Shown here: piece after piece, positions 1 to 64,000 of the stretch
How the letters are laid out: each line of letters opens with the position of its first letter
Position numbering within the stretch: position 1 is the first letter of the stretch
NCBI RefSeq assembly: GCF_003626575.1
Contig: NZ_RBDY01000003.1
Location: 62,001 to 126,000 of the forward strand
Source: Streptomyces radicis
Lineage (GTDB): Bacteria > Actinomycetota > Actinomycetes > Streptomycetales > Streptomycetaceae
Length of the DNA stretch: 64,000 nt
Direction of reading: 5' to 3'
Made by a program: the position numbers and the translations under genes
Notes under the pieces: model-generated
What the model was told of the DNA's origin: nothing
The model's database searches: none
Seen by the model: only the letters and a program-made list of their open reading frames with translations

Positions 1-47
1 TCCCGCTCCTCCAGCGTGCGGAGCACGAACTCCTGCTGCTTCTCCAT
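1..47 (-). CDS. Glutamine synthetase family protein (N-terminus only)
   Basis: Only the first 15 codons lie in the window, reading MEKQQEFVLRTLEER; the rest runs off the left edge. This N-terminus matches, from memory, the actinobacterial GlnA2-type glutamine synthetase-like proteins, which ligate ammonia or polyamines to glutamate using ATP. A purine-rich stretch lies just upstream of the ATG. The nearby nadE, panB and map genes fit the chromosomal setting I recall for this gene in Streptomyces. Family assignment is likely; the exact substrate cannot be judged from 15 residues. Confidence 0.7.
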   Translation of the reverse strand, partial: MEKQQEFVLRTLEER

Positions 48-366
48 TTCCACCCATCCTCGCTGGTCAGACGGCTCTTCCCCCGCCCGCGGGGTCCTGC
101 GGGGCTCGAAGAGCATCCCATCACAGGATTTCCGCCGCGTTGCGCATGCGCGACCGCGACGGCCCGGCTCCATTGTGGGGTACCCGAGGAGGACCGGCCC
201 AGCCGCGCGGGGGCCGTGGCGACCCCGTTCGGAGGAGGTTCGGGCAACCGCCTGCGGCGGGCCTTCGGCGCGCTCTACTCTCCCTCTCACAGAGCGAGTT
301 GACGCCGTCACGGCTCGTCGCCGACGCGTGCGCCGAGGCCGGTTCCCGGGGCAGTGAGGACCCATC
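48..366. other. Gene-free divergent intergenic region
   Basis: These 319 bases separate the glutamine synthetase-like gene (leftward) from the CvnA-like gene (rightward), so both promoters should lie here. A TTGACG hexamer occurs at 299-304, but I see no convincing -10 partner at normal spacing. GC is high throughout. The ORFs that cross it are shadows without ribosome-binding sites. I see no RNA gene or repeat. Confidence 0.5.
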
Positions 367-1659
367 GTGCATGCCGAACCCTTACCGAGAGACCACCGCA
401 GGGCCGCGACCACGGGACGGTGGGCCGCCGCGCCCGCCCTGGTGGGCCTGCTGGCCGTGGCCGCGGCGCTGCTCGTCGCCGAGGGCGCGCGGCCCGCGGT
501 GCTCGGCTGCGGCGCTGCGGCCACGCTCGCGGTGGGCGCCATGGCGGGCGAGACCGCGCGGCGCGGCAGGCTCGTCGCGGCGCTCGGCGAGCGGCTCGAC
601 CAGCAGGCCGACGACACCGCCACGCTGGTCTACGAGGTGGTGCCGCCCCTGCTCGAGCGGCTGCGCGACGGCGAGGTGGAGGGGGACGTGCTGCCGCCGT
701 TGACGCCGGGCCCGTTCTCCGACGTCCGGATCAGCGCCGCGCACGAGACGCTGCTGTTCGCGCTCGTGGACATGGCCCGCGAGAAGGAGCTGCAACGCGA
801 CTCGGGGAAGCGGGCCATCGTCAACGTCGCGGGCCGCATCCAGTCCGAGATCCACCGGCTCCAGCACCGCGTCGGCGCGATGCAGTTCCGCCATGACAGC
901 CCCGAGCTGATGGGCGAGCTCATGGAGGTCGAGCACGGGGTGAACGTCGCGGGCCGCCACGCCACCGCGTTGGCCGTCCTGGGCGGCGGCACCCCGCTGC
1001 GCCGCAGGCGGCAGCCCGTCCCGCTGTACGACGTGCTGCGCGCGGGCTCGGGCCCGATCACCGAGTACGCGCGCGTCACGCAGCACCACGTGGTGGAGGC
1101 GGCGGTGGTGGGCGAGGCGGTCGAGTCGCTCATGCTCGTGATGGCCGAGCTGCTCGACAACGCCACGCGGTTCTCCCCGCCGAACACCAAGGTCGTGATC
1201 AACGCCCAGGAGGTGGCGCACGGCATCGAGGTGTCCGTCGAGGACTGCGGGGCGGGCCTGACCTCCGAGGCCACCGAGCGCGCCGAGGCCCTGCTGCGGC
1301 AGGGCGTGGACGGCATCGACGTGCTCGACCTGGGCGAGACGGCGCGGATCGGGCTGCGGGTCGCGGGCATCCTGGCCGCGCACCACGGGGCGCGGATCTC
1401 GCTGCGGCCCTCGACGGGGGCCGGGGTACGGGCGGTGGTGTTCCTGCCGGACGAGTTGTTCACGGTCCTGCCCCCCACGGGCCATCCGACGCACGCCAGG
1501 CCGAGCCCGTTCGCGCCCTGGCCGCCAGGACCCGCAGGGTCCGGCGGGTCCGACGGGTCCGGCGGCCGGGGCTGGAGCGCCGACGAGCGCACGCCGAGCG
1601 GGCTGCCCCGGCGCAAGCGCCCGCCCTGGCCCCGGATCGGCGGGCCGCAGCGGCGCTGA
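367..1659 (+). CDS. CvnA-like sensor histidine kinase/ATPase (conservon type)
   Basis: A 430-residue membrane-anchored sensor. Hydrophobic N-terminal segments (about residues 19-55) are followed by a helical region with QHRVGAMQFRHDSPEL and EVEHGVNVAGRHATALAVLGGG. A GHKL-type ATPase domain has the N-box ELLDNATRFSPP (about 261-272), G1 VEDCGAGLT and a G2-like GLRVAGILAAHHG. The tail is Pro/Gly/Arg-rich and probably disordered. Family members are the first gene of Streptomyces conservons (CvnA-B-C-D, often with a P450 as E) and act with a roadblock protein and a small GTPase. Here the roadblock, DUF742 and GTPase genes are absent; the P450 follows after 35 bases. The GTG start is preceded by GAGGA. 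Confidence 0.8.
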   Translation: MHAEPLPRDHRRAATTGRWAAAPALVGLLAVAAALLVAEGARPAVLGCGAAATLAVGAMAGETARRGRLVAALGERLDQQADDTATLVYEVVPPLLERLRDGEVEGDVLPPLTPGPFSDVRISAAHETLLFALVDMAREKELQRDSGKRAIVNVAGRIQSEIHRLQHRVGAMQFRHDSPELMGELMEVEHGVNVAGRHATALAVLGGGTPLRRRRQPVPLYDVLRAGSGPITEYARVTQHHVVEAAVVGEAVESLMLVMAELLDNATRFSPPNTKVVINAQEVAHGIEVSVEDCGAGLTSEATERAEALLRQGVDGIDVLDLGETARIGLRVAGILAAHHGARISLRPSTGAGVRAVVFLPDELFTVLPPTGHPTHARPSPFAPWPPGPAGSGGSDGSGGRGWSADERTPSGLPRRKRPPWPRIGGPQRR

Positions 1660-1694
1660 CCCCATCCCGACCCCGACCCCTCAAGGAGGCCCCC

Positions 1695-3119
1695 GTGTGC
1701 TCCACCTCGTCAGAACCGGCCCGGCGGCCCGAGACCCGGCCGCCCGAGGCCGAGCGGCCCACGTGCCCGGTCGCGCGGCCCGGCCCCGGCGGCGTCCAGC
1801 GGCTCGACGGACGGGCCGTGGCGGCCGAGCCCGCCGCGTTGTTCGAGCGGCTGCGCGCCGAGCACGGGCCCGTGGTGCCGGTGCTGCTCGAAGGCGACGA
1901 GCCCGCGTGGCTGGTCGTCGGGTACCACGAGGTGCTCCATGTGGCGCGCAACCCCCGGCGGTTCAGCCGCGACGGCCGCCTGTGGACCGCGTGGCGCGAG
2001 GGCAGGGTCGGGCCGCAGGCGCCCCTCGCGCCCGTGCTGGCATGGGGCCCCGACTGCGCGCACCAGGACGGCGCGGAGCACCAGCGGCTGCGCGCCGCGG
2101 TCAACGAGAGCCTCGGGCGCTTCGACCGGCGCGGGCTGCGCCGCCTGGTGCGGCGCCACGCCGACCGGCTGATCGACGACTTCGCCGGGGAGGGCCACGC
2201 GGAGCTGCTGTCCCGGTACGCCAGGCGGCTGCCCATGCTGACGCTGACCGAGGTGCTCGGGCTACCACCGGACGAGGGCCCCGGGCTCGTCGAGGCCGGG
2301 CGTCGGCTGCTCCTGGGCGCCGAGGACGCGGTGGCGAACGACCGGCACATCCACCGCGTGCTGCGCGCGACGGTCGAGCGCAAGCACGCGGCGCCCGGGC
2401 ACGACCTGGCGTCCTGGCTGATCGCGCACCCGGCCGACCTGACCGACGACGAGGTGGTCCACCAGCTGCGGCTCGTGCTGGTCGCGGCGAACGAGTCCAC
2501 CACCAACCTCGTCGTCAACACCCTGCGCGTCGTCCTGGCCCATCCCCCGCTGCGCGGCTCGCTGTTCGGCGGCCGGATCACGCTGGCCGCGGCGGTGGAG
2601 CAGGTCCTGTGGGACGAGCCGCCGATCTCGGTGTGCCCTGGCGGCTTCGCGACGCAGGACCTCGAGCTGGGCGGGCAGCGCGTCCACGCCGGTGACGTCC
2701 TGCTCCTCGGCCTGGCGGCGGCCAACGCCGACCCGCGGATCAGACCCTCGCCCCGCGCCTCGACGCACGGGAACCGCTCGCACCTGGCCTTCGCCGGTGG
2801 CCCGCACGAGTGCCCGGGACAGGACATCGGGCGGGCCGTCGCCGTGACCGCGATCGACGCGCTGCTGGGGCGACTGCCCGATGTGCGGCTCGCGGTCGAG
2901 CCCGAGGAGCTGACGTGGTCGGCGTCCACCTGGGCGCGCCATCTGGACGCGCTGCCCGTGGCGTTCACCGCGCGCCGCCCCGCGCCCCGCGCCCCGGCGC
3001 CCGCGCCGCCCGTTCCCCCCGCGCCCCGCGCGGCGCCGCCCGCTAGGCCACCACGGGAGCTCCATCGGCGGGCCGCGCGCGCGGGACGTGCGGCGTTCGC
3101 GCGGCTGCTCGGCCGCTGA
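1695..3119 (+). CDS. Cytochrome P450, CYP157-like, lacking the ExxR motif
   Basis: A 474-residue P450. The heme-binding loop is FAGGPHECPG with the thiolate Cys at residue 373. The I-helix carries AANESTT in place of the usual AGxDTT. The K-helix ExxR motif is replaced by EQVLW (residues 302-306), so the conserved Arg is missing. Conservon P450s of the CYP157 group are known for a similar EQSLW replacement, which supports the assignment. The C-terminal 45 or so residues are Pro/Ala/Arg-rich and overlap the convergent terpene-synthase-like gene by 77 bp. AAGGAGG precedes the GTG start closely. Substrate unknown; it may be non-catalytic or a redox partner of the sensor upstream. Confidence 0.85.
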   Translation: MCSTSSEPARRPETRPPEAERPTCPVARPGPGGVQRLDGRAVAAEPAALFERLRAEHGPVVPVLLEGDEPAWLVVGYHEVLHVARNPRRFSRDGRLWTAWREGRVGPQAPLAPVLAWGPDCAHQDGAEHQRLRAAVNESLGRFDRRGLRRLVRRHADRLIDDFAGEGHAELLSRYARRLPMLTLTEVLGLPPDEGPGLVEAGRRLLLGAEDAVANDRHIHRVLRATVERKHAAPGHDLASWLIAHPADLTDDEVVHQLRLVLVAANESTTNLVVNTLRVVLAHPPLRGSLFGGRITLAAAVEQVLWDEPPISVCPGGFATQDLELGGQRVHAGDVLLLGLAAANADPRIRPSPRASTHGNRSHLAFAGGPHECPGQDIGRAVAVTAIDALLGRLPDVRLAVEPEELTWSASTWARHLDALPVAFTARRPAPRAPAPAPPVPPAPRAAPPARPPRELHRRAARAGRAAFARLLGR

Positions 3120-4101
3120 GCAGGCCCGCGACCGGCGCCGCCGGCGGCGGGCCCGCGGCGTGGCGCGCGGCGCCCCACAGCTGGTTCGCGACCATCCAGG
3201 CGCGCAGCCCCGCCAGGTAGCGCTCCACCGCGGCGACGCCGCGCGCGTCGAGGCGCCAGGCGCCGAGCAGCCCCGGCACGGCGGCGGCCACCGTGCGGAA
3301 CGCCTCGACCCGCTCCCGCGCCAGGTCCACCACCTGGCCCGTCGCCTCGGCGCGCGTGCAGCCCCGCTCGCGCTGGCGGATCAGCACGAGGTTGTGCGGA
3401 TCCCCCGCGGCCTCCGCGCGCTCGGCCGCGTGGACGTCGTCGCACAGGAGGACCACGTCGCCCGCGTGCCGGGTCAGGGCGCGCAGCTCGCGGCTCCAGT
3501 AGGCGGCGGGCGGCACCTCGAAGCGCCCGGCGCGCTCGATCAGGTCGAAGCACGGCGCGGCCCCGACGGCGTGCCCGCGCAGCCCGAGGTAGGCGTCCTC
3601 GCGCGGCCTGACGCCCAGGGCGCGGTTGTGCGCCTCCTGGAGGCGGGCGCGGAGGAAACGCGTCAGGCTCCCCGCCGCGCGCGCCCGCCACGCCGGTGAC
3701 ATCCCGGCAGCGCAGCGCCGCCACACATCGGCGTGGGCGCGCGTGAGGGGCAGGTCGAGCTCGGGCGGGGCGCCGGGCAACCGGTAGGCGATGGCGGCGA
3801 GTTCGGTGGTGATCCGGGTGATCCGCTCCGGCTGGGTGACCCGTGGGTCGCCGTACTGGTCGCCCAGCGTGAAGGCGACGCACACCGCGTCGGTGACCAG
3901 GTCGAGGTCGTCGCCCGCGGCCTCGGGGTGGGCGGAGGAGGCGAGGTCGGCCAGCCGCAGGGCGCGGTAGCGGCGCAGCGCGGCGGCGCCCCTGGCCAGA
4001 CCGTGGCCCACGACCCACTCCAGGTGCCGCTCCCGTGCGCGCTCGGCGTCGGGATTGGCCAGGGCCTGGAAGGGTAGGAGAGAACAGACGTCCTGCGACA
4101 T
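3043..4101 (-). CDS. Terpene synthase-like protein with degenerate metal motifs
   Basis: About 352 residues, the usual size of a bacterial class I terpene synthase, with the family fold evident from YLGLRGHAVGA and GDPHNLVLI. The Asp-rich motif reads GDQYGD (residues 80-85), so the first Asp is Gly. The NSE triad reads DDVHAAERA (221-229), with Ser and Glu both Ala. The C-terminal RY pair is RH. These changes would weaken Mg/diphosphate binding, so it may be a pseudoenzyme or use altered chemistry. I chose the ATG at 4101 because GAAGG lies upstream; an in-frame ATG at 4119 is possible. It converges on the P450 and diverges from nadE. Confidence 0.75.
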   Translation of the reverse strand: MSQDVCSLLPFQALANPDAERARERHLEWVVGHGLARGAAALRRYRALRLADLASSAHPEAAGDDLDLVTDAVCVAFTLGDQYGDPRVTQPERITRITTELAAIAYRLPGAPPELDLPLTRAHADVWRRCAAGMSPAWRARAAGSLTRFLRARLQEAHNRALGVRPREDAYLGLRGHAVGAAPCFDLIERAGRFEVPPAAYWSRELRALTRHAGDVVLLCDDVHAAERAEAAGDPHNLVLIRQRERGCTRAEATGQVVDLARERVEAFRTVAAAVPGLLGAWRLDARGVAAVERYLAGLRAWMVANQLWGAARHAAGPPPAAPVAGLLSGRAAARTPHVPRARPADGAPVVA

Positions 4102-4287
4102 GCCATCCGCCTTCGGCATGGGTCGGCGACGTGGGGTGGCGACCTGGGGTAGCTCTGCCCTCGCGCGCCCCTGGGCAACCCAGGGCGCGGCATCCTGGCC
4201 GAATATGCCGGGCGACGATGTCGATCGGGCCGGTTCGGACGTGGCCTGGGCCCCCATAATGTCAATCAGACGATTAGACTCGGGCGC

Positions 4288-6039
4288 GTGCCACAGCTAC
4301 GTATCGCCCTGAATCAGATCGACTCGACCGTCGGCGACCTCTCCGGCAACGCCGACGCCGTGCTGCGCTGGACCCGGCACGGCGTCGAGCGCGGCGCGCA
4401 CCTGGTGGCGTTCCCCGAGATGATGCTGACCGGCTACCCGGTGGAGGACCTGGCGCTGCGCGCGTCGTTCGTCTCCGCGAGCAGGACAGAGCTGCGGCGC
4501 CTCGCGGCGCGGCTCGCCGACGAGGGGCTCGGCGATGTGCCGGTCGTGGTCGGCCATCTGGACCGGGCGGCCGAGCGGCTCGAGGAGAGCGTCGGCCAGC
4601 CCGCGGGCGCCCCGCGCAACGCCGGCGCGGTGCTCCACCGCGGCGCGGTGGCGCTGACGTTCGCCAAGCACCACCTGCCCAACTACGGCGTGTTCGACGA
4701 GTTCCGCTACTTCGTGCCGGGCGACACGCTGCCCGTGGTGCGGGTGGGCGGCGTCGACGTGGCGCTGGCGATCTGCGAGGACCTGTGGCAGGACGGCGGC
4801 CGGGTCCCCGCGGCGCGCGCGGCCGGGGCCGGGCTGCTGCTGGTGATCAACGCCTCGCCCTACGAGGTGCACAAGGACGACACGCGCCTCGACCTGGTGC
4901 GCAAGCGGGCGCGCGAGGCGGGCTGCACGCTGGCGTACCTCGCGATGGTGGGCGGCCAGGACGAGCTGGTCTTCGACGGCGACACGCTCGTGGTGGACCC
5001 GGAGGGCGACGTGATCGCCCGCGGGCCGCAGTTCGCCGAGGAGTGCGTCCTGCTGGACCTCGACCTGCCCGCCGCCGCCCCCGAGCCGCCCTCTGGGCGG
5101 GTCGAGGACGGCCTCGTGGTGGACCATGTGACGCTCTCGGCCGAGCCGGTGGCGCCCTACCCCGCCGAGCACACCGGCGGCGAGGCCGAACGCCTCGACG
5201 ACACCGAGGAGATGTACCAGGCGCTGGTCGCGGGCGTGCGGGCGTATGTCAGGAAGAACGGCTTCCGCTCGGTCCTGATCGGCATCTCGGGCGGCATCGA
5301 CTCGGCGCTGTGCGCGGCGATCGCGTGCGACGCGCTCGGCCCCGAGAACGTGTTCGGCCTGTCGATGCCGTCCGCGTACTCGTCGGAGCACTCGCGCGAC
5401 GACGCCGCCGAGCTGGCCAGGCGCACGGGCCTCGACCTGTGCACGGTGGCCGTGGGCCCGATGTTCGACGCCTACATGGCGGCCGTCGAGCTCACCGGGC
5501 TCGCCGAGGAGAACCTCCAGTCACGGCTGCGCGGCACGCTCCTGATGGCCGTCTCCAACCAGGACGGCCACATCGTGCTCGCCCCGGGCAACAAGAGCGA
5601 GCTCGCCGTCGGGTACTCCACGCTCTACGGCGACTCGGTGGGCGCGTACGCGCCGATCAAGGACGTGTACAAGACGGGCGTCTACCGGCTGGCGCGCTGG
5701 CGGAACGACGCGGCGAAGCGGCGCGGCGAGACCCCGCCGATCCCGGAGAACTCGATCGCCAAGCCGCCGAGCGCCGAGCTGCGCCCAGGCCAGGTGGACA
5801 CCGACTCGCTGCCGGACTACGACGAGCTCGACGCCGTTCTCACGCTCTACGTCGACCGGGACCAGGGGCGCGCGGAGATCATCGCGGCCGGGCACCCGCC
5901 CGAGCTGGTCACCCGGATCCTGCGGATGGTCGACACGGCCGAGTACAAGCGACGGCAGTACCCGCCGGGCACCAAGATCTCCGCGAAGGTCTTCGGCAAG
6001 GACCGCAGGCTGCCGCTCACCAACCGCTGGCGCGAGTAG
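4288..6039 (+). CDS. nadE: NAD(+) synthase, glutamine-hydrolysing
   Basis: A 583-residue two-domain enzyme of the cytoplasm, last step of NAD synthesis (deamido-NAD + ATP + Gln). The N-terminal nitrilase-type amidase has Glu in FPEMMLTGYP, Lys in AKHHLPNYGVFDE and Cys in LAICEDLW, the expected E-K-C triad. The C-terminal synthetase domain begins near residue 305 and carries the PP-loop GISGGIDSAL. Length is normal for the glutamine-dependent form. The start is GTG. The gene diverges from the terpene-synthase-like gene across 186 bases that must hold its promoter. Confidence 0.96.
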   Translation: MPQLRIALNQIDSTVGDLSGNADAVLRWTRHGVERGAHLVAFPEMMLTGYPVEDLALRASFVSASRTELRRLAARLADEGLGDVPVVVGHLDRAAERLEESVGQPAGAPRNAGAVLHRGAVALTFAKHHLPNYGVFDEFRYFVPGDTLPVVRVGGVDVALAICEDLWQDGGRVPAARAAGAGLLLVINASPYEVHKDDTRLDLVRKRAREAGCTLAYLAMVGGQDELVFDGDTLVVDPEGDVIARGPQFAEECVLLDLDLPAAAPEPPSGRVEDGLVVDHVTLSAEPVAPYPAEHTGGEAERLDDTEEMYQALVAGVRAYVRKNGFRSVLIGISGGIDSALCAAIACDALGPENVFGLSMPSAYSSEHSRDDAAELARRTGLDLCTVAVGPMFDAYMAAVELTGLAEENLQSRLRGTLLMAVSNQDGHIVLAPGNKSELAVGYSTLYGDSVGAYAPIKDVYKTGVYRLARWRNDAAKRRGETPPIPENSIAKPPSAELRPGQVDTDSLPDYDELDAVLTLYVDRDQGRAEIIAAGHPPELVTRILRMVDTAEYKRRQYPPGTKISAKVFGKDRRLPLTNRWRE

Positions 6040-6049
6040 CGGGGGCGCC

Positions 6050-6634
6050 TCACAGGCCAGGCGCGCCCCACACCGGGAACCAGCGGGCCAGCTCGGGCTC
6101 GATCCGCAGGTCGTTCTCGATCAGGGCGCGCGCCTGGAGCTCGAGCCCGTTGTCCCGGCGCTCGACGGCGCCCGGCACGGGCGCGAAGGGGTAGAACGTG
6201 CCGCGCTTGTAGAGGTACACCAGCGCGAGCGGGTGGCCCTCGCGCTCGAACCCCGTGAGCGAGCACAGCAGCTGGGGTCCGAAGCCGCCCTCGGTCAGCA
6301 GGGTGTTGACCGCGTGCAGGTCGTTGACCAGCGCGCCGATGTCCTCGGGGGCGTGGGTGGCGAGCAGCCATGTGTAGCCGTAGGTGTCCTGGCTGAACTC
6401 CACGGGAACGCCACGGCCCGGCGCCGCGTCGGCGTCGAGCAGCTCGCGGACCTCGTCGCGCACGCGGGAGAACGCGCCGCCCTCGACGGAGGCGAAGCAG
6501 ACCGAGCCGCGCCCGGTCGGCCTGAAGCCCGCGCCCGCCTCGAGCGTCACGGCCGCCGACGGCACCGCGAAGAGCTGGTCGAGGTCGGGGCGGACCGGCT
6601 TGCGGCGGCCCAGGATCGCGTCCCAGAAGCCCAT
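6050..6634 (-). CDS. pspAB: PspA-associated protein PspAB
   Basis: A 194-residue soluble protein starting MGFWDAILGRRKPVRPDLDQLF, typical of the actinobacterial PspAB family, which accompanies HtpX and PspA-type membrane stress proteins. No membrane segment or catalytic motif is visible. It lies 7 bases downstream of htpX on the same strand, so the two are almost certainly co-transcribed, which suggests a shared envelope-stress role. The biochemical function of the family is not established. Confidence 0.8.
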   Translation of the reverse strand: MGFWDAILGRRKPVRPDLDQLFAVPSAAVTLEAGAGFRPTGRGSVCFASVEGGAFSRVRDEVRELLDADAAPGRGVPVEFSQDTYGYTWLLATHAPEDIGALVNDLHAVNTLLTEGGFGPQLLCSLTGFEREGHPLALVYLYKRGTFYPFAPVPGAVERRDNGLELQARALIENDLRIEPELARWFPVWGAPGL

Positions 6635-6641
6635 GCGGGGC

Positions 6642-7541
6642 TCACCGCCCCAGCTCGGCGGAGAGCCGCCCGAGCCGGTCGAGGCGCTGCTCGAGCGAGG
6701 GGTGCGAGGACAGCAGCCGCCCGAGGCCGCCCTTGGAGGCGAGCGCGGGGGCGAAGAAGAACGCGTTGAACGGCTCGGCCCTGCGCAGGTCCCGCGTCGG
6801 GATGCGGCCCATCTGGCCCGAGACCTTGGTCAGCGCGGAGGCCAGCGCCGATGGCCGCCCGGTGAGCAGGGCCCCGGCCCGGTCGGCCGACAGCTCGCGG
6901 TAGCGGGACAGCAGCCGGGTCAGCAGGAAGCTGATCACATAGACGACGGCGCTGATCAGGGGGATCAGCAGCAGGAACACATTCTGATTGTTCCGCGCGC
7001 CCCGGCCGAACAGCCCGGTCCAGAGGGCCACGCGGGTGATCAGCCCGGCCAGCACGCCGAGGAACGCCGCGATCGTCATCACGGCCACGTCGCGGTGGGC
7101 GACGTGCGACAGCTCGTGCGCGAGGACGCCCTCGAGCTCGTCGGGCTCGAGGCGGCGCAGCAGCCCGGTGGTGACGCACACCAGCGACTTCCGCTGGCTG
7201 CGCCCGGTGGCGAAGGCGTTGGGCACGTCGGAGTCGGCGATGGCCACGCGCGGCTTGGGCATGTCGGCGAGCGCGCACAGCCGGTCCACGGCCCCGTGCA
7301 GCTCGGGCGCCTGCTCGGGGGTGACCTCGCGGGCGCCCATGCTGAACGCGGCGATCCGGTCGCTGAACCAGAACTGCGCCACGAACAGGCCGCCCACCAG
7401 CAGGATGATCAGCGGCCACGCCTTGCCGAGCGCGGCGATCAGCACGCCGACGAAGACGACGTAGAGCAGCCCGATCAGGAACATCGTCAGCGCCATGCGG
7501 CGGGTGAGCCCCCGGTCGGGCACGTAGCGCGTGCGGGCCAT
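6642..7541 (-). CDS. htpX: Membrane zinc metalloprotease HtpX (M48)
   Basis: About 299 residues. Two N-terminal membrane helices (MALTMFLIGLLYVVFVGVLI and the following AWPLIILLVGGLFVAQF) precede the M48 catalytic motif HELSHVAH. Another hydrophobic segment follows. HtpX degrades misfolded membrane proteins. I chose the ATG at 7541 (MARTRYVPDRG) because GGAGGACAG lies just upstream; the in-frame ATG at 7559 has no such site. It heads an operon with pspAB. A perfect inverted repeat lies in its promoter region. Confidence 0.93.
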   Translation of the reverse strand: MARTRYVPDRGLTRRMALTMFLIGLLYVVFVGVLIAALGKAWPLIILLVGGLFVAQFWFSDRIAAFSMGAREVTPEQAPELHGAVDRLCALADMPKPRVAIADSDVPNAFATGRSQRKSLVCVTTGLLRRLEPDELEGVLAHELSHVAHRDVAVMTIAAFLGVLAGLITRVALWTGLFGRGARNNQNVFLLLIPLISAVVYVISFLLTRLLSRYRELSADRAGALLTGRPSALASALTKVSGQMGRIPTRDLRRAEPFNAFFFAPALASKGGLGRLLSSHPSLEQRLDRLGRLSAELGR

Positions 7542-7572
7542 CGCTGTCCTCCCCTCCATCCGGTCTCTTTCC

Positions 7573-7602
7573 GGAACGTCTCTCTCAAAAGTAAGACGTT
7601 CC
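7573..7602 (-). promoter_or_regulatory. Inverted repeat upstream of htpX (operator or ECF-type promoter candidate)
   Basis: GGAACGTCT at 7573-7581 and AGACGTTCC at 7594-7602 form a perfect 9-bp inverted repeat with a 12-base AT-richer spacer, 32 bases or more upstream of the chosen htpX start. Read toward htpX it also holds GGAAC followed 20 bases later by GTT, which resembles an ECF sigma factor promoter (GGAAY/GTT) but with a spacer slightly long for SigR. It could also act as terminator for neither gene. Function is inferred only. Confidence 0.35.
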
Positions 7603-7625
7603 TGACCAAACCGGAAAAGGGGCCC

Positions 7626-8684
7626 TCAGAGGTCGACGCGGGCCGCGACGGGCAGGTGGTCGCTGCCGGTGGCGGGCAGGGTCCAGGAGGAGACGGGCTC
7701 GAGCTCGCGCACCAGGATCTGGTCGATCCGCGCCATCGGGAACCCGGCGGGCCAGCTGAAGCCGAATCCGGCGCCCGCCGCGCCCTGCGTGGAGCGCAGC
7801 TGCGAGGTCAACGGGGCCAGCGCGCCGTCGTTCATCGTCCCGTTGAGGTCGCCGAGCAGGACGGCCCGCTCGACCGGCTCGGCGGCGATGGCCCGCCCCA
7901 GCATGTCGGCCGCGTCGTCGCGCTGCCCTGCGGTGAACCCCGCGCGGAACTGCACGCGCACGGAAGGGAGATGGGCCACATAGGCGGCGACGGCGCCGTC
8001 CGGCGTGGACACGGTGGTCCGCATCGCGCGCGTCCAGCCCATGCCGATGTCCACGGGCTCGGTGTCGCTCAGCGGGTGGCGGCTCCACAGCCCGACCGTG
8101 CCCTGCACGGTGTGGTAGGGGTGCGTGGCGGCCAGCGCCTCCTCGTAGGCGTCCACGCTGCTCTGCGGCAGCTCCTGGAGGGCGATGAGGTCGGCCCCCG
8201 TGCCGCCGAGCTGCCGCGCGGTGGCCTCGGGGTCGGCGTTCCCTGCGTCGACGTTGTGGCTGACGACCATGAGGGCGCCGCCCGAGCCGGTCTTGTCGAG
8301 CACGAGGCCGCCGAAGAGGTTGAACCACACCAGCAGCGGCACGAGCAGCGCGACCAGGGCGGTCACCGAGCGGCGGACGACCGCGCAGCCGATCAGCACC
8401 GGCACGGCAAGGCCGAGCCAGGGCAGGAACGTCTGGATGAGGCTGCCGAGGTTGCCGATGGTGTTGGGCACCTTGGAGTGCGCCAGCATGATCAACGCGA
8501 GCAGCAGGGCGATGGCCGCGATCACCCAGCCGCGGCGCCAGCGCCCCGTGGCGTCCCGCCAGTGGGGCCGCTCCCGGTCGCCGCCGCCACCGGAGCCGCC
8601 GGGGCCGCCCGAGCCGTCGCCGCCGGAGCCCTTGCCTTCCGGGCCCTCGTCGGGGCGCGTCTGAGGGGTGTACACAGGTGCCAT
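7626..8684 (-). CDS. Membrane-anchored endonuclease/exonuclease/phosphatase family hydrolase
   Basis: About 352 residues. A Gly/Pro-rich cytoplasmic N-terminus is followed by three hydrophobic segments (WVIAAIALLLALIMLA, LGLAVPVLIGCAVV and ALVALLVPLLVWFNLFGG). An EEP domain then carries VVSHNVDAGN, LIALQEL, LLGDLNGTMND and the C-terminal GSDHLPVAARV, supplying the metal-binding Asn/Glu and catalytic Asp/His. The topology places the phosphoesterase outside the membrane. Substrate unknown (DNA, sphingomyelin-like lipid or nucleotide are family options). GAGGG lies upstream of the chosen ATG; the ORF extends further without a ribosome site. Confidence 0.85.
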   Translation of the reverse strand: MAPVYTPQTRPDEGPEGKGSGGDGSGGPGGSGGGGDRERPHWRDATGRWRRGWVIAAIALLLALIMLAHSKVPNTIGNLGSLIQTFLPWLGLAVPVLIGCAVVRRSVTALVALLVPLLVWFNLFGGLVLDKTGSGGALMVVSHNVDAGNADPEATARQLGGTGADLIALQELPQSSVDAYEEALAATHPYHTVQGTVGLWSRHPLSDTEPVDIGMGWTRAMRTTVSTPDGAVAAYVAHLPSVRVQFRAGFTAGQRDDAADMLGRAIAAEPVERAVLLGDLNGTMNDGALAPLTSQLRSTQGAAGAGFGFSWPAGFPMARIDQILVRELEPVSSWTLPATGSDHLPVAARVDL

Positions 8685-8792
8685 CCGCCGCCCTCGCTGA
8701 CCTCGCGCTCCGCACCGGGTCCCTTTCGGTCGACCCGGACACACGTCCGGTCTCAAGACGGTCACGGGAGCGCGCGAGGTTCCGTTATATCA

Positions 8793-8811
8793 GCACCCTC
8801 TTCCCGGGTGC
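8793..8811 (+). promoter_or_regulatory. Small hairpin in the panB leader
   Basis: GCACCC (8793-8798) and GGGTGC (8806-8811) form a 6-bp stem with a 7-base loop, about 80 bases before the panB start. A TTATAT sequence (8785-8790) just precedes it and could be part of a promoter. No riboswitch family is recognised. Confidence 0.25.
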
Positions 8812-8890
8812 GCGGCGTCGGTGCCACCATGGAAGGCGATCCGGGGACGCCTTGCGAAGGCGCTTCGAGACGACGAACAGGAGCAGCGCT

Positions 8891-9760
8891 ATGACCAGCG
8901 CGATGACAGGGCAGAAGCCTGCCACACCAGGGCTCTACGGCGGCACGAGCAGCCGCCGGATCACGGTCAGGGACATAGCGGCGGCCAAGCGGCGCGGCGA
9001 GAAGTGGCCGATGCTGACCGCTTATGACGCGATGACCGCCTCCGTCTTCGACGAGGCGGGCATCCCGGTGATGCTGGTGGGCGACTCCATGGGGAACGCC
9101 CACCTCGGCTACGAGAGCACGGTCCCGGTCACCCTCGAGCAGATGACGATGCTGGCCGGCGCGGTGGTGCGCGGCACGCGGCGGGCGCTGATCGTGGGGG
9201 ACCTGCCGTTCGGCTCGTACCAGGAGGGCGCGGTGCAGGCGTTGCGCAGCGCGACCCACCTGGTCAAGGAGGCGGGCGTCGGCGCGGTGAAGCTGGAGGG
9301 CGGCGAGCGGTCGGCCGACCAGATCAGGCTGCTCGTCGAGTCCGGCATTCCCGTGATGGCGCATGTGGGCCTGACGCCGCAGTCGGTCCACGCCTACGGC
9401 GGCCATCCGGTGCAGGGGCGCGGCGAGGAGGCGGCGCAGCAGCTGCTGCGGGACGCCAAGGCGGTGCAGGACGCGGGCGCGTTCGCGGTGGTGCTCGAGC
9501 TGGTGACGGCCGAGCTCGCCGCCGAGGTCACCCGCGGGCTGCACATCCCGACGGTCGGCATCGGCTCGGGCGTGGAGTGCGACGCCCAGGTGCTGGTGTG
9601 GACGGACATGGCCGGGATGACCGAGTGGCCGGGCGGCCGGGTGCCGCGGTTCGTCAAGCAGTACGGGCGGCTGCGCGAGGCGCTCGGCGAGGCGGCGCGC
9701 GCGTTCGCCGACGACGTGGTGGGCGGCGCGTACCCCGCCGACGAGCACAGCTTCCACTGA
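8891..9760 (+). CDS. panB: 3-methyl-2-oxobutanoate hydroxymethyltransferase
   Basis: 289 residues. Transfers a hydroxymethyl group from methylenetetrahydrofolate to 2-oxoisovalerate, giving ketopantoate for pantothenate and coenzyme A. Family motifs are ITVRDIAAAKRRGEKWPMLTAYD near the start, VGDSMGNAHLGYESTVPVTL, the metal-site region VKLEGG, and MAHVGLTPQSVHAYGG. The ATG at 8891 has AGGAG eight bases upstream; the ORF is open further upstream but without a site. It stands alone and ends at a strong hairpin shared with the convergent gene. Confidence 0.95.
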   Translation: MTSAMTGQKPATPGLYGGTSSRRITVRDIAAAKRRGEKWPMLTAYDAMTASVFDEAGIPVMLVGDSMGNAHLGYESTVPVTLEQMTMLAGAVVRGTRRALIVGDLPFGSYQEGAVQALRSATHLVKEAGVGAVKLEGGERSADQIRLLVESGIPVMAHVGLTPQSVHAYGGHPVQGRGEEAAQQLLRDAKAVQDAGAFAVVLELVTAELAAEVTRGLHIPTVGIGSGVECDAQVLVWTDMAGMTEWPGGRVPRFVKQYGRLREALGEAARAFADDVVGGAYPADEHSFH

Positions 9761-9770
9761 TCCGGCGCCC

Positions 9771-9820
9771 CGGGGCGGCCCCGCCCGCGCGGCCTCAGGC
9801 CGTCGGGCGGGGCCGCCCCG
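9771..9820. terminator. Long bidirectional hairpin between panB and the convergent small membrane gene
   Basis: The 17-base arm at 9771-9787 is perfectly complementary to 9804-9820, and the intervening bases add a further 6-bp stem (CGGCCT/AGGCCG) around a single C. It sits between two convergent genes, so it should stop both transcripts. Its right half encodes the last residues of the small membrane protein. Confidence 0.8.
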
Positions 9821-10013
9821 CGACGTCGTCGCGCTTGGCGCGGCGGTGGTAGTACCAGGCCATGTTCGACGACAGCCCTGTCATCAACACCCACACGATG
9901 CCCAGCCAGTTCCCCGAGGCGAACGAGATCACCGCGGCGACGATCGTGAGCGCGCACAGGGCGAGGGCGTAGAGGGCCAGGCGGCGCTGCTGGGTGGGCG
10001 AGGGGGAAGGCAT
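9795..10013 (-). CDS. Small two-helix membrane protein of unknown function
   Basis: 72 residues beginning MPSPSPTQQRRLALYALALC. Two hydrophobic helices (about residues 11-31 and 34-52) are followed by the basic tail YYHRRAKRDDVAGRPRPTA, which suggests the C-terminus faces the cytoplasm. GGAGA lies upstream of the ATG. It lies 38 bases downstream of npdG on the same strand and may be its operon partner. The last codons fall inside the terminator hairpin. No function recognised. Confidence 0.7.
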   Translation of the reverse strand: MPSPSPTQQRRLALYALALCALTIVAAVISFASGNWLGIVWVLMTGLSSNMAWYYHRRAKRDDVAGRPRPTA

Positions 10014-10051
10014 GGCCGGGGTCTCCGTGGTGGTCGTTCGGTCGTGGCGGG

Positions 10052-10744
10052 TCACAGGCCGGTGAGCCTGACCCCCGCGTGGGTCTTGTAACGGCGGTTG
10101 ACCGCGATGAGGTTGGCGGTCAGGGCCTCGACCTGGTGGGCGTTGCGCAGCCGCCCCGAGAAGATGCCGCGCATGCCGGGGATGAGGCCCGCCAGGGCCT
10201 GCACGGTGGCGCAGTCGGCGCGGTCCTCGCCCAGGACCATCACATCGGTCTCGATCTTCTCGACGGCCGGGTCCTGGAGCAGCACCGCGGACAGGTGGTG
10301 GAACGCGGCGGTCACGCGGGATTCGGGCAGCAGGGCGGCGGCCTGCTCGGCGGCGCTGCCCTCGTCGGGGACGAGGGGGTGGGGCCCCTTCTTGTCGAAG
10401 CCGAGGGGGTTGACGCAGTCCACGACGAGCTTGCCCGCGAGCTCGGCGCGGAGCGAGGTGAGGGTCGCGGCGTGGCCCTCCCAGGGCACGGCGACGATCA
10501 CGACGTCGCTCTCGCGCGCGCACGTGGCGTTGTCGAGCCCCCTGACGCCGTGGCCGATCTCCTCGGCGGCGGCGACGGCGCGTTCGGCGGCCCGGGAGCC
10601 GATGCTCACCCGCTGGCCCGCGACGGCCAGCCGGTAGGCGAGTCCCCTGCCCTGGTCCCCCGTGCCGCCGAGGACGCCGACGGCGAGCCCCGAGACGTCG
10701 GGCAGGTCCCAGGGGTCCGTCGCGGCGGGCTTGTGTGAAGTCAT
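10052..10744 (-). CDS. npdG: NADPH-dependent F420 reductase
   Basis: 230 residues with the NADP-binding loop [19 protein letters not shown], then [24 protein letters not shown] and AFHHLSA, characteristic of F420H2:NADP oxidoreductases. The enzyme moves hydride between NADPH and the deazaflavin F420, feeding F420-dependent reductases common in actinobacteria. The ATG at 10744 is the only start consistent with the family N-terminus; the ribosome site is weak. Probably co-transcribed with the small membrane gene downstream. Confidence 0.92.
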
Positions 10745-10799
10745 GCCTGCATCTTGCCACTGCCCGCCCCGGCCCCCGCCCGCGGTCCCCGCCCCCGCC

Positions 10800-11039
10800 T
10801 CAGTCGTCGGCCTCGTCGCGGTCGGCCTCGTCGCGGTCGTTCCAGCGGGGGTCGTGGCGCCATGCGGCGTCGCGCTCGTGGGCGGTCTCCATGGCGCGTT
10901 CGGCCTCGCCCCTGGTGGCATAGGGCCCGAAGCGGTCCTTGCCGGGACAGTCGGGGCCCTCCTCGACCGTGCGGTGCCGCAGGCAGTAGTACCACTCGCC
11001 GGGTCGCCCCGACGCCTTGCGTCGGAAGAGTGCAGCCAT
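10800..11039 (-). CDS. Small SPOR-like protein of unknown function
   Basis: 79 residues. [15 protein letters not shown] and [18 protein letters not shown] resemble the conserved core of short actinobacterial SPOR-type proteins. The C-terminus is highly acidic/basic ([18 protein letters not shown]) and contains a short internal repeat, RDEAD. It diverges from map across about 33 bases, so the two promoters overlap. It is not followed closely enough by npdG to be sure of an operon. Role unknown. Confidence 0.72.
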
Positions 11040-11059
11040 GCCCTCATCCTGCCCGGCCG

Positions 11060-11065
11060 TAAACT
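11060..11065 (+). promoter_or_regulatory. Candidate -10 element for a leaderless map transcript
   Basis: TAAACT ends seven bases before the map ATG, and no ribosome-binding sequence lies between. In streptomycetes this spacing is typical of leaderless transcripts that begin at the start codon. No clear -35 is seen. Confidence 0.45.
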
Positions 11066-11072
11066 CACCCGC

Positions 11073-11939
11073 ATGTCTGGTCAGTCGCTCCTCGTTCCCG
11101 GCAGGATCTCGCCGCAGCGCGCGGTGCCCGCCGCCATCCGGCGCCCCGAGTACGTCGGCCGCAAGGCGCCCGCCCGCTACACCGGGCCCGACGTGCAGGA
11201 CGCGGAGACGATCGAGCGGATGCGGGTGGCCGGGCGGATCGCCGCGCGGGCCATGGCCGAGGCGGCGTCGCACATCGCGCCCGGCGTGACGACGGACCGG
11301 CTCGACGAGGTGGCGCACGCGTATCTGTGCGACCACGGCGCCTACCCGTCGACGCTCGGCTACCGCGGCTTCCCCAAGTCGCTGTGCACCTCGGTGAACG
11401 AGGTGATCTGCCACGGCATCCCCGACTCCACGGTCCTGGCGGCCGGGGACATCGTGAACCTGGACGTGACCGCGTTCGTCGACGGCGTGCACGGGGACAC
11501 CAACGCCACCTACCTCGTCGGCGGCGACGAGGCGGTGGACGAGGAGTCGCGGCTGCTGGTCGAGCGGACCGGCCAGGCGCTGAGCCGGGCGATCAAGGCG
11601 GTGCGCCCCGGGCGGCGGATCAACGTCATCGGCCGGGTCATCGAGGCGTACGCCGCCCGCTTCGGCTACGGCGTGGTGCGCGACTTCACGGGCCACGGCA
11701 TCAACACCGCGTTCCACTCGGGCCTGATCATCCCCCACTTCGACGACCCGAAGGCGACGACCGAGCTGGTGCCGGGGATGACGTTCACGATCGAGCCGAT
11801 GCTGACGCTCGGCACCCACGAGTGGGACATGTGGGCGGACAACTGGACGGTGGTCACCAAGGACCGCAGGCGGACGGCGCAGTTCGAGCACACGCTCGTG
11901 GTGACGGACGAGGGCGCGGAGATCCTCACGCTGCCATGA
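11073..11939 (+). CDS. map: Methionine aminopeptidase, type I
   Basis: 288 residues. Removes the initiator Met from nascent proteins, using two divalent metals. Ligands are visible: Asp in LDVTAFVDG, Asp in HGDTNAT, His in [11 protein letters not shown], Glu in TIEPML and Glu in QFEHTLVV. The approximately 45-residue N-terminal extension before [15 protein letters not shown] is typical of actinobacterial MetAP. It starts at the ATG shortly after a -10-like element, probably leaderless. Confidence 0.96.
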
Positions 11940-12058
11940 CGCCCACCCCCCGAACCCATTTCGGTGAATATTTCCGATAAGAGCGTTTTCCGCTTCGTCT
12001 GAGAGGGCGGGCACGGGACGCTGACACCCAGTACGCGGTCATCCACAAGGAGTACGCC

Positions 12059-13369
12059 CTGGGTACGTCCATCCGCAGAGCGGTGGTGTTCTGCGCCGTT
12101 CCCGTCCTGCTGGCCGCGACCGCCTGCGGCTCCGGTGTCGGCACCGCATCGGTCGATCCGAAGGACGTGGGCCCGGCGAAGGGCTCCATCACCTGGTACG
12201 CCATCAACTTCGGCCCCGAGGGCCTGCCGCAGAAGCTCATCGACGCGTTCGAGAAGAAGCACCCGGACATCTCGGTGAAGTACCAGCCGGCACCGAACAA
12301 CACCGACACCATGCGGGCCACCCTGACCACCGAGATCACGGGCGGCTCGGGGAGCATCGACGTCTTCAACGGCGATGTCATCTGGCCCGCCCAGTTCGGC
12401 GCCGCGCACCTCGCCATGCCGCTGGACGAGCACCTGCCCGACGACTTCTGGGACCGCTACACGGACCAGCGCGCCCGGGTCACCGAGCACGAGGGCAACC
12501 ACGTCGCCGCGCCCCTCTACAGCGACCAGGGGTTCATGTACTACCGCAAGGACCTCCTGGCGAAGCACGACATCGACGTGCCCGAGACCTGGGAGGAGCT
12601 GCGGGACGCCGCCGAGCGCCTCCAGGACGGCGGCGACGTGCGCTACGGCTATGTGGCGCAGTGGGCCAACTACGAGGGCCTGACGGTCAACTTCACCGAG
12701 ATGTCCGCCGCGGCGGGCGGGCGCAGCGTGACGAAGGGAGAGCACGACGCCGCCATCGACTCCCCGGAGAACCGGCGCGTCCTCGAGTTCATGCGCGGGA
12801 TGATCACCGACGGGGTCGCGCCTTCGGCCAACACCAGCTTCCAGGAGCCGCAGTCGCTCCAGACGTTCGTGGAGGGCGACGCCGCGTTCCACCGCAACTG
12901 GTCGCACGGCCTGGCCGAGGCCGACAACCCCGACACCTCGAGCGTGGTCGGCAAGGTGGGCGTCACCGAGATGCCGACGTTCGAGGGCGAGAAGGGCCCG
13001 GGCAAGGGCGCGTTGGGCGGCTGGAACCTGATGGTCAACCCGCACAGCGAGGCGATCGGCGCGGTGCTGGCCTTCATCGAGTGGATGACGGGGAACGAGG
13101 CGCAGCGCATCCTCGCCGAGAACGGAGTGCTGCCGACGGTCACCGACGTGCTCGACGACGAGGAGCTGCACGAGAAGAACCCCGTGCTGGCCCTGGCCGC
13201 CGACTCGGAGCTGGTCACCAGGCCCGCCGACACCCCCAGGTACCCGCAGGTCAGCAACGGCATCTTCACCAATGTCAACGGCGCCCTCGCCGGGTCCACC
13301 ACCCCGGTCACCGCGCTGCGCTCGGCCTCCGACGACATCCAGCGCGCATTGGAGCACAACGCCCTATGA
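12059..13369 (+). CDS. Sugar ABC transporter substrate-binding lipoprotein (CTG start proposed)
   Basis: About 436 residues. The signal peptide ends in LLAATAC, a lipobox, followed by a family 1 solute-binding fold (GSITWYAINFGPEGLPQKLI, GSGSIDVFNGDVIWPAQF, YSDQGFMYYRKDLL). It captures a sugar outside the cell, probably an alpha-glucoside given the GH13 gene in the same cluster. AAGGAG at 12046-12051 is 7 bases before a CTG codon at 12059, giving LGTSIRRAVVFCAV with the basic N-region a signal peptide needs. The first GTG (12083) would lose that region and lie 31 bases from the site. The stop overlaps the permease start (ATGA). Confidence 0.85.
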   Translation: MGTSIRRAVVFCAVPVLLAATACGSGVGTASVDPKDVGPAKGSITWYAINFGPEGLPQKLIDAFEKKHPDISVKYQPAPNNTDTMRATLTTEITGGSGSIDVFNGDVIWPAQFGAAHLAMPLDEHLPDDFWDRYTDQRARVTEHEGNHVAAPLYSDQGFMYYRKDLLAKHDIDVPETWEELRDAAERLQDGGDVRYGYVAQWANYEGLTVNFTEMSAAAGGRSVTKGEHDAAIDSPENRRVLEFMRGMITDGVAPSANTSFQEPQSLQTFVEGDAAFHRNWSHGLAEADNPDTSSVVGKVGVTEMPTFEGEKGPGKGALGGWNLMVNPHSEAIGAVLAFIEWMTGNEAQRILAENGVLPTVTDVLDDEELHEKNPVLALAADSELVTRPADTPRYPQVSNGIFTNVNGALAGSTTPVTALRSASDDIQRALEHNAL

Positions 13370-14463
13370 GTGACACTCCCCCGGAGGGCGTCCCCCGGGC
13401 CGAACAGCCGTCCGACGGGGACGACGGGCACACGGTCGCGTACGGGCGCGGCAAGCGCGAGCGGGCGGCGAAGGGGCGCCCCTCGGCCAAGGGCGCGGCG
13501 ACGGCGAGCGGGCCACCGCCGCGCAAGCGCAACCGCGTGCCGAGGTTCGGGCGGGTGGAGCGCACCGTGCTCGAACGCCGCTTCGCCCGGCTCGGCTGGG
13601 GCTTCGCGACGCCCGCGCTCTTCGTCGTGCTCGCGGTGACCCTCTTCCCGATCGCCTACTCGGTCGCGATGAGCCTGAGCCATGTCGAGGTGTCGGCGGG
13701 CGGCTTCCACCTCTCCGGCTTCACCGGGGAGCACTACGGGCTGCTGCTGCGCTCGGGACGGTGGTGGCACGCGTTGATCTTCACGGTCCTGTACACGATC
13801 GGGACCGTGCTGGCCGAGCTGATCCTCGGCACGATCATCGCGCTGGTGCTCGAGCGGCTCGGCGGCCCGGGCCGGGGCTGGATGATGGCGCTGCTGCTGC
13901 TGCCCTGGGCGATGATCACGGTCGTCTCGGCGCAGCTGTGGGCGTACATGTACAACGGCGTGTACGGCGTTCTCACCAGCGTCTCCGAGGGGATCACCGG
14001 GCATCCCGTGCAGTTCCTCGGGACCCGCTTCCCCGCGATCATCTCGATGGCGGTCGCGGACGTGTGGAAGACCACGCCCTTCGTCGCGATCATCGTGCTC
14101 GCCGGGCTGATGATGCTGCCCGACGACGTCAACGAGGCGGCGAAGGTGGACGGCGCGGGGGCGTGGACGGCGTTCTGGAAGGTCCGACTGCCGCTGCTGC
14201 GGCCCGCGTTGACCATCGCGGTGCTGTTCCGCATCCTCCAGGCGTTCGGCATCTTCGACCTGCCGTTCGTGCTGACCGGCGGAGGGCCCGGCGACGCGAC
14301 GGAGTCGATGGCGTTGCTCGGCTGGCATGTGATGTTCACCAACCTCGACTTCGGGCCCGGCGCGGCCGTGGCGGCGAGCACGGCGCTGCTGGTGCTCGTC
14401 GGCTGCCTGCTCTTCCTGCGCGCGTTCAGGGCCCGGGTCGCCGACGAGGAGACCACAGCTTGA
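13366..14463 (+). CDS. Sugar ABC transporter permease, MalF type
   Basis: 365 residues. A long basic, Pro/Gly-rich cytoplasmic N-terminus (about 70 residues) precedes six hydrophobic segments beginning near WGFATPALFVVLAVTLFPIAY. The ATPase-coupling loop is EAAKVDGAGAWTAFWKVRLP (EAAxxDGA...P). It forms the channel with the second permease; no ATPase gene is present, so a shared ATPase such as MsiK is likely. The stop codon lies at the very edge of the inserted tnpB element; joining across the element extends the frame to a stop that overlaps the next permease. Confidence 0.92.
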   Translation: MSDTPPEGVPRAEQPSDGDDGHTVAYGRGKRERAAKGRPSAKGAATASGPPPRKRNRVPRFGRVERTVLERRFARLGWGFATPALFVVLAVTLFPIAYSVAMSLSHVEVSAGGFHLSGFTGEHYGLLLRSGRWWHALIFTVLYTIGTVLAELILGTIIALVLERLGGPGRGWMMALLLLPWAMITVVSAQLWAYMYNGVYGVLTSVSEGITGHPVQFLGTRFPAIISMAVADVWKTTPFVAIIVLAGLMMLPDDVNEAAKVDGAGAWTAFWKVRLPLLRPALTIAVLFRILQAFGIFDLPFVLTGGGPGDATESMALLGWHVMFTNLDFGPGAAVAASTALLVLVGCLLFLRAFRARVADEETTA

Positions 14464-15685
14464 CTTCCTCCCCCGCCTGAAGGCGGGGGGTTCCAGCGGT
14501 CGCCCGCTGGGGTTCCTGCTTCATCGACGACTGCCCTGTCCGGGAGGACTCCCGTTGAGGTCTTACACCGTCTCCACAGGCTGCTGCCGCCAGCCCGGCG
14601 GCCAGGATGGTGCGTGCCGCGTTCACGTCACGGTCGTGCACCGCGCCGCAGTCACACGTCCACGTCCGGACGTTCAGCGGCAGTTTCTCGCGGACCGTGC
14701 CGCAGGCCCCGCACAGCCTGGAGCTGGGGAACCATCGGTCGATCACCACGAGTTCACGCCCGTACCAGGCACACTTGTACTCCAGCATGAAGCGAAGCTC
14801 CGTCCAGGCCGCGTCCGAGATGGCGCGCGCGAGACGCCCGTTCTTCAGCAGGTTGCGGACGGTGAGGTCCTCGATCACGACCGTTTGGTTCTCACGGACG
14901 AGCCGAGTGGTGAGTTTGTGGAGAAAGTCCCGGCGCCGGTCGGCGATCCGCGCATGGACACGGGCGACCTTCCGGCGGGCCTTCTCACGGTTGGCCGAGC
15001 CCTTCGCCTTACGGGACAACTCCCGCTGCGCGCGGGCCAGGCGCACACGGTCACGCCGCTCGTACCGGGGATTGGCGATCTTCTCCCCGGTGGACAAGGT
15101 CACCAGCGAGGTGACGCCCGCGTCGACACCGACCGTGTTCGCGGTCGCCGGGACCGGGGCGGGGGTGTCCTCGCACAGCAGGGACACGAACCAGCGTCCA
15201 GCGGCGTCGCGGGACACCGTCACGGTCGAAGGACTCGCACCGCCGGGCAGGGGACGCGACCAGCGGATGTCCAGCGGCCCGGACATCTTCGCCAGCGTCA
15301 ACTCCCCCTCACGCCACGTGAACGCGCTCCGGGTGTACTCGGCCGACGCCCTCGACCTCTTCCGCGACTTGTAGCGGGGGTATTCGGCCCGCTTGGCGAA
15401 GAAGCTGGTGAAGGCCGTCTGAAGGTGACGCAACGCCTGCTGGAGCGGGACGGAGGACACCTCCGTCAGGAACGCCAGTCCCTCGGTCTTCTTCCATCCG
15501 GTCAGCATCGCCGACGACTCCACGTAGGAGACCCGGCGCTGCTCGCCGTACCAGGCCCGCGTGCGTTCCTCCAGCGCCTTGTTGTACACGAGACGGACGC
15601 AGCCGAACGTCCGCGACAGCTCCGCCGCCTGCCCGTCCGTGGGGTAGAAGCGGTACCTGAACGCCCGCTTGACCTGCCGCGCCAT
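14426..15685 (-). CDS. tnpB: RNA-guided nuclease TnpB
   Basis: 419 residues starting MARQVKRAFRYRFYPTDGQA. RuvC-like catalytic residues are intact: Asp188 in GVDAG, Glu272 in VIEDL and Asp353 in HDRDVNAA. The zinc ribbon has Cys325/Cys328 and Cys344/Cys346. TnpB cleaves DNA guided by an RNA derived from the 3' end of the element, helping the element persist. The frame runs past the element end, so the last dozen or so residues (LWSPRRRPGP) are antisense to the permease gene. It opposes the transporter operon. Length and motifs suggest an active protein. Confidence 0.93.
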   Translation of the reverse strand: MARQVKRAFRYRFYPTDGQAAELSRTFGCVRLVYNKALEERTRAWYGEQRRVSYVESSAMLTGWKKTEGLAFLTEVSSVPLQQALRHLQTAFTSFFAKRAEYPRYKSRKRSRASAEYTRSAFTWREGELTLAKMSGPLDIRWSRPLPGGASPSTVTVSRDAAGRWFVSLLCEDTPAPVPATANTVGVDAGVTSLVTLSTGEKIANPRYERRDRVRLARAQRELSRKAKGSANREKARRKVARVHARIADRRRDFLHKLTTRLVRENQTVVIEDLTVRNLLKNGRLARAISDAAWTELRFMLEYKCAWYGRELVVIDRWFPSSRLCGACGTVREKLPLNVRTWTCDCGAVHDRDVNAARTILAAGLAAAACGDGVRPQRESSRTGQSSMKQEPQRATAGTPRLQAGEEVKLWSPRRRPGP

Positions 15686-15829
15686 ACCTCACACCCTATC
15701 AACCCCCATGTGACCCAAGGGTGTCGACCGGTGGCCGTGGACGCCGAATCGCCCTGGCGGCTATCCGCCTTCCCCTGCCCTGCTCCGCAGGAGCTTCGTT
15801 TCCTCCCCGGCCTGAAGGCCGGAGTATCC
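14461..15829 (-). mobile_element. IS200/IS605-type element carrying tnpB alone
   Basis: The segment carries similar hairpins at both ends: an 8-bp stem at 14470-14489 (CCCCCGCC, loop TGAA) and a 6-bp stem at 15807-15822 (CCGGCC, loop TGAA), each preceded by TTCCTCCCC. It contains tnpB and no tnpA. Removing 14461-15829 joins the two permease genes in frame with an ATGA stop/start overlap like the one upstream, which defines the empty site. Ends are placed to within about 3 bases. GGAGACCA occurs on both sides (14448-14455 and 15835-15842), probably a host coincidence since this family makes no target duplication. Confidence 0.8.
14462..14540 (-). ncRNA. Probable guide RNA (reRNA/omega RNA) scaffold end of the tnpB element
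   Basis: In characterised TnpB systems the guide RNA overlaps the 3' end of tnpB and ends with the right-end hairpin, with the guide being the flanking DNA. Here the 8-bp hairpin at 14470-14489 followed by GAGGAAGTCAA is the candidate scaffold end. The guide would begin near 14460 and read leftward into the permease gene. Limits of the RNA are not visible from sequence. Confidence 0.4.
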
Positions 15830-15843
15830 ACCAAGGAGACCAG

Positions 15844-16689
15844 ATGAGCCGCATCGTCGAGCGCGTGCGCCGCGTCCGCTTCACCTGGACCCACCTCGCG
15901 GCGCTCGTCATCGCGCTGCTCGTGGCGGCGCCGCTGTACTGGATGGCGGTCTCCTCGTTCAAGGGGAAGGACGAGATCGGCGCCAACCCCCCGACCGTCT
16001 TCGCCGACCACCCCACGTGGGACAACTACCGGGAGGCGTTCGCCGACAACAACTTCGGCACCTACCTGCTCAACTCCGTGCTGGTGTCGGTGATCGCCAC
16101 GATCCTGGTGCTCAGCCTCAGCTCGTTCGCCGGGTACGCGCTGGCCCGGCTGCCGCTGCGCGGCAAGGCGCCCATCATGGTGGCGCTGCTGATGATCTCG
16201 CTCTTCCCGACCATCGCCCTGGCCGCCCCGCTGTTCCTGCTGATGCGCGACGTGGGGTGGCTCAACAGCTATCAAGGGTTGATCATCGTGTACACGGCCC
16301 TCAACGTGCCGTTCGCGGTCTGGATCCTGCGGAACTTCTTCCTCGGGATCCCGAAGGAGATGGAGGAGGTCGCGTGGGTGGACGGCGCCTCGCCGGTGCG
16401 CACCGTGCTGACCGTGATCCTTCCGCAGGCCAGGCCCGGGATGTTCACCGCGGCGATCTTCACGTTCACCGCGTGCTGGACCGAGTTCCTGATCGCGCTG
16501 ACGCTCAACACGGCGGATCGGTACCGGACGATGCCGGTGGGTCTCGCGCTGTTCGGCAGCCAGTTCACGGTGCCCTACGGGACGATCTTCGCCGCGGCGA
16601 CGGTCTCGGTGCTGCCCATCGCCCTCCTCGTCCTGGTCTTCCGCCGCGCCGTGGTCTCGGGCCTGACCGCGGGCGCCGTGAAGGGCTGA
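15844..16689 (+). CDS. Sugar ABC transporter permease, MalG type
   Basis: 281 residues with six hydrophobic segments starting WTHLAALVIALLVAAPLYWMA. The coupling loop is EEVAWVDGASPVRTVLTVILP. It is the partner of the upstream permease but is now separated from it by the tnpB element. AAGGAG lies upstream of the ATG, so translation can start independently. Whether transcription still reads through from the binding-protein promoter is uncertain. The GH13 gene follows after 46 bases. Confidence 0.93.
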   Translation: MSRIVERVRRVRFTWTHLAALVIALLVAAPLYWMAVSSFKGKDEIGANPPTVFADHPTWDNYREAFADNNFGTYLLNSVLVSVIATILVLSLSSFAGYALARLPLRGKAPIMVALLMISLFPTIALAAPLFLLMRDVGWLNSYQGLIIVYTALNVPFAVWILRNFFLGIPKEMEEVAWVDGASPVRTVLTVILPQARPGMFTAAIFTFTACWTEFLIALTLNTADRYRTMPVGLALFGSQFTVPYGTIFAAATVSVLPIALLVLVFRRAVVSGLTAGAVKG

Positions 16690-16735
16690 TCTCCTGGGCC
16701 GCCCCGTTCCACGCCCCACGAAAGGTCCCGTCACC

Positions 16736-18340
16736 ATGCCGACCTTCAGCCGCCCGACGCCCTCCTGGCTGGCCGACGCCGTCCTCTACCAGATCTATCC
16801 GCAGAGCTTCGCCGACTCCGACGGCGACGGCATCGGCGACTTCGCGGGCATCACGGAGCGCCTCGACCACCTTCAGTGGCTCGGCGTCAACACCGTCTGG
16901 CTGAACCCGTGTTTCGCCTCGCCGTTCCGCGACGCCGGCTACGACGTGTCCGACTACCTCTCGGTCGCCCCGCGCTACGGCACGGCCGACGACCTGGCCG
17001 CGCTCGTCGAGGCGGCGAAGGGGCGCGGGATCCGCGTCATGCTCGACCTGGTGGCCGGGCACACGTCCGACCAGCACGCGTGGTTCCAGGCGGCGGCGAA
17101 CGACCCGGACGACGGCCGTTACATCTGGGCCGAGCCGGTCGACGACGCGCCGCTGCCCGACCGTTTCGTCCCCTCCCCCGGGACCAGGCCCGGCGGGTAC
17201 CTGCCCAACTTCTTCGACAGCCAGCCCGCCCTCAACTTCGGCTACGCGCGCACCGATCCCGACGAGCCGTGGCGCCAGTCCGTGGACGCCGAGGGTCCGC
17301 GCGCCAACCGGGCGGCGCTGCGCGAGATCATGGACCACTGGCTGCGGCTCGGGCTCGCGGGATTCCGCGTGGACATGGCGCACTCGCTCGTCAAGGACGA
17401 CCACGACCTGGCCGAGACCTCCACGCTGTGGACCGAGCTGCGCCGGTGGCTCGACGCCACCCACCCCGAGGCGGCGCTGCTCGCCGAGTGGGGTGACCCC
17501 TCGGTCTCCGTGCCCGCGGGGTTCCACTCGGACTTCTTCCTCCAGTTCGGCGGCCCCTCCGACGGCCTGCCGCTGCGCTCCCTGTGGAACAACAACCACG
17601 GCACCGTCGCCGACCACTGGACCCAGCGCCACTGCTATTTCGACGCCGAGGGCGGCGGCACCGCGGGCACGTTCGTCACCGCCTGGGAGTCGCTCCACGC
17701 GGTCACCGCCGACTGCGGCTTCATCACGCTGCCCACCGCCAACCACGACTTCTCGCGCCTGGCCTGCGGCCCGCGCACCGCGGAGCAGCTGCCCGCGGCG
17801 TTCGCGTTCCACCTCACCTGGCCGACGCTGCCCGCCATCTACTACGGCGACGAGATCGGCATGCGCTACATCCCCGACCTCGACGACCACGAGGGCAGCG
17901 TCCTCGGCCCCCGCTACAACCGCGCCGGGTCCCGCACCCCGATGCAGTGGGACACGTCGGCCAACGCGGGCTTCTCCACCGCCCCGCACGACCGGCTCTA
18001 CCTGCCGATCGACCCGTCGTCCGACCGGCCGACGGTGGCCGAGCAGCGCGCCGACGAGGGCTCGCTGCTGCACCTGGTGCGCCGCCTGATCGCGCTGCGC
18101 AAGAGCACGCCCGAGCTGGGCAGCCACACGCCGGTCGACGTGCTGCACACCGGCTATCCGCTGGTCTACACGCGCGGCGGGCGCTATCTGGTGGTCGTCA
18201 ACCCCCGCAGGGACGCGGCCGAGTTCGCGCTGACCTCGCCCTCGATCGCCCCGGGGCGGCGTGTGGAGGGCGACGGGGTGACCGTCGAGGGGGGACGGAT
18301 CGACGCGAACGGCTTCGGCTGGGGCATCTTCGCGCTGTAG
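16736..18340 (+). CDS. GH13 family alpha-glucosidase/alpha-amylase-type enzyme
   Basis: 534 residues, no signal peptide, so intracellular. The TIM barrel has ADAVLYQIYPQSFADSDGDG, nucleophile Asp213 in GFRVDMAHS, acid/base Glu251 in LLAEWGDP and Asp338 in TANHDFSRL. A C-terminal beta domain holds the last 90 residues. Position after the transporter genes suggests it splits the imported oligosaccharide to glucose (maltose- or trehalose-like). GAAAGG precedes the ATG. Exact linkage specificity cannot be told from sequence. Confidence 0.9.
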   Translation: MPTFSRPTPSWLADAVLYQIYPQSFADSDGDGIGDFAGITERLDHLQWLGVNTVWLNPCFASPFRDAGYDVSDYLSVAPRYGTADDLAALVEAAKGRGIRVMLDLVAGHTSDQHAWFQAAANDPDDGRYIWAEPVDDAPLPDRFVPSPGTRPGGYLPNFFDSQPALNFGYARTDPDEPWRQSVDAEGPRANRAALREIMDHWLRLGLAGFRVDMAHSLVKDDHDLAETSTLWTELRRWLDATHPEAALLAEWGDPSVSVPAGFHSDFFLQFGGPSDGLPLRSLWNNNHGTVADHWTQRHCYFDAEGGGTAGTFVTAWESLHAVTADCGFITLPTANHDFSRLACGPRTAEQLPAAFAFHLTWPTLPAIYYGDEIGMRYIPDLDDHEGSVLGPRYNRAGSRTPMQWDTSANAGFSTAPHDRLYLPIDPSSDRPTVAEQRADEGSLLHLVRRLIALRKSTPELGSHTPVDVLHTGYPLVYTRGGRYLVVVNPRRDAAEFALTSPSIAPGRRVEGDGVTVEGGRIDANGFGWGIFAL

Positions 18341-18400
18341 CAGGGGAGTCGCGCGTCCCGGCTTCCGCTCGAGTGTGCTCCAAGCGGCAGACTGCCCGGC

Positions 18401-19402
18401 ATGGAAGACACGACGCAGACACGCGTGCTGGGGCGCAGCGGCATTCCGGTCAGCGCGCTCGGCTTCGGCTGCTGGGCCGTCGGCGGCGAGTGGTTCGCCG
18501 CCGACGGCCGCCCGCTCGGCTGGGGCCCGGTGGACGACGACGAGTCGGTGCGCGCCATCAGGCGCGCCATCGACCTGGGGGTGACCCTCTTCGACACCGC
18601 CGATGTCTACGGCACGGGGCACAGCGAGGAGGTGCTCGGCCGGGCGGTCGCGGGGCGGCGGGACGAGGTGCTGATCGCGTCCAAGTGGGGCAACGTCTTC
18701 GACCCGGCGACCAGGACCAGCTCGGGCACGTTCGACGTCACGCCCGAGCACGCCCGCCGCGCGCTGACCGACACCCTGCGGCGGCTCGGCACCGACCGCC
18801 TCGACCTCTACCAGTTCCATGTCAACCAGGGGCCGCTGGACGCCGCGGCCGAACTCAGGGAGGTCTGCGAGGAGTTCGTCGCCGAGGGGCTGATCAGGGC
18901 GTACGGCTGGTCCACCGACGACCCCGAGCGGGCCAGGCTGTTCGCCGCGGGGCCGCACTGCGCGACCGTGCAGGTCAGCTGCAACGTCCTGGCCGACGCC
19001 CCCGAGATGCTCACGCTGTGCGCCGAGCTGAACCTCGGCGCCGTCATCAGGGGCCCCCTCGCCATGGGCGCGCTCACCGGCAAGTACGGGCCGGGCGGCA
19101 CGGCCACGCTCGGCGCGGGCGACATCCGCGCCAGGCCGCCCGAGTGGCTGACGTTCTTCGAGAACGGGCGGGTCACCGCGGCGTGGCAGGCGCGCTTCGA
19201 CGCGGTGCGCTCGATCCTCACGAGCGGGGGGCGCACCCCGGCGCAGGGGGCGTTGGCCTGGCTGTGGGCGCGCAGCCCGCACACCGTGCCGATCCCCGGC
19301 ATCCGCACCGTGGCGCAGGCCGAGGAGAACGCGGGCGCGCTGGCGTTCGGGCCGCTGACCGAGGCTCAGATGCGGGAGATCGAGGCGCTTCTGGCATCAT
19401 GA
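18401..19402 (+). CDS. Aldo/keto reductase
   Basis: 333 residues. The AKR tetrad is visible: Asp and Tyr in LFDTADVYG, Lys in IASKWG and His in LYQFHVN. NADPH-site residues lie near the C-terminus (PIPGIRTVAQAEENAGAL). A soluble cytoplasmic barrel enzyme reducing an unidentified carbonyl; family relatives act on sugars and xenobiotics. It follows the GH13 gene after 60 bases and may have its own promoter. The ATG follows a sequence without a clear ribosome site, so the start is the least certain part. Confidence 0.9.
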   Translation: MEDTTQTRVLGRSGIPVSALGFGCWAVGGEWFAADGRPLGWGPVDDDESVRAIRRAIDLGVTLFDTADVYGTGHSEEVLGRAVAGRRDEVLIASKWGNVFDPATRTSSGTFDVTPEHARRALTDTLRRLGTDRLDLYQFHVNQGPLDAAAELREVCEEFVAEGLIRAYGWSTDDPERARLFAAGPHCATVQVSCNVLADAPEMLTLCAELNLGAVIRGPLAMGALTGKYGPGGTATLGAGDIRARPPEWLTFFENGRVTAAWQARFDAVRSILTSGGRTPAQGALAWLWARSPHTVPIPGIRTVAQAEENAGALAFGPLTEAQMREIEALLAS

Positions 19403-19438
19403 GCCCCATTGTTCGCACACTGAAACAGGGGGCTCGCC

Positions 19439-20479
19439 TTGTTCGGGATCATCAGGCCGTGCCGACACCGGCTGCCGGGAGGGCTACGCGAGGAGTGGAT
19501 GGCCCATCTGTGCGGCCTCTGCCTGGCGTTGCGCGGCATCGAGGGCCAGGCCGCGCGCATGGCGACGAACTACGACGGACTGCTGATATCCGTCCTGCTC
19601 GAGGCCCAGACCGAGCGGACCCCCGGGGCCCGGCGCACCGCCGGGCCCTGTCCTTTGCGCGGGATGCGCCGGGCCGATGTGGCGCGCGGGCAGGGGCCGA
19701 ACCTCGCCGCCGCCGTCTCGCTCGTGCTGGCCTCTGCGAAGATCCGCGACCATGTGGCGGACGGCGACGGGCTGTTGGCGCGCAGGGCGGCGGCCACCGC
19801 CGCGCGGCGCGTCGCCAAGGGCTGGGACGCGGCCGGGGCGCGCGGCGGCGCGGGCGTCGGCTTCGACACGGCGGTGCTGGTCGACGCGGTGGACCGGCAG
19901 CAGGGCATCGAGTCGCTCGCGGGCCCCGGCACCCCGCTGCTGACGGTCACCGAGCCCACCGAGACGGCCACGGCCGCCGCGATCGCGCACACCGCGCGCC
20001 TCGCGGGGCGCCCGGGCAACGTCGCCCCGCTCGCCGAGGTGGGGCGCCTCTTCGGGCGCGTCGCGCACCTGCTCGACGCGGTGGAGGACCAGGCGGACGA
20101 CGAGGCGAACGGCGCCTGGAACCCCCTCACCGCCACCGGCACCCCGCTGACCGAGGCGCGGCGACTGTGCGACGACGCCGTGCTGGGGGTCCGCCTCGCG
20201 CTCGCCGAGGCCGAGTTCGCCGATGACCTGCTGGTGCGGGCGCTGCTCGTGGACGAGCTCGAGCACGCGGTGCACCGGACGTTCGTCTCGGCCGGGGCAC
20301 CCTCCTCGGGCGACGGCGGGCACGGTGCGGAGGACGGCGGGCACGAGGACAAGCCGTCCAAGGGCCGGGGCTCCCGCACGCGCTGCGGCCGGGGCGGGGA
20401 CCCGAACAAGCGGAGGAGGCGCCGCAACGACGCCTGCGACTGCGGCGGCTTCGCCGCCTGCACCTGCTGCAACTGCTGA
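19439..20479 (+). CDS. DUF5685 family cysteine-rich protein
   Basis: 346 residues starting at TTG with AGGGGG upstream. The N-terminus MFGIIRPCRHRL and EEWMAHLCGLCLALRG is typical of actinobacterial DUF5685 proteins. Cys residues at the N-terminus (C8, C25, C28) pair with another near CPLRG. A basic, disordered linker leads to a Cys-rich tail, CDCGGFAACTCCNC, suggestive of metal binding. The middle is helical and hydrophobic-moderate. I do not know a function; a metal- or cluster-binding scaffold is a guess. Confidence 0.75.
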   Translation: MFGIIRPCRHRLPGGLREEWMAHLCGLCLALRGIEGQAARMATNYDGLLISVLLEAQTERTPGARRTAGPCPLRGMRRADVARGQGPNLAAAVSLVLASAKIRDHVADGDGLLARRAAATAARRVAKGWDAAGARGGAGVGFDTAVLVDAVDRQQGIESLAGPGTPLLTVTEPTETATAAAIAHTARLAGRPGNVAPLAEVGRLFGRVAHLLDAVEDQADDEANGAWNPLTATGTPLTEARRLCDDAVLGVRLALAEAEFADDLLVRALLVDELEHAVHRTFVSAGAPSSGDGGHGAEDGGHEDKPSKGRGSRTRCGRGGDPNKRRRRRNDACDCGGFAACTCCNC

Positions 20480-20480
20480 C

Positions 20481-20513
20481 GCGGGCGCCCTGAAGGACGC
20501 CGGGTCAGCCCGC
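20481..20513. terminator. Candidate hairpin between convergent genes
   Basis: GCGGGC (20481-20486) can pair with GCCCGC (20508-20513), and the interior CC-TGAA-GG flanked by GGCG/CGCC adds an inner stem. It sits between the DUF5685 gene and the convergent dehydratase, partly inside the dehydratase 3' end. Confidence 0.4.
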
Positions 20514-21500
20514 GGTCCGCCGGGCGATGCGGGGCCCGCGCCCGCACGCCAGGATCTCGTGCTCGCTGGCGTTGCCGCCGCTGCACATCACCGCCACCCT
20601 GCGCCCGGCGAAGCGGGCCGGCCTGGTGAGCACCGCGGCCAGGGCGGCGGCGCCCGCGCCCTCGGCGAGGGTGTGCGCGTCGCGCATCAACGCCCACTGC
20701 GCGGCGGCGATGTCGTCGTCGCCGACCAGCACGAAGTCGGCGAGGCCGCCGCGCATCAGCTCCTGGGTCAGCGCGAAGCCGCGCCCGGTGGCCAGGCCCT
20801 CGACGCGCGTGCGGTTCGGGCGGGTCAGCGGCGCGCCGCCCGCGTGCCACGTGTCGTGGGCGGCGGGCGAGGCCGCCGCCTGGACGGCGATCACCTCGCA
20901 GCGCGGCGCCAGCGCGGCGGCGACCAGGCAGGCCGCCGCCGCGCCGCTGCCGCCGCCGACCGGGACGACCAGCGCGTCGAGGCCAGGCTCGCGGTCGAAC
21001 ACCTCCAGATACGCGGTCGCCACCCCGGCGATCAGGTCGGGCTCGTCGGCCGCGCTGACCAGCCGCATGCCGCGTTCCGCCGCGAGGGCCGCGGCGCGCT
21101 CGGCGGCCTCGCCCAGGTCGGCGCCCGCCTCGATCAGCTCGGCGCCCATGGCCCGAACGGCGTGCGCCTTGGCGGGGTTGGGGCGCTCGGGCATCACGAT
21201 CGCGCAGGGCGCGCCGAAGCGGGCGGCGGCGTAGGCGAGGGACTGGGCGTGGTTGCCCGTGGAGTACCCGACGACGCCCCGAGCGCGCTCGGCCCCGTCC
21301 ATCCCGGCCAGCAGCGTCAGGCCCCCGCGCACCTTGAACGCGCCGGTGGGCTGCGCGTTCTCGTGCTTGACCAGGACGGTCGCCCCCGCGGTGGCGTCGA
21401 GCGCGGGATAGGACCACATCGGGGTGGGCGGCAGGTGGTCGGCCAAGAGGCGGCGGGCGCGCAGCGCGTCGGTGATGGTGGGGCGTCGCGGCGATGACAT
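20505..21500 (-). CDS. PLP-dependent threonine/serine dehydratase-like enzyme
   Basis: 331 residues, fold type II PLP enzyme. The Schiff-base Lys is in TGAFKVRGG, the phosphate loop is PVGGGSGA, and the C-terminal SGGNASEHEIL contacts the cofactor. YSTGNHAQSLAYAA matches the substrate loop of the threonine dehydratase/serine racemase group. There is no ACT regulatory domain, so a catabolic enzyme is more likely than biosynthetic IlvA. Divergent from a LysR regulator with a shared palindrome. Confidence 0.88.
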   Translation of the reverse strand: MSSPRRPTITDALRARRLLADHLPPTPMWSYPALDATAGATVLVKHENAQPTGAFKVRGGLTLLAGMDGAERARGVVGYSTGNHAQSLAYAAARFGAPCAIVMPERPNPAKAHAVRAMGAELIEAGADLGEAAERAAALAAERGMRLVSAADEPDLIAGVATAYLEVFDREPGLDALVVPVGGGSGAAAACLVAAALAPRCEVIAVQAAASPAAHDTWHAGGAPLTRPNRTRVEGLATGRGFALTQELMRGGLADFVLVGDDDIAAAQWALMRDAHTLAEGAGAAALAAVLTRPARFAGRRVAVMCSGGNASEHEILACGRGPRIARRTAG

Positions 21501-21520
21501 GCCAGCACCGTGCCATGACC

Positions 21521-21536
21521 TGGATCGATAGATCCA
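21521..21536. promoter_or_regulatory. Palindromic operator candidate for the LysR regulator
   Basis: TGGATC-GATA-GATCCA is a perfect 6-bp inverted repeat lying about 21 bases before the dehydratase start, in the shared divergent promoter. LysR-type regulators usually bind such dyads next to a divergent target gene. Confidence 0.6.
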
Positions 21537-21595
21537 ATGCCGGTTTTCTCTGAACCCATCGACGTCGCCTATGCGTGGGGGTTACGCTCGCGGCC

Positions 21596-22501
21596 ATGCT
21601 GGATCTGACGCGGCTGAGGGTGCTGGTCGCGGTGGCGCGGGAGGGCTCGGTCACCGCGGCGGCCGAGGCGCTGCACTACGCCCAGCCGTCGGTGAGCCAC
21701 CACCTGGCCAAGCTGGAGGCCGAGGCGGGCGTGGTGCTGGTGCGCCGTGCGGGGCGCGGGATCGTGCTGACGGACGCGGGGCGGCTGCTCGCGGCGCGGG
21801 CCGAGGAGATCCTGGGCCAGGTGGAGGCGGCGCAGACGGAGCTCGCGGCGCACGCGGGGCTCGCGACGGGGCGCGTGCGGCTCGCGGCGTTCCCTTCGGC
21901 GCTCGCCACGCTCGTCCCGGCCGCGGCCGCGCTGCTCGCGGCCGACCATCCGGGGGTCGAGCTGGCGCTGAGCGAGGCGGAGCCGCCCGAGGCGCTGACC
22001 GCGCTGCGGAACGCCGAGGTGGACGCGGCGCTGATCTTCGACCATGACGAGCCGCTGCCGGGCGACCGGCGGAACACCACGGTGACGCGGCTGGTCCACG
22101 AGCCGATGTATGTGGTGACGCCCGAGGGCGCGCGATGGGAAGGGCCCGTGACGTCGCTGGCGACGTTCGCGGCCGAGAACTGGATCGCGGGGTGCGAACG
22201 GTGCAGGACGCACCTGTCGGCGCTGTGCGCGCGGGCGGGGTTCGCGCCGCGGATCACGTTCGAGACGGACGACTACGTGGCTGTGCAGGCGCTCGTCGCG
22301 GCCGGGCTCGGGGTCGGGGTGCTGCCGGGGCTCGCGCTGCGGGCGCACCGGCACCCGGGGGTGCGGGTCGACCGGCTGCCCGAGGACCGGCGGTGCGTGT
22401 CGCTGGCGATCTACGGCAGGCCGCCCGCGGCGCTGCCCGTGCAGGCGTTCGCCGCGGCGCTGCGGGCGGTCGCGGACCGGACGGAGCTGTCCGGGCCTTG
22501 A
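21596..22501 (+). CDS. LysR family transcriptional regulator
   Basis: 301 residues. An N-terminal winged HTH (LRVLVAVAREGSVTAAAEALHYAQPSVSHHLAKLEAEAG) is followed by a periplasmic-binding-like effector domain. I chose the ATG at 21596 (MLDLTRLRVL); a GTG seven codons upstream is possible. Divergent arrangement with the PLP dehydratase suggests it controls that gene in response to an amino acid. Confidence 0.9.
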   Translation: MLDLTRLRVLVAVAREGSVTAAAEALHYAQPSVSHHLAKLEAEAGVVLVRRAGRGIVLTDAGRLLAARAEEILGQVEAAQTELAAHAGLATGRVRLAAFPSALATLVPAAAALLAADHPGVELALSEAEPPEALTALRNAEVDAALIFDHDEPLPGDRRNTTVTRLVHEPMYVVTPEGARWEGPVTSLATFAAENWIAGCERCRTHLSALCARAGFAPRITFETDDYVAVQALVAAGLGVGVLPGLALRAHRHPGVRVDRLPEDRRCVSLAIYGRPPAALPVQAFAAALRAVADRTELSGP

Positions 22502-22543
22502 CCGCGCCGCGGCGCGCGGGCGTCGTGTTTGGTGTGTGAGGCG

Positions 22544-24019
22544 TTACGGGGTGGTGTCGGTGGTCGTGGTGGTGCGGCGGCGCGCGGCGTGGACGGCCGC
22601 GCCCCCCGCGGCGGCGAGGGCCGCGGCGGCGCCGAGCAGGGCCGCGGTGTCGGTCGCGCCGCCGGTCGCGGCGAGCGCGCCGCCCGCCGCGCCGCCCTGG
22701 GGTGCGGGGCCGCCGGGGGTGTCGTCGCCGTCCGAGCCGCCGGGCCCGTTCGGGTCGGTCGGCAGGTCGGCGTCCTCGGTGAGGGCGACGGTCACGGTGA
22801 CCGGGTCGAGCTCCTCGCCCTCGGCGTAGAAGCCCGCGAACGCCTGGGCGCCGTCGGCGGTGAGCGCGGCGGGCACCGCGGCCAGGGTGATCACATCGCC
22901 ATCGGGGGTCAACGCGCCTTCCGGCACGTCGAGTTCGGCGACGGCGATGTCCTGGTACGCGGAGACCTCGCCGGTCTCGCGGTCCTTGGACGACACGTCG
23001 GCGATCAGCGTGCCCCCGGTGCCTTCGATGTCCACGGCCAGGTCGGAGAACGACAGGTCGAGCGCGCCGTCGTGGCCCGTGAAGCGGACCGCGCCGTCGA
23101 ACCCGGCGTCGAGGGCGGGCGTTTCGGCGACATACGCGCCGGTGGCACCGGGGAAGCGGTAGCCGTCGGCGATCTCGGTCGCGCCGCCGGTGAGCTCGAC
23201 GTCGCCGCCCGCGATCGGCCCGGTGACATAGGAGCGGAACGACTCCTTGACGCCCCAGTCGAGCGTGCCGTCGTGGACCGGGCCGAGCGGCTCCTCGTCA
23301 CCGCCGGGGTCGTTCCCCTCCGGGTCATCGCCGTCGGGGTCATCGCCGTCCGGGTCATCGCCGTCCGGGTCCTCGCCGCCCGGGGTCTCAGGGGTGACCG
23401 TCAGGGTCGCCGGGTCGAGCGCGGTGCCCTCGGCGTACATCGGGGTGCCGTTGTAGGAGAACGCCTCCGCGCCGTCGGCCGTGAGCGTGGCCGGGATGTC
23501 GGCGAACACCAGCGCCCCGCCCTCGCCCGAGCCCGGCGCGACGCCGGTCAGGTCAAGATCGGCGAACTCCACGTCCTCCGTGGTCTCGCCCGCGATGGTG
23601 ACATCCGTGACCAGCGTGCCCGCGGTGCCCTCCGTCACCACCCGGGGCGCGGACAGCTTCAGGTCGAGCAGCCCGTCGTGGCCGAGGAAGTGGACGCTGC
23701 CGTCGAACGCCGTGTCCACGGCGTGCGTTCCGAGGTCGTAGGCGCCGGTGCCCCCGGTGAAGCGGAAACCGCTCTCCGTGGCCTCGGCGCCGTCCGCCGC
23801 GGTGGCGCTGCCATGCGCGATCGGCCCGGTGATGTAGCGGCGGAACGACTCCTTCACGCCCCAGTCGAGCGTGCCGTCGGTCAGGCCGATGGCCTGCTCC
23901 CCCGGCCCTTCCTGCGCGAACGCCGGGGTGACGGGGGCGGTGAGGGCCAGCGCGGTGGCGGTGGCCGTGGTGAGCAGCAGGCCGCCGCGGGTCAGCGTGC
24001 GGGATCTGAGGGCAGTCAT
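22544..24019 (-). CDS. Double-HtaA heme-binding surface protein with LAXTG sorting signal
   Basis: 491 residues. A Sec signal (ending APVTPAFA) is followed by two HtaA domains, each with GTLDWGVKESFR and Y-V/I-TGPIA, joined by an acidic linker of DPDGD repeats. The C-terminus has LAATG (449-453), a hydrophobic stretch and ARRRTTTT, a class E sortase LAXTG-type anchor. HtaA proteins of corynebacteria bind heme at the cell surface and pass it to HmuTUV. It overlaps the upstream HtaA gene by ATGA, so the two are translationally coupled. Confidence 0.88.
   Translation of the reverse strand: MTALRSRTLTRGGLLLTTATATALALTAPVTPAFAQEGPGEQAIGLTDGTLDWGVKESFRRYITGPIAHGSATAADGAEATESGFRFTGGTGAYDLGTHAVDTAFDGSVHFLGHDGLLDLKLSAPRVVTEGTAGTLVTDVTIAGETTEDVEFADLDLTGVAPGSGEGGALVFADIPATLTADGAEAFSYNGTPMYAEGTALDPATLTVTPETPGGEDPDGDDPDGDDPDGDDPEGNDPGGDEEPLGPVHDGTLDWGVKESFRSYVTGPIAGGDVELTGGATEIADGYRFPGATGAYVAETPALDAGFDGAVRFTGHDGALDLSFSDLAVDIEGTGGTLIADVSSKDRETGEVSAYQDIAVAELDVPEGALTPDGDVITLAAVPAALTADGAQAFAGFYAEGEELDPVTVTVALTEDADLPTDPNGPGGSDGDDTPGGPAPQGGAAGGALAATGGATDTAALLGAAAALAAAGGAAVHAARRRTTTTTDTTP
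23321..23380. repeat. Four tandem 15-bp repeats in the HtaA linker
   Basis: Four consecutive 15-base units of the form SGGGTCATCGCCGTC; the first three are near identical and the last differs at 2 bases. They encode the acidic linker repeats DPDGD/DPEGN. Whole-codon units allow copy-number change by slippage without a frameshift. Confidence 0.85.
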
Positions 24020-25509
24020 GACGGGTCGGACTCCTCGTTCGATGGGGAGGTGGATGGGGTTTCTTCCTCGGTCGTGGCGGTGGGCCCCGCGGCGCGCGCG
24101 GCGCGGCGGCGCAGGAGGAGCGCGGCGACCGCGAGGGCGGCGAGCGCGGCGGCCCCCGTGGCGATCAGCGTGGTGGTCGACGCGCCGCCGCCGTCCCCCG
24201 AGTCGGCGGTGGCGGGCGTCGGTTCGGGGTGGTCGGACGGCTCGGGGGACGCCTCGGCGGTGGGCTCGACGCCGAGGTCGGGCAGGGCGGGCAGCTCGGC
24301 GTTCTCGTCCACGGCGATGGCCAGGGTGAGCGGGTCCATGGCGGTGCCGGGCGCGTAGAGGTCGCCGAACGCCGCGGCGCCACGCTCCGTCAGCTCGGTG
24401 GGCACCTCGCTCAGCAGCAGGAGACCGCTCTCCGGCTCGCCGGGCCCGGCCTCGAACGTGACGAGCGGCTGGTCCTCCTCGGTGGCCCCTTCCGCCGTCA
24501 CATCGGCGGCCAGCGTGCCCGTGCCGTCGGCCACGGTGACGGTGACGCCGTCGAGCCGCAGGTCGAGCCCGGTGCCGGTGAAGCGCACGCCGCCCGCGAA
24601 CGCGACCTCGGCGGCGCCCGCGCCAGGATCCACGGTGCCCTCGCCCTCGGGGAAGCGGAAGAGCGCACCGCCGTCCAACGCGCCCCCTTCGAGCTCCCAC
24701 GCGCCCTCGGCGACGGGCCCGGTGACGTACTCGCGATAGGTGCGGCGCACGCCCCAGTCGACGGCGGCGTCCACGATCTCCCGTTCCCCGCCCGCGTCCC
24801 GGCCCGCGTCGTCCGGCTCACCGTCCGGCTCGTCCGAGGGCCCGGGCCCGTCGGGGGCGGGCGCGGCGGGCTCCTCGGTGTCGGCGGTGAGCGTCACCGG
24901 GTCGAGCGCGTCGCCCGCCGCGTAGTACCCGGCGAACGCCGTGGCGCCCTCGGCGGTCAGCGTCGCGGGGATCCCCGTGACGGCGAGCCGGGTGCCGCCG
25001 CGCAGCTCGACGCCCCCGAAGTCCAGGTCGGCCAGCGGCACTTGGGCGGACTCGGTGAACGCCCCCGTGTCCCGGTCGCGGCTGCGCGTGTCCGCGTGGA
25101 GGGTGCCGGAGCCGCCCTCGACGCGGACGGTGGGGTTGCTGATCGTCAGGTCGAGCTGAGGGGTGCCGTCCTCCTCGCGGTGCCCCGTGAAGTGCACGCC
25201 CCCGGCGTACGCGGCGGTGAACGCGCCGGTGTCCTGGTCGTAGCCGCCGCTCGCCGAGTGGAAGCGGAACTGGCTCTCGCCCACCGTGGCCGCGCCCCCG
25301 TTGAGCGTCCAACCGCCGTTCGCGATGGGCCCGGTGACATAGGTCTGGAACGACGCCCTGATGCCCCAGTCGAGCCGCCCGCCCGCGATCGTCCGCTCCT
25401 GGGCGGGGTGGACGGCGGGGGCGGCCTGGGCGGCGGCGGGCGGGAGCAGCACGGCGAGCGCGGTCAGTATCCCGGTCAGCGCGCGTCTGCGCGGCGGTGC
25501 GGGCAGCAT
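24016..25509 (-). CDS. Double-HtaA heme-binding membrane protein
   Basis: 497 residues. A signal peptide (LTGILTALAVLLPPAAAQAAPA) is followed by two HtaA domains (GRLDWGIRASFQTYVTGPIA and AAVDWGVRRTYREYVTGPVA), a Pro/Glu/Thr stalk, a membrane helix (LIATGAAALAALAVAALLL), RRRAARA and an acidic Ser/Thr tail. It has no LPXTG-type signal, so it should be membrane-held, below the LAXTG-anchored partner. Likely a heme relay to HmuT. It leads the two-gene unit and its promoter overlaps the iron box. Confidence 0.87.
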   Translation of the reverse strand: MLPAPPRRRALTGILTALAVLLPPAAAQAAPAVHPAQERTIAGGRLDWGIRASFQTYVTGPIANGGWTLNGGAATVGESQFRFHSASGGYDQDTGAFTAAYAGGVHFTGHREEDGTPQLDLTISNPTVRVEGGSGTLHADTRSRDRDTGAFTESAQVPLADLDFGGVELRGGTRLAVTGIPATLTAEGATAFAGYYAAGDALDPVTLTADTEEPAAPAPDGPGPSDEPDGEPDDAGRDAGGEREIVDAAVDWGVRRTYREYVTGPVAEGAWELEGGALDGGALFRFPEGEGTVDPGAGAAEVAFAGGVRFTGTGLDLRLDGVTVTVADGTGTLAADVTAEGATEEDQPLVTFEAGPGEPESGLLLLSEVPTELTERGAAAFGDLYAPGTAMDPLTLAIAVDENAELPALPDLGVEPTAEASPEPSDHPEPTPATADSGDGGGASTTTLIATGAAALAALAVAALLLRRRAARAAGPTATTEEETPSTSPSNEESDPS

Positions 25510-25544
25510 CCTAGGGTCCTCCCAGTCACCCCGGGGCGGATAGG

Positions 25545-25563
25545 TGAGGTTAGGCTAACCTAA
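25545..25563. promoter_or_regulatory. DtxR/IdeR-type iron box controlling both heme operons
   Basis: TGAGGTTAGGCTAACCTAA matches the 19-bp actinobacterial iron box consensus (TTAGGTTAGSCTAACCTAA) except for the second base. It lies between the htaA pair (leftward) and hmuTUV (rightward), so one Fe(II)-bound DmdR/IdeR repressor site can shut off both directions when iron is sufficient. Confidence 0.9.
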
Positions 25564-25608
25564 GTCATCCGCGGTCCAGCCCGCACCCCCGAAAGAGGTG
25601 GACGCATC

Positions 25609-26643
25609 GTGGCGCACCGGCTCAGATCCGCAGGTCCGCTCGCAACGCTCGCCCCGCTGCTCGCGCTTGTCCTCGTGCTCGGCGGGTGCGCGGGCTCCGA
25701 CGGCTCCTCGTCGGGCGGCGAGGAGCCCGGGGCCTCGGCGAACTCGGCCGAGGCGCCGCCCGATCGGGTGGAGCCGCTCGAAGGGCCGCCGCCGGAGCCC
25801 GAGTTGCCGGTCACGGTCGCCTCGGCCGACGGCGACGAGGTGACGGTGGCGTCGGCCGAGCGGATCGTTCCGCTCTCCGGGTCGCTCTCCGAGATCGTGT
25901 TCTCCCTCGGCCTCGGCGACCGGGTGGTGGCCCGCGACGTGACCGCCACGTTCGAACAGGCCGCGGACCTCCCGCTGATCACGCGTGGGCACGACGTCTC
26001 GGCCGAGGGCGTGCTGTCGCTCAGGCCCGATGTGGTGCTGGCCGAGTCCACCACGGGACCCGACGAGGCCGTCGACCAGATCAGGGCGGCGGGCGTCCCG
26101 CTGCTCGTGCTCGAACCCGCCCTGTCCCTCGACGACATCGGGCCGCGCGTCGACGCGGTGGCCGAGGCGCTGGGCGTCGAGGCCGCGGGCGGGGAGCTGG
26201 CCGAGCGCACCGCCGAGCGCATCGGGGCCGCGCAGGGCGGGATCCCCGAGACCGGCGACCGGCCGCGGGTGGCGTTCCTTTATCTGCGCGGCTCCGCCTC
26301 GGTCTATCTGCTCGGCGGTCCCGAGTCGGGGGCCACGTCGCTCATCGAGGCGGCGGGCGGCAGCGACGCGGGCGTCGAGTCGGGGCTCACGGGCGACTTC
26401 ACGCCGATCACGAGCGAGGCGCTGGCCGCCGCCGCGCCCGATGTGATCCTCGTCATGACCAAGGGACTCGAATCCGTCGGCGGCGTCGACGGGTTGCTCG
26501 AGATCCCCGGCATCGCGCAGACCCCCGCAGGGCTTGACCGCCGCGTGGCGCACATCGACGACGGCGTCCTGCTGAACTACGGCCCGCGCACCGACCAGGT
26601 GCTCGCCTCGCTCGCCGCGCAGCTGCACGAGGGCGGCGCGTGA
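25609..26643 (+). CDS. hmuT: Heme ABC transporter substrate-binding lipoprotein
   Basis: 344 residues. The lipoprotein signal ends in VLGGC, followed by an acidic linker and a class III periplasmic-binding fold: RIVPLSGSLSEIVFSLGLGDRVVARD, LRPDVVLAEST, DDIGPRVDAVAEALG. It receives heme, probably from the HtaA proteins, and delivers it to HmuU. It starts at GTG and overlaps hmuU by GTGA. Siderophore binding is the alternative, but the HtaA neighbours favour heme. Confidence 0.9.
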   Translation: MAHRLRSAGPLATLAPLLALVLVLGGCAGSDGSSSGGEEPGASANSAEAPPDRVEPLEGPPPEPELPVTVASADGDEVTVASAERIVPLSGSLSEIVFSLGLGDRVVARDVTATFEQAADLPLITRGHDVSAEGVLSLRPDVVLAESTTGPDEAVDQIRAAGVPLLVLEPALSLDDIGPRVDAVAEALGVEAAGGELAERTAERIGAAQGGIPETGDRPRVAFLYLRGSASVYLLGGPESGATSLIEAAGGSDAGVESGLTGDFTPITSEALAAAAPDVILVMTKGLESVGGVDGLLEIPGIAQTPAGLDRRVAHIDDGVLLNYGPRTDQVLASLAAQLHEGGA

Positions 26644-27725
26644 GCACCGCCACCAGGCCCACGCGGGAGGCGGGTCGGGGCGCGGCGGAACGGGCCATGG
26701 CGCGGCGGACCCCGCTCCTCGCGGCCGGGCTCGCGGCGGCCCTCGCGGTGCTCGCCCTGGTGTCGGCCGCGACGGGCGCGTACCCGATCCCGCCGGGCGA
26801 CGTGCTCGGCTCGGTGCTGCACCGGGTGGGGCTCGGGGGCGCGGAGCTGGACCGGGTGGGCGAGAGCGTGCTGTGGGACGTGCGGTTCCCCCGCGTGGTG
26901 CTCGCGCTGCTCGTGGGGGCGTCGCTCGGCTGCGCGGGCGCGCTCATGCAGGGGGTGTTCGGCAACCCGCTGGCCGAGCCAGGGGTGATCGGCATCTCGT
27001 CGGGGGCGGCCGTGGGGGCGGTGGCGGCGATCGCGTTCGGCTGGACGTTCCTGGGCACGTGGACCGTCACCGTCTTCGCGTTCGCGACGGGTCTGGTGAC
27101 GGTCGTGGTGGTGTATGCGCTGTCGCGCGCGGGCGGGCGCACCGAGGTGGTGACGCTCATCCTCACGGGCATCGCCGTCAACGCCTTCGCGGGCGCGCTG
27201 ATCGGGCTCTTCGTGTTCCTCGCCGACAACGCGCAGATCACCCAGATCACCTTCTGGCAGCTCGGCTCGCTCTCCCAGGCGACGTGGCCCAAGGTGCTCG
27301 CGGTGCTGCCGTGCGCCATCGCCGGGCTGCTGATCGCGCCGGCGTACGCCCGGCGCCTCGACCTGCTCGCGCTGGGCGAGCGACCCGCGCGCCACCTGGG
27401 CGTGGACGTCGAACGGCTGCGGCTCGCGCTGATCCTGGTGGTGGCCCTGCTCACGGCGGCCGCGGTCGCGGTGGCGGGCGTCATCACGTTCGTCGGCCTC
27501 GTCGTCCCGCACCTGCTGCGGATGGCGGCGGGCCCCGGGCACCGCTTCCTGGTGCCGGGCAGCGCGCTCGCCGGCGCGCTCGTGCTGCTGACCGCCGACC
27601 TGGTGGCGCGCACCGCGGTGCAACCGGCCGAGCTGCCGCTCGGGGTGCTGACGGCGCTCGTGGGCAGCCCGTTCTTCTTCTGGCTGCTGATGAGGACCCG
27701 CCGCAGGCAAGGGGGTTGGGCATGA
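26640..27725 (+). CDS. hmuU: Heme ABC transporter permease (FecCD family)
   Basis: 361 residues with about ten hydrophobic helices. FecCD motifs include LWDVRFPRVVLALLVGASLG, GNPLAEPGVIGISSGAAVGA and ITFVGLVVPHLLRMAAGP. The GTG start overlaps the hmuT stop, and the stop overlaps hmuV (ATGA), so the three are one translationally coupled operon. Confidence 0.92.
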   Translation: MSTATRPTREAGRGAAERAMARRTPLLAAGLAAALAVLALVSAATGAYPIPPGDVLGSVLHRVGLGGAELDRVGESVLWDVRFPRVVLALLVGASLGCAGALMQGVFGNPLAEPGVIGISSGAAVGAVAAIAFGWTFLGTWTVTVFAFATGLVTVVVVYALSRAGGRTEVVTLILTGIAVNAFAGALIGLFVFLADNAQITQITFWQLGSLSQATWPKVLAVLPCAIAGLLIAPAYARRLDLLALGERPARHLGVDVERLRLALILVVALLTAAAVAVAGVITFVGLVVPHLLRMAAGPGHRFLVPGSALAGALVLLTADLVARTAVQPAELPLGVLTALVGSPFFFWLLMRTRRRQGGWA

Positions 27726-28609
27726 GCGGCGTGCAGGGCACGGGCGGGACCGGCCTGCGGCGGCGGCTGGCCCGGGCGCTCGCCGGGGGTGGCCCGCGGC
27801 TGCCCGACGCCCCCGTGCCGGGGCTGACGCTGGCCACCGCGAAGGGACTCACCGTGCGCCTGGGGAGGCGCACGGTGCTCGACGGCGTCGACCTGGGCGT
27901 CGCGGCGGGCGAGGTGCTGGCGCTCGTCGGGCCCAACGGCGCGGGCAAGTCCACGCTGCTGGCCGCGCTCGCCGCCGACCTGCCCCCCGCCGAGGGGGAG
28001 GTGACCATCGAGGGGCGCCCGGCGCACGCCTGGCGCGCGCCCGAGTTGGCCCTGCGCCGCGCTGTGCTTCCGCAAATATCCACGCTGGCCTTTCCCTTCA
28101 CCGTGGCCGAGGTGGTGCGCATGGGGCGTGCGCCCTGGGCTCGCACGCCGGCGCGGGAGGAGGACGACGCGGCCGTGGCCGAGGCGATGGAGGACGCGGA
28201 GGTCGTCGCGTTCCACGACCGCCCGTTCGCCGCGCTCTCGGGGGGCGAGCGCGCCCGCGTCGCGCTGGCCAGGGTCCTGGCGCAACGGGCGCCGCTGCTG
28301 CTGCTCGACGAGCCGACGGCCGCGCTCGACCTGCGCCACCAGGAGCTGGTGCTCCGGGTCTGCCGCGAGCGGGCGGCGCGGGGCCCCGGCGTGGTCGTCG
28401 TGCTGCACGACCTCGGCCTCGCCGCCGCGTGGGCGGACCGCGCCGCGGTGCTCGACGGCGGGCGGATCGCCGCCGAGGGGCCGCCCGACGGTGTGCTGAC
28501 CGAGGAGCTGCTGAGCGCCGTCTACCAGCACCCGGTCGAGGTGCTCCCCCACCCCCGCACGGGCGCCCGCCTGGTGGTGCCCAGACGCCCTGGAAGACCA
28601 GCCCCCTGA
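27722..28609 (+). CDS. hmuV: Heme ABC transporter ATP-binding protein
   Basis: 295 residues. Walker A is GPNGAGKST, the signature is LSGGERARV, Walker B is LLLLDEPTAALD and the switch His is in VLHDLG. It energises HmuU. An N-terminal extension of about 40 residues precedes the ATPase core. Last gene of the hmuTUV operon. Confidence 0.94.
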   Translation: MSGVQGTGGTGLRRRLARALAGGGPRLPDAPVPGLTLATAKGLTVRLGRRTVLDGVDLGVAAGEVLALVGPNGAGKSTLLAALAADLPPAEGEVTIEGRPAHAWRAPELALRRAVLPQISTLAFPFTVAEVVRMGRAPWARTPAREEDDAAVAEAMEDAEVVAFHDRPFAALSGGERARVALARVLAQRAPLLLLDEPTAALDLRHQELVLRVCRERAARGPGVVVVLHDLGLAAAWADRAAVLDGGRIAAEGPPDGVLTEELLSAVYQHPVEVLPHPRTGARLVVPRRPGRPAP

Positions 28610-28705
28610 ACCTGGCGATTTCGGAAAGTTCCCGCGAACAGCCGCCGAACGACAGTGGGATGCCCTACCCTTTTCCAGCGGCAGGGCGCGCACTCACGGG
28701 GAGAT

Positions 28706-28722
28706 GAAGGCGCGCCTTCTTT
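28706..28722 (+). terminator. Candidate palindrome followed by TTT after hmuV
   Basis: GAAGG-CGCG-CCTTC is a short palindrome followed by TTT in the 181-base gap between hmuV and the polysaccharide transferase. Its stem is only 5 bp, so it is a weak terminator at best; it may instead be part of the downstream leader. Confidence 0.25.
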
Positions 28723-28790
28723 GTCGCTCCGCTCCTTCACGTAATTCACGCAATCTCCGCAGTGTTGCCGCATCAGACCTTGGGGGGTTC

Positions 28791-30299
28791 ATGCGTCATT
28801 CACAGGCATCGTCGCGCTATGGGGGCATCCGAAGACCATCCGTGGTCGGTCGGCGCTCCCTACCCCACCGTGACACCGCTCGCTGGTACGCGCCCGTCGC
28901 CGTCACCGCCGACGCCTCGGGCGTGTTCGTCCCCGTCCTGACCGTCTACGCGCTGGCCCCCGAGCCCCGCCCGCTGGCCGCCGCGGCCACCGCGGGGCTG
29001 TGCTGGCTCACCATCCGCGCGGGCCACCGCCGTTACCTCCGCGGCAACCTCGGCGAGACCCGGGGCCTGCTCGCCGCCGCGCACGACTGGCTCGTCCTCC
29101 TCGGCGTGCTGGCCGGGCTGCGGGCCCTCACCGGCGAGAGCTCGGCCGTGGGCTCCGCCCTCGTCGCCCTGGCGCCCGCCCCCCTGATCACCGGGGTGAC
29201 ATGCGCCCTGATCCACCACCATCTGACGGGGCAACGGCATCAGGCGCAGGCGCTGCGGCGCGTGCTGCTGATCGGCGAGCCCGGGCCCGTGGACGACGTG
29301 GCCGCGCGCCTCGCCGCCCGCACCGACCACGCGTATGTCGTGGTGGGCACCGTGCTCGCGGGCCCCGGCGCCACCGACTGCGGCATCCCCGAGCTGGGCC
29401 GCCTGGACGCCTCGTGCCCCGAGCGCGTCCCCGCGGTCCCCGACCTGATACCCGACGGCCAGGACGGGACGACCGTCCTGGCCGCCGCCAGGCGGCAGGA
29501 CGCCGACCTCGTGCTGGTCATCCCGGGACCCGTGCTCGGCGGCGAGCGGCTGCGGCGGCTGACGTGGGCCGTGCAGGACGCGGGGATCCCGCTGGCCGTC
29601 GCGTCGGGGCTCACGGAGGTGGCGCGGCGGCGGCTCTCCGTCTCCTCGGCCGCGGGGCTCACCCTCCTGCATGTCGCGCCCCCGCTGCGCCGGGGCGCGC
29701 AACCCCTCGTGAAGGCCGTCCTGGACCGCGCGGCCGCCGGGGTCGCGCTCCTGGCGCTCGCGCCGCTGCTCGCGCTGGTCGCCACGGCCGTGCGCCTCGA
29801 TTCGCGCGGGCCCGTGCTCTACCGGCAGACCCGGATCGGGCACCGGGGCACGCCGTTCACCCTGTGGAAGTTCCGCACGATGGTCCCGGACGCCGAGCTG
29901 CGGCGCCCCGAGCTCGAGTCGGCCAACGACCACACCGCGGGGCCGCTGTTCAAGATGCGCGGCGACCCGCGCGTCACCCGGCTGGGGCGGCTGCTGCGCC
30001 GCTCGTCGCTCGACGAGCTGCCCCAGCTGTTCAACGTCCTGCGCGGGCAGATGGCGCTCGTCGGCCCCCGCCCGCCGCTGCCCGAGGAGGTCGCCAGATA
30101 CGGCGCGGTCGAGCTGCGCCGCCTCGGGGTCAAGCCGGGGCTGACCGGGCCCTGGCAGATCAGCGGGCGCTCGGAGCTGTCGTGGGACGAGGGCCTCGCG
30201 CTCGACCTGCACTACGCGGACAACTGGTCGGTCACCGGCGACCTCGACGTGCTCGCGCGCACCCTGCGCGCGGTCGTCGACGGCCGCGGGGCGTACTAG
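28791..30299 (+). CDS. Polyprenyl-phosphate sugar-1-phosphate transferase initiating exopolysaccharide
   Basis: 502 residues. Several hydrophobic N-terminal helices, a Rossmann-like middle domain (RRVLLIGEPGPVDDVAARLA), then a further helix and the sugar transferase domain with YRQTRIGHRGTPFTLWKFRTM, RSSLDELPQLFNVLRG and GPRPPLPEEV. It loads the first sugar phosphate onto undecaprenyl phosphate at the membrane, beginning the repeat unit. I chose the ATG at 28791 (GGGGGG upstream). It marks the left end of the polysaccharide locus and overlaps the convergent fcl by 4 bases. Confidence 0.92.
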   Translation: MRHSQASSRYGGIRRPSVVGRRSLPHRDTARWYAPVAVTADASGVFVPVLTVYALAPEPRPLAAAATAGLCWLTIRAGHRRYLRGNLGETRGLLAAAHDWLVLLGVLAGLRALTGESSAVGSALVALAPAPLITGVTCALIHHHLTGQRHQAQALRRVLLIGEPGPVDDVAARLAARTDHAYVVVGTVLAGPGATDCGIPELGRLDASCPERVPAVPDLIPDGQDGTTVLAAARRQDADLVLVIPGPVLGGERLRRLTWAVQDAGIPLAVASGLTEVARRRLSVSSAAGLTLLHVAPPLRRGAQPLVKAVLDRAAAGVALLALAPLLALVATAVRLDSRGPVLYRQTRIGHRGTPFTLWKFRTMVPDAELRRPELESANDHTAGPLFKMRGDPRVTRLGRLLRRSSLDELPQLFNVLRGQMALVGPRPPLPEEVARYGAVELRRLGVKPGLTGPWQISGRSELSWDEGLALDLHYADNWSVTGDLDVLARTLRAVVDGRGAY

Positions 30300-31264
30300 T
30301 GCCGGGTCGCCCCCTCCCCGCGGGGGGCCGCGCCCTCGCCGAGCCACCACGCGTATGTCTCGCGGATGCCGCGCGCCAGCGGCGTCCGCGGGACGAAGCC
30401 GAGGGCGCGCAGCCTGGTGGTGTCGAGCAGCTTGCGCGGGGTGCCGTCCGGCTTGGTCGGGTCCCAGGCGATCCGGCCGGTCCAGCCGACCGCGTCGGCG
30501 ACCGTCGCGGCCAGCTCGGCGATGGTGACGTCCTCGCCGCAGCCGACGTTGACCGCCGTCTCGCCGTCGTAGGAGCGCAGCAGCAGGAGGCACGCGCGGG
30601 CCAGGTCGGAGCTGTGCAGGAACTCACGGCGCGGCGTCCCCGTGCCCCACAGGACCACCTCGTCGCGGCCCGCCTCCTTCGCCTCGTGCAGGCGGCGGAT
30701 GAGGGCGGGCAGCACGTGCGAGGTCTCGGGGTCGAACGTGTCGCGCGGGCCGTAGAGGTTGGTGGGCATCGCCGCGATGTACGCCCGCCCGAACTGCCGC
30801 CGGTACGAGCGGACCTGGGAGATGCCCGCGATCTTCGCCAGGGCGTAGGGCTCGTTGGTCGGCTCCAACGGCCCGGTCAGCAGCGCCTCTTCGGGGATCG
30901 GCTGCGGGGCGAGCCTGGGATAGATGCACGAAGACCCCAGGAACAGCAGTCTGTTGACGTCCGCGGCGTGCGCGCCCGCGATCACGCTGAGCTGGATCCT
31001 GAGGTTGTCCTCGAGGAACGGCACCGGGCGCGTGTGGTTGGCCATGATGCCGCCCACCGTCGCCGCGGCGAGCACCACGGCGTCGGGGCGCGCCTCGCGC
31101 AGGAACGCGCCGGTCGCCTCCGCGTCGCGCAGGTCGAGTTCGTCCCTGGTCCTGGTCAGCACCTCGTGACCGGCGTCCGCCAGGACGCGGGCGATGGCGG
31201 ATCCGGCCAGGCCCCGGTGGCCCGCGACGAAGATCCGGGCGTCGGGATCGAGCAGCGTCGTCAT
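30296..31264 (-). CDS. fcl: GDP-L-fucose synthase
   Basis: 322 residues, extended SDR. NADP-binding loop [41 protein letters not shown] and catalytic YALAKIAG (Tyr/Lys) are diagnostic of GDP-4-keto-6-deoxymannose epimerase/reductases. With the divergent gmd gene it makes GDP-L-fucose for the polysaccharide. The shared promoter region spans about 90 bases. Confidence 0.94.
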
Positions 31265-31356
31265 GCGACGCGATTGTGCCAGGGCGCGCCACGGGGCATG
31301 GCGCGTTCCACCGTCCGCCCCACCGTCCGTACCGACCTCTCGGAAGGGGATCCTCC

Positions 31357-32370
31357 ATGGGCAAGACCGCGTTGATCACCGGGGTGACGGGCCAGGACGG
31401 CTCCTATCTCGCGGAGTTGCTGATGGCCAAGGGCTACACGGTGCACGGCCTGGTGCGGCGCTCCTCGTCGTTCAACACCGAGCGGATCGACCACATCTAC
31501 CAGGGCCCGCAGGACCCCGCGCGCACCCTGGTGCTCCACCACGCCGACCTGACCGACGGGGTGGCGCTGGTGAACCTGCTGCGCGAGACCCGGCCCGACG
31601 AGGTCTACAACCTGGGCGCGCAGTCGCATGTGCGGGTGTCGTTCGACGCGCCGCTGTACACCGGGGACGTCACGGGCCTCGGCACCGTGCGGCTGCTCGA
31701 GGCGATCAGGGCGAGCGGCGTGGACACCCGCATCTACCAGGCGTCGTCGTCCGAGATGTTCGGCGCGGCGCCGCCGCCACAGCACGAGCGCACCCCGTTC
31801 CACCCGCGCAGCCCGTACGGCTGCGCCAAGGTGTTCAGCTACTGGTCGACCGTGAACTACCGGGAGGCCTACGGCCTGTTCGCGGTGAACGGGATCCTGT
31901 TCAACCATGAGTCGCCGCGCCGCGGGGAGACGTTCGTCACCCGCAAGATCAGCAGGGCGGTCGCCCGGATCAGGGCCGGGCTCCAGGACCGCCTCTACCT
32001 GGGCAATCTGGACGCGGTGCGGGACTGGGGCTACGCGCCCGAGTATGTCGAGGCGATGTGGCGCATGCTCCAGCGGGACGAGCCCGACGACTACGTCGTC
32101 GCCACCGGGGTGCCCGCCACCGTGCGGGACTTCCTCGAGGCGGCGTTCGCGGCGGGCGGGCTCGACTGGGCGGAGCATGTGCGCTTCGACCCGAAGTACG
32201 AACGCCCCAGCGAGGTGGACGCGTTGGTGGGCGACGCGACGAAGGCCCGTGAGCTGCTCGGCTGGCAGCCCTCGGTGCACTGGAAGGAGCTGGCCGGGCT
32301 GATGGTGGAGGCCGATGTGGCGGCGCTCGACGCCGAGTTGAGCGGCGCCCGGGTGCGCATCGACCGGTGA
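31357..32370 (+). CDS. gmd: GDP-mannose 4,6-dehydratase
   Basis: 337 residues. N-terminal [18 protein letters not shown], then [31 protein letters not shown] and catalytic SPYGCAKVF. It converts GDP-mannose to the 4-keto-6-deoxy intermediate used by Fcl. I chose the ATG at 31357, which has GGAAGGGGA upstream; the upstream extension lacks a site. Divergent from fcl. Confidence 0.95.
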
Positions 32371-32463
32371 GTTCAGGCCGCGTGGCCCCCGCGCGCAACC
32401 AGAGGCGGCGCCAAGTGGTCGAAACAGAGGGCGAAGGCAGGGAGTTCGGGAAATGGTGGGGCG

Positions 32464-35238
32464 ATGAGCACGGGATCGGGACGGGCGAGACGCGCGTGGC
32501 GCGTGCGCGGTGGGGCGCTCGGCGCCGTGCTGGCGCTGACGGCGGGGCTGCTCGCCGGGACGGGGGGCCCTTCGGCGCCCCAGGCGCGGGCGTTGACGCC
32601 CCCGCTGACGATGACCGCGGACGACCTGCCGACGTGGCAGACCAACGGCATCGTCTACGCCCTCGCCGAGGCGAACGGCGTGGTCTACGTCGGCGGCACG
32701 TTCTCCACGGTCCGCCCGCCCGGCGCCGCTTCGGGCACCCAGGAGGTCCCCGCCGCCAACTTCGTGGCCCTCGACGCCGCCACGGGCGCGCCCGTGGACT
32801 GCGACCTGTCGTTCACCGTGGGCTCGGGCACCGCGACCGTCCGCTCCCTCGCCGTCTCGCCCGACGGGCAGACGCTGTACGCGGGCGGCACGTTCGGCTC
32901 GGTCAACGGCGTGGGGGCCAGCAGCGTCGCGGCGTTCGACCTGGGCGAAGGGTGCGCGCGGCTGCCGTTCCCCGTCGCGGCCAACGGCATCGTCCGCGCC
33001 ATCGAGGCCAGCGACGAACGGGTCTATCTGGGCGGGGACTTCACCCAGCTCAACGGCACCGCCAGGGCCCGCTTCGGCGCGGTCGACACCGCGGGCGCCG
33101 TGCAGGGCTGGCGGGCCGACGGCGACGAGATCGGCAAGGCCATCGCCCTGACCCCCGACGGCGAACACGTCATCCTCGGCGGCGACTTCTTCGAGATCAA
33201 CGGCGCCGACTCCCACGCCCTCGCGGTCGTGGACGCCGACACGGGCGCCAACGTCCGCACCTATCCCCTGCCGTTCATCGAGTCAAGATCCACCGTGCAG
33301 GACCTCGTGGTGGACGCGAACGGCTTCTACACGGCCAACGAGGGCACCGGCGGCTTCGACGGGCGCATCGCGCTCGACCTGGAGACGTTCGACCAGAAGT
33401 GGCGCGACACCTGCCTGGGCGCCACCCAGGCCGTGGCCGTGCACGACGAGGTGCTCTACAGCGGCCACCACGCCCACGACTGCTCCAGCATGGGCGCCTT
33501 CCCGAACCAGGCGCGCTACCACCTGCTGGCGCAGTCGGTGCACGACCCCGAGCTGCTGGGCTGGTTCCCGAACACCAACGACGGCCTCGGCGAGCAGCTC
33601 GGCCCGCGTGTGATGACCGTGGCGGGCGAACACCCCACGGACGACCGCGAGTTCATGTGGGTGGGCGGCGGCTTCACCACGGTCAACGGGCAGCCGCAGT
33701 GGGGCCTGACGCGCTTCGCCACGGGCCCCGACACGGGCGCGCCCACGGTCCCCGAGGCGCACGCCGCGAGCCCGGCGGCCGACCGCGTCGACGTCACATG
33801 GGCGCCCAGCCTCGACCTGGACGACAGCCTGCTGACCTACCGCGTCTACCGGAACGGCGGGAGCCAGCCGGTGCACACCGTCGAGGGCTCGTCCCTGCCC
33901 TGGCGCAAGCCCCAACTCACCTGGTCCGACCCGGATGTGGCGGCCGGGGAGACCCATAGCTACCGGCTGACCGCCACCGACGGCGCCGGGAACACCAGCG
34001 CGCTGTCACCCCCGGTGAGCGTGACGGTGGCCAGCGGTGGACAGCCCTACGCGGACGCCGTCCTCGCCGACGACCCGGTGATCTTCTGGAACTACGACGA
34101 GACGGCAGGGAACTTCGCGTCGGACGCCTCGGGCAACGGCGGCAACGGCATCCACCGCGGCGGCCCCCAGCGCGGCACCACCCCGCCAGCCGTGCCGGGG
34201 CCAGCCGCCGCGGCCGTGGGCTACGACGGCACCGACTCCTACACCTACAGCGACCGCGCCTACGCGGGCATGACGCGCTACACGGTCGAGACGTGGTTCA
34301 ACACCACGACCACGCGCGGCGGCAAGCTGATCGGCATGGGCGACCGCATCCTCGAGCTCAGCTCCCGGCGCGACCACAACGTCTACATGCTCAACGACGG
34401 CCGCCTCACATTCGGCGTCTACACCAACACCTACCGGACGATCACCAGCGCCCAGTCGTTCAACGACGGCGAGTGGCACCATGTCGCCGCGTCCGTCGGG
34501 GCGAACGGCATGCGGCTCTATGTCGACGGCGAGCAGGTCGCGGCCAATGGCGTGGTGACGGCGGCGCGCAGCGTCAGCGGGTACTGGCGCACGGGCGGCG
34601 ACAGCCTCTCCGGCTGGCCCAACCGCCCGGCCAGCGACTATTTCGCGGGGCGCCAGGACGCCACCGCGATCTACCCCGCGCAGCTGTCGGCCGCCCGCGT
34701 CGCCGCGCACCACGACGCGGCGTCGATCCCGACGGACACGGTGACCGCGCTCGCGCCCACCGCCGACACCTATGTCAACGGCGCGGCGGTGAACGCCAAT
34801 CACGGCACCCACCAGCAGCTCGCCGTGCGCGGCACCCCGGCCTACGAGAGCTATCTGGCGTTCGACCTGCCCGAGGCGCCGCCGGGCCAGGTGCTCAAGG
34901 CGGCGGCGCTGCGGGTGCGGGTGAGCAACGACGCGGCCGCCGGGTCGCTCGACGACTTCTCGGTCCGCCCGATCACCGGCGCGTGGACGGAGACCGGCAC
35001 CACCTACGCGACCCGCCCGGCCCTGGGCGCCGAGGTGCTCGGCACGCTGAGCGCGCCCGCGGCGCTCGGCGGCGCGCACAGCGTCCCGCTCGACCTCGGG
35101 ACGGTGGAGGGCGCGCTGGGCGGAACGTTCGACGTGGCGCTCACCGGCACCGGGACCGACAGCCTGTGGCTGTGGGCGGACGAGGCGGCGGCCGCGGGGA
35201 ATCGGCCGCAGCTGCTGCTGACGTTCGGGGCGCCCTGA
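32464..35238 (+). CDS. Large secreted protein: propeller-like repeats, Fn3, LamG-like and DNRLRE/CBM96-like domains
   Basis: 924 residues with a signal peptide (LALTAGLLAGTGGPSAPQARA). Residues about 50-430 hold repeats of the type VYVGGTFSTV, LYAGGTFGSVNG, VYLGGDFTQLNG and VILGGDFFEING, a propeller-like array. An Fn3-like domain (PTVPEAHAASPAADRVDVTW) follows, then a LamG/concanavalin-type domain (YTVETWFNTTT, GEWHHVAASVGANGMRLYVDG). The C-terminal 160 residues match a DNRLRE-type domain (ADTYVNGAAVNANHGTHQQL, YESYLAFDLP). It probably binds carbohydrate at the cell surface. Downstream lipoprotein overlaps its stop. Confidence 0.82.
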   Translation: MSTGSGRARRAWRVRGGALGAVLALTAGLLAGTGGPSAPQARALTPPLTMTADDLPTWQTNGIVYALAEANGVVYVGGTFSTVRPPGAASGTQEVPAANFVALDAATGAPVDCDLSFTVGSGTATVRSLAVSPDGQTLYAGGTFGSVNGVGASSVAAFDLGEGCARLPFPVAANGIVRAIEASDERVYLGGDFTQLNGTARARFGAVDTAGAVQGWRADGDEIGKAIALTPDGEHVILGGDFFEINGADSHALAVVDADTGANVRTYPLPFIESRSTVQDLVVDANGFYTANEGTGGFDGRIALDLETFDQKWRDTCLGATQAVAVHDEVLYSGHHAHDCSSMGAFPNQARYHLLAQSVHDPELLGWFPNTNDGLGEQLGPRVMTVAGEHPTDDREFMWVGGGFTTVNGQPQWGLTRFATGPDTGAPTVPEAHAASPAADRVDVTWAPSLDLDDSLLTYRVYRNGGSQPVHTVEGSSLPWRKPQLTWSDPDVAAGETHSYRLTATDGAGNTSALSPPVSVTVASGGQPYADAVLADDPVIFWNYDETAGNFASDASGNGGNGIHRGGPQRGTTPPAVPGPAAAAVGYDGTDSYTYSDRAYAGMTRYTVETWFNTTTTRGGKLIGMGDRILELSSRRDHNVYMLNDGRLTFGVYTNTYRTITSAQSFNDGEWHHVAASVGANGMRLYVDGEQVAANGVVTAARSVSGYWRTGGDSLSGWPNRPASDYFAGRQDATAIYPAQLSAARVAAHHDAASIPTDTVTALAPTADTYVNGAAVNANHGTHQQLAVRGTPAYESYLAFDLPEAPPGQVLKAAALRVRVSNDAAAGSLDDFSVRPITGAWTETGTTYATRPALGAEVLGTLSAPAALGGAHSVPLDLGTVEGALGGTFDVALTGTGTDSLWLWADEAAAAGNRPQLLLTFGAP

Positions 35239-35741
35239 TGCGGCGCCGCCGCGCCCCGCTGCTCGCCCCCCTGCTCGCCGTCGTGTTCGCCGCCGCCCTC
35301 GCCCTGACCGCGTGCGGCGGCGGGGACGGGGGCGGGGGCGACGGGGACGGGGATGACGGCGCGGCCCCGACGGCGCCCGCCTCGGCCTCCGCGTCCGATG
35401 GGGCGGCGCCCGGGCCCGCGCCCGAGGACGAGCAGGAGGAGGCGGACGACGGCATCCCGGACGAGACCGTGCCCACCGACGAACTCACGCCTCCCGAGGG
35501 GGAGTTCAGCGAGGAGCAGCAGGGGTATCTCACCGATCGGGTGCCCGAGGGGGTGGACCCGGGGGCCATCCTCGACCTCGGGGCCGAGGCCTGCGACCGG
35601 ATCGGCTATCTGGAGCGCCACGACCGCGAAGCGGCCGTCGCGGCGCTGCGCGACGGCGAGATCCCGGACGCGGAGCCCGCCGTCGAGCACCTGTGCCCCG
35701 AATACGCCGAGTTGCTGACCGAAGCGCGAGGAGAACAGTGA
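35238..35741 (+). CDS. Small acidic lipoprotein of unknown function
   Basis: 167 residues. A basic N-region (MRRRRAPLL), hydrophobic core and lipobox ALTAC are followed by Gly/Asp-rich then acidic, disordered sequence (residues about 27-75). The C-terminal 80 residues form a helical region (EEQQGYLTDRVPEGVDPGAIL) with two Cys. The ATG overlaps the stop of the large secreted protein (TGATG) and its own stop overlaps the glycosyltransferase start (GTGA), so the three genes are coupled. No family recognised. Confidence 0.75.
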   Translation: MRRRRAPLLAPLLAVVFAAALALTACGGGDGGGGDGDGDDGAAPTAPASASASDGAAPGPAPEDEQEEADDGIPDETVPTDELTPPEGEFSEEQQGYLTDRVPEGVDPGAILDLGAEACDRIGYLERHDREAAVAALRDGEIPDAEPAVEHLCPEYAELLTEARGEQ

Positions 35742-36589
35742 CGCGACTGCCGATCGTGGTGGCGATCCCCACGAAGAACGAAGCCGCCAACATCGCCAGC
35801 ACGGTGCGTTCGGCCATCGGCCACTTCGCCGCCGTCGTCGTGGTGGACTCCGACAGCACCGACGACACGCGGGCGCTGGCCGAGGCCGAGGGCGCGGAGG
35901 TCGTCCCCTACGCGTGGGACGGCGCGTACCCCAAGAAGAAGCAGTGGTGCCTCGACCACATACGCACCGACATCCCGTGGCTGCTGTTCCTCGACGGCGA
36001 CGAGACGCCCAGCGGCCAGCTCCTCCTCGAGCTGCGCCGGATCTTCCTCGACGGCCGCCCGATCCGCCCGGCGGCGTTCGACATCCCGCTGCGCTACTGG
36101 TTCGCGGGGCAGCGGCTGCGCCATGGCCACACGATCGTGAAGCGGGCCCTGCTCGATCGCACCAGGGCCCGCTTCCCCGAGCCCGACGACCTGGCCGCGC
36201 CCGGCATGGGCGAGCAGGAGGGCCACTACCAGCCGCTCGCCGACCCGGTGCACCGGCTGCGCGGGCCGATCGAGCACCTCGATCTCGACCCGGTGCGCAC
36301 ATGGTTCGAGCGGCACAACCGCTACTCGGACTGGGAGGCATGGCTCGAGGCGCACCCCGAGGTGCGCGAGGAGATCCGCACGGCCAAGACCCGCCAGGGC
36401 CAGCTCTTCCACCGCGCGCCGTTCAAGCCGCTGCTGTCGTTCGGCTACGCGTACGTCTACCGCCTGGGCTTCCTCGACGGGCGCGCGGGCTGGGACTACG
36501 CGCTGGCGATGAGCTTCTACCGCTGGCAGATCGGCGTGAAGGCCCGCGAGGCGGGGCGGGCCGCCGCCCGCGGCGGGAACGGAGGCTGA
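35738..36589 (+). CDS. Family 2 glycosyltransferase
   Basis: 283 residues, GT-A fold. VVAIPTKNEAANIASTVRS, VVVVDSDSTDDT and the DXD-like LFLDGDE give the nucleotide-sugar site. The overall form resembles the WaaE/KdtX branch. The gene starts at GTG with GAGGAG upstream. No membrane span is evident, though the C-terminal basic helix may lie at the membrane. Acceptor unknown. Confidence 0.88.
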   Translation: MTRLPIVVAIPTKNEAANIASTVRSAIGHFAAVVVVDSDSTDDTRALAEAEGAEVVPYAWDGAYPKKKQWCLDHIRTDIPWLLFLDGDETPSGQLLLELRRIFLDGRPIRPAAFDIPLRYWFAGQRLRHGHTIVKRALLDRTRARFPEPDDLAAPGMGEQEGHYQPLADPVHRLRGPIEHLDLDPVRTWFERHNRYSDWEAWLEAHPEVREEIRTAKTRQGQLFHRAPFKPLLSFGYAYVYRLGFLDGRAGWDYALAMSFYRWQIGVKAREAGRAAARGGNGG

Positions 36590-36665
36590 ACGGCGGCTCG
36601 GCGTCGGGGCGGCGGGCCGCGGCGGGGGGTGGTGGCGGGCCGGGTGGTGGTGGCGGCGTGCCGGG

Positions 36666-37772
36666 TCAGGGGACGATGAGTGCCTTCACCACGCGCTGCG
36701 CGGCGACGTCCTCGAGCGCGGTCTGCGCCTCGTCGAGGCCGTACTCCCTGCTGATGAGGTCGGTCCACGGGAACTGCCGTCGGTAGCGCGCCATCACCTG
36801 GACCGCGCGGTACATGTGCCCGACGTCGCTGCCCCAGCAGCCGCGGATGTCCAAGTGCTTCTGGTTGAGGTCGAGGTGGGGGTTGAAGGCCGCTTCACCG
36901 GCGTTGGTGTACTGGCCGACGACGACGTAGCGACCCGCGTCCCGGGTCAGCCGCATGCCCTCGGGGACCGCGGACGGCACCCCGGTCGCCTCGATCGTGA
37001 CATCGGCTCCGCGTCCGCCGGTCGCCTCCAGGATCGCCGCGTGCCGGGCCGCGGGCGTCGTGGTACCGATGTCGATGACGGCGTCCGCGCCGAACCGGGT
37101 CGCCGCGTCCAGCCTGGCCTTCGGCCCTCCGATGACGATCACCGATCCGGCTCCCCGCAGCTGGGCGAGCACGGCGGCGCACTGGCCCACAGGTCCCGCG
37201 CCCTGGATGACGACCGTGTCACCGAAGGCGATCTCGCCGAGAGTCACCGCGTGCAGCGCCGTCGGCATGCCACAGCCACCGGAGAGGAACGCGCGCCAGT
37301 CCAGCTCGTCGGGCAGGGGAATCACATGAACGCCCGGCCTGAGATGGATGTACTCCGCCCATCCCCCCAGGAGGCCGTCGTCGGCCGACAGCGTGACCCC
37401 GTACACCTTCCGTGCCGGGCAGCGGGTGGTGGCGTGGCCGACGGTGCAGTACCAGCAGCGCCCGCAGGTCCCGTACACATCCAGGAACGTCACCACCTGC
37501 CCCACTTCAAGGGGCGCTCCCGACACGTCCTCGGGAACCTTCCCCGTCGCGTCCGCGGGGCCGAGCGCGGCGATCCGTCCGACGCTGACATGACCCGGAA
37601 TGATCGGGTAGGGCACGCCCGCGAGCTGGCCCTTCCACAGATGGGTGTCCGTGCCGCACACCTCGCTGCCGAGGGTCCGCAACAGGATCGCGCCGGGCTC
37701 GAGCTCGGGCCACGAGAACTCCCGCCGCTCCAGTGGCGCCTCGGGCCCGGGCATGACGACCGCGGATATCAC
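36666..37772 (-). CDS. Zinc-type medium-chain alcohol dehydrogenase
   Basis: 368 residues. The structural zinc lobe is intact (CGRCWYC and a fourth Cys in TTRC). Catalytic-zinc Cys is in EVCGTDTHLW and His in PGHVSVG, where the usual GHE Glu is Val. The NAD(P) loop is IQGAGPVGQCAAVL. I chose GTG at 37772 with AGGA upstream. Substrate not evident; position at the island edge makes a role in sugar modification possible but unproven. Confidence 0.87.
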   Translation of the reverse strand: MISAVVMPGPEAPLERREFSWPELEPGAILLRTLGSEVCGTDTHLWKGQLAGVPYPIIPGHVSVGRIAALGPADATGKVPEDVSGAPLEVGQVVTFLDVYGTCGRCWYCTVGHATTRCPARKVYGVTLSADDGLLGGWAEYIHLRPGVHVIPLPDELDWRAFLSGGCGMPTALHAVTLGEIAFGDTVVIQGAGPVGQCAAVLAQLRGAGSVIVIGGPKARLDAATRFGADAVIDIGTTTPAARHAAILEATGGRGADVTIEATGVPSAVPEGMRLTRDAGRYVVVGQYTNAGEAAFNPHLDLNQKHLDIRGCWGSDVGHMYRAVQVMARYRRQFPWTDLISREYGLDEAQTALEDVAAQRVVKALIVP

Positions 37773-38133
37773 CGGGGATTCCTGTCTGTTGACGTCTGCT
37801 GTGACGTCCTCATCGTAGAACCCGAGGTGACGGAGGGGCTGTTCGCAGTTCCCCGGCGCGCACTCGGGAGTACCGTGTCGAGGTCGATGGCGGGCCAGCC
37901 CGCGCAGCGCAACCGGTGGCCGCTGCCCACCGTCGCGGCCCTGGCCCGTGCCGCGGGCGCCGCATCGGGTCTGGCCGCCCATCCGCTGAACCGCCCCCGT
38001 CCACGGCGCTCCCCCGGGGGCGCGGTGAACGGGCGCTTTCTGCGTTCTCCCGCACGGCCCAAGGCCCCGCTCGCTAGCATCCGTAGTGATGCATTCCGCG
38101 CCTTGCCCCAGGAATCCGGGCAGGTCAGGAAGC
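37773..38133. other. Gene-free stretch left of the CRISPR array
   Basis: These 361 bases hold no convincing gene; the ORFs that cross it have no ribosome-binding site or family resemblance. It should contain the adh promoter at its left end. The stretch just before the first repeat (about 38080-38133) is the expected leader position but is not AT-rich. It may be degraded coding DNA. Confidence 0.4.
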
Positions 38134-38284
38134 GTGCTCCCCGCAGGCGCGGGGGTGGTCCCTCATGGGCGACGGCGAGACCGGGTGCCCAGTCGTGCTC
38201 CCCGCAGGCGCGGGGGTGGTCCCGGCATTGGCCGCCACAACGTCCTCGGCGAGAAGCGCTCCCCGCAGGCGCGGGGATGATCCC
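38134..38284 (+). CRISPR. Two-spacer CRISPR array, type I-E-like repeats, no cas genes nearby
   Basis: Three 29-base repeats at 38134-38162, 38195-38223 and 38256-38284 are separated by two 32-base spacers, the standard type I-E geometry. Repeats begin GTGCTCCCCGC and end GGTGGTCCC, with stem CCCCGC/GCGGGG. The first two are identical; the third has a C at position 2 and ATGAT for GTGGT, so it is the degenerate, leader-distal end, which places the leader on the left. No cas gene is present in the window. Confidence 0.92.
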
Positions 38285-38396
38285 GCACAGCGCTCCACCG
38301 GTGCGACACCCCGGTGGCGAGAGGCCGCCGCCGCGTGACGGCGGCGGACGTTCAACGCCCCCGCGCGCGAGCCGGGTCGCGGGCGGGGGCGCTTCG

Positions 38397-38894
38397 TCAT
38401 GACCTCTGTGTGCGCCGTGCTGCGCCGACAGGCCACACGACATCAACGGGCAGCCCCGCCTCACGCGCCTCGATGACCACGTCAGCCGTACCACCGCCCT
38501 TGCCGCTCGGCGGCGACCCATCCCACACCGCGACGAGGCGGTCGGCGCGGCGCAGCAGTTCCTTGTTCGCGGCTTCGTAGGCGGCGCGATTCGCGGTCTC
38601 GTGGGGCACGGTGTGGACCTCCACCGCGGCCTCCACCAATCTGTCGAAGGTCTCCGCGTGCTCTGGCTTCACCTTCTCGCCACGGTAGTCACGCGAGGGG
38701 ATGATCACCACCAAGCGCCCGCCCGCGCTCAGGATGGCCTCGGCGAACAGGGCGTCGGCGCCAGCGGCGATACAGGAGACCCCCACCAGTTCCTCCGGGG
38801 AGTGGACAGCGAGTACCCCTTGCAGCGCGGCCCTGATCACGGGGACGCTCTCCTCTGTGAGGTCCATGTGGCCGGTGACGGCGATGGTGGTCAT
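38397..38894 (-). CDS. SLOG/Rossmann-like nucleotide-binding protein, partner of the XRE regulator
   Basis: 165 residues. VTGHMDLTEESVPVIRAAL at the N-terminus, GVSCIAAGADALFAEAIL, VIIPSRDY and RADRLVAVWDGSPPSGKGG resemble the SLOG superfamily, Rossmann-like folds that sense or cleave nucleotide-related ligands and often occur in defence or stress systems. It lies 9 bases downstream of the XRE regulator with GAGAGG before the ATG, so the pair is an operon. Function unknown. Confidence 0.65.
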   Translation of the reverse strand: MTTIAVTGHMDLTEESVPVIRAALQGVLAVHSPEELVGVSCIAAGADALFAEAILSAGGRLVVIIPSRDYRGEKVKPEHAETFDRLVEAAVEVHTVPHETANRAAYEAANKELLRRADRLVAVWDGSPPSGKGGGTADVVIEAREAGLPVDVVWPVGAARRTQRS

Positions 38895-38903
38895 CTGTTC
38901 CTC

Positions 38904-40343
38904 TCAGGTGGTCAGCAGTTCGCGGAGGTCGTGCCGGGCCTCGCGCACGGCGATGTTCGCAGTGTGGCCTACGGTGTAGGGGTACAGCCGCCCCAGCTTG
39001 ACGCGTACCTTCTTGGATTCGGTGAGCCGGGCCACCTCGATGGCCCGGTGAGTCCTGTCCACGGCGCTGCGGATGTCTCCGAGGAGCCACGAGCACTCGG
39101 CCAGCCCGGCCCAGTCGAGGGCGTGGCTGCGGGCGGCCTCGGTGCCGCGCAGCTCAACCGCAGCCCCAATCCGCTCGATCGCGGCCTCCGTATAACGACC
39201 CGGCTCATGCCGCGCCAGGCCCAACAGCCGATTCCCCATGGTGCCCGCCAGTTCGGCTGGGCCGAAGTACCGGATCCAGTACGGGTCTTCCTCGACGGGG
39301 CCCGCCTCAGCCAGTGTGGCCGACGCCTGGTCCGCCGCGCGGTGGAATGCCGCGGGTCGTCCCAAAGACGCGTAGGCCCACGCCTCACGTGCATGCAGCA
39401 GGGATCGAACCCGGGCCGCGAGTCTTGCTTCTTGCTGCGCGAGACGAACGAGTTCAAGCGCATCCTGGGGCCGGTCTTGGTCGGGATAGAGCATCTGCCG
39501 CGCCATGCCAGCGAGGATGTTTGCCCCGAACGCCCGGTCGCCGCCCGCGTGCGCGGCCCGCAGGGCGAGGCGGTAGTAGTCCTGCGCGGTCCGGTGCAGC
39601 CCGCTGTCCCACGCCATGCCCGCCGCAGTGCCCGCGAGGTCTGCCAGCACGCAGAACAAGCGGCGCTCAACTGCCGCCGTCTGGTGCTCACCGAGCGCCT
39701 CGGTCACCTCGGCGAGCTGGCCGAGGACCGCCCGGCGTCGGAGCCCTCCCCCGACGTGGTGGTCCCACTGCCGCATCAGCCGCGCGGTCTTCTCAAGTTG
39801 CGTTACCTCGCGGGTGCCGAGGCGGCCGACTCGTCGCCCCTCGCCTGCGGGAGTGGTGTGAAGCCAGCCTTCGAGGGCGTCGAGAAGGGGAGCGCCCACG
39901 GTGATCGTGGTGAGTGCGCGGGATGCGGTGCGTCGGTCTATCACCAGGTCGGTCCTCGTCATACGGGCTGCGGCGGTGACTGCTGCGGCCGGTGTCCAGG
40001 GAGACGACGTCAGGTCTCGGTGAGGCGATGGCGCCTCCACCGGGCCGTCGCTGCGAGGAGTCTCCCACGGCCGTGCAGCGAGGCCGAGGAGCTGTCCAGG
40101 GATGCGGAGTCCATCAGCGATGCGGGCGATGACGTCGTATGAGGTCACCTGATGGGTGCCCTTGATGATGGTGGAGACCTTGCCAGGGGTGAGTCGGCAG
40201 GCCGCCGCGAGTCTGTTCTGACTCAGGCCGCCGTACTTTTTGAGCAGGGAGAAGGCAGCCGCGAAGTCGTGCTCGGCGAGGGCACGTCGTAAGTCCTCCC
40301 GTTCCAACAAGTCCGGGCTGACGAGGCTGTGGGTCGCGTCCAC
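38904..40343 (-). CDS. XRE-family regulator with TPR-like C-terminal region
   Basis: About 479 residues. An HTH near the N-terminus (GGLSQNRLAAACRLTPGKVS) is followed by a linker and a long helical region (about residues 170-479) with repeated Trp/Ala/Leu helices resembling TPRs (TAQDYYRLALRAAHAGGD, HALDWAGLAECSWLLGDI). Such Streptomyces regulators may sense peptides or partners. I chose GTG at 40343 with GGGAGG seven bases upstream; the upstream GTG at 40382 lacks proper spacing. Divergent from a run of short genes. Confidence 0.82.
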   Translation of the reverse strand: MDATHSLVSPDLLEREDLRRALAEHDFAAAFSLLKKYGGLSQNRLAAACRLTPGKVSTIIKGTHQVTSYDVIARIADGLRIPGQLLGLAARPWETPRSDGPVEAPSPHRDLTSSPWTPAAAVTAAARMTRTDLVIDRRTASRALTTITVGAPLLDALEGWLHTTPAGEGRRVGRLGTREVTQLEKTARLMRQWDHHVGGGLRRRAVLGQLAEVTEALGEHQTAAVERRLFCVLADLAGTAAGMAWDSGLHRTAQDYYRLALRAAHAGGDRAFGANILAGMARQMLYPDQDRPQDALELVRLAQQEARLAARVRSLLHAREAWAYASLGRPAAFHRAADQASATLAEAGPVEEDPYWIRYFGPAELAGTMGNRLLGLARHEPGRYTEAAIERIGAAVELRGTEAARSHALDWAGLAECSWLLGDIRSAVDRTHRAIEVARLTESKKVRVKLGRLYPYTVGHTANIAVREARHDLRELLTT

Positions 40344-40403
40344 GGTGGCCACCTCCCAAGGCAGCGCGTAACTGATAGTCACTCTCCCTGCGCGCGCAGT
40401 CTA

Positions 40404-40418
40404 TTACCGTCTCAGTAA
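40404..40418. promoter_or_regulatory. Inverted repeat in the XRE/short-gene divergent promoter
   Basis: TTAC (40404-40407) and GTAA (40415-40418) form a short dyad with a 7-base spacer, in an AT-richer stretch between the XRE gene and the first short gene. Short dyads like this are common XRE operators. Short arms make chance possible. Confidence 0.35.
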
Positions 40419-40490
40419 CCCCTGCCGGTCATCCCCGAATCGTCGATCTGGCGGGAGCCTCGGTATATCAACCATCCGAGGAGAACAGCC

Positions 40491-40676
40491 ATGGCTGGTC
40501 TTACCCCCCGCACGCCCCCGCCCGAGCCCGCGCCGCCGCCGTTGTCCGATGACGAGCCGATGACGGTGATTGTTGGGCGGGATTGTCCGCCCGCGGTGCC
40601 GCTTGCTCTGTGTCTGGGCTGCCCGGAGCGGGTGCGCGACCGCGCCGCCCACGTGGGTTCGGGCGGTGGGTCGTGA
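40491..40676 (+). CDS. Small protein with PPLSDDEPMTVIVGR motif (paralogue at 59529)
   Basis: 61 residues, GAGGAG upstream. The core PPPLSDDEPMTVIVGRDC and PLALCLGC is nearly the same as in the small gene at 59529-59732, including 29 identical bases (40542-40570 and 59583-59611). Three Cys, two in CLGC, suggest metal binding. The rest is low complexity. It overlaps the next gene by GTGA. No known domain. Confidence 0.7.
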   Translation: MAGLTPRTPPPEPAPPPLSDDEPMTVIVGRDCPPAVPLALCLGCPERVRDRAAHVGSGGGS

Positions 40677-41077
40677 GCGAACGCTGTGCGTCGTGCGGGA
40701 CGACGATGCCGCCGTTGACCGTGGTGGCGGTGCACCATGCCGGGTCGGGTGGCGGGTGGACGCATCGCGCGTGCGCGCGCTGCCTGGCGCGTGAGCGGCT
40801 GATCCCGCTCGTCTTCCACCCGCTGCGCCACGACGGGTCACGGCTGACGTACCCGGAGATCGTTCCGGGTGAACTGGTCGCCACGCTCGCGCCGTTGGGC
40901 GAGTCCCCCGTGCTCGCCGCCCCGATCGGTCGGCTGCTGGCCGCCGTGGCCCGCACGAAGGACCGCACGCTCGACGCCGACCAGCGGCACGCCGCCCACG
41001 ACGCCGCCCGCGCCGCCGTCGCACGGCTGCGGGAGGCCGCCCGGCAGGAAAGCGGCACCGTTCGGGAACCACGGTGA
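40673..41077 (+). CDS. Small zinc-ribbon-like protein of unknown function
   Basis: 134 residues starting at GTG. Two Cys pairs, CASC near the start and CARC about 24 residues later, with HRA between, look like a zinc ribbon. The C-terminal half is helical (LLAAVARTKDRTLDADQRHAAHDAARAA). Overlaps both neighbours by 4 bases, so it belongs to the same translationally coupled set. No family recognised. Confidence 0.65.
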   Translation: MSERCASCGTTMPPLTVVAVHHAGSGGGWTHRACARCLARERLIPLVFHPLRHDGSRLTYPEIVPGELVATLAPLGESPVLAAPIGRLLAAVARTKDRTLDADQRHAAHDAARAAVARLREAARQESGTVREPR

Positions 41078-41346
41078 ACGGCGCGATCGATTTCTCCCTC
41101 CGCGACCCCGACCGAGGCAACGACCGGCCCGTCAACGGCCGCTGCTGGCTCGGCTGCGACCCGCAGGTCATTCAGCCGGTCATCTGGATCGGGCCCGTCT
41201 CCATCGCAGGGCCGAACGGGATCGCCACCGCACCCGCCTACGCCTGCCCTCGCTGCGTGCGCCGCCTGTACGCCATGGCCCGCGCCGACGAGATCGAACG
41301 CGACCGCCCGCCGCACCTGACCGAGCAGCCGCACCACCACCCCTGA
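41074..41346 (+). CDS. Small cysteine-containing protein of unknown function
   Basis: 90 residues starting at GTG in a GTGA overlap. Cys residues are in RCWLGC and CPRC, again suggesting a metal site. The middle is an apolar beta-like stretch (VIQPVIWIGPVSIAG). No membrane helix or known domain. A 107-base gap follows before the next short gene. Confidence 0.6.
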   Translation: MNGAIDFSLRDPDRGNDRPVNGRCWLGCDPQVIQPVIWIGPVSIAGPNGIATAPAYACPRCVRRLYAMARADEIERDRPPHLTEQPHHHP

Positions 41347-41453
41347 CCCCCACCCATCACGACAAGCTTCCGGAGTCCGCCATCTTCTGGCCATTCCTCT
41401 TCCGGCCCCCGTCCCACCGGCACAACGAGCGCCCGCCGAAGCGACATGCGGCG

Positions 41454-41786
41454 ATGTCCGCGACGGATGTGCGACGCGTCGAGGTCACCACGGCATCCAT
41501 CCTCACCGGGGACGTACTCACCATCGGCGAGCGCCACTTCAAGGTCATCACCCGCACCCGCGTCCACGGCGGGATCAAGCTGAGGCTCACCTCGGGCCAC
41601 CTGTTCGTCATGCCCCACCGCACCACCCTCACCATCTGGCGCGCCGACCCACCCGGCTTACGCCCCCGCTCCTTCTGGGAGACAGCCCTCCGCCCACCCC
41701 CGCCGTCGCGGACGGAGATCGTCGCGCAGGTCGTCGTCGGCTGCGCCCTCGTCATCGTCATCGCCCTGGCGGTGATCGCACGATGA
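41454..41786 (+). CDS. Short protein with a beta-rich domain and C-terminal membrane helix
   Basis: 110 residues. An N-terminal domain (about 10-65: VTTASILTGDVLTIGERHFK, TLTIWRA) is followed by a Pro-rich linker and a C-terminal helix, IVAQVVVGCALVIVIALAVIA, making it tail-anchored. The domain resembles that of the next gene (KLGDQLVVGGRPYTV, TVLWASR), so the two look like tandem paralogues. Overlaps the next gene by ATGA. Confidence 0.6.
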   Translation: MSATDVRRVEVTTASILTGDVLTIGERHFKVITRTRVHGGIKLRLTSGHLFVMPHRTTLTIWRADPPGLRPRSFWETALRPPPPSRTEIVAQVVVGCALVIVIALAVIAR

Positions 41787-42037
41787 ACCCCACCGGGATG
41801 GTCGCGATCGAGATCACCGCCACCACGGTCAAGCTCGGCGACCAACTCGTCGTCGGAGGACGGCCCTACACCGTGTGCGACATGAGCGCGCTCGCCAGCG
41901 GCGGCAAACTGCTGCACTTCCACGGAGGCGAGTCATTCCACATGGGCTGCTTCACCGTCCTGTGGGCCAGCCGCCACATCTCCCAACTCCCCGGCTTCAT
42001 CCCACCCCGCCCCAGACGTTACGAGAGAACACGGTAG
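41783..42037 (+). CDS. Short protein, tandem paralogue of the preceding domain
   Basis: 84 residues. TATTVKLGDQLVVGGRPYTV and FHMGCFTVLWASRHI align with the N-terminal part of the preceding gene, but the membrane helix is missing. It is therefore soluble, and with the anchored copy might form a heterodimer. Coupled to the upstream gene by ATGA. Ends 48 bases before the convergent glycosyltransferase gene. Confidence 0.6.
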   Translation: MNPTGMVAIEITATTVKLGDQLVVGGRPYTVCDMSALASGGKLLHFHGGESFHMGCFTVLWASRHISQLPGFIPPRPRRYERTR

Positions 42038-42085
42038 CGAAGGCACGGGCACACCCCGACCGACGCGGCGCCGATGCCATCCCGA

Positions 42086-43234
42086 TCACCGCCGCGCCGT
42101 CATCCCCGCCCCGCGCACCCCCGCGTACACCCGCTCCAGCGCGTCAAGCACGCCGTCAAGCGTGAAGCTCTCGCGCACCAGCTCGAACGCCGCGACCGAC
42201 GCCTTCTCGTTGGCCGCCGGGTCGAGCAGCTCGAGCACGGCCGACGCGACGGCGGAGCCGTCGGGGATCACCCGGCCCGCGCCCGCGCGCGCCACATCGG
42301 GCGCGAGTCCCGTGGTCTCGGTCACCACGACCGGCGTGCCCACCGACATCGCCTCGAGCACCGAGACCGAGAACGCGTCCTGGATCGACGGCAGCACGAA
42401 GACATGGGCGGAGCGGAGGAGTTGGAGCACCGCGTCGCGCCCCTCGACCGGGCCCACCTGGTCGAGCGCCCCGCGCACGCCCAGCGCGTCGGCCAGCGCG
42501 AGGGTGTCGGCGAGCGCGCCGGTGTCGGGCCCGGCCAGCACGAAGCGCGCGTCGGGGTGCCGTTCGAGCACGGCGGGCATCGCGGCCACGAAGTCCTCGG
42601 GCCGCTTGCCCGCCTGCACGCGCGCGAGGTAGAGCACGGTGGGAGGGCCTTCGAGGGTGCGCCGTTCGGCCTGCGGGGGAACGCCGTTGACCAGCCGGTG
42701 CTGTGGCCCGATCGGGGCGGGCGCGACCACGGCCGCGGTCTCGCGGCGCTCGCGCTCGGTCAGGTACAGGACGGCGTCGGCCCGGCGCAGCACGCGCCGC
42801 ACGCCAAGGGCGTCCACGAGCTTGGCCACCGGCTTGTCCGTGGGATCCACCATGCCGTGCGTCTGGAGCACCAGCGGCGTGCCCGCCGCGACGGCGGCCA
42901 GCGCGAACGGCAGCGTGATCAGGTCCCGCATCAGATGGACGTGCACGACGTCGGCGGAGCGCGCGTAGGCGCCCGCCCTGGCCAGCAGCGCGGGCGAGGT
43001 GATGCCGCTGACCTCGAAGCGGGGCAGCACGTGCCGGGCCTGGAAGAGCCGCACCGGCACGCCGTCGACCTCGCGCGGCAGCGCGCCGCGGGAGGGGAAG
43101 CCGTCGCCGAGCGCGACGAGCGTGGCCCGCCACCCGCGCTCGCGCAGGCCGCGGCACTGGCCGAGCGCCACCCTGGTGGGGCCGCCGAACGCGTGGGTGG
43201 GGGTGTGGAGCGTCACCACCTGGAGGATCCTCAC
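42086..43234 (-). CDS. Family 4 glycosyltransferase
   Basis: 382 residues, GT-B fold. HTPTHAFGGPTRVALGQCRGL forms the N-terminal loop, VHVHLMRDL the middle, and VLYLARVQAGKRPEDFVAAM with FVLPSIQDAFSVSVLEAMSV the nucleotide-sugar-binding C-lobe. The EX7E first Glu is Asp (QDAFSVSVLE). GTG start with GGAGG eight bases upstream. Part of the surface polysaccharide locus right of the island. Confidence 0.9.
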   Translation of the reverse strand: MRILQVVTLHTPTHAFGGPTRVALGQCRGLRERGWRATLVALGDGFPSRGALPREVDGVPVRLFQARHVLPRFEVSGITSPALLARAGAYARSADVVHVHLMRDLITLPFALAAVAAGTPLVLQTHGMVDPTDKPVAKLVDALGVRRVLRRADAVLYLTERERRETAAVVAPAPIGPQHRLVNGVPPQAERRTLEGPPTVLYLARVQAGKRPEDFVAAMPAVLERHPDARFVLAGPDTGALADTLALADALGVRGALDQVGPVEGRDAVLQLLRSAHVFVLPSIQDAFSVSVLEAMSVGTPVVVTETTGLAPDVARAGAGRVIPDGSAVASAVLELLDPAANEKASVAAFELVRESFTLDGVLDALERVYAGVRGAGMTARR

Positions 43235-43387
43235 CTCGCCATCCTCCCACCGGACGCGGCCCGTCGGGGCGGCGCTCCGAGCACGCCGAGCGCTCCGAGC
43301 AGCGCCTTCCACGCCGCCTTTAGGGGCGCCCAAGCCGCGTCGCTACCGTCGGGCTCAGACCGCTGGGTTATCCCGAGAGGATGGATC

Positions 43388-44935
43388 ATGCGACCTCCGC
43401 AACTGACTCGGAAGGCCGGCACGGGGTGGAACGAGACCTATGAACGCTGTCTGCGGGCGGCGCCCGAGGCGTTCGACGACGAGCGCGTGCGCAACCTGTG
43501 GGCGGGAGCGTGGCAGCGCGACGGCATGCCGCAGCCGACCGTCTCCCCCATCGAAGGAACGCCCGTCCCCGGGCCGCCGCTGCTGACGGCGGGGGAGGGC
43601 CACGAGGCGGTGCGCGCCGCCCACGACACGCACCAGACATGGCGGCGCGTCCCGCTCGCCGAACGCAGGGCCAGGGTGGGCGCGGCGCTCGACGCGCTGA
43701 CCGAGCACCGCGACCTGCTGGCGCTGCTGCTGGTGTGGGAGATCGGCAAGCCGTGGAAGCTGGCCTGCCAGGACGTGGACCGCTGCGTCGACGGCGTGCG
43801 GTGGTATCTGGACGAGTGCGAGGGGCAGTTGGCGGGCCGGGTGGCCCTGGACGGCCCGGTGTCGAACATCGCGAGCTGGAACTACCCGATGAGCGTCCTG
43901 ATGCACGCGGTGCTCGTGCAGGTCCTCGCGGGCAACGCGGCGATCGCGAAGGTGCCCACCAACGGCGGACTGAGCTGCCTCACCCTGGCCTCGGCGCTCG
44001 TGGCCAGGGAGGGCCTTCCGGTGACGTTGATCAGCGGCGGCGGCGCGGAGCTCAACCCCGCGCTGGTCGGCTCCGACCTGCTCGGCTGCGTCGCGTTCGT
44101 CGGGGGCCGCGCGGCCGGTGGGCGCGTCGCGGCGTCGCTCTCGGGCACCGGGCGGCGCCACATGCTGGAGCAGGAGGGCCTCAACACGTGGGGGGTGTGG
44201 GAGTACAGCGACTGGGAGCTGCTTGGCGGCCAGCTCAGGAAGACGTTCGACTACGGCAAGCAGCGCTGCACGGCGTATCCGCGGTTCGTGGTGCAGCGGG
44301 AGCTGCTCGACCGGTTCCTCGACGTCTATCTGGCGGCCGTGAAGGACGTGCGCTTCGGCAACCCGCTGGCCGTCGAACGCCCCGACGACGACTTCCCCGA
44401 GCTGGACTTCGGGCCGCTCATCAACAACGCCAAGGCCAAGGAGCTGGCCGGGCTCACGAGTGACACGATCGCGGCGGGCGGCCTGCCGATCCACCGGGGC
44501 TCGCTCGACGGCGGGCGCTTCCTGCCGGGGCAGGACACCTCCGCCTATCTGGCGCCCGCGACGATCCTGTCGCCGCCGCGCTCTTCGCCGCTGTTCCACG
44601 CCGAGCCGTTCGGGCCGATCGACACGATCGTGGTGGTCGACACGAGGGCCGAGCTGCTGTCGGCGATGAACGTGTCCAACGGCGCGCTCGTCGCCACGGT
44701 GTCGTGCGACGACGAGACGGTGGCCGCCGAACTGGCCGCGGAGGTCCGGGCGTTCAAGGTCGGGATCAACCGCCCGCGGTCCCGGGGCGACCGCGAGGAG
44801 ACGTTCGGCGGGCACGGCAACGCGTGGCGCGGCGCGTTCGTCGGCGGCGACCTGCTGACGCGCGCGATCACCCGTGGCCCGCACTCCGAGCGGCTGCCGG
44901 GCAACTACCCCGACTACACGCTGCTGCCCGCCTGA
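43388..44935 (+). CDS. Aldehyde dehydrogenase family protein
   Basis: 515 residues. The NAD-binding Trp-Asn-Tyr-Pro (SWNYPMSV), Glu in EQEGLN and catalytic Cys in YGKQRCTAYPR match the ALDH superfamily. The catalytic-loop wording GKQRC differs from the usual GQxC. GAGAGG precedes the ATG. It lies within the polysaccharide region, divergent from the glycosyltransferase; a role in oxidising a sugar aldehyde or unrelated metabolism is open. Confidence 0.88.
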   Translation: MRPPQLTRKAGTGWNETYERCLRAAPEAFDDERVRNLWAGAWQRDGMPQPTVSPIEGTPVPGPPLLTAGEGHEAVRAAHDTHQTWRRVPLAERRARVGAALDALTEHRDLLALLLVWEIGKPWKLACQDVDRCVDGVRWYLDECEGQLAGRVALDGPVSNIASWNYPMSVLMHAVLVQVLAGNAAIAKVPTNGGLSCLTLASALVAREGLPVTLISGGGAELNPALVGSDLLGCVAFVGGRAAGGRVAASLSGTGRRHMLEQEGLNTWGVWEYSDWELLGGQLRKTFDYGKQRCTAYPRFVVQRELLDRFLDVYLAAVKDVRFGNPLAVERPDDDFPELDFGPLINNAKAKELAGLTSDTIAAGGLPIHRGSLDGGRFLPGQDTSAYLAPATILSPPRSSPLFHAEPFGPIDTIVVVDTRAELLSAMNVSNGALVATVSCDDETVAAELAAEVRAFKVGINRPRSRGDREETFGGHGNAWRGAFVGGDLLTRAITRGPHSERLPGNYPDYTLLPA

Positions 44936-45015
44936 CCCGGGCCCTGAGGCGCCCCGCCGCGGAGGCCGACAACGGCGTCGGACTCCTCGGCCGCGGAAGG
45001 GCCCACCGGCCCGAC

Positions 45016-45021
45016 TACACT
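45016..45021 (+). promoter_or_regulatory. Candidate -10 element for the leaderless polymerase gene
   Basis: TACACT ends 6 bases before the GTG of the polymerase-like gene with no ribosome site between, typical of leaderless transcripts. No convincing -35. Confidence 0.35.
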
Positions 45022-45027
45022 GGGCCG

Positions 45028-46473
45028 GTGGCCGTTGAGGCGCCCAGCAGGGCGGTACTGTCCCGGCCGCTGTCGGTCCCGCTGATCAGCGGGATCGTGG
45101 GGGTGCTGCCGCTCGCCGTCGCGGCGCAGCCGGGCGAGGGGCTGCGGGACACCACGTTCTGGCTCCAGCTGGTCGTCGCGTGCTACGCCGGTGTGCGGCT
45201 GTGCGCGATGGTGCTCTCCGGCCGACGGCGGCTGATCCAGGGCGTGTTCTGGCTCTTCGGCTATCTCGCGATGGGCATCGCGCCGCTCGCGCAGAGCGTG
45301 CTGGGGCGGGATCCCACGCCCGTGCTCGGGCCGCGCGAGGACACCCAGCTGGCCACCGCGCTCGTGCTGTGCGGGATGGCGGCGTTCGACGTGGGCGCGC
45401 TGCTGGCCCGGCACCGGCCCGCGGTCGCGGCGCGGCGGCGCAGGCCGCCCGCCACCGTGCACCGGGGGCGGCTGTGGCTGCTGGTGGCGCTCGCGTATGC
45501 CGCGAGCGGGCTGCTGATCGTCCAACTCGGCGGCCCCGCCGTGTTCTTCACCAGCCGCCAGGAGATCAGCGCCAGCCTGAGCGAGGCGACGGGCGGCTCC
45601 GCGGCCGAGGGCGGGGGCGAGGCGGGCAACGCCCTGCTGCGGGGCTTCGGCACCGTTCCCGCGCTGCTGGCGCTGCTGTTCCTCACGCGGTGGCTCGTGA
45701 CGTCGAGGGCGGCGCGCAGGCGGCCCTCGGTGCTGCTGCCGTGGGCCGGGCTGCTGGTGGTCAACGCGATCGTCAACAACCCCGTGTCCAACCCCCGTTA
45801 CTGGTTCCTGACGGTGCTCTTCGCGCTGCTGTTCACGCTCTTCCCGCGCAGCCCCGTGATGTACCGGGCGTCGCTGGCGCTCGGGGTGGTGATCGCGCTG
45901 CTGGTCTTCCCCTTCACCGACCGGTTCCGCTACGACGAGGACGGCAGGCGGCCCCTGGAGACCAACGCCCCGCTCGAGCCGCTGGTCGTCAAGGACTACG
46001 ACCAGGTCAACATGTTCGCCAACACCATCACCTACGCCGCCGACGGCAACGGGCACACCTATGGCCGACAGGTCGCGGGCGCCGCGCTGTTCTTCGTGCC
46101 GCGTGGTGTGTGGGAGGGCAAGCCCGAGGACACCGGCTTCCTCGTGGGCGGCTGGATGGGCACCACGAGCGCCAACCTCTCCTCGCCGCTGTGGGCCGAA
46201 CTCTGGCTGGACTTCGGCCCGTTGGGCATGACCGCGGGCATGCTCGGGATCGGCTACGTCGCCGCCCGCACCGACCGGCGCTATGTGCGCAGAACGGTCG
46301 ACGACCCCTCGCCGGGCAACGTCCTCGCCGTGGTCGTCCCGCTGTTGGCGGGGTATGGCTTCATCCTGCTGCGCGGCTCCCTGCTCCAGGCGTCGGGCCG
46401 CATCGGGATCGCGGTGCTGTGCCTGCTGCTGGTGACCACGCTGCGCGAGAACCGCCACGCGCGGCTGCGCTGA
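45028..46473 (+). CDS. Multispanning O-antigen polymerase (Wzy)-like protein
   Basis: 481 residues with about ten hydrophobic helices and a large loop between LVFPFTDRF and YVAARTD. This topology, a long extracytoplasmic loop and neighbours for flippase and chain-length control fit a Wzy polymerase that joins repeat units outside the membrane. It also resembles uncharacterised oligosaccharide repeat-unit polymerases. Start GTG. Sequence conservation in Wzy proteins is low, so family is inferred from topology and context. Confidence 0.72.
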   Translation: MAVEAPSRAVLSRPLSVPLISGIVGVLPLAVAAQPGEGLRDTTFWLQLVVACYAGVRLCAMVLSGRRRLIQGVFWLFGYLAMGIAPLAQSVLGRDPTPVLGPREDTQLATALVLCGMAAFDVGALLARHRPAVAARRRRPPATVHRGRLWLLVALAYAASGLLIVQLGGPAVFFTSRQEISASLSEATGGSAAEGGGEAGNALLRGFGTVPALLALLFLTRWLVTSRAARRRPSVLLPWAGLLVVNAIVNNPVSNPRYWFLTVLFALLFTLFPRSPVMYRASLALGVVIALLVFPFTDRFRYDEDGRRPLETNAPLEPLVVKDYDQVNMFANTITYAADGNGHTYGRQVAGAALFFVPRGVWEGKPEDTGFLVGGWMGTTSANLSSPLWAELWLDFGPLGMTAGMLGIGYVAARTDRRYVRRTVDDPSPGNVLAVVVPLLAGYGFILLRGSLLQASGRIGIAVLCLLLVTTLRENRHARLR

Positions 46474-46509
46474 GCGGACCCCAACTCTCCCCGCCTGAGC
46501 CGCCCTTGA

Positions 46510-47532
<1,023 letters not shown>

Positions 47533-47557
47533 CCCGGCTCCCGACCCGGCTCCCGAC

Positions 47558-48814
47558 TCAGCTCCTGACCACGGTGCGGAGCTCGAGCGCGACCCGCGCC
47601 CACACCGCCGCCGCCTTGGCGGCCGAGCCGAAGGCCAGGCCCCAGGCGGCGCCGGTGATCCCGCCGAGCCCGTAGCCGACCAGCAGGCAGCACACCGAGA
47701 ACGCCGAGAAGACGACCTGCAACGGCAGCGTGGCGCGCGGGCTCAGCAGCCGCAGCGTCAGCAGCCCGCACGTGCCGAGCGCCATCGCGGCGTACTGGCT
47801 GCCCGTGGCGGGCAGCAGCTCGACGGCCAACTCCCAGGTGTCGCCCAGGATTTCGCGCCCGGCCGCGTCGGGGAGCAGCGACAGGGCGAGGGCCAGGGCG
47901 ACCGCCACGGCCGCCAGGACGCCCCCCGCGAGGCCCGCGGCCCTCGCCTGCCGGTGCGGGCCCCCGTGGCGCCCCAGCAGCGGGGGCCCGAAGCCGGTGG
48001 CCGCGTTGAACAGCACGTTCATCGGCCCGAACAGCGTGGACGCGCCCCGCAGCGCGCCCACGGCCAGCGGGTCGGCGAGGACGCCGAGGCCGACCACGGC
48101 CACCTGCGACCCCGCGTTGCCCACCCCGAACTCCACCGCGAACCTGCGCCCGAGATGGCGCGGATCGAGCAACGCCCGCGCCCCCACCGCGCCACGCGCC
48201 CCCCGCGTGCGCCGGATCAGCAGCAGCCCGGCGAGCGCAAGCGCGGGCAGCGCCGACAGGCCCCACACCAGCACCATGCGCGCGGGGCCCGTGCCATACG
48301 GCTGGGCCGCGAGCAGCGGCAGCGCCACCGCGCCGCGCACCACGTCGGAGGCCAGGGCGAGATGGGGCACCCGCAGCACGGCGAACGCGTACCGCAGCGC
48401 CTCCTGCGTCAGCACCACGGGCAGCACGACGCCGAGCGCGGCGAGCCCGCCCGCGATCCCGCCGGGCAGCGCGACCGTGGCGGCGGCGAGCACCGCGCCG
48501 AGCGCGCCCGACGCGTACAGGGTGAACGCCACCGACGCCCGGCAGTGCCGGTGCAGCGCCGACTCCCTGCCGCGCCGCAGGGCGAGCGGCTGCCCCACAT
48601 AGGCGCCGGTCAGGCCGAGCAGCAGCGCGAAGACGGTGTAGACGACGGCGAACGACGCGAAGTCGTCCACCGTGGACTGGCGCGCGGCGACGATGACGAC
48701 CGCGACATTGGTGAGCGCCGCCACGCCCTGGTCGGCGACCGAGGCGGCGGCGGCCGACGCGGCGCTCGCGGGCCGTCCGCCCATGTCGTCGGTGGGGTCG
48801 GGGGAACTGGTCAC
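47558..48814 (-). CDS. Membrane flippase-like protein (Wzx-type)
   Basis: 418 residues, almost entirely hydrophobic with about 12 helices (QGVAALTNVAVVIVAA, LAALGVVLPVVLTQEAL, MALGTCGLLTLRLLSP). Family resemblance is to polysaccharide export flippases, which move lipid-linked units outward. It overlaps the Wzz-like gene by GTGA, placing it last of a coupled three-gene unit (glycosyltransferase, Wzz-like, flippase). The ATG ten codons in could be the start instead. Confidence 0.75.
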   Translation of the reverse strand: MTSSPDPTDDMGGRPASAASAAAASVADQGVAALTNVAVVIVAARQSTVDDFASFAVVYTVFALLLGLTGAYVGQPLALRRGRESALHRHCRASVAFTLYASGALGAVLAAATVALPGGIAGGLAALGVVLPVVLTQEALRYAFAVLRVPHLALASDVVRGAVALPLLAAQPYGTGPARMVLVWGLSALPALALAGLLLIRRTRGARGAVGARALLDPRHLGRRFAVEFGVGNAGSQVAVVGLGVLADPLAVGALRGASTLFGPMNVLFNAATGFGPPLLGRHGGPHRQARAAGLAGGVLAAVAVALALALSLLPDAAGREILGDTWELAVELLPATGSQYAAMALGTCGLLTLRLLSPRATLPLQVVFSAFSVCCLLVGYGLGGITGAAWGLAFGSAAKAAAVWARVALELRTVVRS

Positions 48815-50562
48815 GGGCGCGGGGAACCGTCCTCGAGCTCGGCCGGGTCGAGCACCCTGAGGCCGAGGGTCTCCGAGCCGATGTCGCGGTGCGCCTGCTG
48901 GGAGGCGCGCGCCGCGCGGCGCTCCCGCTCCCGTTCGCGCGAGCTGACGGAGGCCACCTTGGGGCGGGTCCCCGACACCTCGGTGACATCGGCGTCGCGC
49001 CCGCCCTCCTGGCCGCCGCCCCACGAGTGCAGCACGGCGCCGAGCAGCGCGCCGCCCGCGCCGACCACCAACTCCCGTACGCGCGCGAGGTCGTCGCGGC
49101 GCACCTGGCTCGGGTCGCACACCACGAGGACGTTGTCGACGCGGTCCACCAGCGCTATGGCGTCGGCGTAGGACAGCACGGCGGGGGCGAGCACCACCAC
49201 GACGGAGCCCTTGGTGTCGGCGTGCCCCAGCAGGGTGGTGGCGGCGGGCGAGGTGAGGGCGCGCGGGACGTTGCGCACGCGGCGGCCCGGCACCAGGTCG
49301 AAGATGCCGGACTCGCCCGCGTCGATGGGCACCCGCGCGCCCACCGGCCAGGTGCCCTCGCGGTACCCGGGCGAGCCCGCCCAGCCCGGGCGCCCGCCGT
49401 CGGTGTGCCGCAGCTGCTCGGCCAGGGTCGGGGTGCGCAGGTCGGCCTCCACGAGCAGCGCGTCCATGCCCATCTCGGCGAACGCCGCCGCCAGGTTGAC
49501 CGAGGCGGCCAGCGACGCCTCGATGCTGCCGCGCGGCGCGACCACGAGCAGGCGGCGGCGCTGGGCGAACGTCTCGTCGTAGGCGAGCCTGAACGCCACC
49601 GACCTGTACTCCTCCGCGAGCCGCCCGGCCGCGAGCAGCTGGTCGGGGTGGCCTCGCCCGGTGCGGGGCAGCACGCCGAGGACGGGGGCGCGCAGGGCGC
49701 GGGTCACATCGCCGGGCGAGCGGACCGTGGGGTCGAACACCAGCCGCACCCACGCCGCGAGCAGGCCGAGGCCGATGCCGACGACATAACCGAGGGCCAG
49801 CAGCAGCGGCAGCCCGGGGCCCGAGGGGCTGCCGGGCGCGGTGGCCTCGGTGATGACCCGGCCGCCCGAGGTGTCGAGGGCCTGGAGGCTGGAGATCTGC
49901 GCGTTGATCTCCGAGATCTGCCCGGTGAGCGTGGACAGGTCGGCGACCGCGCCGTCATAGGCCGAGCTGCCGTCGAACAGCGTGTCGAGCTCGGTCTCCA
50001 GCTGGTCGCGGCGCTCGACGAGGGGCGCGCGCTGGCCCTCGAGGGATGCGACGTTGTGCGCGATGGTCTCCTGCGCGTCGGCCTGCCGGTTGGCGAGGTA
50101 GGCGGCGACGAACGCGTTGGCGCGCTCGGCGGCCACGTCGGGGTCGCCGTGCGAGTAGGAGAAGCGCAGCACCTCGGTGTTGGGCGGGTTGGTGACGGTC
50201 AGCCCACGGCCCAGCTCGCGCGCCCGGTCGGGGTCGCCGAGCTCATCGGCGGCCCGCCGGGCGACGAGGTCGCTCACGGCGGTGCGGCGCTCGGAGCCCA
50301 TGGCCACGCGGTCCACGGGCGTTCCCGCGAACGGGTCGGCGGTCGGGGCGCGCACGGTGACCTCGGACGTGGCGATGTAGGACTCGTTGCCGGTCAGGCC
50401 CAGCCAGCCGCCGCCCGCGAGGCCGAGCAGGATGCCGCACACGATCAGCAGCCGGTAGCGCAGGAGCTGGCGGAACTGGTCGCGCAGCAGGTCCGGCTCG
50501 TCGTACCCGCCCGCGGGGGGCGCGGGGGCGCCGCCCCGCGCGTCGTCGCGCACCGCGCTCAT
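48811..50562 (-). CDS. Wzz-like chain-length determinant fused to a BY-kinase-like domain lacking a P-loop
   Basis: 583 residues. One helix near the N-terminus (YRLLIVCGILLGLAGGGWLG), a periplasmic coiled coil (LEGQRAPLVERRDQLETELD), a second helix (GLPLLLALGYVVGIGLGLLA), then a kinase-like domain. The expected Walker A is APRGSIEASLAAS, with no GKS/T, but VEADLRTP (Walker A') and NVLVVCDPSQ (Walker B) are kept. There is no Tyr cluster; the C-terminus is Arg/Glu-rich. It probably controls chain length structurally and does not phosphorylate. Overlaps both neighbours by 4 bases. Confidence 0.82.
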   Translation of the reverse strand: MSAVRDDARGGAPAPPAGGYDEPDLLRDQFRQLLRYRLLIVCGILLGLAGGGWLGLTGNESYIATSEVTVRAPTADPFAGTPVDRVAMGSERRTAVSDLVARRAADELGDPDRARELGRGLTVTNPPNTEVLRFSYSHGDPDVAAERANAFVAAYLANRQADAQETIAHNVASLEGQRAPLVERRDQLETELDTLFDGSSAYDGAVADLSTLTGQISEINAQISSLQALDTSGGRVITEATAPGSPSGPGLPLLLALGYVVGIGLGLLAAWVRLVFDPTVRSPGDVTRALRAPVLGVLPRTGRGHPDQLLAAGRLAEEYRSVAFRLAYDETFAQRRRLLVVAPRGSIEASLAASVNLAAAFAEMGMDALLVEADLRTPTLAEQLRHTDGGRPGWAGSPGYREGTWPVGARVPIDAGESGIFDLVPGRRVRNVPRALTSPAATTLLGHADTKGSVVVVLAPAVLSYADAIALVDRVDNVLVVCDPSQVRRDDLARVRELVVGAGGALLGAVLHSWGGGQEGGRDADVTEVSGTRPKVASVSSRERERERRAARASQQAHRDIGSETLGLRVLDPAELEDGSPRP

Positions 50563-51812
50563 GATCCTTCTCCGTTCCTGCGGGCGTCGGCGGCCAGGGC
50601 GAGCGCCTCGTCGAGCAGCGCGGTGACGCGGCCGAGGCCCGCGGCCCGCGACAGGTGGTCGCGGGCATAGGCGGCGCCGCGCGCGCCCAGGGCGTCGGCG
50701 GCGGCCGGGTCGGCGGCCAGCTTCCTCGCGGCCGCGGCCAGCGCGGCCGGGTCCTCGGGCGGCACCAGACGGCCCGCGTCCGAACGCCGCACCTCCGCCG
50801 CGGTGCCGCCCTCCGCCGCGACCGAGGCGAGCACGGGGCGCCCGGCCGCGAAGTACGACGTCAGCTTGGACGGCACGCTCATGTCGAGGACGGCCGCGCG
50901 CTGGGTGACCACGAGGACGTCGGCGGCGGCCAGCACCTCGGGGAAGTCGGCGTCGGCGGCGGGCGGCAGCAGCGTGACGTTGGGCAGCCGCTCGGCCCGC
51001 GCGGCGAGGCGGGCGCGCTGGCTGCCGTCGCCCATGAGCACCACGCGCAGCTCGGGCGCCTCGCGTGCGGCGTCGATCAGCACGTCGAGGCCCTGCTTGA
51101 GGCCCATGTTCCCGGAGTGCAGCACCACCGTGGCCTCGGGCGGCCAGCCGAGGCGCTCCCTGGTCGCGGCCCGCGCGCCCGGCGAAGGGGCCCGCACATG
51201 CGACCAGTTGGGCACCAGCCTGATGCGCTCGGGGGGCACGCCGAGGGCGCGCACGCGGTCGCGGAAGCTGTCGTGGATGACGCCCACCAGGGTCGCCCCG
51301 CGCAGCACGCGGCGCTCCACCGCGGAGGCGGCCGACGCGGCGCGGCCCCCGCCGCTGATGCCGCTCTGCGCGGCGGCGGCGCCCATCAGGTCCTGCACGA
51401 TGGGCAGATAGGGAACGCGGTGGCGGCGCGCGATGCGGGCGGCGAGCACCCCGCCCGCCAGGCTCGGCACCTGGGCGAGCACCGCGTGCGGGCGGGCCAT
51501 GCGCGGGGGCGCGACCAGGCCGCCCGCCAGGATCGACGCCTCGTACAGGGCGCGGCGCGCGGCGGTCTGCCGGGGCGGCACCGAGTGCCGCCTGCGGTGC
51601 ACCAACACCCCGGCGCGCCGCTCCTCGGCGCGCCACCTGCCGCGGTAGGCCGGGTCGAGGCGCCAGGCGGGGTAGTGCGGCATGCCCGCGAGCACATGGA
51701 CCTCGGCGGCGCGCCGGGTCGCCAGGTGCTCGGCGATCTGGGTGGCGTAGGGGCCGATACCGGCCTGCTCGGGCGCGTAGTTGGTCGACACGAGCAGCAG
51801 CCGTTCGCCCAC
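50559..51812 (-). CDS. Family 4 glycosyltransferase, WcaI-like
   Basis: 417 residues, GT-B fold: LLVSTNYAPEQAGIGPYATQ, VLAGMPHYPAWRLDP, LVPNWSHV, VVLHSGNMGLKQGLDVLIDA and VLDMSVPSKLTSYFAAGRPV. It matches WcaI-type colanic acid transferases. GGAG precedes the GTG start. First gene of the coupled set transcribed leftward, with its promoter in the 183-base gap to the TagD-like gene. Confidence 0.9.
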   Translation of the reverse strand: MGERLLLVSTNYAPEQAGIGPYATQIAEHLATRRAAEVHVLAGMPHYPAWRLDPAYRGRWRAEERRAGVLVHRRRHSVPPRQTAARRALYEASILAGGLVAPPRMARPHAVLAQVPSLAGGVLAARIARRHRVPYLPIVQDLMGAAAAQSGISGGGRAASAASAVERRVLRGATLVGVIHDSFRDRVRALGVPPERIRLVPNWSHVRAPSPGARAATRERLGWPPEATVVLHSGNMGLKQGLDVLIDAAREAPELRVVLMGDGSQRARLAARAERLPNVTLLPPAADADFPEVLAAADVLVVTQRAAVLDMSVPSKLTSYFAAGRPVLASVAAEGGTAAEVRRSDAGRLVPPEDPAALAAAARKLAADPAAADALGARGAAYARDHLSRAAGLGRVTALLDEALALAADARRNGEGS

Positions 51813-51901
51813 GGTGGGTCTCCTCCCCGGCGCTCCACGCCGCCCATGCCCCTGAGTCTGCCCCTGAGTTCCGCCCCGGGTATCCAGCCTATCCGCAGAA
51901 T

Positions 51902-51918
51902 CGCCACGCGTTGTGGCG
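51902..51918. promoter_or_regulatory. Hairpin in the divergent promoter of the glycosyltransferase and TagD-like genes
   Basis: CGCCAC (51902-51907) and GTGGCG (51913-51918) form a perfect 6-bp dyad with a 5-base spacer. Position between two divergent starts suggests an operator, but it is not linked to any known regulator. Confidence 0.3.
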
Positions 51919-51995
51919 CTATGGTCAAAGGATCGTCGCGCGTGAAGGACGCGTGAACCCGGTGAATTCGGCGGGACCAGTGGGGGGTCGGACGA

Positions 51996-52466
51996 ATGCC
52001 GCAGACGGTGGGCTACGCGCCCGGGGTCTATGACCTCTTCCATGTGGGGCACCTCAACATCCTCAGGCACGCCAGGAGTCACTGCGACTACCTGGTGGCC
52101 GGGGTCGTCTCGGACGAGATGGCGACCCTGGCCAAGGGCAGGCCGCCGGTGATCCCGCTGGTGGAGCGCCTCGAGATCGTGCGCTCGATCCGGCATGTGG
52201 ACGCGGCGTTCGTGGAGACGGTGCCGGACAAGCTGGAGACCTGGCAACAGGTGCGGTTCGACGTGCTGTTCAAGGGCGACGACTGGCGGGGCACCCCCAA
52301 GGGGGCGCGTCTTGAGCGGGACTTCGCGACCGTGGGCGTCCGCATCGTCTACTTCCCCTACACGGTACACACGTCCAGCACTCAACTGCGGGCGGCGCTC
52401 GACGCGTTGAGCGCGGACAGCTCGCGGAACCACTTCACCGAGAACGCCACGCAGAACAGCACGTAG
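51996..52466 (+). CDS. Cytidylyltransferase-like nucleotidyltransferase (TagD type)
   Basis: 156 residues. GVYDLFHVGHLNILRHA contains the HxGH active site, and RLEIVRSIRHVDAAF resembles the RTEGIST-position loop. DVLFKGDDWRGTPKG and the C-terminal HTSSTQLR fit the glycerol-3-phosphate cytidylyltransferase branch. It may supply CDP-activated alcohol phosphate for the convergent CDP-alcohol transferase, which its 3' end overlaps by 85 bp. GGGGGG lies upstream of the ATG. Confidence 0.85.
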   Translation: MPQTVGYAPGVYDLFHVGHLNILRHARSHCDYLVAGVVSDEMATLAKGRPPVIPLVERLEIVRSIRHVDAAFVETVPDKLETWQQVRFDVLFKGDDWRGTPKGARLERDFATVGVRIVYFPYTVHTSSTQLRAALDALSADSSRNHFTENATQNST

Positions 52467-53140
52467 ACCGCGCACAGCGCCGCGTACCCGAGGCGGAACG
52501 CCGTCTCGCTGCCCAGCAGCAGGAACAGCGCGCACAGCACCCCGTAGTCCACGGGCAGCAGCGCCACCGCCCGCACCCGGGACGGCGGCGCGCCCCCCGG
52601 CGAACTCCCCGGCGCCGCCTTCGGCTTGAGCTTGTCGGTGAGCAGCCCGCCGAAGAAGATCAGCACGGCGGCCAGCTGGAAGAGCAGCGGCACCAGCAGC
52701 CACCCCTCGCCCGGCAGGTCGAAGAACCGGTGGAACGAGATCAGCACCGCCGCGTGCAGCACCGTGATCTTGGCGCAGTCCACCACATGGTCGAGCCACT
52801 CCCCCACCGCGCTCGACTCCCCGCGCAGCCGCGCCAGTTGGCCGTCGGCCGAGTCCAGCGCGAAGCCCACCACGAGGCCCGCCCACACCGCGAGGGCCAG
52901 CGGCCACGACGGCTCGGCCAGCGCGACGCCCGCGATCGCGGCGTAGCTCAGCAGGGCGCTGAGCGCCGTCACCTGGTTCGGGCGCAGCCCGGCCCGGTGG
53001 GCCGCCGCGGCGAACACCCGGCCGAGCGGCCGGTTCAGGTAACGGGAGTACAACGAGATCCCCTTGGCGGTCTTCTGCGCGTCACGAAGCCGCCGCAACG
53101 CCGCCCCGTAGCTCCCCGTCCCCGGCATGCGTGGCATCAT
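52382..53140 (-). CDS. CDP-alcohol phosphatidyltransferase family membrane enzyme
   Basis: 252 residues with about six hydrophobic helices. The signature D-x2-DG-x2-AR-x8-G-x3-D-x3-D is complete in DSADGQLARLRG and AVGEWLDHVVD. It moves a phosphoalcohol from a CDP carrier to an acceptor. With the TagD-like gene it could make a glycerol- or polyol-phosphate decoration of the surface polymer. I used the ATG at 53140; 53137 and 53128 are also possible. The C-terminal 28 codons overlap the TagD-like gene. Confidence 0.85.
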   Translation of the reverse strand: MMPRMPGTGSYGAALRRLRDAQKTAKGISLYSRYLNRPLGRVFAAAAHRAGLRPNQVTALSALLSYAAIAGVALAEPSWPLALAVWAGLVVGFALDSADGQLARLRGESSAVGEWLDHVVDCAKITVLHAAVLISFHRFFDLPGEGWLLVPLLFQLAAVLIFFGGLLTDKLKPKAAPGSSPGGAPPSRVRAVALLPVDYGVLCALFLLLGSETAFRLGYAALCAVYVLFCVAFSVKWFRELSALNASSAARS

Positions 53141-53232
53141 CCCATGCGTCGGGCCCCCTCGGGCATCGATACGATGCGCGGGCCGGGCGTGAGACCGGCG
53201 AGACAACAGGCATGACGGGGAGGGCCCTGACG

Positions 53233-54213
53233 ATGCGGGTGCGAGCACGACTGACGACGGCCGCGGCGGGGTCGACCCTGGCCCTTGTGGCGTCCCTGTC
53301 GGGCTGCATGACGGTCCACGGCGAGGAAGCGGTGGTGCCCGCCGCCTCGGAGGAGGAGGCGGAGGAGGCCCTTGAGCGCTATGTGGAGACCAGCAACGAG
53401 GCGGGTCGCGCGTTCGACCCCGAGCTGAACTCCACGGTCGAGATCGGCCCGCTCGGCGCCATCCGCGCGGCCCAGTTCGCGTCGTTGCGCGCCAGGAACC
53501 CCGGGGGCAACCAGGACTTCGCGCCCCTCGCGGTCAACGACACCCAGTTCCACATCCCGCAGCAGGCGGGCTGGCCCAAGTTCTTCGTCGCCGACACCCA
53601 GACCAACCAGGACCCGGACAACCGCTGGATGCTGGTCTTCACCCGCAACAGCGTCGACGAGGAGTGGAACGCCTCCTATGTGACGGTGCTGCCCACGGGC
53701 CGAGGCCCCGAGCTGGCCGAGGACGAGGACGGGTACCTGGACGACCTGCCGGTGACCGGCGAGACGGACACAGGGCTGGCCGTCGAGCCGGGCCAACTCC
53801 CCACCGCCTACACCGAGTACCTGGCGAACGGCTCGGGCCCGTTCAACGACGGCGCCTACACGAGCGACGAGGTCGCGGCCAGGGAACAGGCCAACGGGAG
53901 CGCCGCGTTCGTCATGGACTACCAGGACATGCCGCCCGACGAGGACGAGTTCGCGTACCGGCCCGTGGCGATGCGGACGGCGGACGGCGGCGCGCTCGTG
54001 CTGTTCTCGACGCTGCACAACCAGAAGCAGACGATGGCCGAGGGCCAGGCGATCGAGGTCCACGAGGCCATCGAGCCGCTGCTGTCATCCCCGGCGGAGC
54101 GCGCGCTCACGGTGGAGCAGGTCGCGATGTTCTCGGCGGTGGTGCCCGAGGGCGAGGGCGAGGTGGAGCTGCTGTTCCGCTCGCTCGGCGTGATCGCGGC
54201 CGCGGGCGAGTGA
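53233..54213 (+). CDS. Secreted lipoprotein of unknown function
   Basis: 326 residues. Lipobox SLSGC follows a hydrophobic segment. The mature part has a helical acidic start (EEEAEEALERYVETSNEAG) and a mixed beta region with conserved-looking FHIPQQAGWPKFFVADTQ and RWMLVFTRNSVDEEW. I chose ATG at 53233 with GGAGG upstream; an in-frame ATG at 53212 is possible. Similar lipoproteins are common in Streptomyces; role unknown. It ends at a hairpin shared with the next, convergent gene. Confidence 0.78.
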   Translation: MRVRARLTTAAAGSTLALVASLSGCMTVHGEEAVVPAASEEEAEEALERYVETSNEAGRAFDPELNSTVEIGPLGAIRAAQFASLRARNPGGNQDFAPLAVNDTQFHIPQQAGWPKFFVADTQTNQDPDNRWMLVFTRNSVDEEWNASYVTVLPTGRGPELAEDEDGYLDDLPVTGETDTGLAVEPGQLPTAYTEYLANGSGPFNDGAYTSDEVAAREQANGSAAFVMDYQDMPPDEDEFAYRPVAMRTADGGALVLFSTLHNQKQTMAEGQAIEVHEAIEPLLSSPAERALTVEQVAMFSAVVPEGEGEVELLFRSLGVIAAAGE

Positions 54214-54219
54214 CGCGTC

Positions 54220-54236
54220 GGCCCGGCGCCCGGGCC
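54220..54236. terminator. Hairpin between convergent lipoprotein and prim-pol-like genes
   Basis: GGCCCGG and CCGGGCC make a perfect 7-bp stem with a CGC loop, in the 31-base gap between the two stops. Likely bidirectional terminator, without a T-tract. Confidence 0.6.
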
Positions 54237-54244
54237 CCGCGGCG

Positions 54245-54964
54245 TCAGCGGCGCGGGCCCGCCTCGGCCTCGCGCGCGGCGCCGCGCCCCGACAGCTCGT
54301 CGCCGCACGCGTCGGTGAGCGCGGCGAGCAGCGTCAACGGCTCGGGCAGCGGGTGCTCGGGCCCGCGCAGCCAGCGCACGCCCGCCTCGCTCGCGCCGGG
54401 GACGCGCGAGGGCGGCAGCAGCACATAGCTGCCGCGGCAGTGCCAGCGCAGCCCTGGGTGCTCGTCGAGCGTCTCGGGGTGGCAGTCGAGCTCGCAGGGC
54501 CACCACTCGTCCTCATCGTCCGGGGTGCCGCGGGTGGCCGTGAAGAACAGCACACGGTCGGGGTCGGCGACGGCCACGGGCCCGAACGTTTCGGCCCCGC
54601 CCGACAGCCGCTCGAGCGCCGCGTAGCCCGCGGCGGCCGGGAGGTCGAGAACGTCGTGGGCGCGGCCCGTCGCGGTGATGAAGTTGGCGTCGGGGTGGAC
54701 GCGCAGCCAGCGCCCGATCTGGTCGGGGTCGGTGGTGGCCTGGGTGGCCCAGGCGAGCGACAGCGGATGGCGGCCCGGGCTCGGACAGCCGATGCGGTCG
54801 CAGGAACAGCCGTAGTCCAGCGGGTGGGCGGCCGGGGCCAGCGGAAAGCCCGCCTCGGCGGCGGCGAGCAGCAGCCCTTCCCTGGCGCGGGCGGCGGCGA
54901 CCCCCGCGGCGGCGCCCCGGGCCCCGCGTCGCAGCCAGCGGGGGAATCTGCTGTCGCGTTCCAT
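54245..54964 (-). CDS. Prim-pol N-terminal-like protein
   Basis: 239 residues. LLLAAAEAGFPLAPAAHPLD, CSCDRIGCPSPGRHPLSLAWATQATTD and RWLRVHPDANFITATGRAHDVLDLPA follow the layout of the bifunctional DNA primase/polymerase N-terminal domain. In place of the usual catalytic DXD near VLD the sequence reads DVLDLP, so catalytic metal binding is uncertain. Streptomyces have many stand-alone copies of this domain with unclear function. A non-replicative role is likely. Confidence 0.75.
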   Translation of the reverse strand: MERDSRFPRWLRRGARGAAAGVAAARAREGLLLAAAEAGFPLAPAAHPLDYGCSCDRIGCPSPGRHPLSLAWATQATTDPDQIGRWLRVHPDANFITATGRAHDVLDLPAAAGYAALERLSGGAETFGPVAVADPDRVLFFTATRGTPDDEDEWWPCELDCHPETLDEHPGLRWHCRGSYVLLPPSRVPGASEAGVRWLRGPEHPLPEPLTLLAALTDACGDELSGRGAAREAEAGPRR

Positions 54965-55016
54965 GAGCCTTCTGCCGCCTCACTTCCGTCCCGGTGCAGC
55001 GTGGCGGCCCGGGCCG

Positions 55017-56225
55017 TTATTCCGCGTCGTCCGCGCGTTCCGCGGGTGCCGCGGGGTCCCGTGCCGCGTCCGTCCGCTGCACATCCTGCCCTGGATGAGC
55101 GGCGGATGGGTAATCGGGAGGAGAGGGTGGAGAGGGGGACGGATGGGGCGGCCAGGGCGCTCCCCACTCGCTGTCCCTGGCGGCCCTGTACTCCTGGCCG
55201 CGGCGCTTGGAGACCGTCGTGCGGCGCAGCCCGCCCTCGGGCGTGCACAGGTCGAGCAGCACCTGGCCCTTGCGCAGCAGCGGCCTGCGCACGATGCGGC
55301 CGGGCGCGGGACCGGCGTCGGGGCCGGGTGTGGCGGCCGCCACATACGCGAACTTCTCGTCCTCGTACGGCAGTACGCCGCCCTTGACGCGGCGGTGCAG
55401 CGCGGAGCGGCTGACGCGGGCGGCGAAGTGGCACCAGTCGGCACCCACCTCGATGGGGCACTCGGCGCCGTGCGGGCAGGGCGCGAGGACGCGCAGCCCG
55501 GCGCCCAGGAGGCGGTCGCGCGCGTCCCTGATCCGCCGGTACCCCTCGGGGGTGCCGGGCTCCACGAGCACGACGGCCCCGGTGGCGGCCCGTTCCCCCG
55601 CGTCCCGCGTGGCGCGCGTCACCGCCGCCGCCGCGGCGTCCACCACGGCGTCGCGGGCGGGCTCCGGCAGCTCGCCCAGCACATAGGAGACGGTGACCAG
55701 GTCGGCGCCCGGCAGCTCGGGCGCCCCTTCGGCGGTCGCGCCGAGCCGCCCCTGGCGCCACTCGACCTGGCCGCCGAGGCCGCCCGCCGTGGCCAGCTCG
55801 CGGCCCAGGTCGAGCGCGGGCCCTGCCCGGTCGACGACGACGGTGCGGCGGTCGCGCCCCGGCCACACCTCGGCCGCGGCCCAGGGCGCCGCGCCGGTGC
55901 CGCCGCCCATGTCGAGGTGGGCGGTGGGGGCCCAGCCCGGCAGCCTGGCGGCCAGCTCGCGCAGCGCCGCGGTGACCGCCTCGAACGTCGCGGGCATGCG
56001 GTAGGCGGCGTAGGCGACCGCGTCCGCGCGGTCCCGCAGGACCGGCGCGGGGGCGAACGGGCCGCCGCGCTCGGCGCGTTCGGCCCCTTCGGAACGTTCG
56101 GCCCGTTCCTGACGCTCGCGGTAGCCCGCCATCAGCCGCTCGACCGCGCCTGCCGCCTGGCGTGGCGGCAGGCCGTCGAGCAGCTGGTCGAGCGCGGCGC
56201 GCAGGGTCGTGGATGCGCTGGTCAC
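55017..56225 (-). CDS. Rsm22-type methyltransferase-like protein (METTL17/Rsm22 family)
   Basis: 402 residues. An N-terminal helical segment, SAM-site HLDMGGGTGAAPWAA, VVVDRAG, VSYVLGELPEPARD and VLVEPGTPEGYRRIRDAR, then a Cys motif CPHGAECPIE with WCHFAARVSRSALHRRVKGG. The family acts in small ribosomal subunit assembly in mitochondria and binds an Fe-S cluster; bacterial members are less studied. Long disordered Pro-rich tail. Its GTG overlaps the MFS stop by GTGA, so it is co-expressed with the exporter. Confidence 0.86.
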   Translation of the reverse strand: MTSASTTLRAALDQLLDGLPPRQAAGAVERLMAGYRERQERAERSEGAERAERGGPFAPAPVLRDRADAVAYAAYRMPATFEAVTAALRELAARLPGWAPTAHLDMGGGTGAAPWAAAEVWPGRDRRTVVVDRAGPALDLGRELATAGGLGGQVEWRQGRLGATAEGAPELPGADLVTVSYVLGELPEPARDAVVDAAAAAVTRATRDAGERAATGAVVLVEPGTPEGYRRIRDARDRLLGAGLRVLAPCPHGAECPIEVGADWCHFAARVSRSALHRRVKGGVLPYEDEKFAYVAAATPGPDAGPAPGRIVRRPLLRKGQVLLDLCTPEGGLRRTTVSKRRGQEYRAARDSEWGAPWPPHPSPSPPSPPDYPSAAHPGQDVQRTDAARDPAAPAERADDAE

Positions 56226-57553
56226 CGGGACAGGATAGGGCGGCCCGCCCGGCGCCACGGGCGGCACAGGGTCACGAAGCAGACGGCCGCGAGCAGCACG
56301 GACGTGAGCTGGACCACGGCCATCGGCAGGGCCGTTCCCTCGCCCGCGACGCCGACGAGCGGCGAGGCGATGGCGCCCACGAAGAACGCGGACGCGCCCA
56401 GCAGCGCGGAGGCCGAGCCCGCGGCGTGCGGAGTGCGTTCGAGGCCCTCGGAGTTGGCGTTGGGCAGCACCAGGGGCATCGAGCCCATCAGCAGGAACAG
56501 GCCGACGGAGACGGCGACCAGCCCCGGGTCGCCCAGCACGCCGCTGGTCATGACGAGCAGCGCGAGCGCGGACAGGGTCACCCCGGCCAGGCCGATGGCC
56601 ATGATGTGGTGGGTGGGGAGGCGGCCGACGAGCACGTTGCCGTTGATCTGGCTGACGCCCACCAGGCCGATGGAGTTGACCATGAACAGCATGCTGAACG
56701 TCTGCGGCGAGGCGCCGTAGATCTCCTGGATGACGAACGGCGAGGCGGCGACATACGCGAACAGCGCCGCGAACGTCAGGCTGCCGACCAGGAGATGGCC
56801 CGTGAAGACCCGGTCCCTGAACAGCCCGCCCATGTCGCGCAGCGCCGAGCGCACGCCCCCCGCGTGGCGCCGCTCCCTCGGCAGCGTCTCGGGCAGCCAG
56901 CGGGCGACGACCAGGGTCAGCACGACCCCGGCCGCGGCCAGCACGACGAAGATGCCGCGCCAGTCGGTGAACCGCATCAACTGGCCGCCGAACACCGGCG
57001 ACAGGATGGGCGCGGCCCCCGAGATCAGCATCAGGGTGGAGAAGAAACGGGCCATGGCCACGCCGTCGAACAGGTCGCGCACGATGGCCCGGGAGATCAC
57101 GACCCCGGCCGAGCCCGCGAGGCCCTGGATGAAGCGGAACGCGGTCAGCGACTCGACCGTGGGCGCGAGCGCGCACGCGACCGAGGCCACGACATAGCAG
57201 CCCATGCCGATCAACAGCGGGCGACGACGGCCGAGTTGGTCGCTCATCGGGCCGACGATCAGCTGGCCTAGACCCAGGCCGAGCAGGCACGCGGTCAGCG
57301 TGAGCTGCACCGTGGCGGCGCCGGTGCCGAGCGAGTCGCCCACCTCGGGGAGGGCGGGCAGGTACATGTCCATCGACAGCGGGGGGACCGCGGAGAGCGC
57401 GCCGAGGATCAACGTCAGCAGCACCCCGGCGCGTTGGCGGCGCGTGAGCTGGGCGGCGGTGGCCCCCGCCGGGTCGCGGCGGGGGCCGGATATCGGAAGC
57501 GTGTCGGGAGTGGAGTCGGGGGCGGCCATGCTGGATGGGCCGGGCAGGTTCAT
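56222..57553 (-). CDS. Bcr/CflA-family MFS drug exporter
   Basis: 443 residues with 12 hydrophobic helices. LSMDMYLPALPEVGDSLG near helix 1 and GPMSDQLGRRRPLLIG in the loop 2-3 position are Bcr/CflA signatures. Expected to export a drug or metabolite by proton antiport. GGAGAGG precedes the ATG. First gene of a two-gene unit with the Rsm22-type gene. Confidence 0.9.
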   Translation of the reverse strand: MNLPGPSSMAAPDSTPDTLPISGPRRDPAGATAAQLTRRQRAGVLLTLILGALSAVPPLSMDMYLPALPEVGDSLGTGAATVQLTLTACLLGLGLGQLIVGPMSDQLGRRRPLLIGMGCYVVASVACALAPTVESLTAFRFIQGLAGSAGVVISRAIVRDLFDGVAMARFFSTLMLISGAAPILSPVFGGQLMRFTDWRGIFVVLAAAGVVLTLVVARWLPETLPRERRHAGGVRSALRDMGGLFRDRVFTGHLLVGSLTFAALFAYVAASPFVIQEIYGASPQTFSMLFMVNSIGLVGVSQINGNVLVGRLPTHHIMAIGLAGVTLSALALLVMTSGVLGDPGLVAVSVGLFLLMGSMPLVLPNANSEGLERTPHAAGSASALLGASAFFVGAIASPLVGVAGEGTALPMAVVQLTSVLLAAVCFVTLCRPWRRAGRPILSR

Positions 57554-57739
57554 GCACCTCTCCGTGACGTACTGGGGATCGGCCCAATCATCCCACGACC
57601 ACCCCCTCGGGCCCCAGTCCGTCAAGCGCCTCCGGGCCCCCCGCCGGGGGCCCCGCCGTTGGGCACGGCCCGTTGAGCACGGCCCGTTGAGCCGGGCCTG
57701 GTCGGCGGGGTGAGTGCGATCACCCACTGTGTCTGGCCA

Positions 57740-57768
57740 TTGACAGAACGCGCGTCCAGGGGTGATTG
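57740..57768 (+). promoter_or_regulatory. Candidate promoter of the second regulator module
   Basis: A consensus TTGACA at 57740-57745 lies upstream of the small gene starting 57810. A weak -10 (about TGATTGT at 57763-57769) follows at 17-18 bases. In this GC-rich genome a perfect -35 is unusual. Confidence 0.4.
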
Positions 57769-57809
57769 TCATGCAATCCGACGCAACCCCTTCTGCGCAG
57801 GAGCCCGCC

Positions 57810-58070
57810 ATGACGCTACGGTTCATCGGAGTGGACCCGGACACAGGACAGCAGGGTTCACCAACTATCTGGATCGACGACGCAAGCGGCGAGATCATCG
57901 TGCAGGGATGGAAACCGAGCCCTGATCTCGAGGCTGCGTGCGCCGCGTCCCCGGCCCCGGGGCATACCCCGGGCATCCCGGCCCATGAGGCTGTCGTCCG
58001 TATCCCGGCACGCAGGGTGCCGATGCTGAGGGAGGCATGCGATGTCGCAGAGCGAACCCGGCTTTCTTGA
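57810..58070 (+). CDS. Small protein of unknown function in a DUF6879/XRE module
   Basis: 86 residues starting MTLRFIGVDPDTGQQGSPTI, with AGGAG upstream of the ATG. The start looks like a beta strand and turn, and EIIVQGWKPSPDLEAACAA follows. It overlaps the DUF6879 gene by 29 bp, so the two are translated together. Proteins of this form are often encoded beside DUF6879 and XRE-DUF5753 genes in Streptomyces. Function unknown. Confidence 0.7.
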   Translation: MTLRFIGVDPDTGQQGSPTIWIDDASGEIIVQGWKPSPDLEAACAASPAPGHTPGIPAHEAVVRIPARRVPMLREACDVAERTRLS

Positions 58071-58572
58071 TCTGCTGGCCAGCGCCCGGCACACGGCGAT
58101 GCATCTTGAGATGCGCGACATCTACGACGTCGGCGATGAGGCCGCTGACTTCGAGCGCTGGCAGCGCACCGGTGAGCGGGACGTCGACCCGGCATCGGAG
58201 TACTGGGCGCCGTGGGTTGGTCTGATCGAGGAGACCGTGGCTCGCGGTGTCGCCGTTCGCCGGGCCCGCGTGGTGTCGGAGCCGGTGAGCGACTACATCC
58301 GGTACGAGCACGCCGGGGCAGCGGTGAACGTCGCCGCTGGTGAGGACGTGCGATGGTTGCCCAGGCGGCGTGCGTCCGACCTCCTGCTCCCTGGGAACGA
58401 TCTGTGGGTCTTCGACGAGACCGCAGTGTTGTTCAACCACTTCGATGGGCACGGGAATTGGTCCTCGCCGAAGTGGGAGGTGCGCACCGAACCTGACCTG
58501 ATCGCCCAGGTCCGCGGCTCGCTCAGGGCCGTGTGGGACAGGGCCGTGCCCCACGAGCAGTACAAGGTCTGA
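58042..58572 (+). CDS. DUF6879 family protein
   Basis: 176 residues. The core ARHTAMHLEMRDIYDVGDEA, FERWQRTGERDV and VRRARVVSEPVSDYIRYEH is typical of DUF6879, a domain found only beside XRE-DUF5753 regulators in actinobacteria. GGGAGG precedes the ATG. It contains several Trp and a C-terminal helix. The family is thought to be a partner of WhiJ/AbaA-like regulators; its function is not established. Confidence 0.85.
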   Translation: MSQSEPGFLDLLASARHTAMHLEMRDIYDVGDEAADFERWQRTGERDVDPASEYWAPWVGLIEETVARGVAVRRARVVSEPVSDYIRYEHAGAAVNVAAGEDVRWLPRRRASDLLLPGNDLWVFDETAVLFNHFDGHGNWSSPKWEVRTEPDLIAQVRGSLRAVWDRAVPHEQYKV

Positions 58573-58591
58573 GCCGCTCAGCGATCCGCCG

Positions 58592-59440
58592 ATGCCCGCG
58601 AACCCGTCATCGTCCGCCCAGGAAGCGCGCCAAGTCGTCGCAGGGAGACTACGTGACCTACGGCTGGACGCCGAGATCACAGCCCGCGAGCTGGCGTCCC
58701 GCTGTGGCTGGAGCGAGGCCAAGTCCTCTCGCATCGAGCACGCGAAGACGGCGCCATCGGACGCGGACATCCGCGCTTGGTGCACCGCCTGCGGGGCCGC
58801 CGACCAGGCCGCTGAGCTGATCGCGGCCAACCGGCGGGTCGACGAGATGTACGTGCGCTGGCGGCGGCTGCACGGGCACGGGATGCGGCGCGCGCAGGAG
58901 GCGGTCCTGCCGCTGTACGAGCGGACCCGGCACTTGAGGGTCTACGTGTCCAACGTGGTGCCCGGCATTCTCCAGACCGAGCAGTACGCGACCGCCCTGC
59001 TGTCGACCATCGCGCGGTTTCAGGGCACCCCGGACGACGCCCCGCAGGCTGCGGCTTCACGTATCGAGCGTTCGCAGGTGTTGCATCGGGGCCACCACAC
59101 CTTCGCGTTCCTGTTGGAGGAGACGGTGCTGCGGTACCGGATCGGGGACGCCGAGACGATGGCCAACCAACTCGGATACCTACTGGCGGTGATGGCGCTG
59201 CCGAACGTCAGCCTGGGCGTCATCCCGTTCTCGGCGCACCGCGCGTTGTGGCCGTTGGAGGCGTTCTACCTCTTCGATGACCAGCGCGTCAGCTCGGAGT
59301 TGCTGACGGCTGCGGTGAACGTCTCGGCCTCGAGTGAGATTCAGGTATACGCGAAGGCGTTCGCCGAGCTTGCCGGGATGGCGGTGCACGGCGCTCGCGC
59401 ACGGCGTCTGATAACGGATGCTATCGCCGCGCTCGGGTGA
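58592..59440 (+). CDS. XRE-family regulator with DUF5753 domain
   Basis: 282 residues. The HTH is ITARELASRCGWSEAKSSRI near residues 25-50, followed by the DUF5753 domain: LRVYVSNVVPGILQTEQYAT, HTFAFLLEETVLRYRIGD and VSLGVIPFSAHRALWP. Such WhiJ-like proteins regulate development or accessory genes with small partners. It follows the DUF6879 gene after 19 bases. Confidence 0.92.
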   Translation: MPANPSSSAQEARQVVAGRLRDLRLDAEITARELASRCGWSEAKSSRIEHAKTAPSDADIRAWCTACGAADQAAELIAANRRVDEMYVRWRRLHGHGMRRAQEAVLPLYERTRHLRVYVSNVVPGILQTEQYATALLSTIARFQGTPDDAPQAAASRIERSQVLHRGHHTFAFLLEETVLRYRIGDAETMANQLGYLLAVMALPNVSLGVIPFSAHRALWPLEAFYLFDDQRVSSELLTAAVNVSASSEIQVYAKAFAELAGMAVHGARARRLITDAIAALG

Positions 59441-59528
59441 CACGGTGCAAGTTCGCGTAAGCTCGTAGCCGCCCGTCAGCGCGCGCTCCTACGGTCCTGC
59501 CACAGGCTCTCGACCGTGGGAGGCGAAC

Positions 59529-59732
59529 ATGAGCCAGTACATCCCTGAGTGGGCACGCGAGGATCACACCGCCCCACCCCCTTTGTCCGATGACGAGCCG
59601 ATGACGGTGATCGTCGGGCGGGAATGTCCCCCGGCGACGCCGCTCGGCCTGTGCCTCGGCTGCCGCGACCGCCTACACGCTCCCGCACCCCCGGATCGCC
59701 GCGCGGCTGCGCGCGGGGCCCGGCTGCCGTGA
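59529..59732 (+). CDS. Small protein with PPLSDDEPMTVIVGR motif (paralogue of 40491)
   Basis: 67 residues, GGGAGG before the ATG. The core APPPLSDDEPMTVIVGREC and PLGLCLGC repeats the small protein at 40491-40676. N- and C-termini differ. Both sit near XRE regulators about 19 kb apart. It lies between the regulator and hemC. Two Cys in CLGC and one in REC may bind metal. Confidence 0.7.
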   Translation: MSQYIPEWAREDHTAPPPLSDDEPMTVIVGRECPPATPLGLCLGCRDRLHAPAPPDRRAAARGARLP

Positions 59733-59759
59733 GATCCGCGACACAGAGAGGACCGCCAC

Positions 59760-60728
59760 GTGAACGACTTCCCCGCCGACCGGCCGCTGAGGATCGGCAC
59801 CCGCGGCTCACCCATGGCCCTGGCGCAGGTTGAGCACGTCAGCGGGTTACTCCGCACGTTGGCGCCCGACCTCGACATCCGCCCTGTGCCCGTGACCACT
59901 GAGGCCGACATGTGGCAGGGCGACCTCGCCAAGCTCGGTGGCAAGGGGCTGTTCACCAAGCGCATCGACGAGATGTTGCAGCGCGGCGAGGTGGACATGG
60001 CCGTGCACTGCGTCAAGGACGTGCCGGGGGACGTCCCCCTCCCGGAGGGACTGATCTTCGCCGCCTATCTGCCGCGCGAGGACGTGTCGGACGTGCTGCT
60101 GTTCCCCGAGGGCAGCGAGCGCCGGACGCTCGCCGACCTGCCAGCCGGGGCCACGGTCGGCACCTCGGCCGTCCGCCGGACGGCACAGATCAACCGCGTC
60201 CGCCCGGACCTGAACGTCGTACGGATCCGCGGCCTGGTCGGCACCCGCGTCGAAAAGCTGGACGGGCGGCGGGAAGGCCCCGCCCTTGACGCGCTGGTCC
60301 TCGCCCTCGCCGGGCTCGAACGCCTCGGCCTGACCGCACGCGCCCGCCAGGTCTTCACCCCGCGGGAGATCCTGCCCGCCGTCGGCGCCGGGGTCCTCGG
60401 CCTTCAGTGCCGCGCCGACGACGGCCCGGTCGCGGGCCTGCTCGCCCGCCTCAACCACGAACGCACCACGCGCGAGGTCACCGCCGAACGCGTCATGCTC
60501 CACGGGCTGCGCGGCCACTGCAACAGCCCCATCGCCGGGTACTGCGTCACCGAGCCGGACGGACAACTGTCCCTGCGCGGCACGGTGTTCAACCGCGACG
60601 GCTCCCGGTTCGTCCACGCCCACCACTGGGGCGAGGACCGCAACGACCCCGCCACCCTCGGCACCCGCGTCGCCGCCGAACTCCTGCGCCAGGGCGCCCG
60701 CGACATCATCTCCGGCATCCCCCACTGA
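59760..60728 (+). CDS. hemC: Porphobilinogen deaminase (hydroxymethylbilane synthase)
   Basis: 322 residues. RIGTRGSPMALAQV at the N-terminus, HCVKDVPGDVP with the catalytic Asp (HSLKDVP in most), GTSAVRR, and the dipyrromethane-binding Cys254 in GLRGHCNSP. It joins four porphobilinogens into hydroxymethylbilane in heme synthesis. It is not next to other hem genes and follows a regulator module, suggesting a second copy. GAGAGG precedes GTG. The substitution HCVKDVP for HSLKDVP is unusual but conserves Lys and Asp. Confidence 0.9.
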   Translation: MNDFPADRPLRIGTRGSPMALAQVEHVSGLLRTLAPDLDIRPVPVTTEADMWQGDLAKLGGKGLFTKRIDEMLQRGEVDMAVHCVKDVPGDVPLPEGLIFAAYLPREDVSDVLLFPEGSERRTLADLPAGATVGTSAVRRTAQINRVRPDLNVVRIRGLVGTRVEKLDGRREGPALDALVLALAGLERLGLTARARQVFTPREILPAVGAGVLGLQCRADDGPVAGLLARLNHERTTREVTAERVMLHGLRGHCNSPIAGYCVTEPDGQLSLRGTVFNRDGSRFVHAHHWGEDRNDPATLGTRVAAELLRQGARDIISGIPH

Positions 60729-60814
60729 CCCGTTGGCGATCCACCGGGTACCCGGCGGGCGCCTGTCCCGCGGGTGACGGAATAACGCGCCGGGCGGCGG
60801 CCGTTGCCCCCGGC

Positions 60815-61678
60815 ATGACCACGGGGGACACCACGCGGGTGCTGCGCTACGCGGCGTTCACGGACGACCCCGCGGGGGGCAACCCCGCGGGGGTCGTGCT
60901 CGACGCGCGGGGGCTCGACGAGGCCGACATGGCGCGGATCGCCGCCGACGTGGGGTACTCGGAGACCGCTTTCCTGGTGCCACGCGAGGGCCGCGCGTTC
61001 GGGGTGCGGTACTTCAGCCCGGTGGCCGAGGTGCCCTTCTGCGGCCACGCGACGATCGCGGCCGCGGTCGCGCTGGGTGAACGGACGGGCGGCGCCGGGG
61101 AGTTGCTGTTCGACACGCCAGCGGGGCACGTTCCGGTGAGCGTGGAGGCGGCCGAGGGGGCACCGCGGGCGCTTCGGGCGACGCTGACCAGCGTGGCGCC
61201 CCACCAGGAGCCGGTGGACCCGGCCGACCTGGCCGAGGCGCTGGCCGCGCTCGACTGGTCCCCCGGTGACCTCGACCCCGCCCTGCCGACGGTGATCGCG
61301 TTCGCGGGCGCCCGCCACCTGGTGGTGCCCGCCGCCACCAGGGCGCGCCTGGCGGATCTCGACTACGACGTGCCCGGGCTGACGGCGTTGATGCTGCGCC
61401 TCGACCTGACGACGCTCCAACTGGTGTGGCGGGAGCGCGCGGACGTCTTCCATGTGCGCGACCCGTTCCCGGTGGGCGGCGTCGTGGAGGACCCGGCGAC
61501 GGGCGCCGCGGCCGCCGCGCTCGGCGGCGCGCTGCGCGCGGCGGGCCTCGTCCCCGACGAGGCGGTGCTCACGCTGCACCAGGGCCATGACATGGGCCGC
61601 CCCTCGACGCTGACCGTGGAGCTGCGCGCGGGCGACCCGCGCGTCCGGGTCTCGGGCACGGCCGTTCCCCTCACCTGA
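60815..61678 (+). CDS. PhzF family epimerase/isomerase
   Basis: 287 residues. FTDDPAGGNPAGVVL near the start, the catalytic Glu in GYSETAFLVP, FCGHATIAAA and DPATGAAAAALGG are PhzF signatures. The fold performs proton shifts; the true substrate of most actinobacterial copies is unknown and phenazine genes are absent here. No ribosome site is obvious before the ATG. Converges on the DUF1876 gene. Confidence 0.9.
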   Translation: MTTGDTTRVLRYAAFTDDPAGGNPAGVVLDARGLDEADMARIAADVGYSETAFLVPREGRAFGVRYFSPVAEVPFCGHATIAAAVALGERTGGAGELLFDTPAGHVPVSVEAAEGAPRALRATLTSVAPHQEPVDPADLAEALAALDWSPGDLDPALPTVIAFAGARHLVVPAATRARLADLDYDVPGLTALMLRLDLTTLQLVWRERADVFHVRDPFPVGGVVEDPATGAAAAALGGALRAAGLVPDEAVLTLHQGHDMGRPSTLTVELRAGDPRVRVSGTAVPLT

Positions 61679-61702
61679 CGCGCGCCCCTCGCGCCCGGGG
61701 GC

Positions 61703-61969
61703 TCATTCGAGCCGGGTGACGGGGTGGTGCGTCCCCGCCTCGATGTCCTGCGCGGTCAGGTGGAGCAGCTGGTGGGACAGCTCCGACAGCGCACGCGCCA
61801 CCGCCAGCTCCCGCCCGATGCCCGGCTCCTGCGGGTCCTCGGGGTTGGCGCGCGCGGTGCCCTCCGCCACGAGCACCGTGTCGGGCCGGTCCTCCAGGCG
61901 TGCCTCGGCCCGGGTGAGGCGGCCGTCGGAGTCGATCGCCACCCGGACATTCCAGGTCTCACTGGTCAT
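61703..61969 (-). CDS. DUF1876 domain protein
   Basis: 88 residues, beginning MTSETWNVRVAIDSDGRLTR. TRAEARLEDR, LVAEGTARANPEDP and ELAVARALSELSHQLLH fit the short actinobacterial DUF1876 family, which has a dsRBD-like fold. Function unknown. Convergent with PhzF, 24 bases from its stop. Confidence 0.85.
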   Translation of the reverse strand: MTSETWNVRVAIDSDGRLTRAEARLEDRPDTVLVAEGTARANPEDPQEPGIGRELAVARALSELSHQLLHLTAQDIEAGTHHPVTRLE

Positions 61970-62110
61970 GCGTCCATCCTCACCCCGGCGTCCCCCGCCC
62001 GCACTTCGGCCGTTCAACGCCCCCGCGGAGCGCCCGGGCGGCGAGGCGCGTCGCGGTCCGGGAAAATGGGCACCCGCGAAGGGAATGTCGAGTCGCGACG
62101 AGAGGGAGCC

Positions 62111-63106
62111 ATGGCACCGGAGGGACGGTCGTCCGAGCCGTGGGCGCGGGCGTTGCGCCGCACGCCCGTGGCGATGTGGCGGGACGACATCGACCACTGG
62201 GCGGCGGCGCTCACGTACTACTCGGTGCTCGCGGTCTTCCCCACCCTGATGGTGGCGGTGTCCGTCGCCGGTGTCGCCGATCCGCGCGCCGCGCACCAGC
62301 TGATCGCCGAGGTCACGTCGTTGCTCCCGGCGGGCTCAGGGGCTGAGGTGCGTTCGGTGCTCGGCCAGCCGCGGGACGAGCGTTCCACCGCGTGGCTGGT
62401 CATCGCGGTGGGCTCGGCGAGCGCGTGGCTGTCCGCGTACAACTACCTGAGTGTGTTCCGCCGGGTGCTGCACGGGATGCACGGCGTGGAGGACCACAGG
62501 CCGCCGTGGCGCTCGGTGCCGCGCATGATGATGGCCTCGCTCGGGCTGCTCTGGCTGCTGGTCGGCAGCGCGACGGTGCTGATCCTGACGGGCGGCGCGG
62601 TCCGTTCGATCGGGCGGCTGCTCGGCACGGGCGAGGCGGGGACGACCGCGTGGAACGTCCTGAAGTGGCCGTTACTGCTGGTGCTGGTCACGGGGTTGGT
62701 GCTGGTCCTCTTCCGCACGGGGCCCGCGGGGACGCGCGCCCCGCACCGCGCGGTGCCCGGCGGGGCGCTCGCGGTGGGGCTCTGGCTGGTGGCGAGCGCG
62801 GGCTTCGCGCTGTACGCCTCCCATGTGCCCACGTACAACCGGCTCTACGGCTCGCTCGCCGGGATCATCGTCTTCCTGGTGTGGCTGTGGGTGTCCAACC
62901 TGGCGCTGCTGACCGGGGCGCAGTTCAACGCGGAGCTGGCCAGGCTGCGCACGGCGGCGCCCCGTCTGGCCACGCCAGGCGGTGGGCGGCCGAGGCCGCC
63001 CACCGGCGGCGGCGGAAGCGACGGGAGCACCGGCGGCGCCGGGACCGAGGGGCTGGCTACTTCTTCTCGCCCACGCCGGGCTGCGCCTCGCTCGGCTGGA
63101 CGATGA
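62111..63106 (+). CDS. YihY/BrkB-type membrane protein
   Basis: 331 residues with six hydrophobic helices. The family signature WAAALTYYSVLAVFPTLMVA is near the start, and YNRLYGSLAGIIVFLVWLWVSN near the end. Members were once thought to be RNase BN; function remains open. GAGGGAG precedes the ATG. A Gly/Arg-rich tail of about 50 residues follows and overlaps the convergent AIM24 gene by 50 bp. Confidence 0.88.
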   Translation: MAPEGRSSEPWARALRRTPVAMWRDDIDHWAAALTYYSVLAVFPTLMVAVSVAGVADPRAAHQLIAEVTSLLPAGSGAEVRSVLGQPRDERSTAWLVIAVGSASAWLSAYNYLSVFRRVLHGMHGVEDHRPPWRSVPRMMMASLGLLWLLVGSATVLILTGGAVRSIGRLLGTGEAGTTAWNVLKWPLLLVLVTGLVLVLFRTGPAGTRAPHRAVPGGALAVGLWLVASAGFALYASHVPTYNRLYGSLAGIIVFLVWLWVSNLALLTGAQFNAELARLRTAAPRLATPGGGRPRPPTGGGGSDGSTGGAGTEGLATSSRPRRAAPRSAGR

Positions 63107-63734
63107 CGAAGCCCTCGCCCTGGAGCACCAGCTGATACACCTCGCCCGAGCCGCCGCGCAGCATCGACTTCAGGCTCTGGCTGCGGTTGATCGAGGTGTT
63201 GAGCCCGCTCGACCAGCCGACGACCGCGTCCGTGTCGACATAGACAGGCGCCTGGGAGGTGACGGGGATGATGATGGGCGCCCCGTCGCACACCAGGCCG
63301 ATGCGGCCCTGCCCGGAGAACAGGCAGTTGAACAGTCCACCGCCCGTCATCCCCGCGCCGCTGACCATCTTGATCTCGTAGCTGAGCGTGGGGTCGAAGC
63401 ACAGGACGTTGCGCCCGTTGATGGTGAGCATGTCCTGCTGCTCGAGGTCGATGAGGAAGCAGTTCTGCGCGTAGTGCGCGAACCACACCTCCCCCTGGCC
63501 GCGCACGGCCATGAGCGCCAGGCCCTCGCCGGTGACGGCGCGCTTGAGGAAGTTCCCCACGCCCTGGGACTTCACCTCGAACTGGAGATTCCCCCTGAAG
63601 GCGACCATGGCGCCCTGCCGGGCGTGGCACTCGCCGTTGACGACGTACTTGATCGCCTTCGAGTGTTGCAGGGACATCCCGGGGGCGGTGGGCGCCTGCG
63701 CCTGGTACTCGGACTTGAAGAGGTCACTTCGCAC
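63057..63734 (-). CDS. AIM24 family protein
   Basis: 225 residues. MSLQHSKAIKYVVNGECHAR, GNFLKRAVTGEGLALMAVRG, MLTINGRNVLCFDPTLSYEI and GSGEVYQLVLQGEGFVIVQP follow the beta-rich AIM24/TRAP-like fold with its repeated Gly turns. Function in bacteria is unclear; mitochondrial AIM24 acts in membrane organisation. Its 5' side faces the 163-bp repeat element. Confidence 0.87.
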   Translation of the reverse strand: MRSDLFKSEYQAQAPTAPGMSLQHSKAIKYVVNGECHARQGAMVAFRGNLQFEVKSQGVGNFLKRAVTGEGLALMAVRGQGEVWFAHYAQNCFLIDLEQQDMLTINGRNVLCFDPTLSYEIKMVSGAGMTGGGLFNCLFSGQGRIGLVCDGAPIIIPVTSQAPVYVDTDAVVGWSSGLNTSINRSQSLKSMLRGGSGEVYQLVLQGEGFVIVQPSEAQPGVGEKK

Positions 63735-63746
63735 GCCGCCATCCTA

Positions 63747-63909
63747 GGGCCCGCCTTCACAGGAGCGCCCGGCTCGCGACGACTTGCATCCCCTCTGGCT
63801 GCGTTGCCGAATCGCGCGAGTACGGACAGGTACGAGCTGCGATCCGGCGCCTTGCCAGAAGGGCGCCAGCCGCCGCTCGCTGATCGGACGCCCCCGTGAA
63901 GGCGGGCCC
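63747..63909. mobile_element. MITE-like element with terminal inverted repeats
   Basis: The 14-base arms GGGCCCGCCTTCAC (63747-63760) and GTGAAGGCGGGCCC (63896-63909) are perfect reverse complements; pairing continues inward to about 25 bases with a few mismatches (63747-63771 and 63885-63909). The interior of about 110 bases codes for nothing convincing and contains an inner GGCGCC...GGCGCC hairpin. No clear target-site duplication is visible. The interior resembles sequence I recall from many spurious Streptomyces ORFs (GKAPDRSSY), consistent with a dispersed repeat. Confidence 0.5.
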
Positions 63910-64000
63910 TTGCGCCCGCCCGTTCGAACGCGCCCGAACGCGGCAACCGGGTCAGCCGGGACAGAGCGGGAGGGAGCCACCGCGGGCCCGGCGTCTCCCG
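63910..64000. other. Right-edge sequence, no feature seen
   Basis: Ninety-one GC-rich bases to the window edge. No ORF with a ribosome site and no repeat could be supported. Confidence 0.4.

Follow-up and report, generated by a model that had tools for sequence, protein, structure and literature searches.

Small-gene cassettes beside HTH regulator loci of Streptomyces radicis: a candidate homogenized and exchangeable output

INTRODUCTION

In antibiotic-producing actinomycetes, few kinds of unexplained gene are as numerous as those for small proteins next to XRE regulators. One such group of genes lies in a 64,000-nucleotide stretch of the Streptomyces radicis genome (assembly GCF_003626575.1, contig NZ_RBDY01000003.1, positions 62,001 to 126,000), which is referred to here as the window. 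Five short genes (g1 to g5) face an HTH regulator in this stretch, and an initial annotation, made from the DNA letters, had described them as coupled genes and a candidate undescribed system. What are these genes, and do they belong with the regulator beside them? In the text below, G000 is the S. radicis genome, other G numbers are further genomes, L numbers are loci, and W is the window locus.

RESULTS

Five small genes in two coupled blocks

The five genes and their neighbors are listed in Table 1. As the initial annotation had stated, the genes diverge from the HTH regulator, and their ends overlap as GTGA (g1/g2), GTGA (g2/g3), and ATGA (g4/g5). The overlaps did not run through the whole set; g3 and g4 are separated by 107 bases, and the genes thus form two coupled blocks. 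The protein features described earlier were all found. CxxC-type motifs are present in g1 (CLGC), g2 (CASC and CARC), and g3 (CPRC and the wider CWLGC), with the full patterns of g2 and g3 read from alignments of 11 and 7 copies, respectively, and the N terminus of g2 is likely to be zinc-ribbon-like. When only g4 and g5 were compared by BLASTP, a common domain was detected (30% over 83 aa, E 3e-6). A hydrophobic tail is found in g4 only, where the mean Kyte-Doolittle value reached 2.96 over 19 residues, compared to 1.37 or less in the other four genes.

Table 1. Features of the regulator and small-gene locus (window positions)
Feature	Position	Strand	Description
SLOG-like protein	38397-38894	-	165 aa; directly downstream of regulator
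HTH regulator, NsdA family	38904-40382	-	Putative input module; NCBIfam NF053720, HTH_31
Divergent promoter/operator region	40383-40490		40397-40438 conserved with G287
g1	40491-40676	+	61 aa; proline-rich start, three cysteines; first codons vary between loci
g2	40673-41077	+	134 aa, GTG start; CxxC...HxxCxxC N terminus
g3	41074-41346	+	90 aa, GTG start; CxxxC...CxxC; absent or truncated at several copies
g4	41454-41786	+	110 aa, start as chosen by the gene caller; g5-type domain and C-terminal hydrophobic tail
g5	41783-42037	+	84 aa; predicted small beta-barrel

The earlier statement that no known function fits the genes was also borne out in the libraries searched, since g1, g2, g3, and g5 stayed under the curated cut-offs in Pfam and NCBIfam, and the PADLOC defense models matched none of g1 to g5. 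For g4, the libraries scanned were PHROGs and PADLOC. PADLOC also had no match for the SLOG-like protein and gave weak HTH/control-protein matches for the window regulator. Pfam searches found no DUF397 domain in g1, g2, g3, or g5 (E 1) and no AbaA-type HATPase_c domain in g1 to g3, g5, the regulator, or the SLOG-like protein.

Structure prediction gave a six-stranded barrel for g5 (pLDDT 81, with a range of 58 to 81 among five models), modeled from two sequences. The model superimposed on domain I of Staphylococcus aureus EF-P with a VIA Z of 7.2 and 1.6 Å over 54 residues, and a VIA Z below 8 may reflect a common arrangement. The best Foldseek E was 6e-3, and no sequence match to solved chains was found (best E 0.58). 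The g5 protein is predicted to be a small barrel nearest to domain I of EF-P and eIF5A. The model of g2 was poor (pLDDT 58) and had a helical C terminus. EF-P is a factor for proline runs. A PPP run in g1 (PAPPPL; window 40491-40560) is kept in nine copies, and the pairing of this run with an EF-P-like model of g5 is possibly due to chance.

The cassette is present in many copies in one genome

When the 1,547-base stretch that carries g1 to g5 was compared with the S. radicis genome via blastn, 37 matches were found, and 16 of them were longer than 500 bases with identities of 79 to 95%. At least one of the five genes was encoded at 19 of 20 fetched loci (tblastn, E 1e-3); L027 had none at this threshold. 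The gene content of each copy was determined from gene calls, alignments, and tblastn. All five genes were present at the window, L009, and L011, and g2 to g5 were present at L015. Copies at L012, L013, and L016 were without an intact g3, L010 carried g1 to g3, L017 and L018 carried g1 and g2, L022 carried g2 and g4, L024 carried g1 and g3, L019 and L021 carried g4 and g5, and L020 carried g5. The L014 copy was broken, with g2 in two frames and g4 split by an IS605-like gene, and L023, L025, and L026 held fragments. Because the whole set was found at three loci only, many copies were partial, and some (L014, L023, L025, and L026) were broken, the products are not obviously one obligate complex. 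The five-gene order is not a unit conserved across species; it is complete at only three places in its own genome, where further loci hold parts of it, and it is nearly missing from other genomes.

The gene inside g4 at L014 (5649-6857) encodes 402 aa, has a close relative at L142 (1273-2481), and looks like an IS605-type OrfB. A g1-like piece was also found within the window at 59569-59664, where it follows another locus of the HTH type (58042-59440) that by eye looks DUF5753-like.

The upstream 120 to 130 bases and the first 8 to 15 codons of g1 were locus specific, likeness began in the proline-rich stretch of g1, and the shared DNA ended at the g5 stop codon or just past it. The exceptions followed regulator kinship: L010 and L012, whose regulators are 57% alike, have a common promoter, and L009 and L024, whose regulators are 48% alike, have a common promoter and common first codons. 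At four cassette copies, g3 or g5 is followed by a long, strong hairpin (-52 kcal/mol, z -2.25), as at L016 7645-7724, and this hairpin had no occurrence in the genome outside those four copies.

All five genes are under purifying selection, with pooled pN/pS values of 0.54 (g1), 0.47 (g2), 0.31 (g3), 0.52 (g4), and 0.27 (g5). These values, and the preservation of the frames in copies elsewhere in the genome, are more than chance would give and confirmed the five genes as real. The synonymous differences between the window and L009 to L015 were small (pS 0.07 to 0.26). In seven copies with g2, g4, and g5 (87 sites), site incompatibility was 0.484 compared to a permuted mean of 0.557, and 0 of 2,000 permutations were as low; nearby informative sites were more compatible than permuted ones, which is a sign of recombination between copies.

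Two further observations were made in the same genome. HTH genes behind the cassettes at L010 (7816-8691) and L024 (4830-5711) have 90% protein identity, and the regulators upstream of these cassettes belong to different families; we read these genes as another homogenized piece. At L012 5421-5640, two pieces that match the window flanks, one the right (42061-42211, 87%) and one the left (37818-37882, 88%), are adjacent and in permuted order, which could reflect a circle or a tandem copy of the window segment. A mobile element with defined ends was considered and rejected, since gene calls revealed no terminal repeats or transposase at the copy ends and the single permuted case at L012 was too little.

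Diverged regulators and accessory enzymes adjoin the copies

The adjoining regulators were extracted at ten copies (window, L009, L010, L011, L012, L013, L015, L016, L018, and L024). All ten had an HTH above a Pfam cut-off, and they are about 400 to 490 aa in length. The part C terminal to the HTH is probably TPR-like and ligand binding; among these regulators, Pfam TPR gave a single weak match (L018). Nine of the regulators were 24 to 60% identical at the protein level where BLASTP aligned them, and the window regulator aligned with none of those nine (BLASTP, E 1e-3). A profile of the nine had 14 matches in the genome, 12 near full length and two in two pieces each. The cassette adjoins 9 of these 14 regulators, the same nine from which the profile was built, and the five outside the profile set had no cassette match nearby.

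The window regulator matched Pfam HTH_31 at 32.1 bits (cut-off 27) and the NsdA family model NF053720 at 244.2 bits (cut-off 75, E 3.7e-72); its score with the NsdA equivalog NF050130, 236.1 bits, was under the cut-off of 830. The neighboring SLOG-like protein reached 13.4 bits with Pfam YpsA (SLOG), below the cut-off of 27.7, and the name SLOG is therefore a lead only. Relatives of this protein adjoin cassette copies at L022 (81%) and L018 (73%). Three 30-base direct repeats with 61-base spacing (two exact, one 87%) lie just downstream of the SLOG-like gene at window 38133-38284, and we read them as a short CRISPR-like array.

Accessory enzyme genes recurred beside the regulators across species (L010, L013, L107, L111, L113, L114, L117, and L173). 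These included NUDIX genes (L010/L107, 58%), HAD-like genes (L117/L111, 47%), and SLOG-like genes (window/G287, 70%; L114, 40%), all labeled by eye, as well as flavoprotein genes (L013/L117, 82%; L113, 55%) identified with the Pfam Flavoprotein model.

Locus-specific palindromic operators were also considered. Of 10 loci, only 4 had palindromes that were better than those of dinucleotide shuffles (as good in 3 of 300 shuffles at L009, 0 of 300 at L010, 0 of 300 at L011, and 2 of 300 at L024), and those at L009, L011, and L024 may be terminators because they lie close after the regulator stop codon. At the remaining loci, the counts per 300 shuffles were 233 (W, where no palindrome in 40383-40490 was significant), 58 (L012), 146 (L013), 43 (L016), 248 (L017), and 41 (L018). 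Palindromes were not used as proof.

The cassette is rare outside its own genome

A g2 profile had 14 matches in the S. radicis genome, none in 24 of 24 genomes of the same genus, and a weak match in one (G038) of 16 further genomes of the same search. Larger searches, in which the best ten candidates per genome were scored, found g2 relatives in 7 of 391 other genomes of the genus and in 1 of 395 other genomes of a phylum sample (E 1.9e-4). Among the seven, G202 had the best match (E 6.6e-32), and the other six (E 8.7e-7 to 5.1e-4) were short zinc-ribbon-like stretches. Scans of GTDB contigs with g5 and g2 profiles gave no confirmed match under a requirement for exact short peptide patterns, by which near genomes may be missed. 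No g2 or g5 relative was found in plasmids and phages (tblastn), and no g2 relative was found in viral contigs.

The g4/g5 domain was wider, with relatives in 122 of the 391 other genomes, mostly as one small gene each; by our reading of the gene calls, many of these loci are beside a GntR regulator. The tailed g4 form was found elsewhere only in G136 (E 2.9e-31).

Related regulators in other genomes adjoin other small genes

The regulators themselves had close relatives in other species. Those of G202 were 79.5%, 79.0%, and 81.4% identical to the regulators of L011, L012, and L018, respectively; relatives of the L011 regulator were found in G022 (72%), G021 (73%), and G012 (65%), and a relative of the L012 regulator was found in G136 (61%). 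A frame related to the G000 regulators was present in 11 of 13 further G202 loci fetched. In a tree of 26 regulators, which were chosen for their loci and did not include the window NsdA regulator, G000 and G202 sequences interleaved, and G000 as one clade was rejected (p-AU 9e-36). Five pairings of a G000 with a G202 regulator were well supported; in the fifth of these (L009/L106), the cassette of G202 lies close to the regulator and not behind it.

At three pairs, likeness continued past the regulator stop codon into intergenic DNA (L012/L117, E 6e-8; L011/L115, E 0.003; L018/L116, E 0.007), and several of these between-species matches were short. After this stretch, no match better than E 0.001 was found at any of the three. 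In the case of L013/L113, a flavoprotein gene follows the regulator in both genomes and the divergent small genes differ. The putative input without the cassette was seen best at the counterpart of the window locus in G287. There, a SLOG-like gene (69.6%) adjoins an NsdA regulator (64.7% over aa 11 to 489) in the same order as in the window, and the promoter segment 40397-40438 is conserved (76% over 42 bases, E 3.2e-4). No g1 to g5 was found at this locus (tblastn, E 0.01; best blastn E 0.041), and a gene of the 200-aa family described below for G202 lies downstream.

Other genomes had sets of their own. In G202, a tiny cysteine-rich gene was found at 15 places with 74 to 100% identity and was almost without matches in four other genomes, and a gene of about 200 aa was found at several loci. 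The G022 set was found at six places in that genome. The G202 200-aa gene (196-aa query) was present in 109 of 392 genomes, including G000, which has eight copies at other loci. Some outputs are thus widely shared, a finding that speaks against a private cassette in every genome and leaves privacy shown for the G000 cassette only.

On these comparisons, the view of a single unknown operon is best replaced by that of a multicopy set beside differing regulators, with other small genes beside the orthologous regulators elsewhere. Part of the initial description holds, in that no known function fits in the libraries searched; the five-gene set as such is not conserved across species.

DISCUSSION

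The explanation that we somewhat favor is that conserved regulator inputs drive a swappable, homogenized output cassette of small genes. The cassette, which probably has no promoter of its own, would be copied to many regulator loci of one genome and homogenized between them. Each locus would keep its input: an HTH regulator, often with an accessory enzyme (SLOG, NUDIX, or flavoprotein), together with the promoter and first codons specific to that locus. Each regulator may sense its own signal and switch the same output. The products (three proteins with cysteine pairs, a barrel with a membrane tail, and a soluble barrel) may work jointly, perhaps in a small complex linked to the membrane. Between lineages, the cassette would be exchanged while the regulator, accessory enzyme, and promoter stay in place. 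The parts of this explanation drawn from sequence are the multicopy cassettes, the locus-specific 5' ends, the recombination, the purifying selection, and the other small genes behind orthologous regulators. Since orthologous regulators in other species adjoin cassettes of unrelated genes, the products are presumably outputs that need not fit the regulator.

The main alternative is that the small proteins partner with the adjoining regulator, which they would release or trigger by binding to its C-terminal part, a mechanism proposed for BldB/DUF397-WhiJ and for toxin-antitoxin pairs. An XRE regulator with a small downstream gene is a known arrangement in the excerpts of PMC10364602 and PMC10294661 used here, and an HTH regulator adjoins the cassette at ten of our loci. 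We found near-identical cassettes beside regulators of 24 to 60% identity and unrelated small genes beside orthologues of 65 to 81% identity, and regulator and cassette thus give no indication of having co-evolved. Also against this alternative, the excerpted text of PMC10364602 describes 14 Streptomyces coelicolor DUF397 proteins as non-toxic when overexpressed. We regard the partner explanation as unlikely.

We give somewhat less credence to a selfish, transposase-less cassette that spreads behind the promoters of regulator loci with no benefit to the cell. Such a cassette would be in keeping with the high copy number in one genome, the near absence from relatives, the partial and broken copies, and the rearranged piece of both window flanks at L012. 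It is harder to reconcile with purifying selection in all five genes, with copy ends at which no transposase, integrase, or terminal repeat was seen, and with the lack of relatives in the plasmid, phage, and viral collections. An old family, in which the ancestor had a cassette at every locus, relatives lost it, and strong constraint kept identity high, is improbable despite the distant g4/g5-domain relatives in other genomes of the genus (mostly one each), since regulators at 24 to 60% and cassettes at 79 to 95% DNA identity argue against inheritance at each locus with loss elsewhere, as do the small synonymous differences and the absence of g2 from all 24 same-genus relatives.

The explanation of conserved inputs and a swappable output can be extended, tentatively and with a good deal of doubt, to a general network in Streptomyces-type genomes, in which conserved HTH sensor-regulators (many inputs) drive one lineage-specific cassette (one output) that is kept uniform by recombination and exchanged wholesale between lineages. 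If so, the target of a regulator could not be transferred between species by orthology, and a small protein would not have to be an antitoxin or a ligand of its neighbor. The combination of homogenization within a genome and turnover between species would also hint at a role in conflict or self-recognition.

Searches of open-license PMC papers found none on a homogenized, exchangeable small-gene cassette. The closest known kind is the XRE regulator with a small protein, namely, the XRE-DUF397 and BldB-WhiJ-AbaA loci. Like the XRE-DUF397 pairs (Scr1/Scr2 and others; excerpts of PMC10364602), the loci described here combine an HTH regulator with an adjoining small protein gene in many copies per genome. 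They differ in that g1, g2, g3, and g5 are not DUF397 proteins, several genes are coupled, the regulators at the main copies have a long C-terminal part that is not DUF5753, and near-identical cassettes lie behind diverged regulators. The window regulator belongs to the NsdA family by profile (NF053720), although it does not reach the NsdA equivalog cut-off (NF050130). The predicted fold of g5 may resemble the KOW-like barrel of EF-P/eIF5A domain I, although there is no sequence match and no other EF-P domain is present here.

The BldB-WhiJ-AbaA loci, as excerpted from PMC10294661, are likewise multicopy and combine an Xre regulator with a small protein and one additional gene. In g1 to g3 and g5, neither an AbaA nor a BldB domain was found. 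According to the same excerpts, the BldB-WhiJ-AbaA paralogues are an old, diverged family, whereas the cassettes described here are homogenized and almost confined to one genome. Small proteins of one BldB-WhiJ-AbaA locus cross-talk with other loci (excerpts of PMC10294661). WhiJ9 acts on the neighboring iosA, and this action supports the idea that a regulator drives its neighbor.
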